The position numbers and the translations under genes are program-made. Positions 1 through 64,000 of a DNA stretch of 64,000 nt are shown here, piece by piece. Origin of the DNA: Komagataeibacter xylinus (GTDB taxonomy: Bacteria > Pseudomonadota > Alphaproteobacteria > Acetobacterales > Acetobacteraceae); NCBI RefSeq assembly GCF_004302915.1, contig NZ_QQBI01000011.1, positions 1-64,000 on the forward strand, in the 5' to 3' direction. Each line of letters begins with the position of its first letter. Within the stretch, counting starts at the first letter, position 1. The notes under the pieces were generated by a model. It did no database searches. It was not told the origin of the DNA and was given only the letters and a program-made list of their open reading frames with translations.

Positions 1-14
1 GCGGTCTCCTCTGA

Positions 15-224
15 ATGGTCTTCCGACCTCATCATGGCACATTGATGTCGCATGGAGGCCGTCCACCCCATCTGGATCCATACTCCCATGATTGGCCGGG
101 GTCGCGGTCACTGCGGGCCATTCTCGCCCTGGCCCGGAATCACGATTGTGATTACGTCCTGTTTGATGCGGACGGCCCGGTCGATGCCGCGCTTCGTTTT
201 TTTGATGACGATGAAGATGAATGA
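15..224 (+). CDS. Small acidic protein, DUF5983-like C-terminus
   Basis: A 69-residue frame opens directly after an in-frame stop at 12-14 and ends in a very acidic tail (FFDDDEDE). The stretch DCDYVLFDADGPVDAAL resembles the C-terminal end of DUF5983-type plasmid proteins, where a cysteine-aspartate pair is followed by a hydrophobic strand and acidic residues. It is short for that family, so it may be the tail of a longer gene broken by a frameshift near the window edge. No good ribosome binding site is visible before ATG 15; ATG 45 is an alternative start. A strong terminator follows at 278-309. Function unknown. Confidence 0.4.
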   Translation: MVFRPHHGTLMSHGGRPPHLDPYSHDWPGSRSLRAILALARNHDCDYVLFDADGPVDAALRFFDDDEDE

Positions 225-277
225 CCGGCAACGGCATCGGGCGTCCCTCGGGCCAGAGGCGCCGGTTCTTATTTCTT

Positions 278-309
278 AAGGCGGGATACTTCGGTGTTCC
301 GCCTTTTTT
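278..309 (+). terminator. Rho-independent terminator with TTCG tetraloop
   Basis: A 10-pair stem (280-289 with 294-303, including G-T pairs) is capped by TTCG closed by a C-G pair and followed by six T residues (304-309). It lies between the small acidic gene and the DUF3085 gene, so it should end transcription from the left. Confidence 0.85.
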
Positions 310-346
310 GTGTCCTCGCAAGGGGATTACACAAAGGAATACTGCC

Positions 347-554
347 ATGAAACTTCATTTCGACCATGCCCTCGTGGCGCGTCTTCTCGCTCATGCGCAA
401 GCCGCGAGCGAACATTCCCCTACCTATGATCAGCTTGTTGACCCGGCCTTTCTCAAGGCTGGCGTGTCGTCACGCCATCCGACCAGTGCGGATGTCGATC
501 GTACCAAAATACCGGCAGGCCTGATGCTGGTTGGCGATCATGGGGTGTACCTGA
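347..554 (+). CDS. DUF3085 protein, exon 1 (split by group II intron)
   Basis: First part of a small plasmid protein of the DUF3085 family, whose function is unknown. ATG 347 lies after an aaagga ribosome binding site. The encoded text PAGLMLVGDHGVYL is the typical run just before the family signature LMSNG. The coding frame is interrupted after base 554 by the intron, and without splicing the protein would stop at 574 after a few intron-encoded residues. Joining base 554 to base 3117 makes an ATG codon and gives GVYL-M-SNGYP, exactly the expected family sequence. The spliced product is 156 residues, which fits the family. DUF3085 genes usually sit among ArdC/SSB-type plasmid genes, as here. 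Confidence 0.8.
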
Positions 555-1161
555 GTGCGCCGGTTCGGCGCTGAATCGAAAGTGCGTTTCAAACGCCGGG
601 AGAACTGACGACTCCCGTCCCCACCAACCTTAGTTGAAATCGAAAGGTGACAATGAACATAGCATGGTTGGAGCAAGGCCCGAATAGCCAAGAACGGTTA
701 CGGTTTAGAGGGTCAGGGGAAGATGCATATGGTCAAGGCTATACTGCTTTAACTCCAGTTTCGGTGATGATTAACGCCATAGCAGTCATTAAACCGTTTG
801 ATACGACTGTTTCGCAAGGGAAGGGTATCATGAGGTTGCCCAGTCCGAAGCCCCTGTCTATCCGGGGATGTCAGTCTTGCGACACTGCCTCCATACGAGG
901 AATGAAACGAACAGAGGACCTAAGTGCGTCGCATCTTTCATCAGCGCAAAGCCGGGATAACCTAAACAGGCTTCCTAAACCTGCATGGTTACAGAGTCAC
1001 CATAGTAGCCAAATGCTTTCCTGTAATGGGACGGACAACCTGCGTTTAAGCAGGGCAAGACACCGTATAAGGTACGAGCGATCGCACCGAAAGCGTCAGG
1101 TCTTGGGTGAAGGGTGGCAGCTCCCAAAACAGTATCCTCTAACGGAAGACGGGTTCTGCTG

Positions 1162-3021
1162 ATGCAAACTGCTATCGTCATGAAGAGATTGGATACTCTT
1201 CCAAAGCTCTCGAAAGCCGGAAAGTCGATTAACGGCCTATTCCGCCTCATGACCTGCCGTGATCTCTGGAAAGCGGCATATGAGAAGGTTGCCCAAAACT
1301 CGGGCTCCCTGACCCCCGGTATTGACGGAGATACGCTTGACGGGTTTTCGCTCGACAAGCTTGAAGCGTTGATTAGCGAGGTCGTGGAAGGACGTTACCG
1401 ACCAAATCCGGTTCGTCGGGTCTACATACCAAAATCAAACGGTAAACTCCGACCGTTGGGGATTCCGAGTATTCGGGATCGCCTCGTGCAGGAAACTTTG
1501 AGGACGATCCTTGAAACCATATATGAGCCGATTTTCTCTAATCACTCACATGGGTTTCGTCCAAATAGGTCCTGTCATACTGCACTGGAGCATATCCAGA
1601 AGGTGTGGAGAGGGACAAAATGGTTCGTTGAGGTCGATATTGTTGGGTATTTTGACAATATCGACCACGACATTCTCGTGAACCTGCTTCGCAAGAGGAT
1701 TGCTGATAAGAAGATCATTGATCTGATTAGACGCTTTCTTGAAGCTGGATATCTTGAAAACTGGAGGTTCAGCAGGACTTACAGTGGAACTCCGCAAGGT
1801 GGCATTGTCTCGCCCATTTTGGCCAACATCTATCTTCATGAACTCGATTTGTTCATGGAAACATGGATGGAGGCTAAAAATAAGGGCGTGAAACGTCGCC
1901 GGGAGCAAGAATGGAATCGTCTTTCGAAGTTGATCAATTACAGACAGATGCAAATTCGTCGGATCGTACGATCAGAAGAAAGTCTGTCAGTAGGAGATCA
2001 GGGCAGGATAGCGGCTCTCAAACAGGATATAAAAGTCCTCGATAAGGCTCGCAAATCTGTGCCTGCGCTGGCATCACAGGATCCGGATTATCGGCGCTTT
2101 CGTTATGTCCGGTATGCTGATGATTTCCTCATTGGTGTTATCGGCAGCAAAGATGATGCCCGGAGAATGATGGATGCCGTTCGACAATTTCTTGGAAACC
2201 TGAAACTTAATGTATCTGAGGAAAAGAGCGGCATTCGACATGCCTCGGACGGAGTAGAATTTCTTGGCTATGACATCCATACTTGGAATTCAAACCAGGT
2301 AAGGAGCGTGAGGGACACTCTGGGGCGCAACTACACGAAGCGTAATCCAGACGGTCTGATCACGTTGAATGTTCCGCGGACGAAAATCCGCCAGTTCTGT
2401 CAACGCCACGGTTACGGTTACCCCGACACGCGTTGGGGTATTGACCGACCGGCATTGATCAATTCGAGCGAGTACGAGATCGCTTCACAGTTCAATGCGG
2501 AATACCGCGGGTTTGTTCAATATTACGCGCTGTGCGTGAATGTGAAAGCGCAGCTTCGTTCGCTTCAGTTCGTAGTACAGACAAGCCTTCTCAAGACACT
2601 TGCCAATAAGCGACATAGCTCGTTGGCCAAGGTTTTGACTTCCGTCCGTAATAGGGATGGAGAGTGGTATGTGGCTAGCCGAGACTTAGGTGGGAAATTA
2701 AGGAGGGTGCGGGTATGGAAGCTTCGGCATCTCACTCGTCCGTCCGTGAAATTCGCCAAGGTCGACGCACTACCAAGATACATTGCGGCTTTTGCTCGCA
2801 CGGACTTGGTAGATCGACTGTTTTCTGAAGAATGTGCGCTTTGCGGAACATCAAATGTTCCGGTTGAAGTGCATCACGTCAGAAAGCTGAAAGATCACGT
2901 CAACTCGCCTTTGATGGCACAGGTCAGAGCTGCTCGCCAAAGGAAGCGTATCCCGCTCTGCATAAATTGCCATCGCAATGTCCATGCTGGGCGGCAACGT
3001 GATCTTCGAATGAGAGCGTAA
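1162..3021 (+). CDS. ltrA: Group II intron reverse transcriptase/maturase with HNH endonuclease
   Basis: Multifunctional intron protein of 619 residues that binds the unspliced RNA, helps it splice and copies it into DNA at a new target. In order: RT fingers with TPGIDG and IPKSNGKLRPLGIP, a palm with FVEVDIVGYFDNI and TPQGGIVSPILANIY, the catalytic RYVRYADDF motif, a maturase (X) region, and a C-terminal HNH-type zinc nuclease with CALCG, HH and CINCH. All key residues are present, so it should be active in both splicing and homing. I chose ATG 1162 because intron proteins of this class commonly begin MQTA; an in-frame ATG at 1114 would add 16 residues from the ribozyme part. Confidence 0.93.
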   Translation: MQTAIVMKRLDTLPKLSKAGKSINGLFRLMTCRDLWKAAYEKVAQNSGSLTPGIDGDTLDGFSLDKLEALISEVVEGRYRPNPVRRVYIPKSNGKLRPLGIPSIRDRLVQETLRTILETIYEPIFSNHSHGFRPNRSCHTALEHIQKVWRGTKWFVEVDIVGYFDNIDHDILVNLLRKRIADKKIIDLIRRFLEAGYLENWRFSRTYSGTPQGGIVSPILANIYLHELDLFMETWMEAKNKGVKRRREQEWNRLSKLINYRQMQIRRIVRSEESLSVGDQGRIAALKQDIKVLDKARKSVPALASQDPDYRRFRYVRYADDFLIGVIGSKDDARRMMDAVRQFLGNLKLNVSEEKSGIRHASDGVEFLGYDIHTWNSNQVRSVRDTLGRNYTKRNPDGLITLNVPRTKIRQFCQRHGYGYPDTRWGIDRPALINSSEYEIASQFNAEYRGFVQYYALCVNVKAQLRSLQFVVQTSLLKTLANKRHSSLAKVLTSVRNRDGEWYVASRDLGGKLRRVRVWKLRHLTRPSVKFAKVDALPRYIAAFARTDLVDRLFSEECALCGTSNVPVEVHHVRKLKDHVNSPLMAQVRAARQRKRIPLCINCHRNVHAGRQRDLRMRA

Positions 3022-3032
3022 TCGGGGGTGGA

Positions 3033-3066
3033 AAGCCGTGTGCAGTGAAAGCTGCCCGCACGGTTT
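3033..3066 (+). ncRNA. Group II intron domain V
   Basis: A 34-base hairpin carrying the catalytic AGC triad (3034-3036), a GAAA tetraloop (3047-3050) and a two-base bulge on the 3' side. It begins 12 bases after the maturase stop and is followed by the domain VI stem. This is the catalytic heart of the ribozyme and appears intact. Confidence 0.85.
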
Positions 3067-3116
3067 GGAGGGGGACGTGGCATTTGCTCTCTGAGCGGTG
3101 TCCACGTCTACCCTAT

Positions 3117-3379
3117 TGTCGAATGGTTATCCGCGCTTCAGTGACGCTGAGGGTCAGGCGAACCTTGTCGCCTATGCCGTCGAAGCGGACCCGCGCACAT
3201 GTCCTGACGACTGGTACGACGTCAAACGCGCATCGTTTGGCGGTGATGATGGCGCGGAATTTCTTTCCGCCGATACCATCCGCAAGGCACTGGAGGCGAC
3301 TGCGGGCAGTCGTTTGTGGATTGATGTCACGCCTGCGCAGATCAGTTGCCCCTATCTGGCATCCCCGAAAACACCCTGA
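3117..3379 (+). CDS. DUF3085 protein, exon 2
   Basis: Second part of the split DUF3085 gene. It encodes SNGYPRFSDAEG, then DDWYDVKRASFGGDDGAEF and a C-terminal WIDVTPAQI segment. The WxxKRxxFGGDDGAE run is the family's most conserved part. Base 3117 falls on codon position 2, which matches the single codon base left at the end of exon 1. Without splicing this half has no suitable start codon or ribosome binding site. An AT-rich stretch without genes follows up to the next gene at 3641. Confidence 0.78.
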
Positions 3380-3640
3380 CGCAAACAAGCATACGGCGGA
3401 TATCGCGAGGACTATTCTTTATTAACGTAAGAAAAAATGTGGGTAACGGGCGAGGTCTGGGCGTAAAAAATAATAAAAATCATGGTAAATACGATCAGAA
3501 ACGCCATGCTTAACAAGCCTATAGTAAGGAATTGCCTGTCATTGTTCTGCTTACGACATGGTTTTCAACGTCCGGCCCACTTCATTTCCGATAACGAGTG
3601 CGGGTATGTGCCCGTGCCTGAGCAACCGAGGGAACTCGCC

Positions 3641-4111
3641 ATGACTGAGAACTTCGAACGAAGCTTTGCGGAGCATGCAGAGCGGTTACTTCGCCATGAA
3701 AGAGCATGCAATGAAGCTTCAGCGCAAAATCGCAGGATCATCTTTGAAACGCTTTCGGTATCCAGGATTACAGCCGTTACAGTGTCGTTTGACGGTGAAG
3801 GAGATAGCGGCCAGATCGAGGAGATTGCTGTTGTACCTGAAGGGGAGGATTCACGGCTCGACGTCCTTGTCGATGCGGTGACGGCGAGGTGGACTGATTG
3901 CGAGATTGTCTCGGAACGTACTCCCCTGCGGGATGTCATCGAACAGGTCTGTTACGCCGCATTGGCCGAGACCAACGGTGGTTGGGAAAACAATGAGGGT
4001 GCTTTTGGCGACTTCAGGTTTGACGTGGCCAACAGAACGCTGACGCTCGAATTTAACGGACGATATATGTCCACTGAATATTCCGAGCATAGCTGGACAG
4101 AGGAGGCCTGA
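3641..4111 (+). CDS. DUF6878-like plasmid protein
   Basis: Protein of 156 residues. N-terminal half (1-60) is helical and charged; the C-terminal half contains GDFRFDVANRTLTLEFNGRY, a strand-rich signature I associate with DUF6878 proteins of alphaproteobacterial plasmids. Function unknown. ATG 3641 is preceded by gaggga at a good distance; the frame is open further upstream to 3482 but that part reads like non-coding sequence. It is followed after one base by the DUF6915-like gene, so the two are probably co-transcribed. Confidence 0.65.
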   Translation: MTENFERSFAEHAERLLRHERACNEASAQNRRIIFETLSVSRITAVTVSFDGEGDSGQIEEIAVVPEGEDSRLDVLVDAVTARWTDCEIVSERTPLRDVIEQVCYAALAETNGGWENNEGAFGDFRFDVANRTLTLEFNGRYMSTEYSEHSWTEEA

Positions 4112-4112
4112 A

Positions 4113-4481
4113 ATGGCGCATAGTTATTATCATGCTCTCTCGTCGGTGCGGCAGTGGGGAGGTACGGCTGATGACTTCCTGCCTATCCATACATGGTTCG
4201 ACGAATCAAAATTGATTTCGGCCGATTTTCGGCATCGTGCGCTAAGACATCACGCGGAAGGAATTTTCCTCGCTGAGAGACTTTTTGGCGTTGTGCTGAC
4301 AATTTCCACCGGGCGGGTTGTCCCGGTGCGGCTGATCGCCGAGCAGCATATGCGCGAGGACTTTGGGTTTATTCCGAGTTTCGTTGATTGGCTGAAGGAA
4401 ATCCGCCCCCAGCCCTGGATGGGACGGGCGCAGCCCATTCATCGAAGCCTCGATCCCACTTATGGCAAACTTTCAGAATAA
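4113..4481 (+). CDS. DUF6915-like plasmid protein
   Basis: Protein of 122 residues with the recognisable run HTWFDESK..ADFRHRALRHHAEG, then VPVRLIAEQHMREDFG and DWLKEIRPQPWM. The His/Arg-rich RHRALRHHAEGI segment is the family hallmark. Its function is not known, but such genes travel with ArdC and SSB in plasmid establishment regions. An aggagg ribosome binding site overlaps the end of the previous gene. The last 20 residues after QPWM look unlike the family and may be read-through caused by the same disturbance that affects the next gene. Confidence 0.65.
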   Translation: MAHSYYHALSSVRQWGGTADDFLPIHTWFDESKLISADFRHRALRHHAEGIFLAERLFGVVLTISTGRVVPVRLIAEQHMREDFGFIPSFVDWLKEIRPQPWMGRAQPIHRSLDPTYGKLSE

Positions 4482-4816
4482 CAGAAGACTTCTGGAATAC
4501 TGGCCGTGACGTAGCCCGTACGCAACTCCACGCGATTGATGACACCCTGGCGCAGATCCAGAGACGGAATTTCTACCAGCTAATCGCCCGGATTAGCCAC
4601 ACCGGGCCCTATTATCACGAATTTACAATGATCGTCACTGTGATACGTAAAAGTCAGACCGGTTTCGAAATGACAGAAGACGCCGCGCAGATACTCTCTG
4701 ATGTCATGCGTGATCTTGCACGATGGTTGTATCGCTCTCTCGAAACAGCATGGGATTACAAATCTTCCGATGACGCCGTTGATGACGCCATTCGCATCAA
4801 TGAATATACGGCGTAG
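4388..4816 (+). CDS. Conserved plasmid protein, start disturbed
   Basis: The frame encodes TEDFWNTGRDVARTQLHAI, QRRNFYQLIARISHTG and DAVDDAIRINEYTA, a coherent acidic, helical protein from about base 4480 onward. I cannot assign a function. The only start in this frame is TTG 4388, which would add about 30 residues of Pro/Ser-rich text that looks non-coding. An ATG at 4462 in the neighbouring frame encodes MANFQ and would join sensibly just before TEDFW, so a one-base indel near 4475-4485 may have broken the natural start. The gene overlaps the end of the DUF6915-like gene. Confidence 0.5.
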   Translation: MAEGNPPPALDGTGAAHSSKPRSHLWQTFRITEDFWNTGRDVARTQLHAIDDTLAQIQRRNFYQLIARISHTGPYYHEFTMIVTVIRKSQTGFEMTEDAAQILSDVMRDLARWLYRSLETAWDYKSSDDAVDDAIRINEYTA

Positions 4817-4990
4817 CTTTGAGAGGGTCCATTAGGACATGCATGTGAACCGTGTTTGCAAGCAGAGAAACAGAAACTTTTACAAATATAAAATATAGTA
4901 TTTTTTAATAATTCTCCGAGATGTGTGTATAAAGCAAGATAATATAAAATAATTATAATAAATAAAAAACAAATATAGGGAGGATCGGCA
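4817..4990. other. AT-rich intergenic block
   Basis: No gene. Bases 4870-4980 are nearly pure A/T runs in an otherwise GC-rich window, and lead straight into the structured element at 4991-5110. The block could hold a promoter or ease strand opening; no clear -35/-10 pair can be singled out. Confidence 0.5.
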
Positions 4991-5110
4991 CCACAGTCCA
5001 GCCTGTCGCGCAAGGGGTGGCTCCTCGCCGTGCGCGATGGCTGCGCCATCTGTGCGCGGCTCCGGTGCCGCCGCTGTGCGGCGCCCTTGCCCGCCAGTCT
5101 GCCCTGCGGT
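4991..5110. repeat. Structured element A: branched inverted repeat
   Basis: About 120 bases able to fold as a branched hairpin. GCAAGGG (5010-5016) pairs with CCCTTGC (5084-5090), and the flanking arms (4991-5009 with 5091-5109) are imperfectly complementary. Inside are GATGGC (5036-5041)/GCCATC (5045-5050), extended by GCGC/GCGC, and a second hairpin around 5064-5085. It lies between an AT-rich block and the small membrane protein/ArdC genes, as element B lies before ssb. Confidence 0.6.
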
Positions 5111-5150
5111 CGCCGGAAGGGGTCGAAACCCCCGAAAAAAGGATCTGGAA

Positions 5151-5306
5151 ATGGCACAGAACCGCATTGCGCCGCCGTCCCGCCCCGCCGTCGAAATCGC
5201 CAAATTCGTCGCCATCGTGCTCCTCTGGACGGCCTCCATGGTCACTTTCCTCCTGCTGCCCGATGTCTTCCTCGATCCGTGCACGGGCATCATCGATCTC
5301 AGGTGA
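5151..5306 (+). CDS. Small single-span membrane protein
   Basis: A 51-residue protein with one hydrophobic helix (about residues 16-38, FVAIVLLWTASMVTFLLLP). ATG 5151 follows aaaaggatctgg, a usable ribosome binding site. It stands between structured element A and ardC and is probably co-transcribed with ardC. I recognise no family. The coding call rests on position, ribosome binding site and the clear membrane segment. Confidence 0.5.
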   Translation: MAQNRIAPPSRPAVEIAKFVAIVLLWTASMVTFLLLPDVFLDPCTGIIDLR

Positions 5307-5378
5307 CACCACCCTCGCCATCCGCTGCCCATCCGCGCCGCCCTTCGGGGTGGCGTCTGCACTTTCTGGAGACTGATC

Positions 5379-6278
5379 ATGGCCAGAACTGAACGTACCG
5401 ACATCCACCAGTGCGTCACTGACCGCATCATCCGCGAACTTGAAGCGGGAACCGTGCCATGGGTCTGCCCGTGGAGCCGCACGAAATGCGGCATTGCCCT
5501 GCCGCGTAATGCCGCGACCGACCGGGCCTATTCCGGGATCAACATCCTGATGCTGTGGGGTTCGGTAGAGATGCAGGGGTTTTGTACCCAGAAATGGCTG
5601 ACGTTCCGCCAGGCGCATGCGCAGGGCGGCAATGTCAGGAAAGGCGAGAAGGGAACGACGGTATTTTATGCCGACCGTTTCACGCCAAAATCGGAAGCAG
5701 GTTCCGACGAGCCACGCCAGATCCCGTTTCTAAAGCGGTTTACGGTGTTCAATGTTGACCAGTGCGAGAACCTGCCGGAGAGCATGGTCGCGCCGACCGC
5801 GCCGTTGCCGGAACGCGAAATCGTGCCGCACGCGGAAGCGCTGATGCGCGAAACCGGGGCGGACATCCGTATCGGCGGCGATAAGGCATTTTATGCCCCG
5901 GATGCGGACTTCATCCGGGTTCCGCCCCAGCAGTCCTATTTCAACCAGATCGACTGGTACAGAACCGTCTTTCATGAGATCGGGCATTGGACCGGGGCTG
6001 AAAGCCGACTGTCGCGCACCTTTGGCAGGCGGTTCGGGGACCATGCCTACGCAGCCGAGGAACTGGTCGCAGAGATGACATCTGCTTTCGTATGCGCGGA
6101 ACTGCAGATCGAGCCGACTGTCCGCCATGCGGATTACATCGGGAACTGGCTGGAACTGCTGAAGGCTGACAAGCGCGCCATTTTCACTGCAGCGAGCGCA
6201 GCTTCATCTGCGGCCCAATACATTTTCGGCTCATCGACACGTCAGCCGTCCATCGAGGACGTGGCGTCTGCCGCCTGA
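5379..6278 (+). CDS. ardC: ArdC-like antirestriction protein
   Basis: Protein of 299 residues. The N-terminal part (about 1-125) is the ssDNA-binding ArdC domain with PWxxPW-like text (VPWVCPW), YSGINILML and ARKGEKG-like NVRKGEKGTTVFYADRF. The C-terminal part is a zincin-type metallopeptidase domain with FHEIGHWTG (HExxH) and a downstream glutamate in YAAEELVAEM. ArdC proteins bind single-stranded DNA and protect incoming plasmid DNA from restriction. ATG 5379 follows a ggag site. The gene is complete and follows the small membrane protein and structured element A, a typical leading-region position. Confidence 0.88.
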   Translation: MARTERTDIHQCVTDRIIRELEAGTVPWVCPWSRTKCGIALPRNAATDRAYSGINILMLWGSVEMQGFCTQKWLTFRQAHAQGGNVRKGEKGTTVFYADRFTPKSEAGSDEPRQIPFLKRFTVFNVDQCENLPESMVAPTAPLPEREIVPHAEALMRETGADIRIGGDKAFYAPDADFIRVPPQQSYFNQIDWYRTVFHEIGHWTGAESRLSRTFGRRFGDHAYAAEELVAEMTSAFVCAELQIEPTVRHADYIGNWLELLKADKRAIFTAASAASSAAQYIFGSSTRQPSIEDVASAA

Positions 6279-6335
6279 AACCCAACCGTAAAAACCTGTG
6301 CGCCCGCGAGGGCGTGCTGAGCGATGGAGTTCATC

Positions 6336-6719
6336 ATGCCTGTCTTTGCCCTGATCGCCACTCCCGCCGTGCGCATCCGTTCCGATGGCTGCACCATCCT
6401 TCAGGCGCTGCCGATGGAACACCTTGGTGCACGGGGGATGACAGAAGCCCGGACGCTCACGGAAATCTCGACTGCCGTAACGCTTTACGGTGAGAGGACC
6501 GCCGGCGCGCATCCCGGGCGCTCGTTTTCCATCACTGTGCATATCCGTCGGGGCGATCGTAAGCCACGTGGCTTTGATGCGGCTTACCGCACTGGCGCCC
6601 TGGTGACCGACAGATGGGTTCTCATGGTCGATAACGACGCTGATGGCGCACGGATCCTGCATGGACGATCCGCAGCCGACGCCGGAAACATGGCGTCCTG
6701 CAAAGGAGACGTGGCATGA
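6336..6719 (+). CDS. Hypothetical leading-region protein
   Basis: Protein of 127 residues with no family I can name. It opens with a short hydrophobic strand (MPVFALIATPAV) and is otherwise mixed alpha/beta with no membrane segment. ATG 6336 follows ggag at six bases; an ATG at 6324 is the alternative. The 13-base context GGAGTTCATCATG is identical to that of the divergent gene starting at 8117. It overlaps the next gene by four bases (ATGA), so 6336-7608 is one translationally coupled trio. Confidence 0.6.
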   Translation: MPVFALIATPAVRIRSDGCTILQALPMEHLGARGMTEARTLTEISTAVTLYGERTAGAHPGRSFSITVHIRRGDRKPRGFDAAYRTGALVTDRWVLMVDNDADGARILHGRSAADAGNMASCKGDVA

Positions 6720-7105
6720 TCCGCCAGTATTATACGTCTCCATTCCAGGGCGGTAATAACCCGCTCCGGGTCGGGACCATTGCCAGCGGAACCATCTTCC
6801 GTCTTCCGGCTCCTGTTTCGGGACGTCCCTATCGGACCCGGCCGTGGATCGTGGAATGCTTTCTGAACGCCACGATGGGGGCGGCTGCCCTGAACCCCGT
6901 CACCGGTCTCTGGGAAGACCGTTATATGCGAGGCCGCTCGGATCTGGTCGTATTGCGCAGCCTCGCCAATGCCCGCCGTGTGACCGTGGCGGTGCGTTAT
7001 CTGGAAAGGATGAATGAAGAAGGCCTGGGCGAGGGGCATTATCCTGATCTGCCGGATGTGAGCCGCTTTCATAACGGCTATCGATGCCGGAGCCAGGTGT
7101 CATGA
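6716..7105 (+). CDS. Hypothetical leading-region protein
   Basis: Protein of 129 residues, basic, without membrane segments. Visible segments include YYTSPFQGGNNPLRVG at the N-terminus and RPWIVECFLNA in the middle. No known domain is recognised. It starts inside the last codons of the preceding gene and ends inside the start of the following gene (ATGA at 7102-7105), so expression is coupled to both. Confidence 0.6.
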   Translation: MIRQYYTSPFQGGNNPLRVGTIASGTIFRLPAPVSGRPYRTRPWIVECFLNATMGAAALNPVTGLWEDRYMRGRSDLVVLRSLANARRVTVAVRYLERMNEEGLGEGHYPDLPDVSRFHNGYRCRSQVS

Positions 7106-7608
7106 CGGCGGGGCCGATCCTGTGCGAGCGGCTTCGGATCCCGCCTTTCGACCCGGCTGTCCTGAAATCCACCCAATGGGCGACGGTCCAGCAAAAGGCA
7201 AAGCTTGGTAATGCGATCCTGCGGTTCATCGCACTCGGAATGCCTGCAGAAAAATTTACCCCGGCCCTATATAACCGTCTGTGCAATATGTTCGGATTTA
7301 TCGCGCATTATAATCGGACCGGCTTCGCGCAGACATGGTTCGACAATGCAGCCACACGGCGCGATTTCCTCGATCAGGTTGCACGATATCCCTGCTGGGG
7401 CGACCCGACTTTTGTCTGGTCGGATGTAGAGAAGGAAATCAGGCTGCGCGTTCGGGAAAACCTGCTGGTCGAGGCATGGACGACCCGTGCCCGCGAGGAA
7501 CAGGTTGCGCGCGAGAAAGCGGAGTTGGCCCGTCTGCAGGCAAAGCATGGCGGAACAGCGACGGCAGCGGATGCATCCGTGCCCACCGTGCAACTCGGGC
7601 TGCTCTAG
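7102..7608 (+). CDS. Hypothetical leading-region protein
   Basis: Protein of 168 residues. The middle is aromatic and helical (LYNRLCNMFGFIAHYNRTGF, TWFDNAATRRDFLDQVARYP), the C-terminal third is a charged helix (REEQVAREKAELARLQAKHG) followed by a short tail. No family recognised. I prefer ATG 7102, which overlaps the upstream stop as ATGA; ATG 7084 would add six residues. The 3' end overlaps the convergent gene on the other strand by four bases. Confidence 0.6.
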   Translation: MTAGPILCERLRIPPFDPAVLKSTQWATVQQKAKLGNAILRFIALGMPAEKFTPALYNRLCNMFGFIAHYNRTGFAQTWFDNAATRRDFLDQVARYPCWGDPTFVWSDVEKEIRLRVRENLLVEAWTTRAREEQVAREKAELARLQAKHGGTATAADASVPTVQLGLL

Positions 7609-8117
7609 CCCTGGGCCATGTGCCAGGAGCCATGCCCGTCGAGGCACCGGCCCAGGAACGCCAGTGCGGCACGCGGATATTTCCGGATTTCCAGAACGCT
7701 GCCGGTGGGTACTTCCATGTGGTAGGCGCCGATCTGGGTGGCGCAATGCGGCTGGCCGCGCAGGAATTTTATGCCCCTGCCGGTGCGAACTGCCTGCCGT
7801 GGACCAAAAACGCCGACAACGTGACGGCCCCCGAGGTAAATATCGGCGTTGAACTGGCGCCACAGCGGTGCCCGGACATCCTGCTCATCCACTTCGACCT
7901 GCACGGTGCAGCAGTCATTCCATGCAGATGGCGTGCCATCCACACCATACAGGGTCTGGCAGAGCTGGCGGATCGCCGGCGCATGTTCGGGCAGGAAGGA
8001 CCAGCCGATTTCCTTGCCGAGAAAACGTCCCCTGTAACGCCGGGCCTGGATTGCCAGTTCGGGATGAAAGTCGGCCTTCAGGATGATGCGTCCTTCCGAC
8101 GCAGTAATCACCGCCAT
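7605..8117 (-). CDS. Hypothetical protein
   Basis: Protein of 170 residues encoded against the surrounding genes. Its first part (IILKADFHPELAIQARRYRGRFLGKEIGWSF) has the pattern seen in HARP-like strand-helix modules, where a measured position is compared with a rebuilt surface, but the resemblance is weak and I do not assign it. A gggag site precedes ATG 8117. Convergent with the trio at 6336-7608 and divergent from ssb, with structured element B between. Confidence 0.55.
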   Translation of the reverse strand: MAVITASEGRIILKADFHPELAIQARRYRGRFLGKEIGWSFLPEHAPAIRQLCQTLYGVDGTPSAWNDCCTVQVEVDEQDVRAPLWRQFNADIYLGGRHVVGVFGPRQAVRTGRGIKFLRGQPHCATQIGAYHMEVPTGSVLEIRKYPRAALAFLGRCLDGHGSWHMAQG

Positions 8118-8254
8118 GATGAACTCCCAATGTAGAGACAGGGAAATTCTAGGACGACTATCATAATTGTACAAGAATAAATGACACGATTATGAGCGAA
8201 ATAGAAAAATAAAACAGAAATAAAAATTCAAAATCCAAAAGCATGACCTCGGCC

Positions 8255-8443
8255 CCTGCCGGGTCTCTGACCTGGTTTTTGCGGTCTGAAGCGGTCGTCG
8301 TCGGGCGCAACCCCCAGGCCTGCGGTCGGGACGGCACCGTGAAGCCGCATGCGCGGCTTCCGCACCACTGCCGCCCCGAGGGGTTGCGCCCACCGCCTGA
8401 GGCCCGCTTCCGCGCGACCGCACCAGGTCAGAGATCCGGCAGG
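8255..8443. repeat. Structured element B: long branched inverted repeat upstream of ssb
   Basis: A nested set of complementary arms: 8255-8276 with 8422-8443 (22 positions, all pairing if one G-T is allowed); 8281-8286 with 8416-8421 (GCGGTC/GACCGC); 8288-8294 with 8404-8410 (GAAGCGG/CCGCTTC); 8303-8314 with 8380-8391 (GGGCGCAACCCC and its complement, 12 of 12); and an apical GAAGCCGC/GCGGCTTC at 8341-8348/8353-8360 with a four-base loop. It ends 38 bases before the ssb start and is preceded by an AT-rich run (8160-8240). Too large for a terminator. Confidence 0.85.
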
Positions 8444-8481
8444 CGCCGGAGACGACCAGGAAGGAAAAAAGGAACAAGACC

Positions 8482-8952
8482 ATGAGCCAGTCAGTCAATC
8501 GCGCCATCATCATCGGTCACCTGGGCAGGGATCCGGATCTTGCCGCACGCAGGGAAGGGGAGGGCAAAATCGCATCCTTCGGCGTGGCGACAAGCGAAAC
8601 CTGGACCGATCGCGCTAGCGGTGAGCGCCGGGAAAAAACCCAGTGGCACCGTGTCGTCTCTTTCAACGATCACCTTTCAGCCGTGATCGAACGTCGGTGC
8701 CAGAAGGGAACGCTGGTCTATGTCGAAGGTCATCTCGAGACACGCAAATGGACCGATCAGCAGGGACAGGATCGTTATGTGACCGAGATCATCATTGATC
8801 GGTTTGATGGAAACCTGAAGGTGCTGGCCAATGGTCGAAGCACGGGCGATGGACGTTTTGATGAAGATCGCCCGTCGCGGAGTACTGCACAGCGCCCGGC
8901 CCCTGCCACAACTTCCAGCGCGCAGGACGTGGATGACGAAATCCCGTTTTAG
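8482..8952 (+). CDS. ssb: Single-stranded DNA-binding protein
   Basis: SSB of 156 residues. The OB-fold (about 1-112) begins SVNRAIIIGHLGRDPD and includes WHRVVSFN and VYVEGHLETRKWTDQQGQ. A short Pro/Ser/Thr-rich linker leads to the conserved acidic tip DDEIPF, which recruits replication and repair partners. Plasmid-borne SSBs coat the entering transfer strand and dampen the SOS response. ATG 8482 follows an aaggaac-type site. The long structured element B immediately upstream is likely to govern its expression. Confidence 0.95.
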   Translation: MSQSVNRAIIIGHLGRDPDLAARREGEGKIASFGVATSETWTDRASGERREKTQWHRVVSFNDHLSAVIERRCQKGTLVYVEGHLETRKWTDQQGQDRYVTEIIIDRFDGNLKVLANGRSTGDGRFDEDRPSRSTAQRPAPATTSSAQDVDDEIPF

Positions 8953-8965
8953 GTCGTTCGGTGTT

Positions 8966-8985
8966 CCGGGTCGTCAGCGACCCGG
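8966..8985 (+). terminator. Hairpin after ssb
   Basis: Perfect 8-base stem CCGGGTCG (8966-8973)/CGACCCGG (8978-8985) with loop TCAG, 14 bases after the ssb stop. There is no T-run, so it may be a Rho-assisted end or an mRNA stabiliser. Confidence 0.55.
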
Positions 8986-9532
8986 AGCATTGTGCCTGTT
9001 CAGGGAGAAGAAAAAGCGGTTTCTGCTGCGCCAGTTCCCGTCATGAATACTTGTGAGGCCTGTCCGACCTGATGGCGTGGGCGATCGGGAAAGCCTATCG
9101 GCCGATATTGGAACGCCGGTCGTCCGTCCACATCGGGGATGAACTGTGTCTCTCCTGTTTCTCCATCAACCTTTAAGCGGGTTCGTGAACCTTATTTTTT
9201 CGTCAGTCGCATGATGTGGGCGCAGACGGGATCCTCCACAGGGAGTATCTGGCGCCGTGAATGCCCGTTCGTCCATAGTCCCGGTAATGCGTGTGCAGTG
9301 GCGCTGGCACGTGCCGTTTGCTGCCGCGCGTAAACTGCGGCCATTCGTGCGTCCTGTATTCTTTTGCAGTTCACGCAGAATAAAAACCCTCAACGCGGAT
9401 CAGCAGGACGCAATATCTCGACGGACCATACAGGGGTCGTCGTGTGTTTCCGCGCGATCATCTCAAATACTCATCGTAAATGCCGGAGCGGTCTGAAACA
9501 CAACCCATGCTGTTTGTGAAGGAGTGTCTTTC
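8986..9532. other. Intergenic stretch without a convincing gene
   Basis: About 550 bases. The only frame with some coding character is ATG 9072 to TAA 9176 on the + strand (34 residues, MAWAIGKAYRPILERRSS at its start), preceded by a tiny frame rich in cysteine; neither has a ribosome binding site. Frames on the opposite strand at 9166-9393 look like background. The last 60 bases lead to the Toprim gene with an aaggag site. Confidence 0.4.
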
Positions 9533-10729
9533 ATGGCTTACACGTCTTCCCCAGAGGCACAGCAAAGAGAACTTGATGAGCTTCGCAATGCCGTAAACTG
9601 CGCCGTTGTGCTGGAGAAAGCCGGGTTCCGGCTGGATCGGCAGGCCACCGCGCAGCGTTCCGCCCGTAACCTAAAATTTCGCCGTGACAGTGAGGCCATT
9701 ATTGTCAATCACGATGGCAAGGGCTGGTGGGACCCCAAGGGCGACGGCAAGGGCGATGTCTTCAAGCTTGTCCAGTATCTCGATCCCTCGAAGAACCTCG
9801 GTCATGTCAGGCAGGAACTTCGCGCCCTGATCGGCAGGAGCCCGACGCTCGAAGTTGTCGAGCGTACGAAGGGAGCCGCTGACAGACCGCGGCGCGATCC
9901 CGCTGAACTGTGGAACCGTCGCGCCGCACCCGGGCAGGGGACGGCTGCATGGTGCTATCTGACGGAGATCCGTGGGTTGCCCGAGCATATTGTCGCGATT
10001 GCTGGACAGCAGGGGGCGCTGAAGGAAGGCCCGCACGGAACCGCCTGGTTCGGCCACCGGGATGCGGACGGGCAGTTCACCGGCATGGAAATGCGGGGGC
10101 CGGATTACAAGGGGTTTTCGACGGGCGGGGTTGGCAAGCGTCTCTTCGGTTTCCGGGCCGACGGGGGAGAAGAACCGGTGACGCGCCTTGTCGTCACCGA
10201 GGCGGCCATTGATGCACTGTCCTTTGCTGCACTTGATCGCTTTCCGAAGGGAACGCTCTATACCTCGACAGGGGGCGGCATGAGCCCAGAGAGCGAAGCG
10301 AACCTGAAACGGGTCATGATGCAGGTCGCCGCCCAGCCTGAAGCGCGACTGGTTGTCGCCGTTGATAACGACATGCAGGGGGATCGTTATGCCGGGAAAT
10401 TCGCTGCGATGGCACAGGACGTCGGTCTCTGGTCAGGACGGATATCTCCGAAGGGGCCGGGAGAGGACTGGAATGCGGTCCTGAGGACCCGCAGGGAAGG
10501 AATGCAGGCAGGTTTCGTTCCTGGTGCGCTCTGCCGCCTGTCCGAAGTCCTGGGTTCGGGGTCGAAAGCGCAGCCGGAGACGGTTTCCCCGTCATGGCTG
10601 GGTCAGGCCGAGGCGCACGGCACGCAGCGGCCGCCGCGGGTTTCGGACGCCTCATTGCCTGCTCCGTCTGAACCTGTCGGGAAGCCTGCCGCACCACGGC
10701 CAGGTTCATCGCCGGGGCTGTCCTTGTGA
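9533..10729 (+). CDS. DUF3991 and Toprim domain protein (plasmid primase-like)
   Basis: Protein of 398 residues. The N-terminal part (about 1-115) contains RNLKFRRDSEAIIVNHDGKGWWDPKGDGKGDVFKLV-type text, a zinc-less CHC2-like recognition module. Then DUF3991 (YLTEIRGLPEHIV) and a Toprim domain with VVTEAAIDALSFAAL (catalytic glutamate) and LVVAVDNDMQGDRYAGKF (DxD). This family is thought to relate to DnaG/TraC primases and could prime the second strand after transfer. An aaggag site precedes ATG 9533. The tail after about 330 is Pro/Ser-rich and probably disordered. Confidence 0.82.
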   Translation: MAYTSSPEAQQRELDELRNAVNCAVVLEKAGFRLDRQATAQRSARNLKFRRDSEAIIVNHDGKGWWDPKGDGKGDVFKLVQYLDPSKNLGHVRQELRALIGRSPTLEVVERTKGAADRPRRDPAELWNRRAAPGQGTAAWCYLTEIRGLPEHIVAIAGQQGALKEGPHGTAWFGHRDADGQFTGMEMRGPDYKGFSTGGVGKRLFGFRADGGEEPVTRLVVTEAAIDALSFAALDRFPKGTLYTSTGGGMSPESEANLKRVMMQVAAQPEARLVVAVDNDMQGDRYAGKFAAMAQDVGLWSGRISPKGPGEDWNAVLRTRREGMQAGFVPGALCRLSEVLGSGSKAQPETVSPSWLGQAEAHGTQRPPRVSDASLPAPSEPVGKPAAPRPGSSPGLSL

Positions 10730-11370
10730 ACCAGCGTAAATCCTTTGGGCTCACCGGGCAGACGGCATCGCGGGCTGCAGGCTTTGTCCGGACATATGCG
10801 GGCCTGAGTGCATGCGCGAATAGCCCTGCCGCCAAGGGCGACGGATATGCGGAAATAGGTGGCGCGTCGATTGCGGGGCAACGCGCGGCCTCGATGGCTC
10901 GAGGCGGTGACTTGGCAGGCCGCATCGCCTCCTTCGCCGACGATCACGGGATGATCGTCATTTACGGCTGGCGTGCCACAGAGGTGGGCGCCGAACGGTC
11001 CTGCGCGCAGGATCATCTCACACAGGAGAAGGTCATGGGATCTGTTTCAGACTATGCAGATCGGGGGATCGCGCGTCTGGCGATGAAGGCAGACCTTTCA
11101 CGGACGTTTACCCGGTCGCCCCTGGCCCAGACCATCTGGAACCGCCATCTGCGCCAGCGCCTGACGTGGGCAGCAAATGATCCCCCGATACCGCAAAGTG
11201 CAGTCCGCCTGTACGAGCGGCCGGGCTGTCCTGTCGGCCTGGTTATCGATGGACGCTGGGAACGCGGGCTTGGGAACTGGGATCTTTCCTATCCGGCGAC
11301 GATCCTGCTCTCGACCGGTAAGATCACCACGACCCCGGGTTGCATGGCGGAAGGGCTGGAAGAGCTATGA
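10726..11370 (+). CDS. Hypothetical protein between Toprim and helicase genes
   Basis: The frame runs 214 residues from GTG 10726, overlapping the Toprim stop. The C-terminal part from ATG 11035 (111 residues, preceded by aggagaagg) is the best supported: MGSVSDYADRGIARLAMKAD, then RLTWAANDPPIPQSAVRLYE and a C-terminal strand. The first 100 residues may be genuine or may be a non-coding spacer. No family recognised. The stop overlaps the helicase start as ATGA, so this gene is coupled to the helicase. Confidence 0.55.
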   Translation: MNQRKSFGLTGQTASRAAGFVRTYAGLSACANSPAAKGDGYAEIGGASIAGQRAASMARGGDLAGRIASFADDHGMIVIYGWRATEVGAERSCAQDHLTQEKVMGSVSDYADRGIARLAMKADLSRTFTRSPLAQTIWNRHLRQRLTWAANDPPIPQSAVRLYERPGCPVGLVIDGRWERGLGNWDLSYPATILLSTGKITTTPGCMAEGLEEL

Positions 11371-13418
11371 CCGGTAATCTTCCCGTTCCGCGTGCGCTTG
11401 CGCCAGTCCTTGATAGCCTGACGCCAGAACAGCGGCGCGCGGCAATGGCACTGGGATATGTTCTGGTTCTGGCAGGGGCAGGCACCGGCAAGACCAAAAC
11501 TCTGACAGCCGGGGTCGCAACCCGCGTCGAACTGCATGGCATGGTTCCTGGCCAGATCCTCTGTGTAACCTTTACTAACAAGGCCGCCCAGGAAATGCGT
11601 AAGCGCATCGGAGACGTTCTTGGGCCGTACTCGGTACCCACATGGCTTGGAACGTTTCATGCCCTGGCTGCCCGACAGCTACGGGCCGAGCCTGAAGTGG
11701 CGCAATTGCGTAGCGGCTTTGACATTCGTGACGCCGAGGACAGTCTCGCCATTGTCCGCCGCCTGATCAGGACTGTCCCGAAGGAAAAGCTTCCCGTGCC
11801 GCAGGAAGGAGCGCCAGGAGATGCGAGACAGATTAAAAAAATGGCCGAGCGGATTGCGCGGCTGAAAGAGGATCTGATCACACCGGTGGCTGCTTTCGCG
11901 CATGTTGAAAGCCTGATCGGCAGGCGACAGTCGGCGAATCTCCATGTGGATCACGAAAGCTGGCGCTTTGTCGTCGGGTTGTATGGTCGTTACCAGGCGA
12001 TCTTGCGCGAGCAGAACGCGGCGGATTTTGGTGATCTGCTGATGTGGCCGATCCTCGCGATGCTGCATGATGCGGCATACCATCGCCGGTGGTCCGCCCG
12101 TTTTACGGCCGTGATGGCGGACGAGTTTCAGGATGTGAACCGCGCCCAGTACCTGTGGCTCACGTTGCTTAGCAGGACGTCTGGTGAACTGTTCTGCGTG
12201 GGTGATGATTCCCAGAGCATCTATTCCTGGCGCGGGGCGAAAGTCGGCTTCCTGCGAAACTTCCCGCATGAGTTTCCTGATGCGAAGATGTTCAAGCTGG
12301 AGGAGAACTTCCGTTCCACCCGCCATATTCTTGATGCGTCGAATGCGGTGATTTCATTTGACCCGTCGCGGATCGAAAAGACACTGTTCACACGTCGGGG
12401 CGAGGGCTTCCCGATCGAGGTGCTGGGGTTCTCCTACGCCACCGAGGAAGCTGCGGCGATCACCCGGGAGATTGGCCGCCGCGCGGCGACCGGCGTCGCC
12501 TGGCATGACATGGCTATCATTTACCGCCAGAACAGGCTCTCCCGAACGCTGGAGGAAGCACTGCTCCACGCTCGCATTCCGTACGAGATCATCGGGGATG
12601 TGGGTTTCTATCAGCGTACTGCCGTCAAGGATGCTCTGGCCCTGCTGACGCTTTGCGCATGGCCTGATGAGCGCAGGTCGGATGAAGCTTTTCGGCGGAT
12701 GGCCAACCGGCTCCCGCGGGGCCTTGGCGCCAGGGGCCCGGGGAAAATCGAGATGGAGGCTTCGGCGGGTGGTCTGTCGCTATGCGCGGCGGCTACACGG
12801 ACCCGGCTGCCCCCGAGATGTGCCGTGGCGCTGCAGGGATTCGTCCAGATCCTCAGACAGATCGGATGTCGGGAAGGGGAAAGCCTTGGGGAGCGCCTTA
12901 CCGGCCTGCTCAAGGCAACAGGGTATCTGGACATGCTGCGGGCTGATGATTCGGATGAAGCGGCAACCCAGCGGGAGAACCTCGCGGAACTGATCGAACT
13001 GGCCCAAGGTTTCCGGCGCGCGGAACACCTGCTGGAGCACGCGGCACTGGCAGGCGGAGCACCTGGCGAAAAAGGTCGTGATCGCGTTCAGCTCATGACC
13101 ATGCACCGGTCGAAAGGACTGGAATTCCGGCACGTCTTTCTTCCTGCGTGGGAAGAGGCGATTTTCCCCGGTGCGATGTCGCGCAATCCCGAAGAGGAGC
13201 GTCGCCTTGCCTATGTGGCGCTGACCCGGGCTATGGAGCAGGCCACGATCACGTTCTGTGATTATCGCCAGGGCGGATCTTCCCGTCCGAGCCGGTTCAT
13301 TGACGAAATTCCACTCGAGAACCGGGTCAGCAGCTGGAATCACGGCAGGAACGAACCACGCCAGTCTGACGGTCGTTGGAGGCAGGTTGATCAGGAACTG
13401 AATGCGCTTGGCTTGTGA
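11367..13418 (+). CDS. UvrD/Rep-family superfamily 1 DNA helicase
   Basis: ATP-dependent 3'-5' DNA helicase of 683 residues. Visible motifs: Q-motif region LTPEQRRAA, Walker A GAGTGKTKT, motif Ia CVTFTNKAAQEMRKRI, GTFHALA, Walker B VMADEFQDVNRAQY, motif III GDDSQSIYSWRGA, motif IV ENFRSTRHIL, motif V MTMHRSKGLEFRHVF and motif VI RRLAYVALTRAM. All catalytic residues are present. It is near the normal UvrD length without an extra nuclease domain. Start ATG 11367 overlaps the upstream stop. It may help unwind or repair incoming plasmid DNA; the pairing with a NERD protein nearby is suggestive. Confidence 0.9.
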   Translation: MTGNLPVPRALAPVLDSLTPEQRRAAMALGYVLVLAGAGTGKTKTLTAGVATRVELHGMVPGQILCVTFTNKAAQEMRKRIGDVLGPYSVPTWLGTFHALAARQLRAEPEVAQLRSGFDIRDAEDSLAIVRRLIRTVPKEKLPVPQEGAPGDARQIKKMAERIARLKEDLITPVAAFAHVESLIGRRQSANLHVDHESWRFVVGLYGRYQAILREQNAADFGDLLMWPILAMLHDAAYHRRWSARFTAVMADEFQDVNRAQYLWLTLLSRTSGELFCVGDDSQSIYSWRGAKVGFLRNFPHEFPDAKMFKLEENFRSTRHILDASNAVISFDPSRIEKTLFTRRGEGFPIEVLGFSYATEEAAAITREIGRRAATGVAWHDMAIIYRQNRLSRTLEEALLHARIPYEIIGDVGFYQRTAVKDALALLTLCAWPDERRSDEAFRRMANRLPRGLGARGPGKIEMEASAGGLSLCAAATRTRLPPRCAVALQGFVQILRQIGCREGESLGERLTGLLKATGYLDMLRADDSDEAATQRENLAELIELAQGFRRAEHLLEHAALAGGAPGEKGRDRVQLMTMHRSKGLEFRHVFLPAWEEAIFPGAMSRNPEEERRLAYVALTRAMEQATITFCDYRQGGSSRPSRFIDEIPLENRVSSWNHGRNEPRQSDGRWRQVDQELNALGL

Positions 13419-13548
13419 ATGCGGACAATGCATGCTCCGGCAGCGGCGACATGCGTTCGCGCGGCCAGGGCATTGCACCAAACAGGCTGGTTCCGTCCGA
13501 CGCTTCGGTCTTAAATTGCTTTTCTTTTGGTCGAAGGACGTCTGCTTT

Positions 13549-13983
13549 ATGGCGAAAAAGCCAGTGCCGCCGATTGAACCCGATGACTGGGATGATGACG
13601 AGGCGGGTTTCCTGCAGCCTCTGGAGCCACCGCCGCCCGTCCGGGACCCGACGGACCTCAGGCTGCATACGCGCCAGCTCGCCGACCTTCTCCGGGCCAG
13701 ATTTCCCGACAGATGGGTCGGTGTGGAAATCGGCACGCTTCCGCTGCGGTGTGAGGACGACCTGTTCTCCGATTTCATCGACCTTGGAGATGGCCTCGGG
13801 GTTCGCCTCGATTATGATCCCGAGGAGCCGGAGCGGGTACTCTGGATCAGCGCCGGCAACCGTGATCATGGCGGCGAGCCGCTCGACTTTCCCCGCGACG
13901 GTGAGGCCTGTGGTGGGCGCATGCTTTCAACCGGGGAAATCGCGGAACTGCTCGATTTTCTCGACAGGGAGGCCGCTTACTGA
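13549..13983 (+). CDS. Hypothetical acidic protein
   Basis: Protein of 144 residues, strongly acidic at the start (PDDWDDDEAGFLQPLEPPPP) with a following LHTRQLADLLRARFPDRWVG helix and a beta-rich C-terminal half (LGVRLDYDPEEPERVLWISA). No domain recognised. ATG 13549 was chosen because the frame upstream looks non-coding; a gaagga site lies 11 bases before. It overlaps the convergent NERD gene by seven bases. Confidence 0.55.
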   Translation: MAKKPVPPIEPDDWDDDEAGFLQPLEPPPPVRDPTDLRLHTRQLADLLRARFPDRWVGVEIGTLPLRCEDDLFSDFIDLGDGLGVRLDYDPEEPERVLWISAGNRDHGGEPLDFPRDGEACGGRMLSTGEIAELLDFLDREAAY

Positions 13984-14582
13984 TGCCCGCTGGCATGGCA
14001 GGCAAGCCCGATGCGCCGCCATGCGTCAATCAGTGTGCCCCGCGGCACGTTGCGCTCAAGATCGTGCAGCAGGGTTTCCAACCCGGAAAGGGAAAGGGTG
14101 CAGGCGACAAGCGCAGGTGACAGGACCGCAGTTCCCGTCATCACGACGTGGCTGAAGACCTGGATGGTCGGGTCCACGAGGCGGGCCAGCGCGTAGACGG
14201 CGCGGCAATGGGCGGCATTCTGCATCACCGGGCTGTAAATTAGTCGGGGTGGGGCGTCGGGCGCCTCGCCCGCGAAACGCTGTCGCCACCGTTCATCTTC
14301 CGGGTGTCCGGTCAGTTCGCCGCCATACCGCTTTGTCTCTACGACATGGATGCCCCTCGGGCTGAGAAACAGGTGGTCAATCTGGGTCGTCCTGCCGCCA
14401 CCTGCCGGCAGCATGGCGTCGTGCAGCACGGCCAGGCCGCTCCGGTCGAGCACATGGGCTACGGCGCTCTCTCCTTTCTCGCCCTGGATGGCGGCGCGAA
14501 AGGACCGCCAGACCTGCGCCTCATGGGCCGTCAGCCGGCACCTGTCGGGAGGCTTCACGCGACGACGTCGAAGTCTTACCAC
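13977..14582 (-). CDS. NERD-domain protein (nuclease-related)
   Basis: Protein of 201 residues. The NERD core is visible: GEKGESAVAHVL, TTQIDHLFLSPRGIHVVETKRYGGEL (D and E-x-K of a PD-(D/E)xK-like site) and a C-terminal SHVVMTGTAVLS stretch. NERD domains are nuclease-like folds often attached to helicases or kinases. Here it stands alone, convergent to the gene after the UvrD-like helicase. GTG 14582 follows a ggggga site. It may act in plasmid DNA processing or defence; this is inference. Confidence 0.78.
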   Translation of the reverse strand: MVRLRRRRVKPPDRCRLTAHEAQVWRSFRAAIQGEKGESAVAHVLDRSGLAVLHDAMLPAGGGRTTQIDHLFLSPRGIHVVETKRYGGELTGHPEDERWRQRFAGEAPDAPPRLIYSPVMQNAAHCRAVYALARLVDPTIQVFSHVVMTGTAVLSPALVACTLSLSGLETLLHDLERNVPRGTLIDAWRRIGLACHASGHQ

Positions 14583-14736
14583 GCAGTTTCCCCCTGTGGT
14601 TCCATGGCCCGATAGCGTGTCCCGTATATCTGTCCGTCATGCGACTGGGGCAGGAAATACTGGGAACCGTCTATGTTCCGGGTGAGGGGCCGGGTACATG
14701 TCTGCAGCGTGGATGCGGATCACCAACAGTGCCCGC

Positions 14737-15150
14737 TTACCCGCCAGCCTGAACGCAGGAGACCGGACAATCGGCGGCAGGCTCGTCCAGGTCCGCAGAG
14801 GATTCAGGATCCCGCCTGAACCCGGTATTCTCGTCCCCCCATTTCTTGAGGGCCATGATGACCGGCTCCAGGGTCCGTCCCCGTGCGGTCAGGCTGTATT
14901 CCACCTTCGGGGGCACCTCGGCGTAGACCGTCCGCAGGACAAACCCGTCCTGCTCCAGTTCGCGGAGCTGCGCCGTCAGCATGCGCTGGGTGATATTGGG
15001 CAGGCGCCTGCGGATTTCGTTAAAGCGTAGGGTTCCCTCAAGCAGGTGGTAGAGGATCACCCCTTTCCATTTCCCGTCGATCAGCTGAAGCGTCGCTTCA
15101 ACGGCACAGCCGGGACTGCAATCAAGTGATTTATGCCGGATACGGGCCAT
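14737..15150 (-). CDS. HxlR-family transcriptional regulator
   Basis: Winged helix-turn-helix regulator of 137 residues. The HxlR signature is clear: CAVEATLQLIDGKWKGVIL, then HLLEGTLRFNEIRRRLPNIT, QRMLTAQLRELEQDGFV and PPKVEYSLTARG. A cysteine near the N-terminus (SLDCSPGC) may sense electrophiles, as in QorR/HypR-type members. It is divergent from the dehydrogenase gene across 100 bases and probably controls it. Start ATG 15150 was chosen to match family length. Confidence 0.9.
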   Translation of the reverse strand: MARIRHKSLDCSPGCAVEATLQLIDGKWKGVILYHLLEGTLRFNEIRRRLPNITQRMLTAQLRELEQDGFVLRTVYAEVPPKVEYSLTARGRTLEPVIMALKKWGDENTGFRRDPESSADLDEPAADCPVSCVQAGG

Positions 15151-15250
15151 GACGGTATCATTTCCGATACTATGGGCGTTAAAAGTGCGTTCTTGTCCGA
15201 ACCCAGCATAATGCTCACTGTTCTCCTTCATCAACACAGGAGCAGACATC

Positions 15251-16270
15251 ATGCGCGCCGTCGGTTACCAGACGCCTCTCCCGATCGACAATCCCGCGTC
15301 CCTTCAGGATATCGATCTGCCGGAGCCTGTTCCTTCAGGGCGGGATCTCCTGGTGGAAATCAGGGCTGTGTCGGTCAATCCGGTCGATACAAAAGTCCGT
15401 CGCAGCGCCACGCCGGACGCGGGTCAATGGCGGATTCTGGGCTGGGACGCCGCCGGGATCGTTGTCGGCACCGGACCTGAAGTGACGGATTTTGCCATCG
15501 GGGATGAGGTTTTCTACGCTGGCGCGCTCGATCGCCCGGGAACCGATGCCGAATTCCACCTGGTCGACGAGCGGATTGTCGGCCGTAAGCCCCGTTCCCT
15601 GAACTGGGCTGAAGCCGCGGCCCTGCCGCTGACAGCGATCACCGCCTGGGAAATGCTGTTCGATCGCCTGGATATCCGTCGGCCAGTCCCTGGCGTGAAG
15701 CCGGCCGTGCTGATTATCGGGGGTGCGGGCGGCGTCAGCTCCATCGCCATCCAGCTGGCCCGGGTCCTGACCGATGTCACGGTCATCGCCACCGCCTCCC
15801 GGCCAGAAACGCGCGATTGGGTAAAATCCCTCGGGGCACATCATGTGGTGGATCACAGCAGGCCTCTTGCCGCGCAGGTCGCGGCCCTTCCGACCGGCGC
15901 TCCCGGCTTCGTCTTTTCCACGACACAGACCGATCGGCATATGCCAGAGATTGTCGCGCTGATCGCGCCCCAGGGGCATTTCGGCCTGATTGATGACCCG
16001 GCCGCGCTCGACGCCCTGCCGCTGAAGAAGAAAAGCCTGTCGCTGCACTGGGAGCTGATGTTCACCCGCCCGCTGTTCGGCACAGCCGATATGGGCAGAC
16101 AGGGCGAGATTCTCAACGAAGTCTCACGCCTCGTGGATGACGGGCGTATTCGCACCACGCTTGGCAGGAACCTCGGCCTGATCACGGCGGCGAACCTGCG
16201 GCAGGCCCATGCCCTGATCGAGAGCGGTCAGGCAAAGGGCAAGATCGTGCTCGAAGGTTTTCCTGGCTGA
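15251..16270 (+). CDS. Zinc-type alcohol dehydrogenase/quinone oxidoreductase-like enzyme
   Basis: Medium-chain dehydrogenase/reductase of 339 residues. GroES-like N-terminal half with VNPVDTKVR and LGWDAAGIVVGTG; Rossmann half with VLIIGGAGGVSSIAIQLAR (dinucleotide binding). The structural-zinc cysteines are lacking, so it belongs to the zinc-free ZADH/QOR branch that reduces quinones or enones with NADPH. It is divergent from an HxlR regulator, a classic arrangement for quinone or electrophile stress. SD aggag precedes ATG 15251. Looks like cargo inside the plasmid region. Confidence 0.88.
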   Translation: MRAVGYQTPLPIDNPASLQDIDLPEPVPSGRDLLVEIRAVSVNPVDTKVRRSATPDAGQWRILGWDAAGIVVGTGPEVTDFAIGDEVFYAGALDRPGTDAEFHLVDERIVGRKPRSLNWAEAAALPLTAITAWEMLFDRLDIRRPVPGVKPAVLIIGGAGGVSSIAIQLARVLTDVTVIATASRPETRDWVKSLGAHHVVDHSRPLAAQVAALPTGAPGFVFSTTQTDRHMPEIVALIAPQGHFGLIDDPAALDALPLKKKSLSLHWELMFTRPLFGTADMGRQGEILNEVSRLVDDGRIRTTLGRNLGLITAANLRQAHALIESGQAKGKIVLEGFPG

Positions 16271-16335
16271 AATGGAAAAGACCATGAAAGCGCTCGTCGA
16301 GACATGGTGTGGAACATGGGCGGAGAACAGGCCTC

Positions 16336-16770
16336 ATGACTGATGAAGAGCATCTGATGACCATGAACCGTACCGGTGGACGGTTCGATCTCAACAGGAT
16401 TGCCGCGGCGTTCCCGGAAACCGCGGATACGATGCTGCTGGATACCTATCTGACCGACAAACCTGAAGCCAGTATCAGGGTGTTCCGGATCTATCGGGAC
16501 GTGCCGCCGCATTATCATACCCAGTGTGATGAAGTCCTCCATGTGCTTTCCGGAGAAGGGACATTCTGGATTGATGATCCGGCTGAGGAAGCGCCGTTTG
16601 TCCCCGGGCACCTGCTGGTCTTTCCGCGGCGTGCGGTGCATGCGGTGCCGCGTATCCTGCGTGATCCTGTCATTTTTCTTGCCATTGACACACCGCGCCG
16701 GGCACCGGATGACGTGGTGTTTGTCGATCCTGCCGAAGGCACGCCTTCCGGTTTCATCAAGAGTATCTGA
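16336..16770 (+). CDS. Cupin-domain protein
   Basis: Protein of 144 residues with a single cupin barrel: motif 1 PPHYHTQCDEVLHVLSGEG (metal-binding His, His, Glu) and motif 2 PGHLLVFPRRAVHAVPR. Metal-dependent small-molecule enzyme or sensor; the substrate cannot be told. ATG 16336 follows ggaga at nine bases; GTG 16309 is an alternative. Together with the dehydrogenase and HxlR regulator it forms a small metabolic cassette. Confidence 0.82.
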   Translation: MTDEEHLMTMNRTGGRFDLNRIAAAFPETADTMLLDTYLTDKPEASIRVFRIYRDVPPHYHTQCDEVLHVLSGEGTFWIDDPAEEAPFVPGHLLVFPRRAVHAVPRILRDPVIFLAIDTPRRAPDDVVFVDPAEGTPSGFIKSI

Positions 16771-16781
16771 AGGAATGTCGC

Positions 16782-16810
16782 GGGTCACAGACGAACGGGA
16801 GCTGTGGCCC
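16782..16810 (+). terminator. Hairpin after the cupin gene
   Basis: GGGTCACAG (16782-16790) can pair with CTGTGGCCC (16802-16810), eight Watson-Crick pairs plus one G-T. It begins 11 bases after the cupin stop. No T-run follows. Confidence 0.4.
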
Positions 16811-16922
16811 TGCAGCGCATGGCCGCAAAACGCGGCGCAGGTACAGGGCGTCTGGATACGGTTTCCTCTCCCGAAAGGGCCGGTCCGGGAAACATCTCTG
16901 TTCAACAGGAAAAAAAGAAAAT

Positions 16923-17041
16923 CAGGGCGGCCCCTTCGGGGTTCTCTCACTCTGGTTCGCTAAGCGGCTGCGCCGCTAACCTCACTGGAGCCCCCTGCGG
17001 GGTCTCCACGCTTTCGCGCAACGGTTCGACCGCTCGCCCTG
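16923..17041. repeat. Structured element C: multi-stem inverted repeat
   Basis: CAGGGCG (16923-16929) and CGCCCTG (17035-17041) close a 119-base region with internal hairpins: CCCC/GGGG around 16931-16941, AGCGGC-tgc-GCCGCT (16963-16977), a GGAGCCCCC/GGGGTCTCC stem (16987-17007), and CGGT-tcg-ACCG near 17022-17032. An AT-rich block (17042-17210) follows and then the gene at 17293, so the AT block lies between structure and gene, the reverse of elements A and B. No gene in 16771-17292. Confidence 0.6.
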
Positions 17042-17292
17042 GGGTTCTTCAGGATGAATACTTACGTAATACTTTATAAGATCGCACGTTATGAAATGGG
17101 CATAAGGAAATAAAGAGAAGAAAACCATAAGTAAACTAATGTTTACTACTAATATATTGTCTTTTTTATTGTATTTATATTCTGTCTGTACTATTATTTA
17201 TTTGTGGAGAGGGAAATGGTTCCCGCCACAGACGCCCCGCCCGATGGTGACACACCGGACAGGGCTGACGCCAGACAGAAAGGTCAAGTTTC

Positions 17293-17973
17293 ATGTCCAA
17301 CGCTACCAACACAATGACCGCCGCCCTTGCTTCCGCGCAAGAGAAGAAAGCCGCCAGCAAGGCAAAATCGGGCCAGAAGGCCCCCGCCGCCCGCCGCTTC
17401 GAGGAAGCGGCCCGGCGCGCGCCTGTCATCACCATCGAGGCCGCCGAAGCCCTGATCCCCGTTCCCGACCAGATCACCAAGATCGTTTCCCATTTCGGCC
17501 TTGAGGACTTCGACGCCGACGCCCTCGCGGAAACGGCCCGGCAGGCTTTCACCGTCATCGCCCGCAGCCTCTCGCCCGTGCTGGTCGTGACCACATGGAA
17601 CGGCGAGCAGAACGACAAGGGGCTGGAAATGCACCTCCAGCGCATGGCTGGCGCCGCTGTCGCGTCCGCCTTCGGGGCCGCCCAGTTCTATGACGCCAAG
17701 CGCGCGCAGGCCCGCGAACTGTCCTCACAGTTCAACGAATATCGCGAAGAGGACCGGTTGGGCGTCGACGGGCTGGAAAACAGGGCGGCCAACGCCCGCC
17801 GCTTCGCAGCCGAGCAAGGAATCAAGGCCGCCGCTCTGGTCGCATCCGCCCGCGGGGCCCTTGCCGCCTACGAGGACATGATCGGCACCCCGTGGAAGCC
17901 CTACACGGCCAGCAACGCCCGTACCATCGACCAGCGGGCCGCAGCCGCCGAGATGGACGCCCTCGGCTTCTGA
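17293..17973 (+). CDS. Hypothetical alanine-rich protein
   Basis: Protein of 226 residues, rich in Ala and helical throughout. Basic N-terminus (QEKKAASKAKSGQKAPAARR), then a region around DQITKIVSHFGLEDFDADAL and a long helical C-terminal half without membrane segments. No family recognised. ATG 17293 lies after an aaagg site. Codon use is strongly GC-biased at third positions, like its neighbour at 18044 and more so than the T4SS genes. Flanked by structured elements C and D. Confidence 0.65.
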   Translation: MSNATNTMTAALASAQEKKAASKAKSGQKAPAARRFEEAARRAPVITIEAAEALIPVPDQITKIVSHFGLEDFDADALAETARQAFTVIARSLSPVLVVTTWNGEQNDKGLEMHLQRMAGAAVASAFGAAQFYDAKRAQARELSSQFNEYREEDRLGVDGLENRAANARRFAAEQGIKAAALVASARGALAAYEDMIGTPWKPYTASNARTIDQRAAAAEMDALGF

Positions 17974-17980
17974 CCGACCC

Positions 17981-18005
17981 GGCCGGACCCACAGCGGGTC
18001 CGGCC
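17981..18005 (+). terminator. Perfect 10-bp hairpin between two genes
   Basis: GGCCGGACCC (17981-17990) and GGGTCCGGCC (17996-18005) with a five-base loop, eight bases after the stop of the upstream gene. No T-run; may limit read-through or protect the upstream transcript. Confidence 0.5.
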
Positions 18006-18043
18006 ACCCACGGCAAGGCACCTTTCCGCAAGGATCGACCCGC

Positions 18044-18346
18044 ATGAGCGAATATGAATCCATGGCAGACCGCGACGAAGCCCTTGCGCTTTCGCGTGCT
18101 GCGCCCCACCACGCATGGGTCCTGACGGACCGGGACGTCTGGCATCGCAATCCTTTTTATCACGGCCCGGAAATGCCGCACCCCGAAGATGACGGCGCCC
18201 ATGACTTTATTGCCGACCACGGCATCGACGCATGGCGGGAGGCGACTGAGGCCGCAAGGGCCGCAGCCATAGCCGCAGCCGAAGCGAAAGCGCGCGAGAT
18301 CGCGGACGCTCCCGACCCCTGGTGGCCCGACGATCCGACGCCTTGA
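18044..18346 (+). CDS. Hypothetical small acidic protein
   Basis: Protein of 100 residues with tryptophan/histidine-rich middle (HHAWVLTDRDVWHRNPFYHG) and an alanine-rich helix (EAARAAAIAAAEAKAREIAD) before a proline-rich end. No family recognised. ATG 18044 follows aagga. It shares the high-GC codon use of the 17293 gene and probably its transcript, with the 10-bp hairpin between them. Confidence 0.6.
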   Translation: MSEYESMADRDEALALSRAAPHHAWVLTDRDVWHRNPFYHGPEMPHPEDDGAHDFIADHGIDAWREATEAARAAAIAAAEAKAREIADAPDPWWPDDPTP

Positions 18347-18445
18347 GAGACCACGCCGCAGGAGCCCGGAAACCGGGTTCCTGCTTCTGGTGTCCGGGGT
18401 CGCCATCGTGCTTGCAAAAAAATGCCCTGATACCAGCATGTCGCC

Positions 18446-18607
18446 GCGAGGCGCCCGCCTCAAGCCCGCTGCGCGCCGCGCTTCGCGCGGTGAGGACACG
18501 CCCCTTTCAGTGAACAGGGCCGCCCGGATCGCAGGGCGGTGCCCCGCGCTCCGGGCAATCCGGTTCACCTCAGGGGCATGCCCTCAGGCTTGACCCGGGC
18601 GCCTCGC
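18446..18607. repeat. Structured element D: long branched inverted repeat
   Basis: Closing arms 18446-18466 and 18587-18607 pair at 19 of 21 positions. Inside: CCGCGC-ttc-GCGCGG (about 18476-18490), GCCCC (18500-18504)/GGGGC (18573-18577), GTGAAC (18510-18515)/GTTCAC (18563-18568), and CCGCCC (18520-18525)/GGGCGG (18534-18539). It fills most of the gene-free space 18347-18698 between converging transcripts, at the right-hand border of the leading-type gene block. The rest of this gap holds nothing recognisable. Confidence 0.75.
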
Positions 18608-18698
18608 AGCCCTCCCGGCGGGCAGCGGCATTCCCTGTTCCGCTCCCATGAAAAACAATGTCGGTCATGCAGCATGCCGGACTGTGGAGATGACAAAC

Positions 18699-19106
18699 CT
18701 ATTGTGTCGCCCTGCCGAACACGAAGCCAAGCTTGCCGTCATTCATGACGTAGGGCGTGCAGGTCATGCCGGGATGGACCACGTCGTAGGGTTTCAGCCA
18801 TCTTGTCGAGACCCAGCCGGGACGCAATGCGAGGGTCATGCTCCGGACGTAGCCGTTCGTAGGCGGTGCGTCCGTGGCGACCGGAAGTACCGCCAGCGCG
18901 GGAGCAATGCTCGGGGCATCGTCCCGTGGTTCGCTCTGCAGTGGAACCGGATGCCGGAAATCCATCATGACCCGCTCCGGCGCATCAAGGGCCATGCATC
19001 TGTACCCGTCGAGCGCACGCATCGGGGTTCTGTGCAGCGCGAAGGCCGGATGGCTGATGCTGCAGGTGAGGGCCGCAAGGATCGCGGCCCGGTAGGAAAA
19101 CCTCAT
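18699..19106 (-). CDS. Secreted hypothetical protein of the transfer accessory operon
   Basis: Protein of 135 residues with a clear signal peptide (RAAILAALTCSISHPAFA, cleavage about residue 23). The mature part has no recognised domain; it contains NGYVRSMTLALRPGWVSTRW and ends near GKLGFVF. It follows the transglycosylase gene by 13 bases and closes a minus-strand operon beginning at 21952. Likely periplasmic, perhaps a partner of the transglycosylase. Confidence 0.6.
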   Translation of the reverse strand: MRFSYRAAILAALTCSISHPAFALHRTPMRALDGYRCMALDAPERVMMDFRHPVPLQSEPRDDAPSIAPALAVLPVATDAPPTNGYVRSMTLALRPGWVSTRWLKPYDVVHPGMTCTPYVMNDGKLGFVFGRATQ

Positions 19107-19119
19107 GCTGGACTCCTCG

Positions 19120-19932
19120 TCAGCCGGTCAGGATCGAACTGGACGCGGCACTGCCCATTTTTGCTGCGACTACCGCGCGCCATTGGCCGACCGTGGTGGT
19201 TGAACTGATATTGTTCCCCGACATCGCCGTGCTCGATATGTAGGACGACATGAGGCTGCTGTCGTCGGCCGTCGCGATTTCAGCACCCGCGCTCGGGCCA
19301 AAGTTATAATAGGCCCGGGCATCAAGGGCTGTCGGGTTACTGATGCCGCTGTGCTGCAGACTGGTTGCGGCATCCTTGAGATACTGCGCCGCAGCCACCG
19401 CCTGCGTCGCCGGGTCCTGCTGACCTGCCGTGCCGCTGGTGATGGATGAGGCCAGCGAGGGGTCTGCGGCCAGTGCCTCTCCAAGGGTCTGGCTGTAGGT
19501 CCCGTTGCTCATCTGGAACGCGCCGGTGATCGTACTGCCGTTTCCGGCCGTGTAGAGGTTCTGGCAGCCGGATTCCACCACGCAGGTCGCGGCCAGTGCT
19601 GACGGATTGACGCCCAGCGCCTCGGCGTTCTGGGCTGCCGCATAGCCCCATGACTGCTGGTATAGGGTCCCGAGCGCATCGCTGTTGGACGTGCCTGCTG
19701 TCGTTGTCTGGGTGACGGTGCCGCTTCCGCTGGTGGCCTGGGCTGTGCCTGTCGTGTCCGGGGTCCAGCCACCGAGCCCCGGTTCCTGATAGGTTGCGTT
19801 GACATGTGTCGGGAGCCCGCCCGGCACGTTTACTGTCTGTGCGTGCCCGATCGGCGGCGCGACGAGGCCGCACGTTACGAGGACCACGGTCGCTTGCGTC
19901 GTGCGGCGGCATGGGAAGGGGAGCCGGATCAC
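19120..19932 (-). CDS. Lytic transglycosylase-like protein
   Basis: Protein of 270 residues with a signal peptide ending at about residue 31 (GLVAPPIGHA). A Thr/Ser-rich linker leads to an SLT-like domain where ESGCQNLYTAGNGSTITGAF carries the expected catalytic glutamate and the G-x-FQMS run matches the GxxQ/M pattern. Such enzymes open peptidoglycan for conjugation channels. GTG 19932 is preceded by aggagg at six bases. A second, different transglycosylase lies in the Dot/Icm block at 37659. Confidence 0.72.
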   Translation of the reverse strand: MIRLPFPCRRTTQATVVLVTCGLVAPPIGHAQTVNVPGGLPTHVNATYQEPGLGGWTPDTTGTAQATSGSGTVTQTTTAGTSNSDALGTLYQQSWGYAAAQNAEALGVNPSALAATCVVESGCQNLYTAGNGSTITGAFQMSNGTYSQTLGEALAADPSLASSITSGTAGQQDPATQAVAAAQYLKDAATSLQHSGISNPTALDARAYYNFGPSAGAEIATADDSSLMSSYISSTAMSGNNISSTTTVGQWRAVVAAKMGSAASSSILTG

Positions 19933-20042
19933 CTTGGCCTCCTGTTGCGAGGCGGACAGGATCGGCCAGCATCATGCGACCTGTGTCAGTACTTCGTACG
20001 GCGTTTCGGTTCCGGTCCTGAGCGTGCCCGTTGCAGACATGC

Positions 20043-20537
20043 TCAGGGCATCCGTCCGAGCGCAAATCCCGCTATCAGGACGATGGAGCTGTATCCCAGG
20101 ATGCGAAAGGCCGTCTCCAGGTTGTACCGTCTGGTCATGGCCGTGGCCTGGCTCTCGATGGCGCCCCTTAATCCTTTCGTCATATCCGCGGTGATCGCGA
20201 GGAGTTTTTTCTCGACCAGCTTTTCGTTGATGGTGCGCAGCGTGTGCACGGCTTCAATCCCGTCGCGCAACTGCTCGCGGATGACCACGGTATCGTCGGC
20301 GAGTGCCCTGCGCTGCTGCTCTGCGATCAGCCTGGCTTCCGTGACGGAACGGATCGACGCGCGTCGTGCCTCTATGGCCAGCATGCCAATCTGGTCCAGC
20401 GTGACAATCAGCGCGGAGATCACTTCCGCTTCGGGTGCGATCGGGCGGGAAATCCACTGATTGGCAACCCGCCGCAGGTTATCGACGTGCTCGGCAAACG
20501 CACGATCCGCGTCTTCGATTTCGTTCGGCGCTGTCAT
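20043..20537 (-). CDS. Tail-anchored membrane protein (StbC-position)
   Basis: Protein of 164 residues, mostly helical and charged (residues 1-140) with a single C-terminal membrane helix (ILGYSSIVLIAGFALG). It overlaps the upstream P-loop ATPase by one base (TGATG). The order DNA-binding protein, ParA-like ATPase, membrane protein recalls stbABC next to the R388 oriT, but sequence similarity was not shown. Could be the membrane anchor of a plasmid-positioning or transfer-balancing system. Confidence 0.58.
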   Translation of the reverse strand: MTAPNEIEDADRAFAEHVDNLRRVANQWISRPIAPEAEVISALIVTLDQIGMLAIEARRASIRSVTEARLIAEQQRRALADDTVVIREQLRDGIEAVHTLRTINEKLVEKKLLAITADMTKGLRGAIESQATAMTRRYNLETAFRILGYSSIVLIAGFALGRMP

Positions 20538-21364
20538 CACACACCAACCCCCATAACTTCTGGCAGGCCTGCGGGCATCCACGGCAGATAATCGGGGCCA
20601 AGTGCTGCAAGAAACTTCGGCACGTCGCGCCTCAGCCACCGGCTGACGCGACACCGGTCGAAAAACGAACTTGTCGGGAAGCCGTGGACCGGCCTGTTCG
20701 CCGCAAAGTCCATGAAAGACTGCCCTCGGTCCGAGACACGCTTTATCCCGTCAAGCGCAGGAAACACCCCGTAGACAGCCCCGCGGCCAAGTGCGCCCTC
20801 GATTGCGGGATATTGGAGGATATGCCGGATTTCCTCTGAAGCATCGACGCGCCCGCTAAGCAGGGCCTCGTTAATGACAATGACGGTGTTCTTGGGAATA
20901 AAGCCCCGGTTTGCCTGCAGGTCTTCAAGATAGTCGATATCGGCATGTTCCGAGCCGATCATGAAAACCGTGACAAGATTGATCCCGAGTTCCTCAAGCT
21001 GTGCAACGAGCGGGGAGGCCTTTACCAGTTCATGAACCGCCGTCCAGCCGCCACCGATGTCAAGAATCGCGTCGTTCTGGGTTTCCACCAGCTGCTCGAT
21101 CCTCTGTTCCAGCCAGGCCGCCTGTCCCTTGGCCGTTATGGTCGCAGGTTCCAGGACGTAATCACCCAGAGAGGCGATGGTATTGGACTTGTTGAGTGAA
21201 TCCGTATTCCAGATTTCCGGGTGGCCTCCCTGCTGCTGGGTCAGTTCCGTGAGGACCTTGAGGAATGTCGTTTTTCCAACCCTCTGGCGTCCGATTGCCA
21301 TCATGAGGGTCGGTTGCGCCTTTACGGTCTCTTTCGCCGCGGTCTTCGGTTCGCGTGCCGTCAT
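20537..21364 (-). CDS. P-loop ATPase of the ParA/StbB type
   Basis: Protein of 275 residues. Near the N-terminus is MMAIGRQRVGKTTFL, a Walker A loop; NDAILDIGGGW fits a Walker B-like strand; NTVIVINEALLSGR fits a base-recognition strand. This resembles ParA/MinD-like or StbB/TraL-like ATPases of conjugative plasmids. The role is likely positioning of the plasmid or of the relaxosome. It lies directly after the DNA-binding protein gene (three-base gap). Confidence 0.65.
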   Translation of the reverse strand: MTAREPKTAAKETVKAQPTLMMAIGRQRVGKTTFLKVLTELTQQQGGHPEIWNTDSLNKSNTIASLGDYVLEPATITAKGQAAWLEQRIEQLVETQNDAILDIGGGWTAVHELVKASPLVAQLEELGINLVTVFMIGSEHADIDYLEDLQANRGFIPKNTVIVINEALLSGRVDASEEIRHILQYPAIEGALGRGAVYGVFPALDGIKRVSDRGQSFMDFAANRPVHGFPTSSFFDRCRVSRWLRRDVPKFLAALGPDYLPWMPAGLPEVMGVGV

Positions 21365-21367
21365 GTT

Positions 21368-21952
21368 TCATTCCTGATGAAAGCCGGGTTCCTGCAACCG
21401 TCGCCGGTTTTCCAGATCCCGAATGATCTCTTCGGCCCGTGCGCGACCCCGGCGACGGATTTCTTCCTCGTCCAGGTCTGCTACTGACGCCTCGGGAATG
21501 GTCGTTGGTAATGATGCGACCTGGGATGGCTTTTTTTGGAGGGAAGCAATTTCTGCCGGCACGGCTGCTTCGGCAAGAGGTAGGCTTCCGTGTTTCCCGT
21601 CAATGATATCGGGTTTCCAGTCTTTAGACTGTCGACTGGGCAGGAGCTGCTTCTGGTTTTTTCGGACGATATCGTGGGATCGCCCGGCATGGGCACGCCG
21701 GACTCGAGCCCATGTCTTGGCGGCCGTCTTGCGGGTGATTTCCTTGTTCTCGACCGTTCCGGTTATCCCATCCTCGTGTGCGATCTCGATGAAGATATCC
21801 CAAGCGCGGATTGTCTGACGCGCTTCCGAGATGTCCTCGAAATTCTCCATCATCCAGCGGTAAAGTGGCGAGACTTTCTGTCCTTGCCGACCACGAATTT
21901 TTTCTCCGGCCACGCGTCGGATGAAACGGTTTCCGCCTGCCTGTGAGTCCAT
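21368..21952 (-). CDS. Probable DNA-binding protein of the transfer accessory operon
   Basis: Protein of 194 residues. The N-terminal 85 residues include SPLYRWMMENFEDI and TRKTAAKTWARVRR, a pattern I recognise from small plasmid proteins with a helix-turn-helix. The rest is basic, then acidic with a charged helix (EEEIRRRGRARAEEIIRDLE). It heads the minus-strand operon and could bind the palindromes in the region before it (21953-22290), as StbA does on R388; this is inference. ATG 21952 was chosen because the frame further upstream (to 22309) overlaps the repeat-rich control region. Confidence 0.55.
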   Translation of the reverse strand: MDSQAGGNRFIRRVAGEKIRGRQGQKVSPLYRWMMENFEDISEARQTIRAWDIFIEIAHEDGITGTVENKEITRKTAAKTWARVRRAHAGRSHDIVRKNQKQLLPSRQSKDWKPDIIDGKHGSLPLAEAAVPAEIASLQKKPSQVASLPTTIPEASVADLDEEEIRRRGRARAEEIIRDLENRRRLQEPGFHQE

Positions 21953-22290
21953 TTCCGTCACGTCGTTTCTCCTGCAGGCCGTGTCAGTGGCTGTACCAGT
22001 GTGAGGTAATCGCTGCGTGGACGTCGGGTGGCGCATTTTTGGTCCCGGTACGAACCCTTTATGAACCACCACTGGACCCATTTCAACGACGTCTTGGCAC
22101 CTGCCCGGGGTGGGACCGGTACCACCTTTGGAACCGGGTCGGACCCGGCCTGATAGAGGCTCTTCATACACCATTGCACCGTTGGTGCGGGACGTTCCGT
22201 AGCGACGATCTGAGGCCGAAAAAAAGATATAAAGTAATCTTTGCGCCCTTGGGGTGAGTATAGCGATCTGATAGAATAAACCGCTTTGTG
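21953..22290. promoter_or_regulatory. Control region with clustered palindromes
   Basis: No gene. The stretch is dense in GGTACC/GGGACC/GGACCC-type half sites. Clear inverted repeats: CCGGGTC-G-GACCCGG (22134-22148), GCACC-gtt-GGTGC (22176-22188), and GGTGG..CCACC around GGTACC (about 22110-22127). It lies between the accessory operon and the MNT/HEPN pair, so it can hold two divergent promoters plus binding sites for the 194-residue protein. The GCACC-n-GGTGC hairpin followed by G/T-rich sequence also looks like the nic-proximal hairpin of R388-type origins. Confidence 0.5.
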
Positions 22291-22307
22291 GAAAGGGAGA
22301 GGTGTTC

Positions 22308-22598
22308 ATGCGTCCGTCTGAAGCCGTTGCCCTGCATCGTCACTCCATCATTGGACTGGCCCGGCAATGGAAACTCGATAATCCCCGGGTCTTTGGCTCC
22401 GTTGTGCATGGCCTGGATCGGGATGGAAGTGATCTGGACCTGCTGGTTGATGCGCCCGAGGGAATCACCCTTTTTGACCTGGGCGGACTGCAAAGCGATC
22501 TCGAAGATCTTCTGGGACTAGCAGTTGATCTCCGGACGCCCGAAGATCTGCCCTTAGCCTTCCGGGATGAGGTTCTGTCTGAAGCGCGTGCCTTGTGA
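22308..22598 (+). CDS. mntA: MNT-type nucleotidyltransferase antitoxin
   Basis: Protein of 96 residues with the minimal nucleotidyltransferase motif VFGSVVHGLDRDGSDLDLLV (GS, then D-x-D). In such pairs it neutralises the HEPN toxin by adding nucleotides to it. A gagagg site precedes ATG 22308. It overlaps the HEPN gene by four bases. Confidence 0.88.
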   Translation: MRPSEAVALHRHSIIGLARQWKLDNPRVFGSVVHGLDRDGSDLDLLVDAPEGITLFDLGGLQSDLEDLLGLAVDLRTPEDLPLAFRDEVLSEARAL

Positions 22599-22951
22599 GT
22601 CGTCATTTTCGTTTGACTGACTATCTGGGACATATGCACGAGGCAGCGACCGACGCCCGCTCCTTCGTGCAAGGCATGGCGGTCGAAGATTTTCTGAAGG
22701 ATCGCAGGACCCAGCAGGCCGTTGTCATGAGCCTGCTTATCCTTGGGGAAGCGACGACCAAAGTTATGGCTGCCTACCCGGATGACGTAGCGCGTTATCC
22801 GCATATTCCGTGGAGGCAAATGCGCGGAATGCGGAACCGGATCGCGCACGGCTATTTCGAGATCAATTATGGGATTGTTTGGCGTACGGTAGAAGAGGCT
22901 TTGCCTGCCCTGATCGCTCAATTGGAGCATCTCCTGCAGAGATCATCCTGA
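22595..22951 (+). CDS. hepT: HEPN-domain toxin (HepT-like)
   Basis: Protein of 118 residues, all-helical HEPN (DUF86) fold. The RNase motif R-x4-H is present in MRNRIAHGYFEIN. It would cleave RNA unless modified by the neighbouring nucleotidyltransferase. Complete and translationally coupled to it. The following 250 bases to the VapC gene contain no gene I can support. Confidence 0.88.
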   Translation: MSRHFRLTDYLGHMHEAATDARSFVQGMAVEDFLKDRRTQQAVVMSLLILGEATTKVMAAYPDDVARYPHIPWRQMRGMRNRIAHGYFEINYGIVWRTVEEALPALIAQLEHLLQRSS

Positions 22952-23204
22952 GGATTTCATTTTGAGGGCAGGATGGTGGGCTATCTGATGAACGGCTTCG
23001 GCCGTTACGTCCGGTCCCACTAAGCGGTGTCCTCAGTCCAATATGACCTACCTGTATCATGTCAGGGCGCTGACCCGTAATCGATGCAGCCTGCGTGTCA
23101 GTCCGGGGATAAAGCAAATGTGTGACTGCATGCGATCGTAATGCGTCCTGGAACCGCAATCGTAAATTCGCGATATTTTCCAATGGTCCTCAATCAAGGA
23201 TCGA

Positions 23205-23630
23205 TCATAGGAGCGTAGTCGCCAGACCGACCTGGGGCCCCGCTTCGGCAAGACGACGATCCAGGGTACATAATGTCGCGCCATGATCCGCACAAACTGC
23301 CAGATGGAGGGCGGCTCCGGCACGCAGACCCAGAGCATACTGATCGGAAAATCTTGCCGCCGTCCGGAAGTTCTGACTGGTCACAGGCATGACACCAAAG
23401 CTTTCTGTGCGAAGACGGGTGAACATGGCCAGGCTGTTTGCTCGATCTGTGACGGTAATCTGGCCCATGCGAAGCTTGATCGACAGGGCTGAAGAAAACT
23501 CGGTGACAACCCAGTCACTGATGGAAAGATCTTCAGGTGCCTGGGCGCCAAGCCAGTCCTGCATCCGGGTTGTCTCTTCCTCATTGGTCAGAGCCGCCAC
23601 AAGAACCGATGTATCGAGATAAAGACTCAA
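23205..23630 (-). CDS. vapC: VapC-like PIN-domain toxin
   Basis: Ribonuclease toxin of 141 residues. PIN-domain acidic residues are visible in LYLDTSVLVAAL, VVTEFSSAL, ALHLAVCADHG and CTLDRRLAEA. It should cleave tRNA or rRNA when free of its antitoxin. Overlaps the antitoxin gene by four bases. Confidence 0.88.
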   Translation of the reverse strand: MSLYLDTSVLVAALTNEEETTRMQDWLGAQAPEDLSISDWVVTEFSSALSIKLRMGQITVTDRANSLAMFTRLRTESFGVMPVTSQNFRTAARFSDQYALGLRAGAALHLAVCADHGATLCTLDRRLAEAGPQVGLATTLL

Positions 23631-23869
23631 TACCTTGCCTCATCACGCATCGCGCGAACAGTTTCTGCAGCAGGTTCCCTTTGCGGCGTCATAATGCTGG
23701 TAAGTGAACGAAGAGCACTCACTGCAATGGGTTTACGTACTGGCTCCGCCTTGACGAGTTGTGCGACGACCTTGCCGCGACGAAGAATACGAACGGACTC
23801 TCCTTCCTTCGCCAGATCAACCAGACGACTGAGATGGGCTTTGGCTTCCACCAGGTTGACGGTCTGCAT
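23627..23869 (-). CDS. vapB: Phd/YefM-family antitoxin (VapB)
   Basis: Protein of 80 residues with the Phd/YefM start MQTVNLVEAKAHLSRLVDL and VRILRRGKVVAQLV; the C-terminal part (RAMRDEARY) would wrap the PIN toxin. It comes first in the pair, as is usual for antitoxins that repress their own promoter. Confidence 0.85.
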   Translation of the reverse strand: MQTVNLVEAKAHLSRLVDLAKEGESVRILRRGKVVAQLVKAEPVRKPIAVSALRSLTSIMTPQREPAAETVRAMRDEARY

Positions 23870-23950
23870 TTCGGGCTCCGAACCATTAAACTGGTCACTT
23901 TATAGCGAAAAAATGTCGCCCTACCAAACGGAATATGCGTCTGACGATGA

Positions 23951-24112
23951 GAGCGATGCTCGCGGAATTCAGACGAGCAGGATGATGCTTTCCTATACGC
24001 CTGGTGGGATGCCGACCCCGTTTACAAGTCCAATCCCACGTTTCTGGCAACTCTTCGTCTCGCCCGTGCTCTGGAGATTAACCCGGCGGTTTTGGTGGAG
24101 CTGGAAGAATAG
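23951..24112 (+). pseudogene. Remnant coding fragment
   Basis: A frame open from after TGA 23948 to TAG 24112 encodes AFLYAWWDADPVYKSNPTF and LATLRLARALEINPAVL, which looks like the end of a real protein, but it has no start codon. Parent gene not recognised. It was probably truncated when the neighbouring toxin pair was inserted. Confidence 0.4.
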
Positions 24113-24561
24113 CACGCCGGCTGCCGAGAATCTGAATCTTATCCGGACAACAGGCTCTGTTCACGTAATAAGACATGGTGATCATCGTTGACCAAGTTGG
24201 GCATGGCTTCCCCATCTTTTTGGCAGGGGAAGCATTGGGTTGTCGATGTAGCAAGTGACATCTTATGACTACTGCCTAAACACGACGTTCGGACGGAGCC
24301 ATTACCGCGTGAACGTCGCGGGGAATCAGTTCGTCAGACAAACCCGTGGTGTCACCTTGGTAGCGTCGACAAGTGCGGGATCCGTCTGGATGCGGCAGGT
24401 GCAGGTCGTAACCCGGGAGCACATGTTGATTTGCTGTTCCGGCCTGCGCAAAAGTCACCTTTTGCGCAGGCGCGGGCAATGAAAGATGCCTCGGGCAGAA
24501 GAAAATCAGTAAAGTCGCGTGATGCTACGTCACACTTTCCCATGTTCTGACGTGGGATGCG
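24113..24561. promoter_or_regulatory. oriT: Candidate oriT region upstream of the relaxase
   Basis: About 450 bases without a supported gene. Two clear inverted repeats: GCTTCCCC/GGGGAAGC (24206-24213/24226-24233, 12-base loop) and a perfect 13-base repeat GCCTGCGCAAAAG/CTTTTGCGCAGGC (24442-24454/24459-24471, four-base loop TCAC). Such repeats close to a MobF relaxase gene are the usual make-up of an origin of transfer. No nic consensus for this relaxase branch can be read off, so the call is tentative; the palindromes at 22134-22188 are the rival candidate. Confidence 0.45.
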
Positions 24562-24858
24562 ATGAAGATGAGCGAGACAACCGGGAGGCAAGGCACATTC
24601 CCAATCCGGGGCGACGACCTGTGGGAACGGCTGCGGGCGATTGAGGACAAATTGTCACTGATCATTGAACTCCTCTCGCCGGAAGATTCCGACGGGCCCA
24701 CGCTTGATGAGATTCTCGGCCGATTGGTAACCTTGATCGCAGCCCAGAACCCGATGCTCAGACGTATTGATCTTACAACCGGCAGGTTGTTCGACATTCA
24801 GGAGGGGGGGACGCCCCGCTCCGCCCGGCCCGACGATGAGGATGGAGCCGATGCCTGA
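24562..24858 (+). CDS. Small acidic protein preceding the relaxase
   Basis: Protein of 98 residues with a long central helix (LWERLRAIEDKLSLIIELL, EILGRLVTLIAAQ) likely to form a coiled coil, and an acidic end (RPDDEDGADA). The stop overlaps the relaxase start by one base. By position it may be an auxiliary relaxosome protein. No family recognised; ATG 24568 is an alternative start. Confidence 0.55.
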   Translation: MKMSETTGRQGTFPIRGDDLWERLRAIEDKLSLIIELLSPEDSDGPTLDEILGRLVTLIAAQNPMLRRIDLTTGRLFDIQEGGTPRSARPDDEDGADA

Positions 24859-27800
24859 TGATGACGTTCCGGAAAATCTCCGCTGAGAGCAGCGGTCGCC
24901 TGATCACTGCCTATTTCACGCAGGAACTGCCAGATCCAGAGCACGATTTCCGTACCCAGCCCGGAAAAGTGCTTGACGCGGATGGTGGCCGACTGACCAG
25001 CTATTATACCGGTCGTGATGGGCGGGCCTCGTGGCGACCGGACATGCAGCCCAAGATTGCGGCAGCTCTTGGCATTGATCCCAGAACACCACCGAAGAAC
25101 GCGCAACTCAATCGTCTGTTTGAAGCAAAAAGGGCCGATAATGGCGAGGACTGGTCAAGGAACGCCCGCAAGATCAGTGCCTATGATCTGACCCTGGCAC
25201 CACACAAATCGGTGACTCTCGCGGCCGAGTTCGCGCCGACCGAGGCCGAGAGGGCAACCATCTGGCACGCTATTGATCGGGCAAACGACGCCACCATGCT
25301 CTATGTCGCGCGGGAAATCGGCTTCGCGCGGCGCGGTCATGGGGGCGAAGGTGGAGCCGACCCGGGCGAGGTCGCCTGGGTGTCATTCCGGCATGATACC
25401 GCGCGCCCGACGGTCGAGGCGCGTGACGCGCGGACAGGCCAGACCTATTTGATCGACACGCCAGCAGGCGGTGATCCCCATGCCCATATCCATAACGCCC
25501 TGTTCAATGTCGTGGTCACGGAAGAGGGGCATGTGGGTTCACTCGACACGAAGCGGCTGCGATCGCGCGTTCACGAATTTGGAGCATATTTCCAGGCACA
25601 GCTCGCTGATGAACTGCGCCGGATCGGCATCGCCCAGCAATACGATGCGAATGAACAGGCGACGGTCATCTCGGCCGTGCCACAGGATATATCGGATTTC
25701 TTCAGCAAGGGACGACGCAACGTCATCAGGGCGGCCAAGGAGTACGCCGCGGCGGAAGGAACGGACTGGGCGCATATGCCGATCGAACGCAAGCGCCGCA
25801 TCCTGTCCATGGCCGGCCTGGCAGCCCGGCTCGACAAGGACAAAGGCACGAGCGACCATGAGATATGGCGAGAACAGGCCAAGCGTCTTGGCTGGGAGGA
25901 AAAAAGCCTGCTTGGCACGCCAGTAGCGCCTGTGGGCACCAGGGAACAACGATACGATATTGCCTACCGTTTCGCTGCGCGCCATCTCGCGAGGGAGTTT
26001 GAAACAGCCGCCGTGATCGATCACGACAAGCTCAGAACGTATGCGGCCCGGGGCCTGATCGGCACCGGCATCGAGGGTGGGGTGAAGGACATTGATCATG
26101 TCGTGGCCCTTATTGAACAGCGTGGTCTTGAACTCGGCGGGGAACGGGTCTCGCTGATTCAGGAGATGCGCGGCGACAGGCTGAGGGTGACGAATTCCGC
26201 GCAGATCGCCATCGAGGAGAACCTCGCGATTCAGGCTGCTCGTGCATCAGGAGACCGAAGCGGGGCGCTGTCGGACCGCCAGATCACAGAAGCCATTGGA
26301 CGATCGCCCCTCGACTTCGCAAGCGAGCATGGAAAGACGCAGAAGGCTGCGATTTACGCTCTCGGCAGGGGTGGTGCGCTCTCCATGCTCACCGGCGTTG
26401 CGGGCGCCGGGAAGACGGCCCTCCTGTCTCCGCTGGTTGATGCGTGGAAACATGATATGCGTTATGACACGAACGGTCGCAGGGTTCTCGGGATTGCCAA
26501 TGCCTGGCGTCAGGCGGACGCATTACGTGAGGCCGGCATCTTTGACACAAGCGCGATGCTGCCCTTTCTGGCGCGGCTGGAGCGCGGTGACGTCGATGTG
26601 GACCGGAATACGGTGCTGGTGATTGACGAAGTCGGTCAGGTCGGCCCGCGCCAGATGCTTCGCCTGTTACAGTTGCAGCGCGATACTGGCTGCACGATCA
26701 AGGCGCTGGGTGACCATGAGCAGGCGCAGAATATCGAGGCAGGGGACGCCATTGAGATGCTGCGCCGGGTCCTGGATCCAGAAGATATGCCTGAGCTTCT
26801 GTCCAGTGTCCGGCAGGTATCTGCAAGAAATCGCCAGATTGCCGACATGTTTCGTGGCGCAGAGCCGGAAGAGAGCGATCTGGAAGCTCACGAGTTCAGG
26901 GGGGCTGCGGCCAACGCACATACGGACGAGGAAAATGATGACGACGTCCGTAACAGGTTCCATCTGAAGGAAGTCCGGGATGCGATCGATATGAAACGGG
27001 CGGATGGAACGATCCGTCTGGTCGGTGGCGACCATGAGGAAGTCCTGCAGGATATTGCCCGGCTGTATGTGACGCGTCGCGATACCCTGGTCGCCGAGGG
27101 TGCCGGTTTGCGGCGAGGCCGGGCCAAGACGATCAGCATGTCAGCGCTGACCAATCAGGATGCTGCCGACCTGAGTCGTGCCGTCCGTAAAATCCTGCAG
27201 GAGCGCGGCGAGATCTCGACGCATGAAATCACCGTGCAGGCTATTGATCAGCGTGGCGAAACCTATGATCTCGCGATCGCGACGGGCGACCGGCTTCGGC
27301 TGTATCGTCGGACATGGGGCAGCGTGGACGGAAAGGGCGCCACGGTCGGAAATAACGGCGATGTGGTGGAAGTTCTGGCTCATGGCGATGCAGGGCTTCG
27401 CGTCCGCACGAAGGACGGGCTTGTTGCCGATGTCGAATGGCGGCGGTTTTGTGATGCGAGGACAGGTCGGGTAATGCTGGGGTTCGGACATGCCATGACG
27501 ATTGATGCCGCACAGGGGCTTACTTCAGACGAGCACATCAACGCCCTGCCGCGAGGCGTTGAACTGGCGACGGGATTTACCTCATACGTCGCGGAAAGCC
27601 GGGCGCGTGGAACCACATGGACCATGATCTCCGATGGCGCGACGTTTGAGGCGGTCCGGAACCAGAGGCCGCTCGGGGATACGACGCCCATCACCAGTGA
27701 CGACCTCTGGAATCATGTCGCAAAGAAAATGGCGCATAAACCATATAAATCATTGGGCACGGATCTGGTTGCCCGAACCCGCAAGGCCCGGGATGCGAGG

Positions 27801-28076
27801 ATCCGGGAACTGATCGCGCTTGGGCGCACGCAGGAGACACTGATGAAGTCAGGTCGCCCATATGGCAGGGAGATTATTCTGGAGACCCAGGCGCGTCTGG
27901 CCGAGCGCTTGCATAAGGCGCGTCTGGCCGAGATCGACGCCAGGCTGCAGGTCATGATCAGGAACGCACCAGCGGTCATGACGGGTGCGGAGCAGATGCT
28001 TCGGAGCCAACGGGCCGCTCAGGTGCTGGGCAGGCGTCCCCATGTGCCATCTGCGTCGCCAGGCGCCGCCAGCTAG
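24858..28076 (+). CDS. MobF (TrwC/TraI-type) relaxase-helicase
   Basis: Protein of 1072 residues that should nick oriT, stay bound to the 5' end and unwind the plasmid. The relaxase domain (about 1-330) has candidate catalytic tyrosines in TAYFTQ (near 19) and TSYYTG (near 49) and the metal-binding triad in GDPHAHIHNALFN (near 207). The helicase part has Walker A GVAGAGKTALL (near 513), Walker B VLVIDEVGQVGPRQM and a UvrD/RecD-like motif with FGHAMTIDAAQGLTSDEHI near the end. Length fits the family. Starts ATG ATG; the first overlaps the upstream stop. A MobF relaxase next to an IncI-type (MPF_I) channel is an unusual pairing, as IncI plasmids use MobP. Confidence 0.92.
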   Translation: MMTFRKISAESSGRLITAYFTQELPDPEHDFRTQPGKVLDADGGRLTSYYTGRDGRASWRPDMQPKIAAALGIDPRTPPKNAQLNRLFEAKRADNGEDWSRNARKISAYDLTLAPHKSVTLAAEFAPTEAERATIWHAIDRANDATMLYVAREIGFARRGHGGEGGADPGEVAWVSFRHDTARPTVEARDARTGQTYLIDTPAGGDPHAHIHNALFNVVVTEEGHVGSLDTKRLRSRVHEFGAYFQAQLADELRRIGIAQQYDANEQATVISAVPQDISDFFSKGRRNVIRAAKEYAAAEGTDWAHMPIERKRRILSMAGLAARLDKDKGTSDHEIWREQAKRLGWEEKSLLGTPVAPVGTREQRYDIAYRFAARHLAREFETAAVIDHDKLRTYAARGLIGTGIEGGVKDIDHVVALIEQRGLELGGERVSLIQEMRGDRLRVTNSAQIAIEENLAIQAARASGDRSGALSDRQITEAIGRSPLDFASEHGKTQKAAIYALGRGGALSMLTGVAGAGKTALLSPLVDAWKHDMRYDTNGRRVLGIANAWRQADALREAGIFDTSAMLPFLARLERGDVDVDRNTVLVIDEVGQVGPRQMLRLLQLQRDTGCTIKALGDHEQAQNIEAGDAIEMLRRVLDPEDMPELLSSVRQVSARNRQIADMFRGAEPEESDLEAHEFRGAAANAHTDEENDDDVRNRFHLKEVRDAIDMKRADGTIRLVGGDHEEVLQDIARLYVTRRDTLVAEGAGLRRGRAKTISMSALTNQDAADLSRAVRKILQERGEISTHEITVQAIDQRGETYDLAIATGDRLRLYRRTWGSVDGKGATVGNNGDVVEVLAHGDAGLRVRTKDGLVADVEWRRFCDARTGRVMLGFGHAMTIDAAQGLTSDEHINALPRGVELATGFTSYVAESRARGTTWTMISDGATFEAVRNQRPLGDTTPITSDDLWNHVAKKMAHKPYKSLGTDLVARTRKARDARIRELIALGRTQETLMKSGRPYGREIILETQARLAERLHKARLAEIDARLQVMIRNAPAVMTGAEQMLRSQRAAQVLGRRPHVPSASPGAAS

Positions 28077-28233
28077 AGCGTTCGGCTTTCTGCTGTTCTC
28101 ACCCGAATTTGGATCCTGCCGACAGTGCGCCATACCGCGACAACATCTCAGATCTGACGCACGCTTTGGTCATTTGCGCAACGAAGTCGGCTGCGTATCG
28201 TTAGGCAGGCGGGGAGCAGCAGATAGCAGGTCA

Positions 28234-28458
28234 ATGATGGACGATGTGTCTTTCCGGGGAGATCCTGATCCGTTCGACTGTTGGTTGAAAAACGAATTGC
28301 GTGCCCGGTTCAATGATGTTGTGCGTGAACCGATCCCTGAAAGTCTGCTGCGCATTATTGGCGCGACTGAAGCTTCCGGGCATGTTCACGCTTCAAGACC
28401 TTCCTGGACCGAAGAGGAAGCTGTGTCTGATTACTTGGCTGATACCGGCTCCAGATGA
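28234..28458 (+). CDS. NepR-like anti-sigma factor candidate
   Basis: Protein of 74 residues. The core WLKNELRARFNDVVREPIPE followed by SLLRIIG matches the NepR pattern (helix, then EPxPxxLLxLL). In alphaproteobacteria NepR binds the general stress sigma factor EcfG and is released by PhyR. No EcfG or PhyR gene is nearby, so a plasmid copy would act on the host system. ATG 28234 lies after agcagg. The neighbouring frame continues with coding-like text (28440-28537), hinting at a frameshifted longer version. Confidence 0.5.
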   Translation: MMDDVSFRGDPDPFDCWLKNELRARFNDVVREPIPESLLRIIGATEASGHVHASRPSWTEEEAVSDYLADTGSR

Positions 28459-28619
28459 TTTCGTATCGCAGATATGGCGTCTTGATGCTGTGCGGGCAAC
28501 AGTTAATAGGATCACGGCAGAAGACAAGAAGTGTTGACGATCAGATAAAATACAGATGAGCGGGCACAGGACCCTATAGATATCAGTTCAAGAGCATACC
28601 TGTTCTGCAATCTGCCAGA

Positions 28620-28638
28620 TCCTCGAAAACGTCGAGGA
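28620..28638. repeat. Short inverted repeat upstream of mucR-like gene
   Basis: TCCTCGA (28620-28626) and TCGAGGA (28632-28638) with a five-base spacer, about 65 bases before the Ros/MucR start. Could be an operator for autoregulation. Confidence 0.4.
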
Positions 28639-28701
28639 CTATTCCCAGTAGCGGTGTTATATACAGGGCCAGAGTTTTTTCGTCTGTTAAGGTGATGGAC
28701 A

Positions 28702-29187
28702 ATGCCCGAAGAACAACAAAGACAGCTGGCGCTGACCGTGGAAATCATAACTGCTTATGTATCGGAAAATAAAATATCGCCGGACGAACTTATCAGGCTG
28801 ATTGGGACTGTTTACAATTCATTGTCCGTCCCGACCGCTTCGAGAGTAAAAGAACAGATACCTGCCGTTCCCATCAAGCGGTCCGTATTTCCGGATTATA
28901 TCATATGTCTTGAAGATGGGAAAAAGCTGAAAATGCTTAAACGGCATCTGCAGGCATCATATGGCATGACGCCTGAAGAATATCGGCGGAAATGGGGACT
29001 TCCGTCTCATTATCCTATGGTCGCTCCCAATTACACAGCACGCCGATCGGAACTTGCACGAGAGATTGGACTGGGGCGGGATATAACGTCCACTGCCACC
29101 AAATCTGGTGATGAGGGCACGACAGAGCCTGCATTGCCTGACAGGCCGCAAGGACGCCGCCGAGGTAGAAAGAAGGCCGCCCACTAA
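28702..29187 (+). CDS. Ros/MucR-family transcriptional regulator
   Basis: Protein of 161 residues. The Ros/MucR zinc-finger region is plain: DYIICLEDGKKLKMLKRHL, GMTPEEYRRKWGLPSHYPMV and APNYTARRSELAREIGLG. The N-terminal helix pair mediates oligomer formation in the family. C-terminal tail is basic (RPQGRRRGRKKAAH). Members repress AT-rich, horizontally gained genes, exopolysaccharide or virulence genes; here it may silence transfer functions. ATG 28702 follows aaggtg. Confidence 0.9.
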   Translation: MPEEQQRQLALTVEIITAYVSENKISPDELIRLIGTVYNSLSVPTASRVKEQIPAVPIKRSVFPDYIICLEDGKKLKMLKRHLQASYGMTPEEYRRKWGLPSHYPMVAPNYTARRSELAREIGLGRDITSTATKSGDEGTTEPALPDRPQGRRRGRKKAAH

Positions 29188-29576
29188 AAGGGGAACGCGC
29201 CGTCGGACTGGGCGGCGCGGCGATCTCCTGGCTTAGGAACGTAGCAATATACGAAGGCAGAACTTCTTCGCTACGCCGTAGGGTGCCGACTGCGGCTGTT
29301 CCTGTTTGACCGGACCATGATCCAGTTCGGGGCGTTACGTCGATAAATCCGGACGAAAGATGCCTTTTATACAATCCAGGTTGCGGATTGCGATCCTAAG
29401 CCTTTGCGTTATGCACCTTGTAGAAGAAGTCAGTTCTCAGTGAAAATCCATAGGCGATGACTACAAAGTTGTGCTCTCACGAGGGCAGCCTGCCTTTTCA
29501 GCTCGGACAATCCTTTTTCAGATCCCATGTCTGGTGACAGACAACTTTCTCCTTATTACGGGCGGTCCACGTGTAA
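29188..29576. other. Intergenic region between convergent genes
   Basis: No gene. CGCGCCG (29196-29202) and CGGCGCG (29213-29219) form a 7-bp hairpin just after the MucR-like stop, a possible terminator without T-run. The remainder shows broken coding-like text on the minus strand (about 29270-29350) that I could not assign. Confidence 0.4.
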
Positions 29577-31121
29577 TCATTCAGAGAATGAACGCCTCAG
29601 CGCCTCAGAGATGGCGTTCCAAAGCCTGAATTTTTCGATCATGGGATATTCTTTCTGAATCTTGCCGCTTGGTATGAAACGAGTGTCCCGTAATGACCGG
29701 ATGATGCGGTCGGCATCCATATCCGGCATTTCAACAAGCTCCTTGAGTGCCTGCCGGGCGTTATGGTGTGACCGGAGATATATGGCTTCCTCTTTCATGT
29801 GGTGCTTGATGGTCATCTCTAGTGCTGCGCTGAGATAGATAACGTGGGGGGCGAAATTGATATAGCGCCAGGCCGGTCTCGCCAGATCAGGGTTCGAGAA
29901 GTCAAGATTGGATTTTATCCCATCAGGATAGGTCTTCATGTCACGATCGAAAGAGACATGATCCGTGATCTGTCGTATCAGGGGTTTTGAAACCCTGTCC
30001 AGAATCTGGTCGTAGTTTCGCCTGCTCGTCGGGTCTCCAATGATGGTGGCTGAGATGGGAAGGATGATCTGGTCGGGGATGGCGCCGTCCCGCCTGAGAA
30101 CGTCGTTTATCAGGAACCGGTGTACACGGCCGTTCCCGTCAGAAAGAGGATGGATGTAGACGAACCCGAAGGCTGCCACGGCGCTACGCATGACAGGGGA
30201 CTGTCCTTCCGTCCTGTCGAGGAAAATTTTTAATCCTCCAAGCATATCCGCTACGTCTTGTGCGGGAGGCGCGAGGTAATGAACAACATTCTCGTACCTC
30301 ATCGTGTATTCTCCAACGAATACCGGTGACAGCCGCAAGCCAAAATGCTCGGTTATTGTGACGTCACCGAGGATGTTGCGTTGCAAGTCGGCAAGGTCAG
30401 TATCTGTCAGGGGGACTGCCCCATGCCCTGTCCTCGTGGCGAGTACGTGGCTGAAGCGCTGGATCCGGTCAAGTTGGTGCGCCTCGCCTTCAATGGTGAA
30501 ACTTGCCTTGCTTTCATGATTTGTCAGCCACACTGCGGCCCGGGCAAGCATGCTCTCGCCGAATTCCTGCACCAGTTCACCGTAACCGGCAGATACGTCC
30601 ATCTCCGCAGCCGTCCTGAGTTGACTGGAAAGCGGGATAAAGGGACAAAAAAAGCGGTTCCCAGGCATGTTGTCACGGACGCGCCATCTGCTGACGTTGC
30701 TCATCTTGTCCGGAGAAGCTGTTACCTGAAAAGATGCATCCAGGGCGGAAACGTAGTTGCCGCCGAGGTCGACTGGCGGCACGAGCGTTTGTCCGGTGAC
30801 GAATTCATAGAGAAACGATGCCCGTCTGGCATATTGTCCGGTCGGTGCATTGTTTATCCACTCCTGGACAAAACTTGGTCCGGTCTTCGCAAAGACGCGC
30901 GCCAGCAACTCAAGGCTGGTGGGTTCGTGTCGCAGATGAAACTGCAGATGCGCGGCTGCCGTGTCGGCCGGACGCATGTTTTCGGGATACGTCTCGATGC
31001 TGTATAAATTATGATGACTGCTCGACCGGCGACTTCCAAGCTGGCTTTTGACAGCCAGTCCGCCGAATGGCTCTGCATCATATTTCAGTGCGAGCCACAT
31101 GCCGCCGATCGGGTCTGCCAT
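29577..31121 (-). CDS. Fic-family protein (class II)
   Basis: Protein of 514 residues. The Fic active-site motif HPLSDGNGRVHR is complete (His, then GNGR), so AMP transfer is expected. An inhibitory-helix motif SFTIEG, matching (S/T)xxxE(G/N), lies about 130 residues before it, which marks a self-inhibited class II protein that needs no separate antitoxin. The C-terminal part is helical with a possible winged helix. ATG 31121 is preceded by aggaa. Targets unknown; on plasmids such proteins may act as addiction modules or be sent through the secretion system. Confidence 0.87.
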   Translation of the reverse strand: MADPIGGMWLALKYDAEPFGGLAVKSQLGSRRSSSHHNLYSIETYPENMRPADTAAAHLQFHLRHEPTSLELLARVFAKTGPSFVQEWINNAPTGQYARRASFLYEFVTGQTLVPPVDLGGNYVSALDASFQVTASPDKMSNVSRWRVRDNMPGNRFFCPFIPLSSQLRTAAEMDVSAGYGELVQEFGESMLARAAVWLTNHESKASFTIEGEAHQLDRIQRFSHVLATRTGHGAVPLTDTDLADLQRNILGDVTITEHFGLRLSPVFVGEYTMRYENVVHYLAPPAQDVADMLGGLKIFLDRTEGQSPVMRSAVAAFGFVYIHPLSDGNGRVHRFLINDVLRRDGAIPDQIILPISATIIGDPTSRRNYDQILDRVSKPLIRQITDHVSFDRDMKTYPDGIKSNLDFSNPDLARPAWRYINFAPHVIYLSAALEMTIKHHMKEEAIYLRSHHNARQALKELVEMPDMDADRIIRSLRDTRFIPSGKIQKEYPMIEKFRLWNAISEALRRSFSE

Positions 31122-31156
31122 TGGAATTAAATTCCTGCTGAATTGTCCAAAACCGT

Positions 31157-31747
31157 TTATTGATGCTTAAAATCGCATATAAACGGTGTCTTGTGTAAAA
31201 ATATATATATATGAACAGCCTTAGCTGCGCGTATTGTCCAGCAACTCTGACTGCCATGTTCGAACGCAGCCAGATCCAGGCGGTCTTCATTGTCGTAAAT
31301 AAGTGGGTTTGCCTTTGTCGGCCCCATATGTCTGGTGATCGAAGCTGCCCGTGCCGGAGCGACAAACATGCGATGTAATTGCCGTGTGCCGATGGGATTC
31401 ATGATGTCCTGCCTGGGGAAAAGCCAGCTACCAGAATGCATCACGTCCTGCTGGCGTTCGGCCTTTACCACTCCTGCAGCAAGGACGGCAGGTCTGCCGG
31501 AAGCAGGGTGTTCCGGTATCGTGCACCCTTGTCCCGTTTGATCTGGAGTAGCCGATGCGCAAGATCAGGTGAGTGTCCGGGTGATGAAGAAGCTCAACGC
31601 CGACAGGGTGGGATCTATGGTCGATGTTGGCCTGCCCGTCTCATTCTGGGCGATCTGGAACTGGCGGACAACCTCGGCCGTTGCCGTATAAGGTGACCGG
31701 ATCAGAAACTTGGAAGCTACACTTTGCGCTGTTTCTGGTGTGCCCAT
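31157..31747 (-). pseudogene. Decayed tyrosine recombinase (integrase)
   Basis: Pieces of an XerD-like integrase appear in successive frames on the minus strand: GRPTSTIDPTLSALSFF (31570-31650), then after a frameshift PDLAHRLLQIKRDKG and LLPADLPSLLQEW, then HSGSWLFPRQDIMNP and QLHRMFVAPARAASIT (31340-31450). These match the core-binding and early catalytic parts, including the QLHR..AAR-AGIT stretch that normally precedes the HxLRH motif. The HxLRH and catalytic tyrosine are not readable. Frameshifts and stops show it is dead. Confidence 0.55.
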
Positions 31748-31882
31748 TTCTGTGCCCGCATTGGATCGAACTCCCGGATGTAGAAACCAGGTTCAAGCCA
31801 ATCATCATCAGTTTTCGACGGCCTTCTTCAGAACAACCGTGATAATCGGACATAAAAAATGTGTGGAGAGCCGTCCATGCAG

Positions 31883-32062
31883 TTACGCTCGAAGCATCCC
31901 TTCGACGCGCGGGTCACGCGTGTATTCTTTCGTCACTTCGCCTTTGTGATCAATAATTCCCATTCGCTGAAGCGCCGCATGAGCAGCCTGTTTGCTCCTG
32001 GTGTTCGCAAGAGTCTGCTTTCTGATTGCTGCCAAAACAACCTGACGGGAGTTCGTCTTCAT
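31883..32062 (-). CDS. Small basic protein (59 residues)
   Basis: A short frame, ATG 32062 to TAA 31883, coding for a basic, helical protein: MKTNSRQVVLAAIRKQTLAN, a RSKQAAHAALQRMGI segment and a VTKEYTRDPRVEGML end. The text is clean of rare codons and looks like a genuine small plasmid protein. It follows the 39-residue gene and the DUF1173 gene in the same direction, so it is probably the last member of Dot/Icm block 1. Function unknown. Between it and the decayed integrase (31748-31882) only broken coding text is seen, including LEPGFYIREFDPMRAQKW at about 31690-31780. Confidence 0.55.
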   Translation of the reverse strand: MKTNSRQVVLAAIRKQTLANTRSKQAAHAALQRMGIIDHKGEVTKEYTRDPRVEGMLRA

Positions 32063-32109
32063 GTCTCTAATTATAATGCTGCAGACCGCAGAAGTCTCGA
32101 TGTTTCATA

Positions 32110-32229
32110 TCAGCGTCCTGGATGAAACCCGCATTTCTCATTCCATGCGCGGTGTCCAATGATGTGGTCCCGATAGGGTTCGGTTGCGTCGACAAAGTCT
32201 GGAGCCCGGTCAGGCCGGATGAAAGTCAT
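32110..32229 (-). CDS. Very small protein (39 residues)
   Basis: ATG 32229 to TGA 32110. Sequence includes MTFIRPDRAPDFVDATEPYR and GHRAWNEKCGFHPG. It starts 12 bases after the DUF1173 stop with no clear ribosome binding site. The composition looks coding, but its size keeps the call uncertain. Confidence 0.35.
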   Translation of the reverse strand: MTFIRPDRAPDFVDATEPYRDHIIGHRAWNEKCGFHPGR

Positions 32230-32241
32230 TGTCTGGCGTGA

Positions 32242-33558
32242 TCAGCTCAGCGTCGCTCCTTTTCTGGCGGGCGGAAAGGCTGGAATTCGGCTTTCCGTTG
32301 TTGCATCCCATGACCACCATCCGCCTCTGCCAAAAGTCATGTTGTAGTAGTTTTCCTTCCCGGCTCGTCTGGCGGTGTAGGCCTCGTCCGTGCGACCAAA
32401 AACTTCCATTGGATATCCGGCATTCCGCGCAGTGTCCCACAGGATGAAATCGGGAAAAACGAGATCCCGTTCCGCGTCGAAACGCAGTGGTTTTTCGAAT
32501 GCGCGTCCCGCTGCCACGAGGGCATCGGCTACCGCCAGTTCATGACTGCTTTCGAAAGGAAGCATGCTGCGAGAGACGGTCATCAGGGCACCGGTCCTGA
32601 CTTCCGCCTGGATCCAGCCCCTCCACCGGCTATTGGGCGTTCCGATGTTTCGTGCCGTCACATAGAGCAGCGCTACAACGTGCGCCTGCCGCGCCGCTTC
32701 GGGCAGGGCGAGCGTGGCTGCCGCCAGTTGGTGCGACCGGGCAAGACGGTTCCTCTCGGCTGCAGGCACTGTCAGAAAGCAGCGGTAACCGTCGCGCTGA
32801 CCGTTCAGGGCCATGGTAAAATTGCCCCTGGGGTCTGGTTCCAGAGCCTCCACAAACCCGATCAGGAACAGATGGTTTTCCTGTCCTTCTGTCCTGACAA
32901 TGGCATGAAAACGCCGTCCGAACTTTTCATGCCCTGGGGCAACAGGGCAGAGAAGATCGGAGATCAGTCTGCCCTGCGCCCGGATCCGGGTTCCGGCAGA
33001 GGCAATCCGACCCAGGGCAACCGTCGGTGTGCGGTGTCTGGCAAATTGCGGCAGCCATTCGGTCAGCCCCGCCCGTTCCCATAGAAGATGGAGCAGCCCG
33101 AGAGGCGTCATTCGGCGCTGTCGCGCCTGTCCGGGCCGATCTGAAGCAGGCAGCGGCGTGTCATCGACTGGCCGGGGTGGCCCCTTGCGGCGCAGGCCGA
33201 TCGACAGGGTCACAGCGACATCCCCATCCTCACCCTCGCGAATTACGCTATTTACATAGCTGGCGCGCCCACTTTTCTCCGGATCAGGTTTGTAGAACGG
33301 GCATGTCTTTTCATGAAGTGGCCCTTCGTTTGGCCATACGGCGAGGTGATAACTGTGACTGTCCGCCCGGTAACGGATCTGTAGAGGCAGTGAGGCCCCG
33401 CGATGCTGGCACAGGCATCGCGCCTTGTCAGAACGCTCCGCGCTCCGGCTCTCATCATATTTTGCCTTCAGGCGGCGTTCCCAGCGCTCCGGGTCGGTGC
33501 GGCGCCATTCGAGCTGGAACCTTTCCCCGCCGGGAAGGATGATGATCGTGCCGGTCAT
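32242..33558 (-). CDS. DUF1173 family protein
   Basis: Protein of 438 residues with the DUF1173 zinc-ligand pattern: RCLCQHRGASLPLQIR, then YHLAVWPNEGPLHEKTCPFY. The C-terminal half has a PD-(D/E)xK-like layout (FDAERDLVFPDFILWD, followed by YPMEVFG), which hints at a nuclease-type fold; this is inference. DUF1173 genes are regular companions of IcmO-type coupling proteins on alphaproteobacterial plasmids. ATG overlaps the IcmO stop (ATGA), so the two are coupled. Confidence 0.82.
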   Translation of the reverse strand: MTGTIIILPGGERFQLEWRRTDPERWERRLKAKYDESRSAERSDKARCLCQHRGASLPLQIRYRADSHSYHLAVWPNEGPLHEKTCPFYKPDPEKSGRASYVNSVIREGEDGDVAVTLSIGLRRKGPPRPVDDTPLPASDRPGQARQRRMTPLGLLHLLWERAGLTEWLPQFARHRTPTVALGRIASAGTRIRAQGRLISDLLCPVAPGHEKFGRRFHAIVRTEGQENHLFLIGFVEALEPDPRGNFTMALNGQRDGYRCFLTVPAAERNRLARSHQLAAATLALPEAARQAHVVALLYVTARNIGTPNSRWRGWIQAEVRTGALMTVSRSMLPFESSHELAVADALVAAGRAFEKPLRFDAERDLVFPDFILWDTARNAGYPMEVFGRTDEAYTARRAGKENYYNMTFGRGGWWSWDATTESRIPAFPPARKGATLS

Positions 33559-35897
33559 GCCGAGGTTTTTTCTCGCAATATCCTGATCTGGGCGAGGATT
33601 TCCTTCTCGGTCATCCCGGTGCCAGCCGCGCCCTCCTTCGGTGCGCCTTTTGTCATCGCGTCCCTGACACCCAATATAAGCAGTGCCTGATGCCGGGCTA
33701 CACCAGGCTGCCGGTCCACGCGGCGTTCAATGGCCTCCAGGCGTCCAAGCAGGTGACCGTCGATGGGAGGTATGGTGCGGGGCTGTGTCTGAAAACCGGG
33801 TTTCGGGGTGGAGGCAGCATCACGCAGCATATAGGAGAACGGTGTCAGCATGTCTGTTCTGGCTGCGTGTTCGTTCCCTTCATCGTCATTGGCGGTCGCA
33901 ACCCGGCATGGTGCGGCGGCGACTGCTGCACCAATCTGTGCAAAATTGCGCAGGATGTCTTGAGAACCTGAACCGAGGCGGTCGACTGCTTCCTCGAGTG
34001 CGCGAACATCCGGTTCGTCGTGTACCGTGGTCAGTTCAGACTGAAACAGGCCGCCTTCGATCGTCGCGAGGAGGGCGAGCAACTGCTGGTCCGGGGGCAC
34101 CCGATTCAGGTCCAGCGGCGCTGCAAGCATGACCGGCTGGGCCATGCGGATCGCGCCTGACCGCCCATTGACGGCGGCAAAGAACGTCTTCGAATGGACG
34201 ATGCGACCGGCATACATCGTTATGGCCTCGCCCTCGATGAGCGACTGAAGGTCTGCCCAGGGAATACGAGCGACTTCCCGGACTTCGGCACCCCGTCCTT
34301 CCCGGTAACTTCCCGCGGAGTTGCCTTCAAAATGCGTGGCCTGACTGACCTCGATCCGATCGGACTGCTTTTCGATCCACTCGCGCGTGCGCATGGCATC
34401 CTGCAGGCGCATGGCGTGGGTAAGGTTGGCGTTGCCGAGCAGGGTAAAGGCTTTGTCGCCGATGCGTGTCGTGAGACCCGGAAGATCCTGAAACCCCAGC
34501 CAGAACATGCAGTTCAGGCCGCGTCCCATGGCCAGCTGCCGGTCCATGCCGTCCGTGACGTAGGCGGAGAGTTCATCGTAGAAAAAATGGAACGGCGCGT
34601 CGCCGCTGCCTGCCTTGAGCTTGAAGACCTGCTCGGCGGGGCCGTCGAGGCGGGCGCCAAGAAGCTGGGCCATGACGCCGCGACCGGCCGCGACCACGAT
34701 CTTGCCCAGTCCGGCCAGCGTATCCGAGGAATTCTCCAGCGCGGGCAGCGTGACGACGAGAATGCGGCGGTTCAGCACCACATCGCGCATATCGATGTCG
34801 GGCGTCTGGGCGCGGAAGATATGCCCGAGACTGACGCCAAGCTGCGTGAAGACTCGGGTGAAATACATCTTGGCGTAGCCATGCTGCTCGCTCGGTTTGT
34901 TTTCTTTCTGCTCATTCCACGCCAGCGAGGAATCATACCCCGGCAGTTCGCCCAGATAGGCCTGGGCTGGATAGAGGATATCGTCGGGAATTTCGGGAAC
35001 GCTGATCTCGATGGGGTGATCGGAGCCGGGATTGCGGATCAGGAATACGCGATGCCGGGCCAGCGTGCCGATCCAGCGCAGTTCCATGGCGTAGCGCATG
35101 GTCTCGATGTTGATCGGCACGCCGTGGGTGTCGCGCATCCAGGTCAGCACTGGCGCGATCGTGCCGGCAAGGCCGACAGCACGGTCCCGAAAGACGCCGT
35201 TGGCGTCGTTGCTCGACGGCTCACCAAGCTGGCTGACCAGCATTTCACGGATGGCGTCGGCATTGCCGGTCGCAAACGGATTGAACGTATTGGACTGGCG
35301 GATGCCGCTTGCGGTCAGAAAATTGAGATTGAGCACCTGGTCGTCCAGCCCGAAGCGGCGGGCGAGCGCCAGTACATCGCCGTGGACCGTGTTGTCACCC
35401 TTGCCGTCGATCAGGATGAACCCAGATCCATGCGCGAGAGGATTGGCCAGCAGGGAGATGGCGGATGTCGTTTTGCCTGCACCCGTTGTGCCGGGCACGG
35501 CGGCGTGCTGGCGTCCCGCGTCGGATGAAAGCCAGAGTTGCTGGCCGGTCAGTCCGTCCGTTCCAAGATATATGATGCCTGCCGCCGCCCGCGGCCGACG
35601 GGTTTTGGGATCAAGATCGTGTTTATCCTTCAGTCCGCAATACCTGGGCAGATGAAAAGGCAACACGGGTTGGCGGGTCATGACCCAGAGCGTCAGGCAG
35701 AGGGCGAGGGGAAAGGTGATCCCGACGATCGCGGGAGCCAGCACGCTGAGCCCTGCCAGCATCATGAGAGCAAACCCGGAACTGCTGGATTGCAACTCTT
35801 CGGCGATCCGGACCGTGAAGGGACGCGTATCGCGATAGGTAGCGCCGTGTTTCAGTTGCTGGTGGACCTGCGGTCCGCCGATCTCGCGCTTCACCAT
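33555..35897 (-). CDS. icmO: IcmO/DotL-type coupling ATPase (TrbC-like)
   Basis: Type IV coupling protein of 780 residues that brings the relaxase-DNA complex to the channel. N-terminal membrane segments (about 42-75, GFALMMLAGLSVLAPAIVG), then a RecA-like ATPase with Walker A GTTGAGKTTSAISL and ILIDGKGDNT, Walker B-like FHFFYDELSAYV and a later GFQDLPGL motif. Typical of IcmO/DotL and IncI TrbC rather than VirD4. Located between a 201-residue membrane protein and DUF1173 in a tightly packed operon. Confidence 0.9.
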   Translation of the reverse strand: MVKREIGGPQVHQQLKHGATYRDTRPFTVRIAEELQSSSSGFALMMLAGLSVLAPAIVGITFPLALCLTLWVMTRQPVLPFHLPRYCGLKDKHDLDPKTRRPRAAAGIIYLGTDGLTGQQLWLSSDAGRQHAAVPGTTGAGKTTSAISLLANPLAHGSGFILIDGKGDNTVHGDVLALARRFGLDDQVLNLNFLTASGIRQSNTFNPFATGNADAIREMLVSQLGEPSSNDANGVFRDRAVGLAGTIAPVLTWMRDTHGVPINIETMRYAMELRWIGTLARHRVFLIRNPGSDHPIEISVPEIPDDILYPAQAYLGELPGYDSSLAWNEQKENKPSEQHGYAKMYFTRVFTQLGVSLGHIFRAQTPDIDMRDVVLNRRILVVTLPALENSSDTLAGLGKIVVAAGRGVMAQLLGARLDGPAEQVFKLKAGSGDAPFHFFYDELSAYVTDGMDRQLAMGRGLNCMFWLGFQDLPGLTTRIGDKAFTLLGNANLTHAMRLQDAMRTREWIEKQSDRIEVSQATHFEGNSAGSYREGRGAEVREVARIPWADLQSLIEGEAITMYAGRIVHSKTFFAAVNGRSGAIRMAQPVMLAAPLDLNRVPPDQQLLALLATIEGGLFQSELTTVHDEPDVRALEEAVDRLGSGSQDILRNFAQIGAAVAAAPCRVATANDDEGNEHAARTDMLTPFSYMLRDAASTPKPGFQTQPRTIPPIDGHLLGRLEAIERRVDRQPGVARHQALLILGVRDAMTKGAPKEGAAGTGMTEKEILAQIRILREKTSA

Positions 35898-35900
35898 GCC

Positions 35901-36506
35901 TCAGTCTTCCAGCCCAAAAGGAGATTTTCCCGTGCCGATCGTATGCGGTACGGGCGCTGTTGGTGCCGTGGGGGAAACCGGCGCCGTCGGCGCTGTCTGC
36001 GCGCCACCTGGGGGGTGCGGATAAATGACGACGGGCCGCTGCGTCATGATGCGTCGTGCGGCATCAATTTCCGCGCTCGCCGGGTGACCGTCGGGATTGC
36101 CGACCACATTCCCGTCGACCGGCATGTGCTCGCCCGGGACATAGGTTGAGCGGACCCCTGGCGCGCCTTCGTCCGTCATGGGCGCGCCGGAGAGTGGGGG
36201 TAGAATTGCAGGCGGCCGTAGCATGCCAGCGGGCCCCGTGTCGGGAACAGTGCGGTCGGAAACCATGGCCTGACGTGTGCCGATGATCAGGATGGCGGCC
36301 AGTCCTCCAGCGATGAGCGCGGGCAACGCTTTTTTCAGGCGCCAGTGCCGTGATGCTTCCGGTGCCGGTAAAGTCGGGACCGCGCTGCTCGTCTCCATCT
36401 GCCCGAAATCAGATCCGAGATGGAGATGGAGGGGCTGTAAGCCTGTCCCGTCGAGTTCAATGGTGATGGGAGTCCGGCCATCAGCGTGCAGGATGATACG
36501 GGTCAT
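35901..36506 (-). CDS. Proline-rich single-span membrane protein
   Basis: Protein of 201 residues. A short cytoplasmic strand-rich start (MTRIILHADGRTPITIELDG) precedes one membrane helix (about 68-88, ALPALIAGGLAAILIIG) and a Pro/Thr-rich periplasmic part ending in SPTAPTAPVPHTIGTG. Overlaps the IcmP gene end by 26 bases and lies three bases before icmO, so it is part of the coupling complex operon. No homologue recognised. Confidence 0.6.
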   Translation of the reverse strand: MTRIILHADGRTPITIELDGTGLQPLHLHLGSDFGQMETSSAVPTLPAPEASRHWRLKKALPALIAGGLAAILIIGTRQAMVSDRTVPDTGPAGMLRPPAILPPLSGAPMTDEGAPGVRSTYVPGEHMPVDGNVVGNPDGHPASAEIDAARRIMTQRPVVIYPHPPGGAQTAPTAPVSPTAPTAPVPHTIGTGKSPFGLED

Positions 36507-37662
36507 GGGAAGATCCTTGTGCTTCGGGCATCGGGCGCAGGATGGCGAGTGCGTTCTCAACCGCAGGGATGTAGATCGGACGCTGGTAGCGTCGTTCTTC
36601 GCTCCAGTGCGCACGTGCGCCGGCGGCCTCGATGCGGGGATTGGGATGAAGGTCTTCGGCCGGGATCTCAGCAGGAAAGCCGAGTGAGTGCAGCGCGTAC
36701 CACAATGATCGGTCGATGAGCTTCACGATGGCGAATGAGGAGGGGGCGAGCACGCCCGCCTGACGCCGGGCTTCGTGCAGCAGGGTCATGAGCGCGGTCA
36801 CGCTCCATCCGCTGCGCTCGCAGACCGTATCGATACAGTTTGTGATTTCCTTGTCCTGCAGGGCAGAGCGGGCGCTGCGCATAACGGACTCTGGCACCGT
36901 GAGCGGCGCCAGCGGACCATGCGGACCATCAAGGCCAGCGTCGGCCAGACCGGCAGAGAGTTCACCAAGCAGGGCGAGGGCTTCCCGGCGCCTCTGGAGG
37001 TAGTGCATCGCAAAGGCAACGAGAAGCACCTGTTCGACAGGGGATGCGGCGTGGATGCTGGACCAGTGGCGGCCCAACTGGCGCGTGAATGCCTCGAGCG
37101 CGCCGGTTTCACTGTAGCGGTCCTGTGCATCGACAGCGAAGCGCGCGCCCCATTCGGCACGTGTCAGGGCCGGGTCCGCGGGCAGGGGAGTACCATCCGT
37201 AGGCGTTACAAGCCTGTCCAGTCGACGTCGGACGAAGCCTTTCAGTGTTGGAAACATTTCTGCCTGGACCGCGATCAGACCTTCCAGATCGAGCGCTTTT
37301 GCAAATCGGCCGGGGGCAGCACGCCACATGCATAACCCGCCCATGAGGGCAATCACGATGGCCACCGGCCATTTCAGGGCATTGCCCAGGATCGCAAGGC
37401 CATAATAAAGCTGGATCGCCCGCACCAGGTCCGGTCGATATTGCGCGGCCTGCAACTGGAAGCGCAGGCGCATCAGGTCGGGATTAGACGTATGCAGCAG
37501 GTTGATCTGCCCCAGCAGGGCCCGCAGATAGAAGGCCGTGATCTGCGTATGCCACAGGCTCCAGGCCATGTAGCTGAACAGCAGGACCCCGACGATGATG
37601 ATGATCGAGGAAAAGAGCAGATAGTCATCGCTGGATGACCATGGGACGCGGCTCGTGCTCAT
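36481..37662 (-). CDS. icmP: IcmP/DotM-like coupling complex protein (TrbA-like)
   Basis: Protein of 393 residues with membrane helices at about 15-38 (YLLFSSIIIIVGVLLFSYMA) and 98-122, followed by a large cytoplasmic domain containing WGARFAVDAQDRYSETGALE and the closing DRSLWYALHSLGFP, typical of DotM/IcmP. It pairs with IcmO in the coupling complex. ATG 37662 overlaps the upstream stop (ATGA). Confidence 0.85.
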   Translation of the reverse strand: MSTSRVPWSSSDDYLLFSSIIIIVGVLLFSYMAWSLWHTQITAFYLRALLGQINLLHTSNPDLMRLRFQLQAAQYRPDLVRAIQLYYGLAILGNALKWPVAIVIALMGGLCMWRAAPGRFAKALDLEGLIAVQAEMFPTLKGFVRRRLDRLVTPTDGTPLPADPALTRAEWGARFAVDAQDRYSETGALEAFTRQLGRHWSSIHAASPVEQVLLVAFAMHYLQRRREALALLGELSAGLADAGLDGPHGPLAPLTVPESVMRSARSALQDKEITNCIDTVCERSGWSVTALMTLLHEARRQAGVLAPSSFAIVKLIDRSLWYALHSLGFPAEIPAEDLHPNPRIEAAGARAHWSEERRYQRPIYIPAVENALAILRPMPEAQGSSHDPYHPAR

Positions 37663-38168
37663 GAGCGATTTCCCCTGCGGTTTCTGGCCATCATCGTGAG
37701 GGCGATATCGTAGAAACGCCGGAGATAGGCATTGCCATGGCGTGGGGTATGAGAGTGATAGAATGCCACGGCCTGCCAGAGGTCGCCGTGTGCTTCGTGC
37801 ATCGCCTGACCAAGGATCCAGGCGCCTGCCTCGATATTGGCGCACGAACTGTCGCGCAGCGCCGCATATGTTTGCGCGGGCGTGCTGTGCCATCGCCTCG
37901 CGATGCGATCGACCCATGTCGTGTTGACCTGCATCGGCCCGAGATCCGCCGTGCCGTTACTGTTCGGGCTGACCATTCCGGGACGGCCTGCCTCGACATA
38001 GAGGAGGACGAGCAGCACGCCACGGGGCACACCGGAGATTTTTGCCGAAGCCTCCAGACAGGCTGCAATCTGGCGGCCATCTTCTTGGATGCTCGCGGCG
38101 CGGGCGGTCGTGCTGGCGGCAAAAAGGGGAAATACCCCGAGTGCCGCCAGAGCGAGGCGGGGGATCAT
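37659..38168 (-). CDS. Lytic transglycosylase (VirB1-like)
   Basis: Secreted enzyme of 169 residues; signal peptide cleaved near residue 24 (FPLFAASTTARA). SLT domain with the catalytic glutamate in LLYVEAGRPG, then NGTADLGPMQVNTTWVD and VAFYHSHTP. It would cut peptidoglycan to let the channel assemble. Translationally coupled to both neighbours. Confidence 0.85.
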   Translation of the reverse strand: MIPRLALAALGVFPLFAASTTARAASIQEDGRQIAACLEASAKISGVPRGVLLVLLYVEAGRPGMVSPNSNGTADLGPMQVNTTWVDRIARRWHSTPAQTYAALRDSSCANIEAGAWILGQAMHEAHGDLWQAVAFYHSHTPRHGNAYLRRFYDIALTMMARNRRGNRS

Positions 38169-38587
38169 GTCGCCCCCTGCAGGGTCGGCGCGACATCAGC
38201 GATCCGGCCATGGGCTTCGCCCCAGAAGTCGATCAGATGATTGAGGACCAGCGCGTCGTCCATCTCCGCAAGCCTCATCGTGACATCGATCAGACATAAC
38301 ATCACGACCGTAAATGAACCGGCGCGCACCTTGCGGACGGCATAGCCGAGCGCGCTGTCGGGCGTCCTGCTGACATCAAGGGCAAAGCCCGTCCCTGTCA
38401 GTTCCAGCCACAGGGCTTCGGCGCTGATCAGGAAAACCGGCAGATAGGCTTCAGGGTGCGCCGCGTCAGCCGGTGGTACGACCACCCTTTTTCCGGTGCC
38501 ACGGTCCAGCAGCTCAATCGGCTTGCCGATTTCGGCCAGAAGCCGTGTCTGCGCGGCACTGATCGCCGCCAGATCGATCGTGCTCAT
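38165..38587 (-). CDS. Hypothetical protein after icmT
   Basis: Protein of 140 residues, soluble, alpha/beta, with KPIELLDRGTGKRVVVPPAD and SFTVVMLCLIDVTMRLAEM. No family recognised. Its place right after icmT equals that of icmS (a secretion chaperone) in Legionella or traL in IncI plasmids, but I see no convincing sequence match to either. Coupled to icmT by a four-base overlap. Confidence 0.6.
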   Translation of the reverse strand: MSTIDLAAISAAQTRLLAEIGKPIELLDRGTGKRVVVPPADAAHPEAYLPVFLISAEALWLELTGTGFALDVSRTPDSALGYAVRKVRAGSFTVVMLCLIDVTMRLAEMDDALVLNHLIDFWGEAHGRIADVAPTLQGAT

Positions 38588-38832
38588 GAGAACCGCCTCC
38601 TTTGCCATGTCGGCAGGGCGGTGCGGACCGGCCCGATGAGGAAGCGTCGCATGGAGCGTATCGCGGCCGGCAGCGTCAGCCCGAAAAACGAGATCGTGCC
38701 GAAAAACACCACGCCGAAGACCCCGATCAGCAGGGTGGTGAGGCTCCAGTGTGTCACGGAGATCAGAATGGGAAAGCAACTGCGGGCATCGAGAATGAAA
38801 ACCCGGACAGGATAGGCCGTTGCACGCCACAT
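38584..38832 (-). CDS. icmT: IcmT/TraK-like membrane protein
   Basis: Protein of 82 residues with the IcmT layout: WRATAYPVRVFILDARSCFP, a membrane stretch (LTTLLIGVFGVVFFGTISFF) and a basic C-terminus (RRFLIGPVRTALPTWQRRRF). Small inner-membrane part of Dot/Icm systems. ATG 38832 overlaps the dotB stop (TGATG). Confidence 0.87.
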   Translation of the reverse strand: MWRATAYPVRVFILDARSCFPILISVTHWSLTTLLIGVFGVVFFGTISFFGLTLPAAIRSMRRFLIGPVRTALPTWQRRRFS

Positions 38833-39995
38833 CACGCGTCTCTCCTTTCTTCCGCCAGAGCGGTGTCTTCGGTGATCAGATCGGCATCGAGCAGTTTGCG
38901 GATGGCCTTTCCGAAAGACTGGCCCTGCGCCTCGACCGCGTCGGCCACTACGTCGGGCCAGTCCGTCGGCTCGGTCCGGGTGAGCTTGCGGCGCAGATCA
39001 CGATCGAAAGTGAGGAATTCGCGGATCGCAACACGCCCGCCGCCCTTGCGGGGTACAAGGCGCTGGTTGATGCAGAACCGAAGCGCCTGAGCGAGGGCCG
39101 AGACGAGGTTGTCACGTTCCGAGGGCGGACAGAGCGCGATCGCGCGCTGGATCATGAGGGAGACGCTGTCTGCATGCAGCGTCGTGCCCAGGATACCGCC
39201 CATCATGGCAATATTGATGGCTGCATTCATGGTCTCGCCGTCCCGACATTCCGTGATGATGCCATCGCTCATCTCGCGGCGTGTCAGGCTGCGGGTGAAC
39301 GTGGGAAAAGTCAGGGTAGGAGGGCGGATCTCCGTCTGGCTGATCCGCGAGCCTGAAGGCGGTCGCAGGTCGTCCAGCAGGAACTCGATGGGCTCCTCGC
39401 CAGTTGCCATGTCGCAATACACGGTCGGGTCCATGAGTTTTTCGATGGCGAGCCCGAATTGCAACGTGGTCTTTCCGGAACCGGTTGCCCCACCAAACAG
39501 CACCATGCCGCTTTTGAGCCTGTTCGTGTCCCGGATTTCCTGTTCGACCATCTGCTGGTCAAGGCTTGCGGGGCGGGCGGGGATCGGACGCATGACGATG
39601 TGGACGCCGCTGCCCCGCTTGACCGAAATGGGTGAAAGATTGATCCGGAAACGGAGATTGACCTTGCGGTCCAGTGCCACGCTGTAGGCTGTATCGAGGA
39701 TATGGCCGACACCAAGCATGGCCATCCCGTCAGAGGCATAGACATGGCCGACGATATCCGCCAGCGCGAGGGAGTCCGTCGCTTTGCATGTGGCATAGCG
39801 GATCACGCCGTGCACCTTGATCGTGACCGGATGGCCGGTCTTGATGTCGATGCGCGAGGCGCCGAGGCCATGCGCCCAACGAAGGAGGGAGTCCAGCCCC
39901 GGCGCGTTACGCCGTCGCTCCTCGACCCAGGCAAACGCTTTCCTGCCTTCATCCGGCCAGGGTTCGTCGGTCGTGACGGGGGTGATGATATTCAT
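38832..39995 (-). CDS. dotB: DotB-type secretion ATPase (TraJ-like)
   Basis: PilT-like hexameric ATPase of 387 residues. Visible: N-domain RIDIKTGHPVTIKVHG, Walker A GATGSGKTTLQFGL, Asp box MATGEEPIEFLL, Walker B-like SDGIITECRDGET and His box GTTLHADS. All catalytic parts are intact. It powers the Dot/Icm channel. ATG 39995 overlaps the dotC stop (ATGA). Confidence 0.92.
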   Translation of the reverse strand: MNIITPVTTDEPWPDEGRKAFAWVEERRRNAPGLDSLLRWAHGLGASRIDIKTGHPVTIKVHGVIRYATCKATDSLALADIVGHVYASDGMAMLGVGHILDTAYSVALDRKVNLRFRINLSPISVKRGSGVHIVMRPIPARPASLDQQMVEQEIRDTNRLKSGMVLFGGATGSGKTTLQFGLAIEKLMDPTVYCDMATGEEPIEFLLDDLRPPSGSRISQTEIRPPTLTFPTFTRSLTRREMSDGIITECRDGETMNAAINIAMMGGILGTTLHADSVSLMIQRAIALCPPSERDNLVSALAQALRFCINQRLVPRKGGGRVAIREFLTFDRDLRRKLTRTEPTDWPDVVADAVEAQGQSFGKAIRKLLDADLITEDTALAEERRDA

Positions 39996-41032
39996 CGGCA
40001 ATGCTCCGGATAACCGTAATCGCTTCCGCGACGGATGTGGCTCTGAAGCCCGGGCTGGCTCGCGATCCGGATCGTGCGGTCGTTGAGGTGGAGGGTGTCT
40101 CCTCCCCCCACCGCATCCTTATGCTCAAACACGACGCGCGGTTCTTCAACGCGCCCGGCGTTCAGCAGCACCCGGTAGCGGGCCATGCCGGTAATGTCGC
40201 GCTGCAGGCGCGACAGATCGGAGAGGAAGATCTCGGTTTCCTGCTTTTCTCCATCTGCCCAGCCTTCAGCTACCCACTGGTTCCAGTGTGACACTTCCGC
40301 CTTTGTGCGAGGCAGGGCCGCGGCTACCGGATGATGCGGTTTGCCCCATGTCCGGACGAGATACGTGCGCCAGTCCGGGGGCGCGGATGTCAGTTGTGCC
40401 TCCCGGGTGATCTCGAAAACACATTCTGTCTCGTGCGCCACCTGACCGGTGTCATTGAGTGCAAAGGCCATCTGTGCCTCGGTGACGATGGGGGGCTGCA
40501 TGAGGGTCTGGCCACTCCCGATCGGAAGCACGATCGACCGGAAATCATAAGTGGCGTCGAGTGTCTCCTCATGGCGCCGCAGCATCTCGTTGATGGCGAA
40601 TGCCCGGGCTGCCAGACCGCCCTGCGCGCCGTAAATATGCGCGGCTTCCCGAAGCTGGACGCTTCGACCGGGTTTCAGGTCATCGCCATGCTCGTCATTG
40701 GGGCGGGTGTTCTCAAGGGCCTCAAGAGAGGGCGGCGCTTCGCCGCCGACCACCTCGTCGAGCGTTGACGCCCCTGTCACCGGTTTATTGATGGGATTGG
40801 CAAGGGCGGGGTCAGCCCCGTCCACCTGATCCGCACCCGGTTGGGGCGGCTGTGGCTCCGGGACCAATGTGCCGCTGCGGGCCGGTGGTGGGGATGGAGA
40901 CGATGTCGGTAGCCGGACGTGCTGCCCCCCCTCAATGACAACCTTCCCCGTGGAGACAGAAGCCGCATGGGTCGGGCTGCCTGCGGCCGTCACGACGATG
41001 GCCGAAGATAGAAAGAGCGCCATCTTACGCAT
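39992..41032 (-). CDS. dotC: DotC-like outer-membrane core protein (TraI of IncI)
   Basis: Protein of 346 residues with a signal peptide (ALFLSSAIVVTAAGSPTHA). After a Pro-rich linker comes VQLREAAHIYGAQGGLAARA, the DotC hallmark, and later NQWVAEGWADGEKQ. No cysteine follows the signal, so it may not be a lipoprotein as in Legionella. Together with DotD and DotH it forms the outer ring. Overlaps the dotD gene by eight bases. Confidence 0.88.
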   Translation of the reverse strand: MRKMALFLSSAIVVTAAGSPTHAASVSTGKVVIEGGQHVRLPTSSPSPPPARSGTLVPEPQPPQPGADQVDGADPALANPINKPVTGASTLDEVVGGEAPPSLEALENTRPNDEHGDDLKPGRSVQLREAAHIYGAQGGLAARAFAINEMLRRHEETLDATYDFRSIVLPIGSGQTLMQPPIVTEAQMAFALNDTGQVAHETECVFEITREAQLTSAPPDWRTYLVRTWGKPHHPVAAALPRTKAEVSHWNQWVAEGWADGEKQETEIFLSDLSRLQRDITGMARYRVLLNAGRVEEPRVVFEHKDAVGGGDTLHLNDRTIRIASQPGLQSHIRRGSDYGYPEHCR

Positions 41033-41483
41033 GCCATGCCACCGTTATCGCGTGGTGAAGCGGGTCTACCGAGACCATGGCCTGATCTCCGGCCTGATCG
41101 CCCAATGTCCGAAGGATATCCACCACAGCGGCAACGCTGTTGGTCGCGACGCGCATTGCTCGGGGATGGCCGGTGACAGTCACGCTATAGCCAATTTCCT
41201 GGCCGAGTTTTGCGACGGCCTTGCCCAGCGGGCCGTCCCACACGAACCAGATCCGGCGGGTCAGGTCATCGGGGAGCGGGGGTTGGTTGGTAGATGCAAC
41301 GACCGGAGACGGGCGGATGCTGCCAAGTTCCCGAAGATCAGTCGTGGTCTCTGCTATTGACCGCTGCAAGGCCAGTTCAGGATTGGCCATGCCGGTCGTC
41401 GCAATGGGAGAAGGTGACGACAGGCTCTGCGCACAGGCGTTGAGCGCCATGGGCAAAAGAAAAATGAGCAGAGAATGTTTCAT
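41025..41483 (-). CDS. dotD: DotD-like lipoprotein (TraH of IncI)
   Basis: Protein of 152 residues with a lipobox (LPMALNAC, cysteine near 17). The C-terminal part (RIWFVWDGPLGKAVAKLGQE, IGYSVTVTG) is the secretin N0-like domain of DotD. First gene of Dot/Icm block 1. The 170 bases upstream must hold the operon promoter, divergent from the DUF433 gene. Confidence 0.9.
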   Translation of the reverse strand: MKHSLLIFLLPMALNACAQSLSSPSPIATTGMANPELALQRSIAETTTDLRELGSIRPSPVVASTNQPPLPDDLTRRIWFVWDGPLGKAVAKLGQEIGYSVTVTGHPRAMRVATNSVAAVVDILRTLGDQAGDQAMVSVDPLHHAITVAWHA

Positions 41484-41655
41484 GAGCTTCTCCGGATAAT
41501 GGGAGCAGCTTCGAAGATCATCTTGCGACTGCTACAGCAAAAATTGGCTGCGTTGCTTTTTATTTCATGCAGGCCCCGAGAGCAGATTTGGGTCTTCTTT
41601 GGAATTTGCTTTCGCTAAATTGACCCGCAGGGTCATGGCAGGCGCTTAGTACGAC

Positions 41656-41683
41656 TTGATATATCCTAATTATTCCCTATTAT
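41656..41683 (+). promoter_or_regulatory. Sigma70-like promoter of the DUF433 gene
   Basis: TTGATA (41656-41661) and TATTAT (41678-41683) with a 16-base spacer, 20 bases before ATG 41704. The -10 box is bracketed by TCCC/GGGA (41674-41687), a possible operator. Confidence 0.55.
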
Positions 41684-41703
41684 GGGATCAATTGGAGACG
41701 CAC

Positions 41704-42360
41704 ATGATAGAAATCCAGCCCGTTACCCCACGCGAAGCGCAGTTTCTAATCGGTATGTCAGAAAAGGATATCAACCGGGCGATTGATCGTGGGGAAGTAG
41801 AGAAGATCAGCGAGCCGGAAGAGGGCATGCCGGTTCACGGTGTGGAGAAAGGGCGTAGGCGGGTACGAAAGATCGGCCTCTCGGAGTTGTTGTTTCTGGC
41901 GCTTGAAAAGCAGATGCATGCGGATCTAACTCCGATGGGGCGTCGGAAGCTATATCAGGCCTTCAAAAAAAATGAAGCAAAAGCCAGAACCGTAAGCTTT
42001 GGTCCTTTTAAAGCCAATATTACCGAAATTCAGCGTAACTTTCTATCCAAATACAAGAAACTCCTCGATGCCAAGAAAAATATATTAGAGGAGGATGGGA
42101 CTGATCCTGTTATCAAGGGAACGGATATATCTGCTTATCGTGTTGCTGCCCTCGCACAGGGACAGACAATCAAGGAGATCAAAGCGGACTATCCGACCCT
42201 GACCGAGGAACAGATTGAATCTGCTATTGCTTACACGGAGGCTTATCCCAAACCTGGGCGTCCATATCCGGTCCGTAGTTTCCGGCGGGCGGCTGGTGCA
42301 TTGGCCGAGATGGGTATTTTTGATGCCATAGAGACTGGAACTGAATCGGCAAAAGAATGA
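41704..42360 (+). CDS. DUF433-domain protein (antitoxin-like)
   Basis: Protein of 218 residues. The N-terminal part (1-115) begins with a possible helix-turn-helix (PREAQFLIGMSEKDINRAI); the C-terminal part carries DUF433: DPVIKGTDISAYRVAALAQG, IKADYPTLTEEQIESAIAY and KPGRPYP. DUF433 proteins are usually small antitoxins for PIN-like (DUF5615) toxins, but no such toxin is adjacent. The gene ends two bases from the convergent RES toxin gene. SD ggaga before ATG 41704. Confidence 0.75.
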   Translation: MIEIQPVTPREAQFLIGMSEKDINRAIDRGEVEKISEPEEGMPVHGVEKGRRRVRKIGLSELLFLALEKQMHADLTPMGRRKLYQAFKKNEAKARTVSFGPFKANITEIQRNFLSKYKKLLDAKKNILEEDGTDPVIKGTDISAYRVAALAQGQTIKEIKADYPTLTEEQIESAIAYTEAYPKPGRPYPVRSFRRAAGALAEMGIFDAIETGTESAKE

Positions 42361-42362
42361 TA

Positions 42363-43148
42363 TTACTTCCCAGTGATCTGGACACCGATGGTCTCGGCTA
42401 ACTCGACTAGAGCCGCATAAGTGTCTTCATTTTCCACGATATCGACCGAAGGTGCAATACTGCTCAATGGATCTGGTGGCAAGCGATCTCCAAATAGGAT
42501 GATAGCGCGCGCACGGTCGTCCTGACGCGACACCCACTCTAAACCTTGAACGTCTGGGCACTGAGCGTGAATGGCTTCGGCCCACTTGCGCGTTTGAGGA
42601 TATATATCCTTATCAGTCTCAATGAGATCAACACGTGGAATACCGAGCTTGCGCAAGGCTGTGCTGCTAAGATCTGCAAGCGTGAGGTCAGTCGAGGACT
42701 GAAGTTGTGAATATTGATGGTTCTTTAGCTTTCGCTTTGCAACGGTCTTCAGTCCTGGCTCATGGGGAACATCATGGAAGACGGTCTCCATGGCTGCACA
42801 TTCTAACGTCGTGCCGCCATAAATGGTCGGAATGGATATACCATTTGCATCAATGATCGGGCTAAATCGGGCATTTCCTTGGGGACCAGGATTGAACGTA
42901 TTTGCTCCGTAAGTCTCAGGATGGATGCGGTGGATTGTCTTGTCTGCCGACCAAATCGTTTTTTTTACGAGAGCATTAAGGTCTGGAGGGGGACGCGCGA
43001 TTGTGCGGGACGTTGTTGTGACGGCGACAGGCGGGGTCGACGGTGACTCTGTCGTCTTCGGTTTTGCGCGAGATGTGGATATCTTCGTTGTACCGGAATG
43101 CGCGGTGCTACGAGACTTTGGCTGAGTTGGCCGCCTCGGTTTAACCAT
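42363..43148 (-). CDS. RES-domain toxin
   Basis: Protein of 261 residues. A Ser/Thr/Pro-rich N-terminus (1-55) precedes the RES domain: IHRIHPETYGANTFNP, NARFSPI, IPTIYGGTTLECAAMETVFH and a C-terminal RARAIILFGDR. RES toxins destroy NAD+. The conserved Arg, Glu and Ser of the domain can be placed. ATG 43148 overlaps the antitoxin gene by eight bases. The long low-complexity N-terminus is unusual for the family. Confidence 0.85.
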   Translation of the reverse strand: MVKPRRPTQPKSRSTAHSGTTKISTSRAKPKTTESPSTPPVAVTTTSRTIARPPPDLNALVKKTIWSADKTIHRIHPETYGANTFNPGPQGNARFSPIIDANGISIPTIYGGTTLECAAMETVFHDVPHEPGLKTVAKRKLKNHQYSQLQSSTDLTLADLSSTALRKLGIPRVDLIETDKDIYPQTRKWAEAIHAQCPDVQGLEWVSRQDDRARAIILFGDRLPPDPLSSIAPSVDIVENEDTYAALVELAETIGVQITGK

Positions 43149-43824
43149 GGAGCACACCTGCAATTTCGTCTTCTGCTGCCGCTAAGACGCGCTCTGGCGC
43201 ACTTTTAAGTAAATCCTTAGGAGCCGTGCCGCCAAGAAAGCTGTTTGCTGACGCAAACCAGATTGCAATGTCCCATGCATCCAGTTTGCCTTTGAACACC
43301 TTTAGAATTGGGACAAGTCCCTTGATTGGGCGGTATTGCATGTCGCGGTCGAGTGCATACGCCGGATACAGATCATTCCCGTCATGTCGCAAAGCAAAAA
43401 CTTTTCCTTCGCGTTTCCATTTGTTTGGCTGGGCGCTGGCATTTTGGCCTTTGAAACCTGCAATTTCAGATAGTCGAACAGCGCTGATCCACTCTGCGCT
43501 CTCAAGAACCGTTTGCCGAGCATCTGCGTTCATGCGTGCCTCAGTAATGAGGTGCTCGGGAGGAGACGCAGCCGGAACAAGTGCATCAACAAGCTTCTTG
43601 AGGGTCGCTGTTTTATGAATGGCAAGCCGATCAATGATCAGGGGAGCAATAAGCCGAACGGCCTCTGCAAATGCCGATGCGGTGCTTTTATTGGCATGTG
43701 CAAGTTGAAACACAACGAATTGATTGTTGTCTGTATCCTGCAGACTTTCGCGAATTTCACGAACAGAGCCAGTTATCGGCTTAATGCCGGTGTTCGTGAT
43801 TTCTCGATTTGGGACTGCGACCAT
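43141..43824 (-). CDS. Xre/MbcA/ParS-type antitoxin for RES toxin
   Basis: Protein of 227 residues. A central helix-turn-helix-like part (SAVRLSEIAGFKGQNASAQP) is followed by the DUF2384-type toxin-binding end KLDAWDIAIWFASANSFLGG and PKDLLKSAPERVLAAAEDE. It should neutralise the RES toxin and repress the operon. Longer than typical Xre antitoxins because of an extra N-terminal helical part. Confidence 0.8.
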   Translation of the reverse strand: MVAVPNREITNTGIKPITGSVREIRESLQDTDNNQFVVFQLAHANKSTASAFAEAVRLIAPLIIDRLAIHKTATLKKLVDALVPAASPPEHLITEARMNADARQTVLESAEWISAVRLSEIAGFKGQNASAQPNKWKREGKVFALRHDGNDLYPAYALDRDMQYRPIKGLVPILKVFKGKLDAWDIAIWFASANSFLGGTAPKDLLKSAPERVLAAAEDEIAGVLHG

Positions 43825-43845
43825 GATTCCCTCCTGGGATATGAT

Positions 43846-43880
43846 GGATAGATATATATATAGATATCCTACCTAGTCAA
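43846..43880 (-). promoter_or_regulatory. Promoter and operator of the RES/Xre operon
   Basis: On the minus strand TTGACT (43875-43880) and TATATA (43853-43858) stand 16 bases apart. GGATA (43846-43850) and TATCC (43865-43869) form an inverted repeat around the -10 box, a fitting site for the Xre antitoxin. Confidence 0.55.
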
Positions 43881-44255
43881 TGATGGTGCGTGGCGGTGAT
43901 CGTTCCGCGACGGGTGATGCAGCAGGCGAGGCCTAACACCACTTGTGAGGTGGCGAGTTCGAAGTCGATTGAGGCACGCGTAAGGGCTTCGGGCAATATG
44001 GGAACGAACGGGGCCTGGGGCAGCATTGAAGGCAAATTTGGTGCCTTGAAGACCGATGCTGCGCCGGGAGCAGGGTGGCGGATCTGCGCTCTTTTTTATA
44101 CGCACCTGCACTATGGTGGGGAGTGCGGACACAGTTTTCTACGCGAGGAGCCGACTGCTGGTAGGAACGGTGCCGTAAAAGGCGGGTGCCAGAGTTCGCA
44201 GAAGGTCACATATGACGGTATAAGGCGTGTTGTATGTCAAATATGAATTATAGTC
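43881..44255. other. Intergenic region before hipB
   Basis: About 375 bases with no gene I can support on either strand. The 12-base word GTCACATATGAC at 44205-44216, some 40 bases before hipB, recurs just after hipA at 45850-45861. The AT-rich run 44205-44250 probably holds the hipBA promoter. Confidence 0.45.
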
Positions 44256-44624
44256 ATGGGCTCACCCAAATCTCGCTTGGCTCTTGAACAACTTGGCCAT
44301 GACCTTCGTGGCGCGCGCCTTCGGCGCGGCATGGCGATAGCCGATCTGGCCGTTCGTACCGGCACGTCAGCAAGTTCTGTCGCGCGCCTGGAAAAGGGAG
44401 ATTCCGGTGTTGAGATCGGCACTCTGGCCGACGTGCTTGGTCTTCTGGACCGGCTGGCCGACCTGATTGATATCCGCAAGGACGATCTGGGACTGGCGTT
44501 GGCTGCTGAACGTCAGCCTCGTCGAGGCCGAACTTCCGCGACCACGTTACGCAGGCAGCAGGACAAGGATAAGGCCGCGCATGGGAGAACGGATGTTATT
44601 GATCTGGACGGTGCTTCGTTCTGA
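44256..44624 (+). CDS. hipB: HipB-like Xre antitoxin
   Basis: Protein of 122 residues with an Xre helix-turn-helix: LEQLGHDLRGARLRRGMAIA, DLAVRTGTSASSVARLEKGD and GTLADVLGLL. The C-terminal tail is basic and disordered, ending IDLDGASF. The stop overlaps hipA by one base. Confidence 0.87.
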   Translation: MGSPKSRLALEQLGHDLRGARLRRGMAIADLAVRTGTSASSVARLEKGDSGVEIGTLADVLGLLDRLADLIDIRKDDLGLALAAERQPRRGRTSATTLRRQQDKDKAAHGRTDVIDLDGASF

Positions 44625-45847
44625 TGCCTGATTTCAGCGCCCATGTCGTTCTTGGCGACAGCCTGACTCCCGTGGGTCAACTGCGTTTCACGCAGGCAGG
44701 TCCGCGGCAGTTTTCGACCTTCACCTATGATCCGGCCTGGGTCGAGAATTCTCGGGCCTTTGCCATCCAGCCAACCTTTCCCCTTGGCTCTGGGCCGTTT
44801 CATGCGGCTGGCCAGCCAGGGAACGTGCGCGATGCCCTCGCGGGTGTCTTTGCTGATGCCGCGCCCGACAGTTGGGGGCGCAGGCTTCTCGAGCGTGCCT
44901 ACGGCAATGGGCTTTCCGAGTTTGAATATCTCACACTGTCGGATGACGTATGTCGGCAGGGTGCGCTTCGTTTCGCCGATGATAACGGAGAAATCATTCG
45001 TCGCGGCGCCGATGACACCATACCGCGTCTGGTCGATCTTGCCGCTATTACGGCTATTGCGCGGGCATATGAACAGGGCAAGGACGTATCCGCAAGGGAT
45101 ATGCAGGCGCTTGCTGGTGCGGGTGGGGCGCGACCGAAGGCCAATGTTCGGGACGGCGATGTGCTCTGGCTTGCAAAATTTACCTCGGTTCACGACCAGT
45201 GGCCAATAGAACGTATTGAAGTTGCCACGCTTCGTCTGGCAAGGGCATGCGGAATCCGGACGCCAGAGGTCAGGCTGGAACTGGCTGAAACGCCGTTTCC
45301 TGTGGCTCTGATCCAGCGGTTTGATCGGCGTGGGCCTGGCCGGATTCCTTATATTTCGGCGAGGACTGCTCTGGGGAAAACCGGAACGGAACTTGGTTCC
45401 TATACGGAGATTGTCGATTTTATCCGGACCTATGCCGCCGATCCCCAGGCAGAGTTCCGCGAACTCTTCCTGCGTCTGGTTTATACCATTCTCGTGTCAA
45501 ATAAGGACGATCATCTGAAAAATCATGGATTTCTCTATGTGGGCGCTGGACACTGGCGGTTATCCCCCGTTTTCGATGTGAATCCAGCACCCGACCGTAA
45601 CCCGCATCTGGAAACGGCGATACTGGAGGGCGGTCCGCATGATCGGTCCATCCGTCTGGCACTGGAGGCGTGTGAATTCTTCGAAATTACCCCTGCTGAG
45701 GCCCGGCAGATGATCCGCGTGACAGCGCGGCGAATTTCGGATGAGTGGAGGCCTGTTCTGCGAGAGGTTGGTGTTTCCGGGGCGATGGCGCGTCATTATG
45801 AAGCCGCCTTCATAAACGATCAGATCGGGATCGCGCTAACGATCTGA
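44624..45847 (+). CDS. hipA: HipA-like serine/threonine kinase toxin
   Basis: Protein of 407 residues. Kinase core visible: GGARPKANV-type phosphate loop (AGAGGARPKANVRDGD), LWLAKFTS, a HipA-type VALIQRFDRRG, catalytic NKDDHLKNHGFL (Asp and Asn) and metal-binding PVFDVNPAP. HipA toxins phosphorylate glutamyl- or related tRNA synthetases. Complete, directly coupled to hipB. Confidence 0.9.
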   Translation: MPDFSAHVVLGDSLTPVGQLRFTQAGPRQFSTFTYDPAWVENSRAFAIQPTFPLGSGPFHAAGQPGNVRDALAGVFADAAPDSWGRRLLERAYGNGLSEFEYLTLSDDVCRQGALRFADDNGEIIRRGADDTIPRLVDLAAITAIARAYEQGKDVSARDMQALAGAGGARPKANVRDGDVLWLAKFTSVHDQWPIERIEVATLRLARACGIRTPEVRLELAETPFPVALIQRFDRRGPGRIPYISARTALGKTGTELGSYTEIVDFIRTYAADPQAEFRELFLRLVYTILVSNKDDHLKNHGFLYVGAGHWRLSPVFDVNPAPDRNPHLETAILEGGPHDRSIRLALEACEFFEITPAEARQMIRVTARRISDEWRPVLREVGVSGAMARHYEAAFINDQIGIALTI

Positions 45848-45849
45848 TA

Positions 45850-45861
45850 GTCACATATGAC
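45850..45861 (+). repeat. 12-base direct repeat copy flanking hipBA
   Basis: GTCACATATGAC, identical and in the same direction to 44205-44216 on the other side of hipBA. May be a target-like duplication from insertion of the module or a regulator site used twice. Confidence 0.45.
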
Positions 45862-46015
45862 TGATAATATCGTATAATATACCAGATACGACACATAAAT
45901 TTGTCGAATCTATCCCTGCCAGACGTCGCCGCGCTATTGATCGAACAGCATGGTCAACATCATTGTGTCCGCAATGATCGGGATGTGAGGCCGTCAGGAA
46001 AATATCGGTCACCTT

Positions 46016-49000
46016 CTACCCAATGGTAAATTCGAGTTCCGATTGTTCATCAATGGCGCGCAGGGTTTCATACAATCCTGCGGCCACGCCTCTACCTTCC
46101 ACGATCTCATCCGCCAGTTCATCCAGAACGCCGGCAAACGCTTCATCGGTCGCGAGACCGAAAACATTCATGCGCTCGCTTTTTCTGCGTTCGATCTCGC
46201 TGTTTGCTGTTCCCGAGGGAAATACGGTGGCGAGCATCCGCAGGGCTCGAGCAAAGTGGATCCGTTTGTAAAGGCGCGAACGGAGCGCCGTGTCGCCAGG
46301 CGTCGTCGAGAAAGACCAGAGTTCGATTGGCCCCAGGACGTTCACCAGAAGCTGTTCATACTTTGCTTCTCCGGCCGACATGTCCACGAAGAATGGCGCA
46401 CCATTCTTTCCCGGTCCCGGCAGTGCGTTGCGGATCACATAGGCGCTGGCATCGGACAGCTTAAAGCGTCGGATAAGGCTGTCTGCCGTCTCCTGATCAC
46501 CGCATTTGAGGACCCATCGGGCGGTTGATATCTTGTAAAGGTCCTCGCTGAAATCGGTATGGTTCTGTGAAATGAAGGCGAGTTGGACGTTGTGCTTGCG
46601 CCCCTCGCGGCCGTCGCGGACAGCCTGCTTGTCTACCTGGGGCGCTGGTTCGGTACGGTGCCACTCATCGAAGTCGACACGCTTCGTCGTTTCATACATC
46701 TCAGTGAAGCGGGCGAGATGATAGTCCCGCATGGACGGGGGCATATGCGGGTCGTCGGCATAATCGGGATGGAGAAAGAAATTCCGGGCCAGGATATGGC
46801 GGCCAAGCATATACATGAGCGCTGTCTGGCGGTTGGCCGCGGGAGAGCCGGATGGTGCCACCTCGGCAAGATCGAGAACGATCACGCGCGCGTCCCCCAT
46901 ATCCAGCCTTGTCGGGGACGCCAGCATGGGAAAATTCTTGATCACGTTCATGATGTAGCGATCAAACGTGTCGATCAGGCTTTCTCCAGTTTCCAGGGTG
47001 ATCTTGGAATAGCGTTTTTCGATTTCCGGGCTGCGGGCCGCAATCAGCAGATCCTGCAGGACCGGTACTGCATGGCGCTGGGCAAAACCTGCAAGGCGGT
47101 ATTCCCTGAGATTGACAAGGGCATCGACGACATCCCGCCACCATGTCGGATCGTCCTCTCCCGCATGGTGGGGCAGGCTGATGCCCAGCGATGTTATTGC
47201 GGCATCGACGTCGGGCTCGATCCCCGGAGTGTAGATTTTGGGCGTGCCCCCCTGCACCCCGGTACAGAGGCGGTAGGCTTCATCAATCACGTCCTCTACC
47301 AGATGGTCCATGCCCTCCCACGGCCTGCCATCCAGCGGCGTAGCAAGGAGCGAGATGAAATTCTGCAGGAAAACGCGCTCGAGTGGCAGAGGATATTCCA
47401 GTCCGACCTGGGTATCGAAGACATTGACCTCGAAGCCCGGGATTGCCTGCATCTTGACGTAAACCGCCTCGTGCTGGCGTTCGGGGCCAAGCGCGTTGCG
47501 CAGCATCTCGATCAGTCCGCGCGAGGACGGCCCGATATCGAGCTTGCCGATATAGGGGAGCTTCGTGCCGTGGCTGCTGATCGCGGCGCTGCTGAGGATC
47601 AAGCCCAGCAGAATGGTATTGGCCAGAACGGATTTTCCGCCGCCAGGCGGGGCTACGATAATGTCTACGACGGATGGGCGTAGCCCGCCCCCGGTCGGAT
47701 CATAGGGCCAGATTGAACCATCGGGCTTGCGGAAGAGAATGGATCCCCTCTGCCACGGTGACGCACTGCGTGCCCACGGCATCATGGAGAACGCGTCACC
47801 GACAAGAGCGAGCGATGAGGTCGCAGTCGAACCGAGCGCCAGGGCAGGGACAGAACCCATGGCCGCCTCCAGCGGATCGCCAGAGATCCGCGTTGTCTTG
47901 CTGTTGCCCCACGCATCAATCGCCTGGGAGAGGTCCGACGCCTGCCGTCGCAGCTTCGCCTCTGCTCCAACCGGAGCCCAGGTTGTGGCGGTCATGCGCA
48001 TCCGCACGGAATTATGGTTGTTTTTCTGGCGCTCCAGCTTGAGTGCGGCAAACGCCCGTCGAATGTCGCTATTTCCGGGGAACATCGCCAGAAACCCGGC
48101 TCCGGCTTCCTTGAAGCCGAAGGCGGCGCGGCCACCGCCCTCCAGGATCATGGCGCTGCGCCATGGCAGTCTCTTGCGGCCAAGCACGCTGGAGAGTTCG
48201 GAGAACGGGCGCGGATCCTCTGGGCCAATCGTCATGTCGACCGGGGCGTATGTATAATCCCCCACGGTCACGAGCTGTCCGCCTTTCGTTTCGGCGTCGG
48301 CATTGAAGATCTGGTCCCGGATCGCCGGCCAGAGCAGGCCCTGCGGATGTGGCTGCGGGTCATCCAGATCGTCGGGAAGCCGTGGCATGACCCGGTCACC
48401 CAGCAGGGTCGGTTTCCAGACGGAGCCCGCCGTTTCACGGTAGGTTGCCTCGCGCGCGACCTGCAATGCCTGATGTGGACCGAGAAATTCGCAGGAAATA
48501 TCGACCCCCTGCAAGGCCGCCTGAACGCGCGAAATGAACGATTCATGGCGGGCCGCCATGATATCGGAGCGCAGGGCAAAACGTTGGGTATTGCCCACGC
48601 GGGGAAACTGGGAGGCAAGGGTCCTGCGCTCCTCTGCCACCTGTTTGCGGTCCTCACGTGTCAGCACGCTGGGCCGGGTCCACAGGACGTAACAGGTGGC
48701 CTCCCAGCGCATGACGTTTGGCCAGCGCCGGCGCCTCTCTTCAATGACGTCCGAAAGGTCCGCTCCGATCTGTCGGGCTATGGACCGGCAGCCATTGAGG
48801 CTCAGGCGGTCAATCTCGATACCCGAGCGCTCGGGATCGGAAATATACCATCCCACAATGGCATGGCCACGTTCTTCAAGGAGACCCTGCAATTCTATAC
48901 GCTGCTGCTCGGCGAGCGCTTCCACTTCCTGCCGCGTGCACATGCGACGCAGGCCATTGATGCGCAGTACGGAGACATATTCACCGCGTTTGGTGATGAG

Positions 49001-49099
49001 ATGGTCCCCGTGCGTACTTTCCACATCGCAGAATGAGGCAAGGGGCTGGCGTAGCCCGAGGCTGATGCCGGCCAGCAGACTGGAAAGAATGCCGCCCAT
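46016..49099 (-). CDS. dotO: DotO/IcmB-type ATPase (TraU-like)
   Basis: VirB4-related ATPase of 1027 residues. N-terminal half has the IcmB layout (DVESTHGDHLITKRGEYVSV, LRINGLRRM). ATPase part: Walker A IVAPPGGGKSVLANTILL, a Walker B-like region DARVIVLDLAEVAP and QLAFISQNHTDF near the end. Essential motor of Dot/Icm channels. Last gene of block 2, following dotN by 13 bases. Complete. Confidence 0.92.
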   Translation of the reverse strand: MGGILSSLLAGISLGLRQPLASFCDVESTHGDHLITKRGEYVSVLRINGLRRMCTRQEVEALAEQQRIELQGLLEERGHAIVGWYISDPERSGIEIDRLSLNGCRSIARQIGADLSDVIEERRRRWPNVMRWEATCYVLWTRPSVLTREDRKQVAEERRTLASQFPRVGNTQRFALRSDIMAARHESFISRVQAALQGVDISCEFLGPHQALQVAREATYRETAGSVWKPTLLGDRVMPRLPDDLDDPQPHPQGLLWPAIRDQIFNADAETKGGQLVTVGDYTYAPVDMTIGPEDPRPFSELSSVLGRKRLPWRSAMILEGGGRAAFGFKEAGAGFLAMFPGNSDIRRAFAALKLERQKNNHNSVRMRMTATTWAPVGAEAKLRRQASDLSQAIDAWGNSKTTRISGDPLEAAMGSVPALALGSTATSSLALVGDAFSMMPWARSASPWQRGSILFRKPDGSIWPYDPTGGGLRPSVVDIIVAPPGGGKSVLANTILLGLILSSAAISSHGTKLPYIGKLDIGPSSRGLIEMLRNALGPERQHEAVYVKMQAIPGFEVNVFDTQVGLEYPLPLERVFLQNFISLLATPLDGRPWEGMDHLVEDVIDEAYRLCTGVQGGTPKIYTPGIEPDVDAAITSLGISLPHHAGEDDPTWWRDVVDALVNLREYRLAGFAQRHAVPVLQDLLIAARSPEIEKRYSKITLETGESLIDTFDRYIMNVIKNFPMLASPTRLDMGDARVIVLDLAEVAPSGSPAANRQTALMYMLGRHILARNFFLHPDYADDPHMPPSMRDYHLARFTEMYETTKRVDFDEWHRTEPAPQVDKQAVRDGREGRKHNVQLAFISQNHTDFSEDLYKISTARWVLKCGDQETADSLIRRFKLSDASAYVIRNALPGPGKNGAPFFVDMSAGEAKYEQLLVNVLGPIELWSFSTTPGDTALRSRLYKRIHFARALRMLATVFPSGTANSEIERRKSERMNVFGLATDEAFAGVLDELADEIVEGRGVAAGLYETLRAIDEQSELEFTIG

Positions 49100-49112
49100 T
49101 GATATGATCCTG

Positions 49113-49775
49113 TCATGTCATGACCGGTTGGGGATCGGCATCAAGCCATTCCCTGACAAGCGCCGGGTAGATGTCGGTGGGTCCGTTATGGAGACGGCCC
49201 AGGGGGAGGAGCCGGATGCCGTCCATCAGGGCGGTCGCGCTTTCATTGATCTGCGGGTCTGCCCGGTTCGCCATCAGCAGTGCAGTCGCCAGCAGCCGGG
49301 GTGACGTCGTCTCCAGCCGCCGCCGGGCTTCGGCAGTTCGCGCGTGCAGAGCGCGGAGCACAGCGAGAGCGCTTTTGCATTGCGCAGGCATCATCGCGGT
49401 ATCCGCCCCTGACGCGATCGCGTCCATTGCACGATGCCAGACGATATCTTGTCCGTTTGGCCCATTGCCGAGCGTCTGCATGAGGGTCTGATGCGCGCAG
49501 CGGGTCAGGGTCATGATGCGGGTCTGCGGCAGTTTCGGCCACCATATCAGGACGGCTTCGCGTTCAATGGCCGGACGGGTCGGATCCTGCAGGATGTTGC
49601 ATAAGGCGCAGACAGGCCCGGGTCCGTCACCATGCCATGGAAACCTGCGACCAGGCGTTATCAGGCCGCAGCAGGCACATGTGAAAAGGCCCGGCTCACC
49701 CATCTCCCTGGCGCCTGGCGCTGACGGATCCCATGGGCGCGGCAGCAGCCGGAAAGACTGTGTGAGACGGGCCAT
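49113..49775 (-). CDS. dotN: DotN/IcmJ-like protein (TraT of IncI)
   Basis: Protein of 220 residues with two zinc-binding cysteine pairs, CACC and CALC, flanking PGRRFPWHGDGPGPV, then PAIEREAVLIWWPKLPQTRI. IcmJ is a zinc-binding member of the coupling complex and stands next to icmB in Legionella, as here. ATG 49775 was chosen; the longer open frame overlaps the dotP-like gene in another frame. Confidence 0.78.
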   Translation of the reverse strand: MARLTQSFRLLPRPWDPSAPGAREMGEPGLFTCACCGLITPGRRFPWHGDGPGPVCALCNILQDPTRPAIEREAVLIWWPKLPQTRIMTLTRCAHQTLMQTLGNGPNGQDIVWHRAMDAIASGADTAMMPAQCKSALAVLRALHARTAEARRRLETTSPRLLATALLMANRADPQINESATALMDGIRLLPLGRLHNGPTDIYPALVREWLDADPQPVMT

Positions 49776-49788
49776 TGCGATCGGGTTC

Positions 49789-50259
49789 CTAGCCGCCGCT
49801 CGTGAACTGATAGGCCTGAGCCTGCGTACCAACGGTTGCCGAGCCGCCGGACGCGGTGTTGGCAGCCTTGTTGATCCACTGCGGACCCGTTGCGAAAAGA
49901 CCGCACAGCACGATGCCGGCGATTGCCATACCGACCTTTCCGGGCGAACGGTTCTGTTCGTTGCGGCTCTGCCAGGCCGCCCATACGCCGCCGATGAAGC
50001 AGATGAAGGCAGCGACATACATGCATGCTGCAGCGACAAAGCCGCCCGCTGTCAGCCCCTCCTGGGCGGTGGCCTGCATCTGGGCCCCGATACCGTTTGC
50101 GCTGCCGGTTGCGGATTGGGCCAGCGCATGGCTGGCAATGAGGATCGGGACGGCCAATGTGCCAAGTGCCGTGACGGCACGCTGGCTGTATCCGACCCGT
50201 TTGGTCAAGAGACGCGTCGATCGCCCCGTGTCGGGGATGCTTGTGCGAGAGAGGTTCAT
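49789..50259 (-). CDS. DotP/IcmD-like membrane protein (TraR-position)
   Basis: Protein of 156 residues: signal-like helix (VTALGTLAVPILIASHALA), then two membrane helices (GFVAAACMYVAAFICFIGGV and VGMAIAGIVLCGLFATG). Layout and neighbours fit IcmD/DotP. ATG 50259 has a ggag site nine bases before. In the 180 bases upstream, two TATACC words 14 bases apart may belong to its promoter, since the BrnTA module now separates it from dotE. Confidence 0.65.
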   Translation of the reverse strand: MNLSRTSIPDTGRSTRLLTKRVGYSQRAVTALGTLAVPILIASHALAQSATGSANGIGAQMQATAQEGLTAGGFVAAACMYVAAFICFIGGVWAAWQSRNEQNRSPGKVGMAIAGIVLCGLFATGPQWINKAANTASGGSATVGTQAQAYQFTSGG

Positions 50260-50446
50260 GGTCAAGGGCTCCGTTAAAGAGGGAGGCATGTCCCTCGGGG
50301 GAGTCTTCGGCCAGTAACATGCGACTGCGAATGTTTTTTCCGAAAAAATCTGTCTTATCGAATGGTATACTATGACTTCGGTATAAAAATGGCTATCCGG
50401 CGTTTGGGGTTGATGGGCTGAATCCCCGGTTCGTTGGGAAGGCAGC

Positions 50447-50725
50447 TCAGGCCACCGCCTGAGCTACCATATCGGGGTGCCGTCCGATGACCCGAACGTA
50501 GGCTACAGCGAAGTCGGGGGCCATCGCCCGTGCCTGCTCCCAGTCCCGTAACGTGCCGACAGGAACGCGGAAACGGCTGGCAAACTCGACCTGAGACAGA
50601 CCGAGATCGTTACGGGTTTTACGGATCAACCGCGCCCTTTGCCCACGCTCCATGCCTTCGATGGATACCGCGCGGTCTTTGGAATCCGCCGGATCAGCAG
50701 GCTGAATGATATGCTCTCTCTCCAC
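50447..50725 (-). CDS. BrnA-position antitoxin with helix-turn-helix
   Basis: Protein of 92 residues with an Xre-like DNA-binding motif: LIRKTRNDLGLSQVEFASRF and VPVGTLRDWEQARAMAPDF. It lies after brnT and overlaps it by 32 bases, the usual toxin-first order of BrnTA. GTG 50725 is preceded by ggag. Probably binds the palindromes at 50977-51025. Confidence 0.8.
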   Translation of the reverse strand: MEREHIIQPADPADSKDRAVSIEGMERGQRARLIRKTRNDLGLSQVEFASRFRVPVGTLRDWEQARAMAPDFAVAYVRVIGRHPDMVAQAVA

Positions 50726-50966
50726 CTTTGTTGCTCCTTCTCACGGAAGTGAAGCGGGGCAGATCGTCCCGCCAGACAAACACACCGGTGAACAGCTTCT
50801 CGCCCACGACGCCAACCACTTTGTAGCGATCCTCCTCATCCTCAATGCGGATGGTGGGCAAGATCAGGTGATTATCGTCCTCGAAAATACGGTCGCCAAA
50901 GGTCAGAGACAGCGTGTGCTTTTTTTGGTTGGCGAGGTCTTTTGCGGGGTCAAACCTGTTACCCAT
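50694..50966 (-). CDS. brnT: BrnT-family ribonuclease toxin
   Basis: Protein of 90 residues with RFDPAKDLANQKKHTLSLTF at the start, FEDDNHLILPTIRIEDEEDR in the middle and RFTSVRRSNKGGERAYH at the end, the BrnT pattern (RelE-like fold). It sits inside the Dot/Icm block 2, between the mini-gene cluster and dotP-like gene. Confidence 0.85.
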   Translation of the reverse strand: MGNRFDPAKDLANQKKHTLSLTFGDRIFEDDNHLILPTIRIEDEEDRYKVVGVVGEKLFTGVFVWRDDLPRFTSVRRSNKGGERAYHSAC

Positions 50967-50972
50967 GAGACG

Positions 50973-51025
50973 ATAATACGGGATACCCGTAGTTATTGTA
51001 AAGTGAAAACTACGGGTATCCCGTA
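50973..51025 (-). promoter_or_regulatory. brnTA promoter within a perfect 18-base inverted repeat
   Basis: Bases 50977-50994 and 51008-51025 are perfect reverse complements separated by 13 bases. Each arm is itself a palindrome ACGGG-3-CCCGT. On the minus strand -35 TTACAA (50996-51001) and -10 TATTAT (50973-50978) are 17 bases apart, with one palindrome filling the spacer and the other upstream of -35. This is a strong two-site operator for autorepression. Confidence 0.8.
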
Positions 51026-51199
51026 ACTTTTAGCCATTTCGACAGGTCGCCATCAACCTCGTATGCCCGATAGCATAAAAATCCGGCGCATATATCTTTA
51101 TCCAGAATCGCCCGAATCTTTAGTAATAACGAAATATTTCTTGTTTAATTTCTGGAAAATATGAACAGTAAGCGAAAGTGATCGAGCGTAGTTTAGGTA

Positions 51200-51316
51200 C
51201 TACCGCGAATACACCCCTCTTTTTGCACGGACCTCAACTTTGATGGGTCTGTTACCCTCATCATAAACAAGTTTCACACGGTCAAGCGTTGGTTGGAATG
51301 GACGATAAACTTTCAA
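51200..51316 (-). CDS. Mini-gene 5: 38-residue basic protein
   Basis: TTG 51316 to TAG 51200, overlapping the upstream stop (TTGA). Sequence text KVYRPFQPTLDRVKLVYDEG followed by RPIKVEVRAKRGVYS reads as a compact strand-rich basic protein. No family recognised. Last of a run of overlapping tiny genes after the dotE-like gene. Confidence 0.45.
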   Translation of the reverse strand: MKVYRPFQPTLDRVKLVYDEGNRPIKVEVRAKRGVYSR

Positions 51317-51408
51317 TTGTCCTTGATAGGCATTTTAGAAATACCATAACCAAGAACGCCAATGATGATTGGCATGCCAATAAAGGCGAAGAACTGCATA
51401 AAGGTCAT
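51313..51408 (-). CDS. Mini-gene 4: 31-residue membrane peptide
   Basis: ATG 51408 to TGA 51313; starts within the upstream stop (ATGA). Encodes one membrane helix, FFAFIGMPIIIGVLGYGI, and a short charged end. Size and hydrophobicity recall holin-like or toxin-like peptides, but nothing identifies it. Confidence 0.45.
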   Translation of the reverse strand: MTFMQFFAFIGMPIIIGVLGYGISKMPIKDN

Positions 51409-51638
51409 TCTCGAAGCCCCCCTAAAACGGTCTGTGCCCGCTGATGGCGAAAATACGCCATTCCCAGCCAGAAAGCGACTCCCAAGATAACGATATGAGC
51501 AGGAACGCGGTTGGCTGTCAGATTAAAAAATGACGCAGCCAAAGGAGATAGAACACCTAGCGAAAGACAAGATCCTGCAGCGGTATTCAGCAGGTTTGCC
51601 CGCAGCTTGGTCCGTTCGTTATGAACAGGATTACCCAT
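51405..51638 (-). CDS. Mini-gene 3: 77-residue membrane protein
   Basis: ATG 51638 overlaps the stop of the preceding mini-gene. Two hydrophobic helices: AAGSCLSLGVLSPLAASFF and AHIVILGVAFWLGMAYF. Basic C-terminal end. No family recognised. An upstream ATG (51647) or TTG (51665) would lengthen it slightly. Confidence 0.5.
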   Translation of the reverse strand: MGNPVHNERTKLRANLLNTAAGSCLSLGVLSPLAASFFNLTANRVPAHIVILGVAFWLGMAYFRHQRAQTVLGGLRE

Positions 51639-51792
51639 CCCAGCCATCGCGTTCGGCGGCTTCAAGTTCTCTTGCGATCAGGCAGCGGATTGCTCCAGCA
51701 CGGTTAAAGCCTTGGCGCACGGCCACATGTGACCATCTCTCCAGATGGGGCGCGCCCTGCTTTTTCGGGTTATTATTTCCCAATTTTATCAT
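51631..51792 (-). CDS. Mini-gene 2: 53-residue soluble protein
   Basis: ATG 51792 to TAA 51631. Basic N-terminus (MIKLGNNNPKKQGAP) then an amphipathic helix (FNRAGAIRCLIARELEAAER). Reads as genuine coding sequence and overlaps the next gene by eight bases. Function unknown. Confidence 0.5.
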   Translation of the reverse strand: MIKLGNNNPKKQGAPHLERWSHVAVRQGFNRAGAIRCLIARELEAAERDGWDG

Positions 51793-51794
51793 GT

Positions 51795-51869
51795 TTATCG
51801 GTTATCAAAAAAATGCGCAGGAAGAAAGTCTCGAACCTTGGCCAATCTCAGCGCTACGGGTTGGGTCAT
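51795..51869 (-). CDS. Mini-gene 1: 24-residue peptide
   Basis: ATG 51869, four bases after the dotE-like stop, to TAA 51795, two bases before the next ATG. Sequence MTQPVALRLAKVRDFLPAHF. Its spacing suggests a translation-coupling leader; coding status is uncertain. Confidence 0.3.
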   Translation of the reverse strand: MTQPVALRLAKVRDFLPAHFFDNR

Positions 51870-51873
51870 GATT

Positions 51874-52419
51874 TTAGCCGGACATTGTCCAGTGGCTCAG
51901 GATCCAGGTTGCTTCCTTGACGGGATTGAGGAGGATCACGCCGAAAACGAACTGGATGAGGCAACTGAGTTTTGAGCGGTTTGTTTTTCCGGTCGCCGAC
52001 GCGTTCCACGCAACGACTGCCATGAACGCCGCCCAGGCGCCGAACATTTCGAAGAACAGGGCGAAATCACTGACGATTGACAGGATGGCATCCTCTGGGC
52101 CAGTCTCGGAAATGACGCTTCCCGTCGTCGCTTCCGTGTAGCCGGTGACAGAAGCTCCCAGCGCAACCTGCGTATCGAGACCGGCAGAGGTGGTGGACTT
52201 GGTGAGTATCCTGTCAAAGGAGGCAAAGACGCCGGACAGGACAATCCCGATCCAGGGCACCCAGGGACGGCCGACGAACGGGTTCTGGGGCTGGCGCTGC
52301 TGCCATAATCCCCATGCCCCGGTCAGGAAGGCAATCCACGCTGCAATATAGCAGGCCATTGGCAGCAGCCAGGCCATGGCGAGAGCGAGATCGTTGACGA
52401 GGTTGACCAGACCTTGCAC
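51874..52419 (-). CDS. dotE: DotE/IcmC-like membrane protein (TraQ-position)
   Basis: Protein of 181 residues with four hydrophobic segments: LAMAWLLPMACYIAAWIAFL, VPWIGIVLSGVFASF, FALFFEMFGAWAAFMAVVAW and LIQFVFGVILLNPV. The layout matches IcmC/DotE, and it shares a W-x-x-x-R-N/P pattern after helix 1 with the dotP-like protein. GTG 52419 start. Confidence 0.7.
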   Translation of the reverse strand: MQGLVNLVNDLALAMAWLLPMACYIAAWIAFLTGAWGLWQQRQPQNPFVGRPWVPWIGIVLSGVFASFDRILTKSTTSAGLDTQVALGASVTGYTEATTGSVISETGPEDAILSIVSDFALFFEMFGAWAAFMAVVAWNASATGKTNRSKLSCLIQFVFGVILLNPVKEATWILSHWTMSG

Positions 52420-52436
52420 GTCGATGTGTCCTTGCC

Positions 52437-53603
52437 TTACTGGATGATGCCGCGTTCAGCCTGGATCACCCACATCGTGCCGCGTTGAGAGATGGCGCGC
52501 ACACGACCATATCCGCGGAGATCGGTGCCGATTTCGATTTCGGACTGCGGCGGTTGCCCGGCTGGCGCCGCATCGTCCTGCACCATGGCAAGCTGGGGAG
52601 ATGCGGCAAGTATCCGGTAGTGCGGCGTCCATGTCGGGGGCGGAGCAGGAGGTGTCGGGCGCATTTTCGCTGTCCGGGACGCTGGAGATTGTGGCGGCGT
52701 TGGTGCTGGCTGCGGCTCGGCCGCCGCGGCTTCCAGAGCTGCCCGTGCCTTGTCGGCCGCGGCGCGTGTTGCGGCCGGTCCATCTGACGGGGGCGCTTCG
52801 GCGTCGGCCACGGCCCGTTTGGCTTCGAGGAGCGACATCCGGCGGTTGAGATCCGAAGCTTTTGCCGTATCTGCGATACGCAGCCGGTCAAGATCCTGCC
52901 GGAGTGCTGCGATGTCGCTGCGGGTCCGCTGCACCAGTGCTGCTTCTTCCGTTACAAGCTGCAGCACCTGCAACTGGTCGTCCGATGTCATGGGAGCAGC
53001 TTGCAGGCGGGTTGCTTTCTGGACCGCATCGTCCGTCGTAACAGCCTTTTCGATGCCAGTGTCGTGTTTCTGCGCGGGCGTGTTCTCGGTCGGCAGAGGT
53101 GCCGGTGTCGGGACGGCGGGATGGGGCGGCTTTTTCATAGCAAGGAGTGCCTTGAGATCCTCATCTGTAGCCGAGACCTGAGGTGCCGGGGGTGATGGCG
53201 ATGATGTAGGTGAGTGCCCTGGCGCTGGAGACGCTTTGGGGCCTGATGGCAGCGGGGCGGAAATCATTCCGACTTCCTGGCCCACGGGAGACGCCTGCTT
53301 CTTTGCTATGCCCATCACGAGGAAGAGGGAAAGCAGACTGCCGACGGCAGTACCCGCGATGATGACCTGCCTGCGACGCGGAAGCGCCCTGAAAAGGGCC
53401 ATTGCATGTGGAACGGGTCGGTTCCTGTCAGGTGCTGCTGTCACAGGTTGCGGGTGAGGGGAGGGAGGCTCGGCAATTATGTCCGCTCCGGGCGAAGGGT
53501 CAGGCTCGGGCGTCGTGGCCAGCTTGCGGAACGGCACAGGTTCAATGCCGCGATCCGCGCTGAACGGATCCCGGGACGTCGTTGCGGTTGCGGCTGAGGT
53601 CAT
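52437..53603 (-). CDS. dotF: DotF/TraP-like inner-membrane protein
   Basis: Protein of 388 residues. A Pro-rich cytoplasmic N-terminus (1-72), one membrane helix (about 80-97, IIAGTAVGSLLSLFLVMG), a Pro/Ala-rich linker, a coiled-coil part (LVTEEAALVQRTRSDIAALR) and a C-terminal beta domain with YRILAASPQLAMVQD and GYGRVRAISQRGTMW. Position between dotG and dotE equals TraP/DotF (IcmG). Confidence 0.72.
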   Translation of the reverse strand: MTSAATATTSRDPFSADRGIEPVPFRKLATTPEPDPSPGADIIAEPPSPHPQPVTAAPDRNRPVPHAMALFRALPRRRQVIIAGTAVGSLLSLFLVMGIAKKQASPVGQEVGMISAPLPSGPKASPAPGHSPTSSPSPPAPQVSATDEDLKALLAMKKPPHPAVPTPAPLPTENTPAQKHDTGIEKAVTTDDAVQKATRLQAAPMTSDDQLQVLQLVTEEAALVQRTRSDIAALRQDLDRLRIADTAKASDLNRRMSLLEAKRAVADAEAPPSDGPAATRAAADKARAALEAAAAEPQPAPTPPQSPASRTAKMRPTPPAPPPTWTPHYRILAASPQLAMVQDDAAPAGQPPQSEIEIGTDLRGYGRVRAISQRGTMWVIQAERGIIQ

Positions 53604-53668
53604 GGTGAATGCTGCCTTCTGGTAGAGAGTGCAGAATTCGCCGATATCATGCGACCGGTGCGCGAAAC

Positions 53669-54907
53669 TTACTTCTTCATGACGACATCCGACATGAAGA
53701 TCACGCCAACACTGACCTGAGCGGCAAGGTTTACGCGCGGCTGGGTCGGCATCTGCTGCATGAGCGCGCTATTGACCTGCGAGGCCGCTGCACCGGCCGC
53801 CACGCCCAATTGTTGCGGGAAATTCAGTGACTGGACGTAGTTGACGTTGCCGAGGGCTCCGATCGAACCGGTTGTGTTCGACGTCATTTCGATCGCCTGC
53901 CCGAGACCCTGGACAAAGGCGGCAGCGGCGGGAAGAACAAAGCGCTCAACGTATAGCTGGTCAACGCTTGAGGCCACCGCAGCTTCCATGGTGTCCGGTG
54001 CAACCACCATACCTTCGACCTGGATCGGGGTCGGATCGTTTTTATGGAAGACCTGATCAACGCGGACAACCAGCCTGTTCAGATGTCCCCCGGCCCTTCT
54101 GACGGATGCTTTCATCCTGTCGCCAGCGAGTGGACCTGAATCAGCTTCCAGGATGATTTCTCCCCCGAGATCGCTGTTGGTTGCTGAAACCGTATGGGCG
54201 TAAATCCCCCGCCCGGCAGGAACAAGGACGCGGGAGAGGGCCGTCTGGGAATTTGCTGTCGCCGCCGAAGTTATTGAAGGGGAGACCACCGGTTTTTTTG
54301 TCTGCTCCCTTCCGGTTTCCGTCTTTTCATACAGGACATTTGTGACCGGAAAGCGTCCATCAAGACGGCCCGCGAGATCCATGATCGCATGTCTGTATGC
54401 GGTGATGGCGTCTTTCTGGAGCTGCGGGTCACGTGGCATGGCTGCACGGAAGGCTGCATCCGTCTGCACTGGTACGACGGGAACGCTTGGCACGACCTCA
54501 GGCGCGTGCGGGGCTGGCGTCGCGGCGGCCTTGGCCATCGCCGGGTTGACGTCCGCCCCGACCTCCTGGGCGACTGCGGGCGGGGGAGGCTTGTCGTCGG
54601 GATGGGTGGGCGTGCCCGGTGCAATATCGGGTGAATACGATTGTCCCGCAGTCTGTGCCCGACCTGCCTCGTCGCGGATCTGATCTTCGCGGAGTTCCTG
54701 CTGGCGCGGATTGGAATTCAGGCCGCCGGGCAGGGGGTTGGCGGCGGGCGGCCTGCCGGGGTCCGAGCGTGGAAGCTCCTTACGGTGGATGGTGGAGATG
54801 AGCAGCGTGACACCAAGAACGGTGCCTATACTCCCAAGGATTGCGAGCAGACGCCGGTTTCCGCCCCGCGACGCATCACTGAATAGCTGGTTGAATCTGG
54901 GTTTCAT
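53669..54907 (-). CDS. dotG: DotG/TraO-like core channel protein
   Basis: Protein of 412 residues with one N-terminal membrane helix (about 21-40, LAILGSIGTVLGVTLLIS), a Pro-rich linker and a VirB10-like C-terminal domain: LVPAGRGIYAHTVSATNSDL, GPLAGDRMKASVRR, MVVAPDTMEAAVASSVDQLY. The central repeats of Legionella DotG are missing, as in IncI TraO. Start ATG 54907 overlaps the dotH stop. Confidence 0.85.
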   Translation of the reverse strand: MKPRFNQLFSDASRGGNRRLLAILGSIGTVLGVTLLISTIHRKELPRSDPGRPPAANPLPGGLNSNPRQQELREDQIRDEAGRAQTAGQSYSPDIAPGTPTHPDDKPPPPAVAQEVGADVNPAMAKAAATPAPHAPEVVPSVPVVPVQTDAAFRAAMPRDPQLQKDAITAYRHAIMDLAGRLDGRFPVTNVLYEKTETGREQTKKPVVSPSITSAATANSQTALSRVLVPAGRGIYAHTVSATNSDLGGEIILEADSGPLAGDRMKASVRRAGGHLNRLVVRVDQVFHKNDPTPIQVEGMVVAPDTMEAAVASSVDQLYVERFVLPAAAAFVQGLGQAIEMTSNTTGSIGALGNVNYVQSLNFPQQLGVAAGAAASQVNSALMQQMPTQPRVNLAAQVSVGVIFMSDVVMKK

Positions 54908-55878
54908 CACTGTGCGTCCCTGATATGGGCCGAGACCGTCCGTCCCGCATCGGAGAGAAGGACAACGGGGGACTCATGGAAGGCATAGAGCGTGTATCCC
55001 CCTTCACCGTGCTCCATGCTGTCCGAGGAGGGCGTCATGAGATGAAGGCGCGTGCGAAGATAGACCTCGTTTCCAATCCGCCAGGCGCGCACGTCGTCGG
55101 GTGAAATACCCTCGACGGCCAGCGGAACGGCTGACGCTGGTGGAATGCCGCTTAGCATGGCGTTCATGTAGGGCTCGCCTGTCGCGGGCACTCCGGGGCG
55201 GCTGTCGACCGGCTCCCGGGCATTGGGCCCTCCCTCGGACATGCGAACGGTCAGGTTGTCATCGTAGGATCCACGCCCCGCGATCAGCAGGAAGGAGACC
55301 GGCTTTGGCGCGTTCTGAAGCGTTACGAGCAGTCCACCTCTGGGCTGGAGCGACATCGGTTCGATATTGATGGTATTGGAGCCCTTGAACGGGACGCAGG
55401 TATAGAAACCCGTTGTCTCGACCGCAGGATTCCCGGCCGACGCGCCGCTTTTGCCGGAAGCACAGTTCGTGCTGCCGTCCGGGTTGGCGGAATTGCCAGA
55501 CGTATTCCATGCGATCGGCCAAGGCTGTCCCGTGCTGTCCACGAAGGACAATGCGGTCGGATAGCCTTTTGTCGTAAAGATCAGGCTTGTCTGCTGACCA
55601 GGCGCAAAGGAGACACGGATCGCAGGGCGCGCATTAGGGGTCGCGAATTCCGTACCGACCTGCTCCGTGGCACGACGCACGTTCTTCAGGCGTTCCCCCA
55701 GCCGAAGGATTTCTTCGGGCGTGAACGGAATGGCCTCATGCTCGGCTTCATCTTCGGCTGCCTGATCCTGATCGTCTGCAGGTGTCGTTGCCGCAGGCCC
55801 GGGCTGTGATGGCTGCTGTGCGAGTGCCGCAAGTGGCAGGATGGACAGGGTCAGCGGAAAGAGAGAGAGAATTCGCAC
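54907..55878 (-). CDS. dotH: DotH/TraN-like outer-membrane core protein
   Basis: Protein of 323 residues with a signal peptide (SLFPLTLSILPLAALAQ). Then EILRLGERLKNVRRA, RVSFAPGQQTSLIFTTKGYP and a C-terminal beta domain with LRTRLHLMTPSS, typical of DotH. I chose GTG 55878, ten bases after ggaggg; the GTG at 55887 is too close to that site. Confidence 0.86.
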   Translation of the reverse strand: MRILSLFPLTLSILPLAALAQQPSQPGPAATTPADDQDQAAEDEAEHEAIPFTPEEILRLGERLKNVRRATEQVGTEFATPNARPAIRVSFAPGQQTSLIFTTKGYPTALSFVDSTGQPWPIAWNTSGNSANPDGSTNCASGKSGASAGNPAVETTGFYTCVPFKGSNTINIEPMSLQPRGGLLVTLQNAPKPVSFLLIAGRGSYDDNLTVRMSEGGPNAREPVDSRPGVPATGEPYMNAMLSGIPPASAVPLAVEGISPDDVRAWRIGNEVYLRTRLHLMTPSSDSMEHGEGGYTLYAFHESPVVLLSDAGRTVSAHIRDAQ

Positions 55879-55883
55879 GGTTG

Positions 55884-56519
55884 TCACTCCCTCCCCGACG
55901 AGACGACAAGCTGTTCGATGGCCAGTCCATCCGGGTGATCCAGGTCCTCCACGCGATCAATCGTCACGGTTGCCATCAGCATTTGCGTATTCTGCTGGTT
56001 GACGTTTTCGCAGGTCTGGATGAAAGGAAACTGTATCACGTAGCGCGCGTGTCCCTGCACGACTGTCTCGGCGCGTACGGTCGCGGCCCGTGTCGGCTGC
56101 GCATAACAGAGCAGTTTTGCATCCCTGAGTTTCGCCAGATTCCCCTGCGTAATGAAAGACTTTGCAAAGGTGTTCCATCCGTTGAGCGTGTAGTGAGCGC
56201 CCGCGGTGTTCATCTGGGTTGGAAAATCACGATAGTTGATGTTGTAGGGTGCGATCGCCCATTTGACGGCCCAGCCGAGAAGCTGGTCCTGGCCAAGTAC
56301 CGGACTGGTGAGGGCCACGGCCGGTCGGGGAGCATTCTGGCCGTCAACGTAGAAATAGAGGGGTGTGGGCGGGTGTGCACGGATATAGGCGTCGTGCGCC
56401 GCGAACACGATGACCACGCCCGCCAGTGCGATGTTGAGCAGCAGTGATCTGTCTACAACAATCCCCTGAAAGTCGGGGTCGGTAAGCCGCCTGGTTACTG
56501 CGGAATTAAACAGCCGCAT
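55884..56519 (-). CDS. dotI: DotI/IcmL-like protein (TraM of IncI)
   Basis: Protein of 211 residues: one N-terminal membrane helix (LLLNIALAGVVIVFAAH) and a VirB8-like periplasmic domain with LGWAVKWAIAPYNINYRDF, FAKSFITQGN and a C-terminal VTIDRVEDLDHPDGLAIEQL. A ggagg site precedes ATG 56519. First gene of block 2. Confidence 0.9.
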   Translation of the reverse strand: MRLFNSAVTRRLTDPDFQGIVVDRSLLLNIALAGVVIVFAAHDAYIRAHPPTPLYFYVDGQNAPRPAVALTSPVLGQDQLLGWAVKWAIAPYNINYRDFPTQMNTAGAHYTLNGWNTFAKSFITQGNLAKLRDAKLLCYAQPTRAATVRAETVVQGHARYVIQFPFIQTCENVNQQNTQMLMATVTIDRVEDLDHPDGLAIEQLVVSSGRE

Positions 56520-56651
56520 GGCGCGCCTCCCTTACGGGGGCATGAAAAAAGGCGATCATCACTCTACTCTCATTTCCCGACGGTGATGAGAGCAGGCTGG
56601 AAGTCTATCTTGCGACCGGCACGTTTTTTCTTTGATGATTCCCGCTACTAC

Positions 56652-57530
56652 TCAGGCGGCAATGCCATGCGTGGCGGCAATGCTGCGGCGGTACCGTCTG
56701 CTGACCCGGTCGCCTCCCTTGCGGGTGGTCCAGAAAAAGCATCCGCTCTTGCAAAGACATTCCCGCCGGATGTACTGGTGTTCGCCGATATAATATTCGG
56801 CCCTCGCGTGAATGAACCAGGGCACTTTTGCGCCGCGTCGTGGCGGAAGCTGTTCCCAGCAGCTTTGGGATTTCAGCGCGCTTTCCGAAATAAGGAAGTC
56901 CCGCGCAATTTCACGCGGGTTCTGAAATGCAAAATGGCGGTAGGCGATTTCAATGTTGGCGGCCTCGTGCCACCGTACCTTGTCTCCTCCCTTATGTCCT
57001 GTGAGGGTCAGCCTGTTGAGGCTGTTCCTGACAAGCCATGTCCGTCCCCGCCGGGCTTCATGAGGAAGCAGGGAGGCCTGTTCCCATGTCAGGACAGCTT
57101 CGGGATCTGCGGGAATGGCACTCCGCTTTTCGGCAAGTATGGTCTCCGCCTGTATTTTTGAGAGCCTGAAGCGCGGTGGCAGGCCAAGCTGCTTTCTTTT
57201 TGCACGCACGCTCCCGGCCGAGCGGCCAACCATCTCGGCTATGTCGGCGGTTTTATCACCACAGAGCCAGCGTTGGCCAAGGATGAGCAACTGGGTCCTT
57301 GTCCATGCTCCCCTGCGTGCAGGCGCTGCATAAAAAACATTCTGGGGTCGGTCGGCCCATTGCGCGACTGACTCCTTTACCTCCTGCACTGTCAGGGTAA
57401 GCATTGTCGCTACAAGGACCTCGTCGCACAGCCTGGCATAGAGGGCGCGTGTCATTTCTGGCGTGGGATAGGTCTGAAGCCATGTAAACAGACCGTGTTT
57501 TATGACCTGGCCGAACGATGCTGACTTCAT
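56652..57530 (-). CDS. Hypothetical protein with helix-turn-helix
   Basis: Protein of 292 residues. A central part (WTRTQLLILGQRWLCGDKTA, then DIAEMVGRSAGSVRAKRKQL) has the look of a SANT/GcrA-type helix-turn-helix. The C-terminal end has ECLCKSGCFFW, possibly a zinc site. No family recognised. Located between Dot/Icm block 2 and the double-Xre regulator; a regulatory role is likely. A weak hairpin (about 57653-57676) lies upstream. Confidence 0.6.
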   Translation of the reverse strand: MKSASFGQVIKHGLFTWLQTYPTPEMTRALYARLCDEVLVATMLTLTVQEVKESVAQWADRPQNVFYAAPARRGAWTRTQLLILGQRWLCGDKTADIAEMVGRSAGSVRAKRKQLGLPPRFRLSKIQAETILAEKRSAIPADPEAVLTWEQASLLPHEARRGRTWLVRNSLNRLTLTGHKGGDKVRWHEAANIEIAYRHFAFQNPREIARDFLISESALKSQSCWEQLPPRRGAKVPWFIHARAEYYIGEHQYIRRECLCKSGCFFWTTRKGGDRVSRRYRRSIAATHGIAA

Positions 57531-57778
57531 GGCGGTATGCCCTCGTCATCGCGTTTTCGGGATAGTCTGAGTGTTTTGGGAATAATATCTCTTAAGCGTT
57601 ATATAACCGTCAAGAAATAAATAGCACAGAACGCGCTAATATGACTCCGGACGCGGTTTCCGGTCCGCGTTGGTGATCAGCCGGGGCACATCACCTGGAA
57701 TGGACAGCCCAAGGCATAGTGTCTGCCATAAGAAAGGAGATCCCTTTCCTGGCAGTCTCCATACCTTCATGCACCCGG

Positions 57779-58582
57779 TCAGTGGTTTGCGATATCGTCG
57801 AGGTGACCAATAATGGACTCGAGATCAGCGAGGGCTTCGAGTTGTGATTGCGCAGACATTGCCCACGCGGTCATGTCCAGGGAACGCAAGAGGTCTGCGT
57901 CGTCATGTATTCCCGGGATCAGGTAATAAACGGAGACGGCCAGGCCTTCGGCAATGCGATAAACCGTTTCAAGGCTTGGATTTCTCAGCCCTGCTTCGAT
58001 CAGGCTCAGGCTGGTCAGGGAAACGTGTGATTTATGGGCGATCTGGCTCGCTGTTGCCCCCTGAAGCGTCCTGAAGATCTGGATCCTGCGCCCAAATATC
58101 TCGAGGAGGTCCTGCCGTTCCCCCGAGGTGAAGGCGACACTGTGTGAATAATGATCGATCGGCAATCTGGCCGGTATTTCCGGCAGGTTAAACGTTTTGG
58201 AAATATTACCAATAATGTCGCGTAATTTCTGGATCGCCAGATTGTAGTCCGAACACTGCTTCATGGTCTTTTTCAGCTGCGTCGCGGATGCCGCCAGATC
58301 CAGATGGGCAAACCATGTTCCTTCCGGTGCACCTTGCGGAAGAATATCGCGCGGATCTATCTCGAATACCCGTAGCAGCGCCGATAATGTTTCCAGGGAA
58401 ACCGGACGACCTGCTTCGATGCTCCGTATGACCGATACATTCAACCGTGCCAGTTTGGCGACGTGCACCTGCGTCCAGTCAAGCGCAGTCCGCCTGTCAT
58501 AAATGATTTCCCCGATGTCTTTATATAATTGGCCGGACGCAAATAAAGCCTCGGCTTGCATCTTGCCATTGTCATGGGACAT
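57779..58582 (-). CDS. Regulator with two Xre-type helix-turn-helix domains
   Basis: Protein of 267 residues. Domain 1 (about 25-75): RRTALDWTQVHVAKLARLNV, SVIRSIEAGRPVSLETLSAL. Domain 2 (about 165-222): LQGATASQIAHKSHVSLTSL, SLIEAGLRNPSLETVYRIAE. Two linked Xre domains in one chain are uncommon and would let it bind asymmetric or paired sites. Divergent from Dot/Icm block 3 across 196 bases, so it likely controls that operon. Confidence 0.8.
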   Translation of the reverse strand: MSHDNGKMQAEALFASGQLYKDIGEIIYDRRTALDWTQVHVAKLARLNVSVIRSIEAGRPVSLETLSALLRVFEIDPRDILPQGAPEGTWFAHLDLAASATQLKKTMKQCSDYNLAIQKLRDIIGNISKTFNLPEIPARLPIDHYSHSVAFTSGERQDLLEIFGRRIQIFRTLQGATASQIAHKSHVSLTSLSLIEAGLRNPSLETVYRIAEGLAVSVYYLIPGIHDDADLLRSLDMTAWAMSAQSQLEALADLESIIGHLDDIANH

Positions 58583-58778
58583 TTTCGTTTACTCTCACGG
58601 CAGGCATTTTCCTCAGCAAAAGAAACTTCCAACATCCAGAAGATATCGACTGGCCGCGTCCTGACAGCGGATCAGCCGTGACGGAACGTCATGATAGTCG
58701 AGTTGGAGCCCGTAAAAAAGGTGTCTGAGGTCGCAAAGGCCGCTGCTCTGGTCAGGAGAACTTGATGGAGACACTCAT

Positions 58779-59261
58779 ATGCCTGTTATGCCTGCCGTGG
58801 TTATGGCGCTGGCCTCTGGCCCCATATCTGCCACACCTGCCGCGTTTCATCTGGTCCAGACAACCTCTCCGGACACTCCGCCCCAGTTGGCATTGACGTT
58901 GCCCTCAACGGGGACGACCGGCGGGGAGACCTTACCCTCACCGGGAGATGCTGGTCAGGAAGGGCCGGGCGTATTGCCGGGTACTGGTACGGATCCTCGA
59001 ACATCCGGCAATGTTCCAGCCCGTCGATATTTCCATATCGCCAGTGGATACGGAAAGCAGGTTCCACTTGGCTTCGCCATACGCCAGATCGTTCCGCATG
59101 GGGTGCGTGTCGTGTTCGCGGCGGACGTGGACACCAGCGTTCCTGTTGACTGGCAGGGCGGCCGGGAATGGAACAAGGTTCTGGCGACCACGGTAGCCCA
59201 GGCGGGCGACGTCATTGATGTCGGTCATAATAAAGTCGCGGTCCGACGTCGAATTCGCTGA
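58779..59261 (+). CDS. Periplasmic TcpQ/DotD-like N0-domain protein
   Basis: Protein of 160 residues. Signal peptide at the start (VMALASGPISA), Thr/Pro-rich linker (30-75), then a secretin N0-like domain: QVPLGFAIRQIVPHGVRVVF, DVDTSVPVDWQGGREWN and AGDVIDVGHNKVAVR. This fold is shared by TcpQ, PilL and DotD, and may give a second ring element. First gene of block 3; a ggag site precedes ATG 58779. Confidence 0.75.
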   Translation: MPVMPAVVMALASGPISATPAAFHLVQTTSPDTPPQLALTLPSTGTTGGETLPSPGDAGQEGPGVLPGTGTDPRTSGNVPARRYFHIASGYGKQVPLGFAIRQIVPHGVRVVFAADVDTSVPVDWQGGREWNKVLATTVAQAGDVIDVGHNKVAVRRRIR

Positions 59262-59313
59262 CCGGTCGCATGATGGCCCGACACCTTCGTCGTAATCACC
59301 CGAGGAAGGTTCC

Positions 59314-59703
59314 ATGAACAAGCCCTCATCCGTCCGGAAATCCGGACCTTCTTCCCCGATGCCCAATGTCGCCCTTGCGCTGGATGCGCTCGGCGAGATC
59401 TGGCGCATCAGGGGCGGAGAGGACGTCATTGCGATGTTGGACAATGATATGACAGCGAGGACGGCCTGGCACGCCATCCTCGCTGGTGTTGCGCCGCATG
59501 AATGGCCTGATCTGGTCAGCTCCCTTGATGCGCTGATCCCCTATCTGCGCGGCCGCAGGGACCTGTTGTCGGCGGACAGCCCTTTTGGACATGGCGTGAT
59601 CTCGGAAAGCAGGCGCCAGGCGCTTCATCGCCTTCTTGCTCCGGAAAGGATTGCCCTGCTGGAGGCTGTGACGCGTCCGGCTAGACGTCAGGAGGCCGCA
59701 TGA
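59314..59703 (+). CDS. Hypothetical protein of Dot/Icm block 3
   Basis: Protein of 129 residues, soluble and helical (PNVALALDALGEIWRIRGGE, DLVSSLDALIPYLRGRR, HRLLAPERIALLEAV). No family recognised. aggaagg site before ATG 59314; overlaps the next gene by four bases. Confidence 0.6.
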   Translation: MNKPSSVRKSGPSSPMPNVALALDALGEIWRIRGGEDVIAMLDNDMTARTAWHAILAGVAPHEWPDLVSSLDALIPYLRGRRDLLSADSPFGHGVISESRRQALHRLLAPERIALLEAVTRPARRQEAA

Positions 59704-60287
59704 TCCGTCTTCGCTTCCGTGTCCTGTTGTCAGTGGCTGCCGCTCTTGTATCGATACAGGGGCATGCACAGACCACGTCATCAGGCGCCTCTGGTGCCAC
59801 GACATCTACGGGAAGCGTCGGCTGCGCCGCCCTGACCCAGGCGGCGGCAACAGCCGTAAACGAACGCGTCCAGGCCAACGACGCCTATGAAAAGCAGCCG
59901 GATAGCGTCAACGGCCTGTCCTGCCTGAGCAATTTTTTCAACGGCACCGGACTGAATCTCATCACGAACGGCCTTGACCCCGCAGCCCTCCTGCAGGCCG
60001 TCGAGGGCCAGATAGGTGGCCAGGTCTGTCAGGCCGCACAGGCGGCATGGGGGAACGCCATGGGGTCGACCCAATGTGGACTCAGTCTGTCGGGCGTTAA
60101 CCTGGGGCTCGGTTTTGGCTCAAGTAGCGGACTCATGTGCCCGAGCCTGAGTTTCGGTGGTGGTGGGCCGCCAATTGCAACTGCCATTGCGGGGACGTCG
60201 AGCGGTACGACTGACCTGTATATCAACGGCTCTCCCCAGCTTCCGACCGGATACAGCCTGAGCAATCTCGTGGACGGAGTGTTCTGA
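59700..60287 (+). CDS. Secreted protein at TraV position
   Basis: Protein of 195 residues with a signal peptide (VLLSVAAALVSIQGHA) and an otherwise Gly/Ser-rich, cysteine-containing mature part (SVNGLSCLSNFFNGTGLNL, GGQVCQAAQAAWGN). Its length and its place before a TraW-like gene equal IncI TraV. The stop overlaps the next start (TGATG). Confidence 0.6.
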   Translation: MIRLRFRVLLSVAAALVSIQGHAQTTSSGASGATTSTGSVGCAALTQAAATAVNERVQANDAYEKQPDSVNGLSCLSNFFNGTGLNLITNGLDPAALLQAVEGQIGGQVCQAAQAAWGNAMGSTQCGLSLSGVNLGLGFGSSSGLMCPSLSFGGGGPPIATAIAGTSSGTTDLYINGSPQLPTGYSLSNLVDGVF

Positions 60288-61471
60288 TGCGCAGGCTGCA
60301 GATGGTTGCCATTGGTGCTGCTTCGTGCGTCTGCGTGCTGGCAGTCACGCCGCGTCCGGCATACGCGCTTTTCAGTGATGCCGCGGTCGTTGCAGCGATC
60401 AAGCTTCTTCAGGCGTTCACGGGCAATGCCCTCAATACGATGACGAAAAACCTGACGGACAGCATCGATTCAAATCTCAGTAGCCTTACAAACCCGAATT
60501 CCGTTGCGTCTCTCCTGACGAAGGGTTTCACGCAGGTTGCCAATTACGCGAAAGCCCAGGTCGGTGCCCAGTCGCAACTCATGGATGCCCAGGACGCGGC
60601 GATGGCCGGATTTCTACGGCGTCAGCAGGAAACCGGAATCCGGGATGAGCATATGATGAACCCGGAATTCTGCGCGGGCCTTGATGCCCAGCAGTCCACC
60701 GTGGCCGCGTCCAAAGCGGCGCGCTCTGCAGTGTACGCCATTGCGACCGTGAGTGATCCCCGCGGTGAGGCAGGTCAGGGGACGCCCTCCTATTACGGCA
60801 AGTCACAGGGCACGGATGCGAACATGTCCCTGCACCTCAAGCGCTACTGTTCATCCGACGACGTGGCGCAGGGGCTCTGCTCTTCCGTGTCCCGGCTGCC
60901 GAACGCCGACCAGCGTGCCGCCAGCCTGTTCGGCGCTGATACCCTGTCCGCGGATGGCGCAGTGGATGCCGCCAATGATTATGCGACCACGCTCATCCAG
61001 CCGGTAGCACCGGCGGCCCTGCGTGGCGAGCAACTGTCCAGCCTTCGGGGACGTGAAGCCGCAACCCGGCGCCGGTCGTATAACAGTCGTATGTCTCTTG
61101 CTCGCTGGGTCACGGGCTACGTCACATCTCTTGGCGTTCCGTCTGTCACGCTCACGCGGGACCAGAAGGCTGAAATGACGGCCGAGGGGCTTACGCCGCT
61201 CGACAAGGCGTCGTGGCTGCAGGCCATGGCGCTGGAAGTCAATCGCAGGGTCTCCAGCGTAAGCTGGAACGCCTCGCTCCAGGCAATGCCTCCCGCGTCG
61301 GTCATGCGCGAAGTTGCCACCGAGATGGCGCAGTCCAATTACCTTGCGCTGCAGAACTACCGTCTCGGGCTCTACCTCGCGACCATGGGAGCTGCCCGGG
61401 TCGCGCAGGAAGAAGAGGTCGCCTTCAAGGACGGCCTGACACCGATGCCTTCCCCCACGATCAATCCCTAG
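60287..61471 (+). CDS. Secreted TraW-like conjugation protein
   Basis: Protein of 394 residues with a signal peptide ending near residue 27 (TPRPAYA). The mature part is helical with four cysteines; a C-terminal section SLARWVTGYVTSLGVPS and MALEVNRRVSSVSW followed by ATEMAQSNYLALQNYRLGL resembles TraW of IncI-type systems. Likely a periplasmic part needed for DNA transfer. Confidence 0.68.
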   Translation: MRRLQMVAIGAASCVCVLAVTPRPAYALFSDAAVVAAIKLLQAFTGNALNTMTKNLTDSIDSNLSSLTNPNSVASLLTKGFTQVANYAKAQVGAQSQLMDAQDAAMAGFLRRQQETGIRDEHMMNPEFCAGLDAQQSTVAASKAARSAVYAIATVSDPRGEAGQGTPSYYGKSQGTDANMSLHLKRYCSSDDVAQGLCSSVSRLPNADQRAASLFGADTLSADGAVDAANDYATTLIQPVAPAALRGEQLSSLRGREAATRRRSYNSRMSLARWVTGYVTSLGVPSVTLTRDQKAEMTAEGLTPLDKASWLQAMALEVNRRVSSVSWNASLQAMPPASVMREVATEMAQSNYLALQNYRLGLYLATMGAARVAQEEEVAFKDGLTPMPSPTINP

Positions 61472-61480
61472 AGGTTTGCC

Positions 61481-62893
61481 ATGTCTGAGGCCCAGCAGAA
61501 AACCGGCGATATCGAGGATGTGCTGAAAACCCTTGATCGCGTGCAGTCCGAATACAGGAAGCAGGCACCCGGGCAGGCCGCCGCATATGATCGGCTGCGG
61601 CAGGAATCCCGCGAGCCTGACGTCCATAATGATCCCGGCTTCCGTACGCGCATCGCATACGCCGTGCAGGATGTAGAGCGTCTTTTGGGACCGACGCTCG
61701 AAAAGGAGCATCCTCTCCGCGCCGAGATGACAGAGCGCGCGGCGCATTACCCAGGTCTGAACGAACCTGTGGTCGCTGCGATGATGCGTGAAACGCATCG
61801 CCTTCAGCAGCCAGAAGTAAACGCAATCCGGACACTTGCCAGCGAACTGGTTGAAGGACGTCAGGATCCAGACCACCCGGACATCGCGCACACCATCGAG
61901 AACCTGAGGGCGACCGTCTTTCCCGAACCAGGGCACCAGCCAGCGCCAGGGCATGACCATGCGGCCGGGTCTGCTCACGATGAAAAAGGTCAGCCGGACA
62001 AAACCCGAGGAATGGCGTCCCCGGGGGAGGGCGCTCCGCCAGGACCGGAGCAGTCGGCCAGCAGCCAACCCGGACAGACCCATACGATGGATCCTCAGAA
62101 GGATTTTCAAGAGAAACAGACAGGTTCGGCAAAAGATGCGCCGGAAAGCCGATCGACGATGGATGGCAACGGAACAACGGAAAATGCGGCAGCGAACACG
62201 CGGGAAATGAACGCGGCGGCCAGGGATCAGGAGGACGTCAAGGTTATTCGCGGTGGCGGCTTTGCCCGCCTTGCGGAAGCGATTGCCTCGCGCATTGATA
62301 GCCAGCCTGCGAGCCCGGCATCATCATGGATGGAAAAGGCCGTCGATTTCAGCACCCGGCTGCACAACGCGCGTGACGAAAAGAGCCTGGAGGCGACCGA
62401 ACGTCTGGGAAAGCAGGCGGTGGAGGCCCTGCGTGACCTCATGGAGCGGCCAGCTTCCTCTATCATGGCGGCGATTTCAGATGCAGGAAAGGGCGACCCT
62501 GACGGTGTTGCCGGTGTGTTGTCAGAGATGAAGGCCGGTGGCCGGTATGCCGATCTGCATAGCCAGTTTGTGACGGAGAAACAGAATAACCAGGCGTTCG
62601 CGGCGCAACTGGAGAATGTCACCAGCAGGCTCGAAGCCTACGGAAAGGGAAGGGAAGCCGCCGAGGCAACAGGCCAGCGCATGGGAATGTCCGGCAGTGT
62701 GACGCAGCGCTTCACCCAGATCGATGCTGAGATTGGCAGGACTGCTGCCGAAGTGCCCGGAAAAAAAGAGGGGGCCAGTGCGCTGGAAGACATGAGCGAG
62801 AAAGTCCGCGAGATGATGCACAAGGCCGTGACTGCGGTCACGGATTTCATGACGCGGATGCATCCCGGTCCCACCGCCAGTCCTGCGCCGTGA
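61481..62893 (+). CDS. Large soluble hypothetical protein (between TraW- and DotA-like genes)
   Basis: Protein of 470 residues without signal peptide or membrane helix. Helical N-terminal domain (1-140), a long Gly/Pro/His/Gln-rich disordered middle (145-250), then a helical C-terminal domain (260-470) with FARLAEAIASRIDSQPASPA and RYADLHSQFVTEKQNNQAFA. Hydrophilic and low in cysteine. No family recognised. Its place equals IncI TraX but I see no match; an exported protein of the secretion system is possible. Confidence 0.6.
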   Translation: MSEAQQKTGDIEDVLKTLDRVQSEYRKQAPGQAAAYDRLRQESREPDVHNDPGFRTRIAYAVQDVERLLGPTLEKEHPLRAEMTERAAHYPGLNEPVVAAMMRETHRLQQPEVNAIRTLASELVEGRQDPDHPDIAHTIENLRATVFPEPGHQPAPGHDHAAGSAHDEKGQPDKTRGMASPGEGAPPGPEQSASSQPGQTHTMDPQKDFQEKQTGSAKDAPESRSTMDGNGTTENAAANTREMNAAARDQEDVKVIRGGGFARLAEAIASRIDSQPASPASSWMEKAVDFSTRLHNARDEKSLEATERLGKQAVEALRDLMERPASSIMAAISDAGKGDPDGVAGVLSEMKAGGRYADLHSQFVTEKQNNQAFAAQLENVTSRLEAYGKGREAAEATGQRMGMSGSVTQRFTQIDAEIGRTAAEVPGKKEGASALEDMSEKVREMMHKAVTAVTDFMTRMHPGPTASPAP

Positions 62894-62915
62894 CCGTGCT
62901 GCTGGAGGACAAACC

Positions 62916-64000
62916 ATGACGCCCTTTCGTCGCCCTGTATTCGCGATCCTGCCAGTCCTGTTTCTGTCGGCTCTTACCGTGTCCGCTGCAGCGCAGACGG
63001 TTGTTGCGACCGGTTCGGGAGATGCAGCCAGCAGCACGGGCTATAACGTGACATGGGACCTGCTTGATCCAGGCAGTGACTGGGCGGCGCAGGTCATCCG
63101 GTCCGTGTTCCCGGTTTTCGGCCAGGATACGGGCGCGCCCAGCATCGGCAACGAGGCGACCGTCATAGGAACCATGATCGGGTGGTTCTCCGGGTTTGTC
63201 ATGGCATTTGCGATGGCGGTCGTAAGCTATATCTACTTCATGAACATCCACCGGGGGGCAGAAACAGCGCAACTCCTTGGTAACAACCAGACCAGCATGT
63301 CAATTGTGCGGATCGGGATTGCGGCCATTCTGATGTGGCCGCTTCCGACAACCGGTTTCAATGCGGCGCAGGCCGTTGTCGTGCAGGGTTCGCTCTGGGG
63401 CATCGGTATGGCGAAGGTCGTCTATGACAAGGCGAAGCAGGCAATCGGACCAGACGGCAAGGTCATCGCACAGCCCCTTATCCCCGGCACAAAGGGGATT
63501 GTGACTGGTCTTGTGAAAAATGAGTTCTGCCGGGCCATTATTAACACTGCTGCGAATAACGCGAACCTGATTGCAGCCCCGACCGGGCAGACCGTCCTGT
63601 CCGTGACCGGCGGGAAGATGGGAATCATCAACTATTCTTACAATATGGCAGCCGGCGCAGGAGACGGGACACCGGTTTGCGGGGCCGTAAGTCTGCAGGC
63701 GCCCAATACTGACGCAGTGAATCTGGCCGGTTTCCAGGTCGACCAGGCGGGTATGCAAAAACAGGTTCTTGATTCCGTGATCCTTGGCGACATTCGCAGC
63801 CAGGTTGCGCAGGTCGCGCAGAATTACTGGCAAACGAAAACGACAGCATCCCTGGCCCCACTCATGACCATCATCGTCAATGCCACCAACGATTATGCGT
63901 CGCGTCTCACGACGCAGGCGGCACAACTGCGGTCTAAGCTTCAGGACACGGTCAACAATCAGACGCTCGCGCTCCACCAATGGGGGATTTCGACGAACGG
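62916..64000 (+). CDS. dotA: DotA/TraY-like protein, N-terminal part (runs off window)
   Basis: The frame is open from ATG 62916 (after ggagga) to the window end, 361 codons without a stop. Signal peptide (ILPVLFLSALTVSAAAQ), then NVTWDLLDPGSDWAAQVIRS, membrane helices (MIGWFSGFVMAFAMAVVSYI and IVRIGIAAILMWPLP) and a long periplasmic part beginning AAQAVVVQGSLWGIGMA. This is the layout of DotA/TraY, a large polytopic inner-membrane protein of about 700-1000 residues. The C-terminal membrane part lies beyond the window. Confidence 0.88.
   Translation, partial: MTPFRRPVFAILPVLFLSALTVSAAAQTVVATGSGDAASSTGYNVTWDLLDPGSDWAAQVIRSVFPVFGQDTGAPSIGNEATVIGTMIGWFSGFVMAFAMAVVSYIYFMNIHRGAETAQLLGNNQTSMSIVRIGIAAILMWPLPTTGFNAAQAVVVQGSLWGIGMAKVVYDKAKQAIGPDGKVIAQPLIPGTKGIVTGLVKNEFCRAIINTAANNANLIAAPTGQTVLSVTGGKMGIINYSYNMAAGAGDGTPVCGAVSLQAPNTDAVNLAGFQVDQAGMQKQVLDSVILGDIRSQVAQVAQNYWQTKTTASLAPLMTIIVNATNDYASRLTTQAAQLRSKLQDTVNNQTLALHQWGISTN

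Follow-up and report, generated by a model that had tools for sequence, protein, structure and literature searches.

Genes and features of the locus

The window, meaning the whole 64 kb stretch of DNA analysed here, carries on its plus strand a gene for a plasmid single-stranded DNA-binding protein (ssb, 8482..8952; PF00436, E 3e-28), and directly before it lies one long nested hairpin of 189 bases (8255-8443), referred to below as the element, which stops 38 bases short of the ssb start codon at 8482. An ArdC-type anti-restriction protein is encoded upstream (5379..6278, plus strand; PF08401 and PF18818), and genes for a DUF3991/Toprim protein (9536..10729), a UvrD-like helicase (11340..13418) and a MOBF relaxase (24858..28076; PF08751 TrwC, E 1e-41) follow ssb on the same strand. 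The genes for ssb and ArdC and most of their neighbours point to the relaxase, and between ssb and the relaxase, 13.7 kb from the hairpin, a nic-like motif is found at 22164..22188 on the lower strand, in which the hairpin GCACC-AAC-GGTGC is followed by AATGGTGT/ATG; it is presumed to be the oriT, with the lower strand as the nicked strand. The ArdC, ssb, Toprim and helicase genes are directed towards the nic motif and the relaxase, which gives the neighbourhood the look of a leading region. The next gene upstream of the hairpin in Komagataeibacter is divergently oriented (7605-8174 on the minus strand of the window). A short way upstream of the leading genes a group II intron is present (Rfam Intron_gpII, 3031-3116), and the ORF at 1114-3021 resembles, by eye, a group II intron reverse transcriptase/maturase.

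Architecture of the hairpin

The original prediction described a nested hairpin before ssb with closing arms that include one G-T and a perfect 12-base inner arm, and both the hairpin and these arms were recovered when the folds of the two strands were computed, the fold being significant on RNA as well as on DNA. As RNA, the upper strand of the hairpin folds at -129.2 kcal/mol (z -8.8), and as DNA the lower strand, which is the template of ssb, folds at -79 kcal/mol (z -10.6); 0/200 shuffles were as good in each case. In a scan of upper-strand RNA folds over 190 bases, no other part of the 64 kb window departs as far from its GC-based expectation as the hairpin does (z -4.5, with the next at -3.6).

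The closing helix P1 is formed by 8255..8275 and 8423-8443, which pair throughout with the one G-T, and in relatives its sequence is variable with the pairing retained. It is separated from P2 by a T-rich bulge (8276..8279), where either T8276 or T8280 is able to pair with A8422; in relatives this bulge appears, by eye from the sequences, to hold about 4 nt of variable sequence. The 5' arms of P2 (8280-8286) and P3 (8288-8294) together span 8280..8294 around a conserved unpaired T at 8287, and their 3' arms (P3 at 8404-8410, P2 at 8416-8422) span 8404..8422 with a 5-nt loop (8411-8415) between them. The P4 5' arm (8303..8314) makes a perfect 12 bp helix in the window with its partner at 8380-8391, and inside it lies an inner core at 8318..8375, GCCTGCGGT..GACGGCACCGTGAAGC..GCTTCCGCACCACTGCCG, which shows the best sequence conservation in many copies, though not all, as the core is missing or swapped in some and some interiors are quite different. 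The best-kept parts are P2 (TGCGGTC/GACCGCA), P3 with its conserved T opposite the 5-nt loop, and the P1/P2 bulge of about 4 nt; the CCGCACC loop letters of the inner core are conserved in many copies. The possibility that the inner CCGCAC loop competes with P2 as a switch was considered and rejected, as a change of P2 to GTGGTC/GACCAC is not matched by the inner loop.

The size of the hairpin and its conserved internal bulges rule out a terminator or simple operator, as the original prediction had held on size, and there is no terminator-like site. A coding explanation was also set aside: overlapping ORFs are present, but the length of the element varies and pairing is kept rather than frame. 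No covariance model in Rfam matched the hairpin, even at E up to 10 (4227 families, with STAXI and radC expected among them).

Homologues and taxonomic range

A blastn search of 72,556 plasmids gave 17 element-bearing records, all from Acetobacteraceae, and the annotation around the element was read in 9 of these. Nine Komagataeibacter and Novacetimonas records have an annotated ssb under the blastn match, and ssb is also the next gene in the four Acetobacter records examined, where the A. sp. AC2005 gene lacks annotation and seems to be frameshifted; behind the match in Lichenicola NZ_CP053709 the next gene is a different one, not ssb. One record, NZ_CP021525 (L005, ~4001-4070), carries a natural deletion derivative that has lost its inner core together with the P2 and P3 3' arms, with ssb intact behind it.

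In a DNA search of 397 genomes of the family, matches were obtained in 38, many of them confined to the core at 8318-8375 and some of the weakest being due to chance. A covariance model, R1, was built from 19 diverse copies, with a short calibration that makes its E-values rough. R1 finds the element in 39/397 Acetobacteraceae genomes from 16/102 genera, and among 385 genomes of the class Alphaproteobacteria only in that of the window itself, both searches having been run with stricter filters that drop weak matches, so that divergent copies outside the family could escape. Three R1 matches are weak (E 0.0045 to 0.08), and two Roseomonas mucosa plasmids have a diverged copy whose outer arms are the same (E 0.0045 and 0.033). 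When the GTDB genome collection was scanned for the pattern, 50 stretches were obtained, and R1 confirms 37 of them, all from Acetobacteraceae or from vaguely labelled MAGs (Proteobacteria, Alphaproteobacteria, Rhodospirillales); the 13 that R1 leaves unconfirmed come from Chloroflexi, Gemmatimonadales, Streptomyces, Kitasatospora, Nocardia, Brucella, Novosphingobium and others. The same kind of scan in viral contigs gave two stretches, and R1 confirms neither.

Within the family the element does not accompany every plasmid ssb. Of eight other plasmid ssb upstream regions, six are without it (Kozakia, Gluconobacter, two from Acetobacter, K. saccharivorans plasmid 3 and Mesorhizobium), and it is absent from five of the seven Acetobacteraceae plasmid ssb genes examined. 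The Kozakia ssb (L103) and the second ssb of the same plasmid in Acetobacter tropicalis (L107) have a different, AT-rich leader. The conserved element was found only in Acetobacteraceae in the searches that were run, and the alphaproteobacterial range proposed originally has to be narrowed to this family among the Alphaproteobacteria sampled.

Covariation of the paired arms

The covarying homologues upstream of ssb on related plasmids that the original prediction looked to were found, and their covariation is strong. Across 48 aligned copies, 47 of them distinct, pairing holds in 91.0% of cells (92.9% in P2 and 96.4% in P3) compared to 75.7% after shuffling, two-sided changes occur in 29/36 pairs, and double-change cells number 203 against 19-65 in controls with slid partners; a second alignment of 37 copies that includes the most divergent ones gives two-sided changes in 30/36 pairs, and both alignments were fitted to the R1 model and are thereby biased towards the structure. 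RNAalifold was run on 32 copies aligned with MAFFT and not fitted to the model, and here double changes are present in 16/26 pairs. Judged from these sequence comparisons, the pairing of the element is under selection.

Genes behind the element

A total of 103 oriented copies were pooled, and 54 were left once near-identical ones had been removed. Of these, 30 lead to ssb, 19 to members of a single uncharacterised protein family, three to contig ends and two elsewhere, one of the latter (L101) having an ssb-like frame further downstream. The spacing is close to constant: the best-scoring start codon lies 48-64 nt after the modelled element in 48/49 genes, with distances of 48-59 nt for ssb (30/30) and 50-64 nt for the second family in 18/19; for the remaining gene the score fell on a GTG in frame at +12. 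Two copies occur together on eight contigs or plasmids, and in seven of them one copy leads to ssb and the other to the second family: an Acidisoma silvae contig (L112, L156), L139, L140, L142, L143, L157 and Lichenicola NZ_CP053709. In the eighth case, L094 (G288:C8), the two copies are about 8.8 kb apart and each leads to ssb.

Proteins of the second family are about 191-204 aa in length (~195), as exemplified by the member at L140:1692-2264. Neither Pfam nor NCBIfam gives a match for them, and their PHROG matches are insignificant; the predicted fold is all-helical (pLDDT 79.6), with no PDB match below E 1. The window holds a homologue at 17293..17973 on the plus strand, with 42% identity to the reference member, and the R1 model detects no element before it. 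The position of the second family behind the element points to it as a likely establishment factor.

Which strand folds

Where one strand has a G.T wobble the other has an A.C mismatch, and the type of mismatch that is tolerated therefore names the folding strand. Read on the upper strand, the stems contain 38 A.C cells compared to 9 G.T cells over 34 of the 36 pairs, the other two having been left out beforehand as they are unpaired in one subgroup. Parsimony on the element tree gives 22 events from paired to A.C and 6 to G.T (p 0.004), and as the copies are related, neither these events nor the concordances given below are independent of one another. In P2, P3 and P6, a subset picked afterwards, the events divide into 14 A.C and 1 G.T (p 0.001), and in P4 into 8 and 2. 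The stem columns are balanced in their base composition (C 1111, G 1081, T 399, A 397), and the other mismatches on the upper strand lean more mildly in the same direction, with C.T in 28 cells and G.A in 16. Cytosine deamination of an exposed transferred strand was rejected as the source of A.C, as 27/38 cells are nearest to an A-T pair and would be T to C changes; the remaining 11/38 are nearest to a G-C pair, with G to A.

Folding energies were compared with DNA parameters and dinucleotide shuffles in 30 non-redundant copies kept from 56. The lower strand is more stable in 30/30 copies, by a mean of 9.2 kcal/mol compared to 3.8 kcal/mol in shuffles, and its excess stability goes beyond the mean of its own shuffles in 29/30. 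More G.T pairs are predicted on the lower strand (119) than on the upper (47), the lower having more in 23 copies, equal numbers in 3 and fewer in 4. The control set consisted of the 30 best-scoring RNase P RNA loci from 60 Acetobacteraceae genomes, in which the sense strand is more stable in 30/30, and beyond shuffles in 21/30 (p 0.004), with a small margin (mean 8.7 compared to 6.8 kcal/mol in shuffles). As a single further control, a known single-strand promoter region, that upstream of ssb in the F plasmid, leans the same way, though not clearly, with its template strand more stable by only 6.6 kcal/mol against 3.3 +/- 2.7 in shuffles and the G.T pairs running the opposite way, 2 on the upper strand and 0 on the lower. 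Mismatch types and folding energies together suggest the lower strand, which serves ssb as template, as the one that folds and is selected, although this comparison is blind to DNA versus RNA, as an RNA of the lower strand would give the same asymmetry.

The nic-like motif and the transferred strand

The motif is presumed to be the oriT from its resemblance to a known substrate, being close in form to that of the R388 relaxase TrwC, which is printed in PMC4176350 as GCGCACCGAAAGGTGCGTATTGTCT/ATAG. With a lax limit, blastn finds the motif in 68 to 77 plasmid records, and in the set of 68 there are 63 with Acetobacteraceae genus names and 25 typed as mobilizable. As the motif is common to dozens of Acetobacteraceae plasmids, small ones typed as mobilizable included, the same relaxase may mobilise small motif-bearing plasmids in trans.

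Among the element-bearing records, the motif was located in 16/17, and in 16/16 of these it lies on the opposite strand from the gene that the element leads to, five of the 16 matches being weak (E 0.009 to 0.4); in A. sp. AC2005 it was not among the matches listed. It lies about 7 to 39 kb downstream in 14/16 records, a placement like that in the window, and farther away in NZ_CP015169 (56 kb) and in NZ_CP021525 (about 220 kb, assuming a circular record). Given that the motif lies on the lower strand and that this arrangement recurs in all 16, the strand that is transferred is probably the folding lower one. Relaxase gene and element-led gene share a strand in 16/17 records; in the exception, NZ_CP021468, the relaxase gene is on the other strand, with the relation of motif and ssb kept. 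Relaxases are described as typically located in the lagging region in a 2024 survey in Nature (PMC11541004). A 13-bp perfect inverted repeat at 24442-24471 was rejected as the oriT, as it was not found in the relaxase regions of five other genera. This repeat lies upstream of the relaxase accessory gene, and the K. saccharivorans copy has one change.

Proposed function and alternatives

It is proposed that the leading region enters the recipient single-stranded, whereupon the lower strand, the template of ssb, would fold into the hairpin and serve as a single-strand promoter; ssb would then be transcribed immediately, its transcription ending once the second strand has been made. In relatives, the second gene with its own copy of the element would likewise be transcribed early. 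Under such a scheme the fold would form in the cell and the hairpin would recruit RNA polymerase, which would have to be loaded differently, perhaps via the paired bulges, or else another protein would be recruited. A sigma-70 consensus scan of the duplex sequence of the window copy alone found no -35/-10 boxes inside the hairpin. It gave four sigma-70-like matches, two per strand, all in the AT-rich stretch upstream (8135-8210), and an ordinary promoter there could therefore read through the hairpin. On the predicted fold, the covariation, the lower-strand bias, the near-constant spacing and the orientation to the nic motif, the element is read as a conserved sequence acting in cis, in the form of folded single-stranded DNA of the transferred strand, and most likely as a single-strand promoter, with the balance tipping modestly in favour of this account. 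More tentatively, and with confidence that falls somewhat short of even, the element may represent a second class of single-strand promoter that evolved independently, in which a nested GC-rich hairpin would be recognised by its bulges in place of -35/-10 boxes and would serve ssb and its partner gene in the conjugative plasmids of Acetobacteraceae.

A hairpin of single-stranded DNA on the lower strand could have another job and no promoter activity, such as a site for priming of the complementary strand or for docking of a plasmid or host protein. The same lower-strand evidence would apply to it, promoter boxes are absent from the hairpin, and a DUF3991/Toprim gene lies just downstream of ssb in the window and in the Komagataeibacter, Novacetimonas and Acetobacter records read; it is nevertheless thought unlikely, though deserving of attention, as neither priming nor docking requires that two unrelated genes have their start codons at a nearly fixed distance, and no DUF3991/Toprim protein is annotated in the 34 kb around the two copies of the Lichenicola plasmid. 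The element could otherwise be a structured 5' leader of the ssb mRNA, for example one that senses SSB, transcribed from the AT-rich promoter region upstream, where the two plus-strand promoter-like sites would suit it, as would the near-constant spacing to the start codon and the high stability of the RNA. However, such a leader should tolerate G.U on the upper strand, yet A.C exceeds G.T there (22:6 events, 38:9 cells), the upper strand is the less stable in 30/30 copies with RNase P in the same family showing the opposite sign, and the element also stands before a gene family other than ssb. The SSB-sensing leader raised in the original prediction is accordingly disfavoured and seems improbable, and a single-strand promoter fits better in view of the covarying homologues, the folding of the lower strand and the leading-region look.

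The wobble asymmetry suits RNA from the lower strand as well as it suits DNA, and a non-coding RNA antisense to the ssb leader and with the same fold would be expected to show it. Its promoter would have to lie in or near the short, variable stretch between the hairpin and the start codon, but both minus-strand promoter-like matches are beyond the hairpin and read away from it, and there is no Rfam match; an antisense RNA is given a low probability. The long palindromic arms could also be taken as the dyad symmetry of a double-stranded operator or of a cruciform, but a duplex site gives no reason for the asymmetry between the strands or for the conserved one-sided bulges and loops, making this very improbable.

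Relation to known single-stranded and structured elements

The preferred reading, of a single-strand promoter, has its precedent in Frpo of the F plasmid, which is described as driving early expression of ssb (PMC9849209, PMC11541004); early expression from the incoming single strand is reported as shown for F, where Frpo mimics an ordinary promoter and two copies lie about 5 kb apart, one before ssb (PMC9849209). In the F sequence the region before ssb recurs 5.4 kb on with 89% identity. Like the element, Frpo1 and Frpo2 (ssi) of F and its relatives are long hairpins before ssb in the leading region, with the gene directed toward oriT; the transferred strand is the template in both, inferred here from the nic-like motif, and F has two copies, as do the eight contigs or plasmids above. 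The element differs in having several nested conserved bulges and no boxes in the hairpin, in being found only in Acetobacteraceae, and in that its promoter role is putative. The R1 model applied to 17 kb of the F leading region gave a best E of 1.4, away from the Frpo regions, and blastn of the element showed no relation to Frpo, with matches in Acetobacteraceae plasmids only. The original notion of an Frpo equivalent thus gains from the covariation, the lower-strand fold and the leading-region neighbourhood and loses from the lack of any sequence relation to Frpo and of -35/-10 boxes.

If the promoter activity is real, it would be that of a single-strand promoter in a bacterial family, and with an architecture, for which none is recorded in the sources searched. 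As the element is unrelated to Frpo and lacks promoter boxes but shares its position, strand and pairing with genes, the single-strand strategy would, if the reading is true, have arisen more than once, with RNA polymerase or another enzyme loading onto single-stranded DNA in another way. The element probably marks the leading region and the transferred strand in a plasmid family of vinegar- and cellulose-producing bacteria.

No description of such an element was found in Rfam or in the open-licence literature searched. The radC motif has DNA-handling genes in its neighbourhood, and the element is set apart from it by the lack of an Rfam match at E up to 10. That motif is described as a structured element of Proteobacteria, and STAXI, in the same work (Weinberg 2010, PMC2864571), as a conserved structure near ssb, antirestriction, topoisomerase and integrase genes, for which single-stranded DNA was weighed as the acting form and RNA thought likelier. 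In that description STAXI has a pseudoknot, 2-3 repeats and frequent UUCG loops, whereas the element is one nested hairpin with a bias to the template strand. TrwC-type oriT hairpins are described as folded single-stranded DNA with a strand preference (PMC4176350). The element differs from these, and from attC, in standing before genes at near-constant spacing, with the nic region 13.7 kb off. Integron attC sites also act as folded single-stranded DNA with a preference for one strand.
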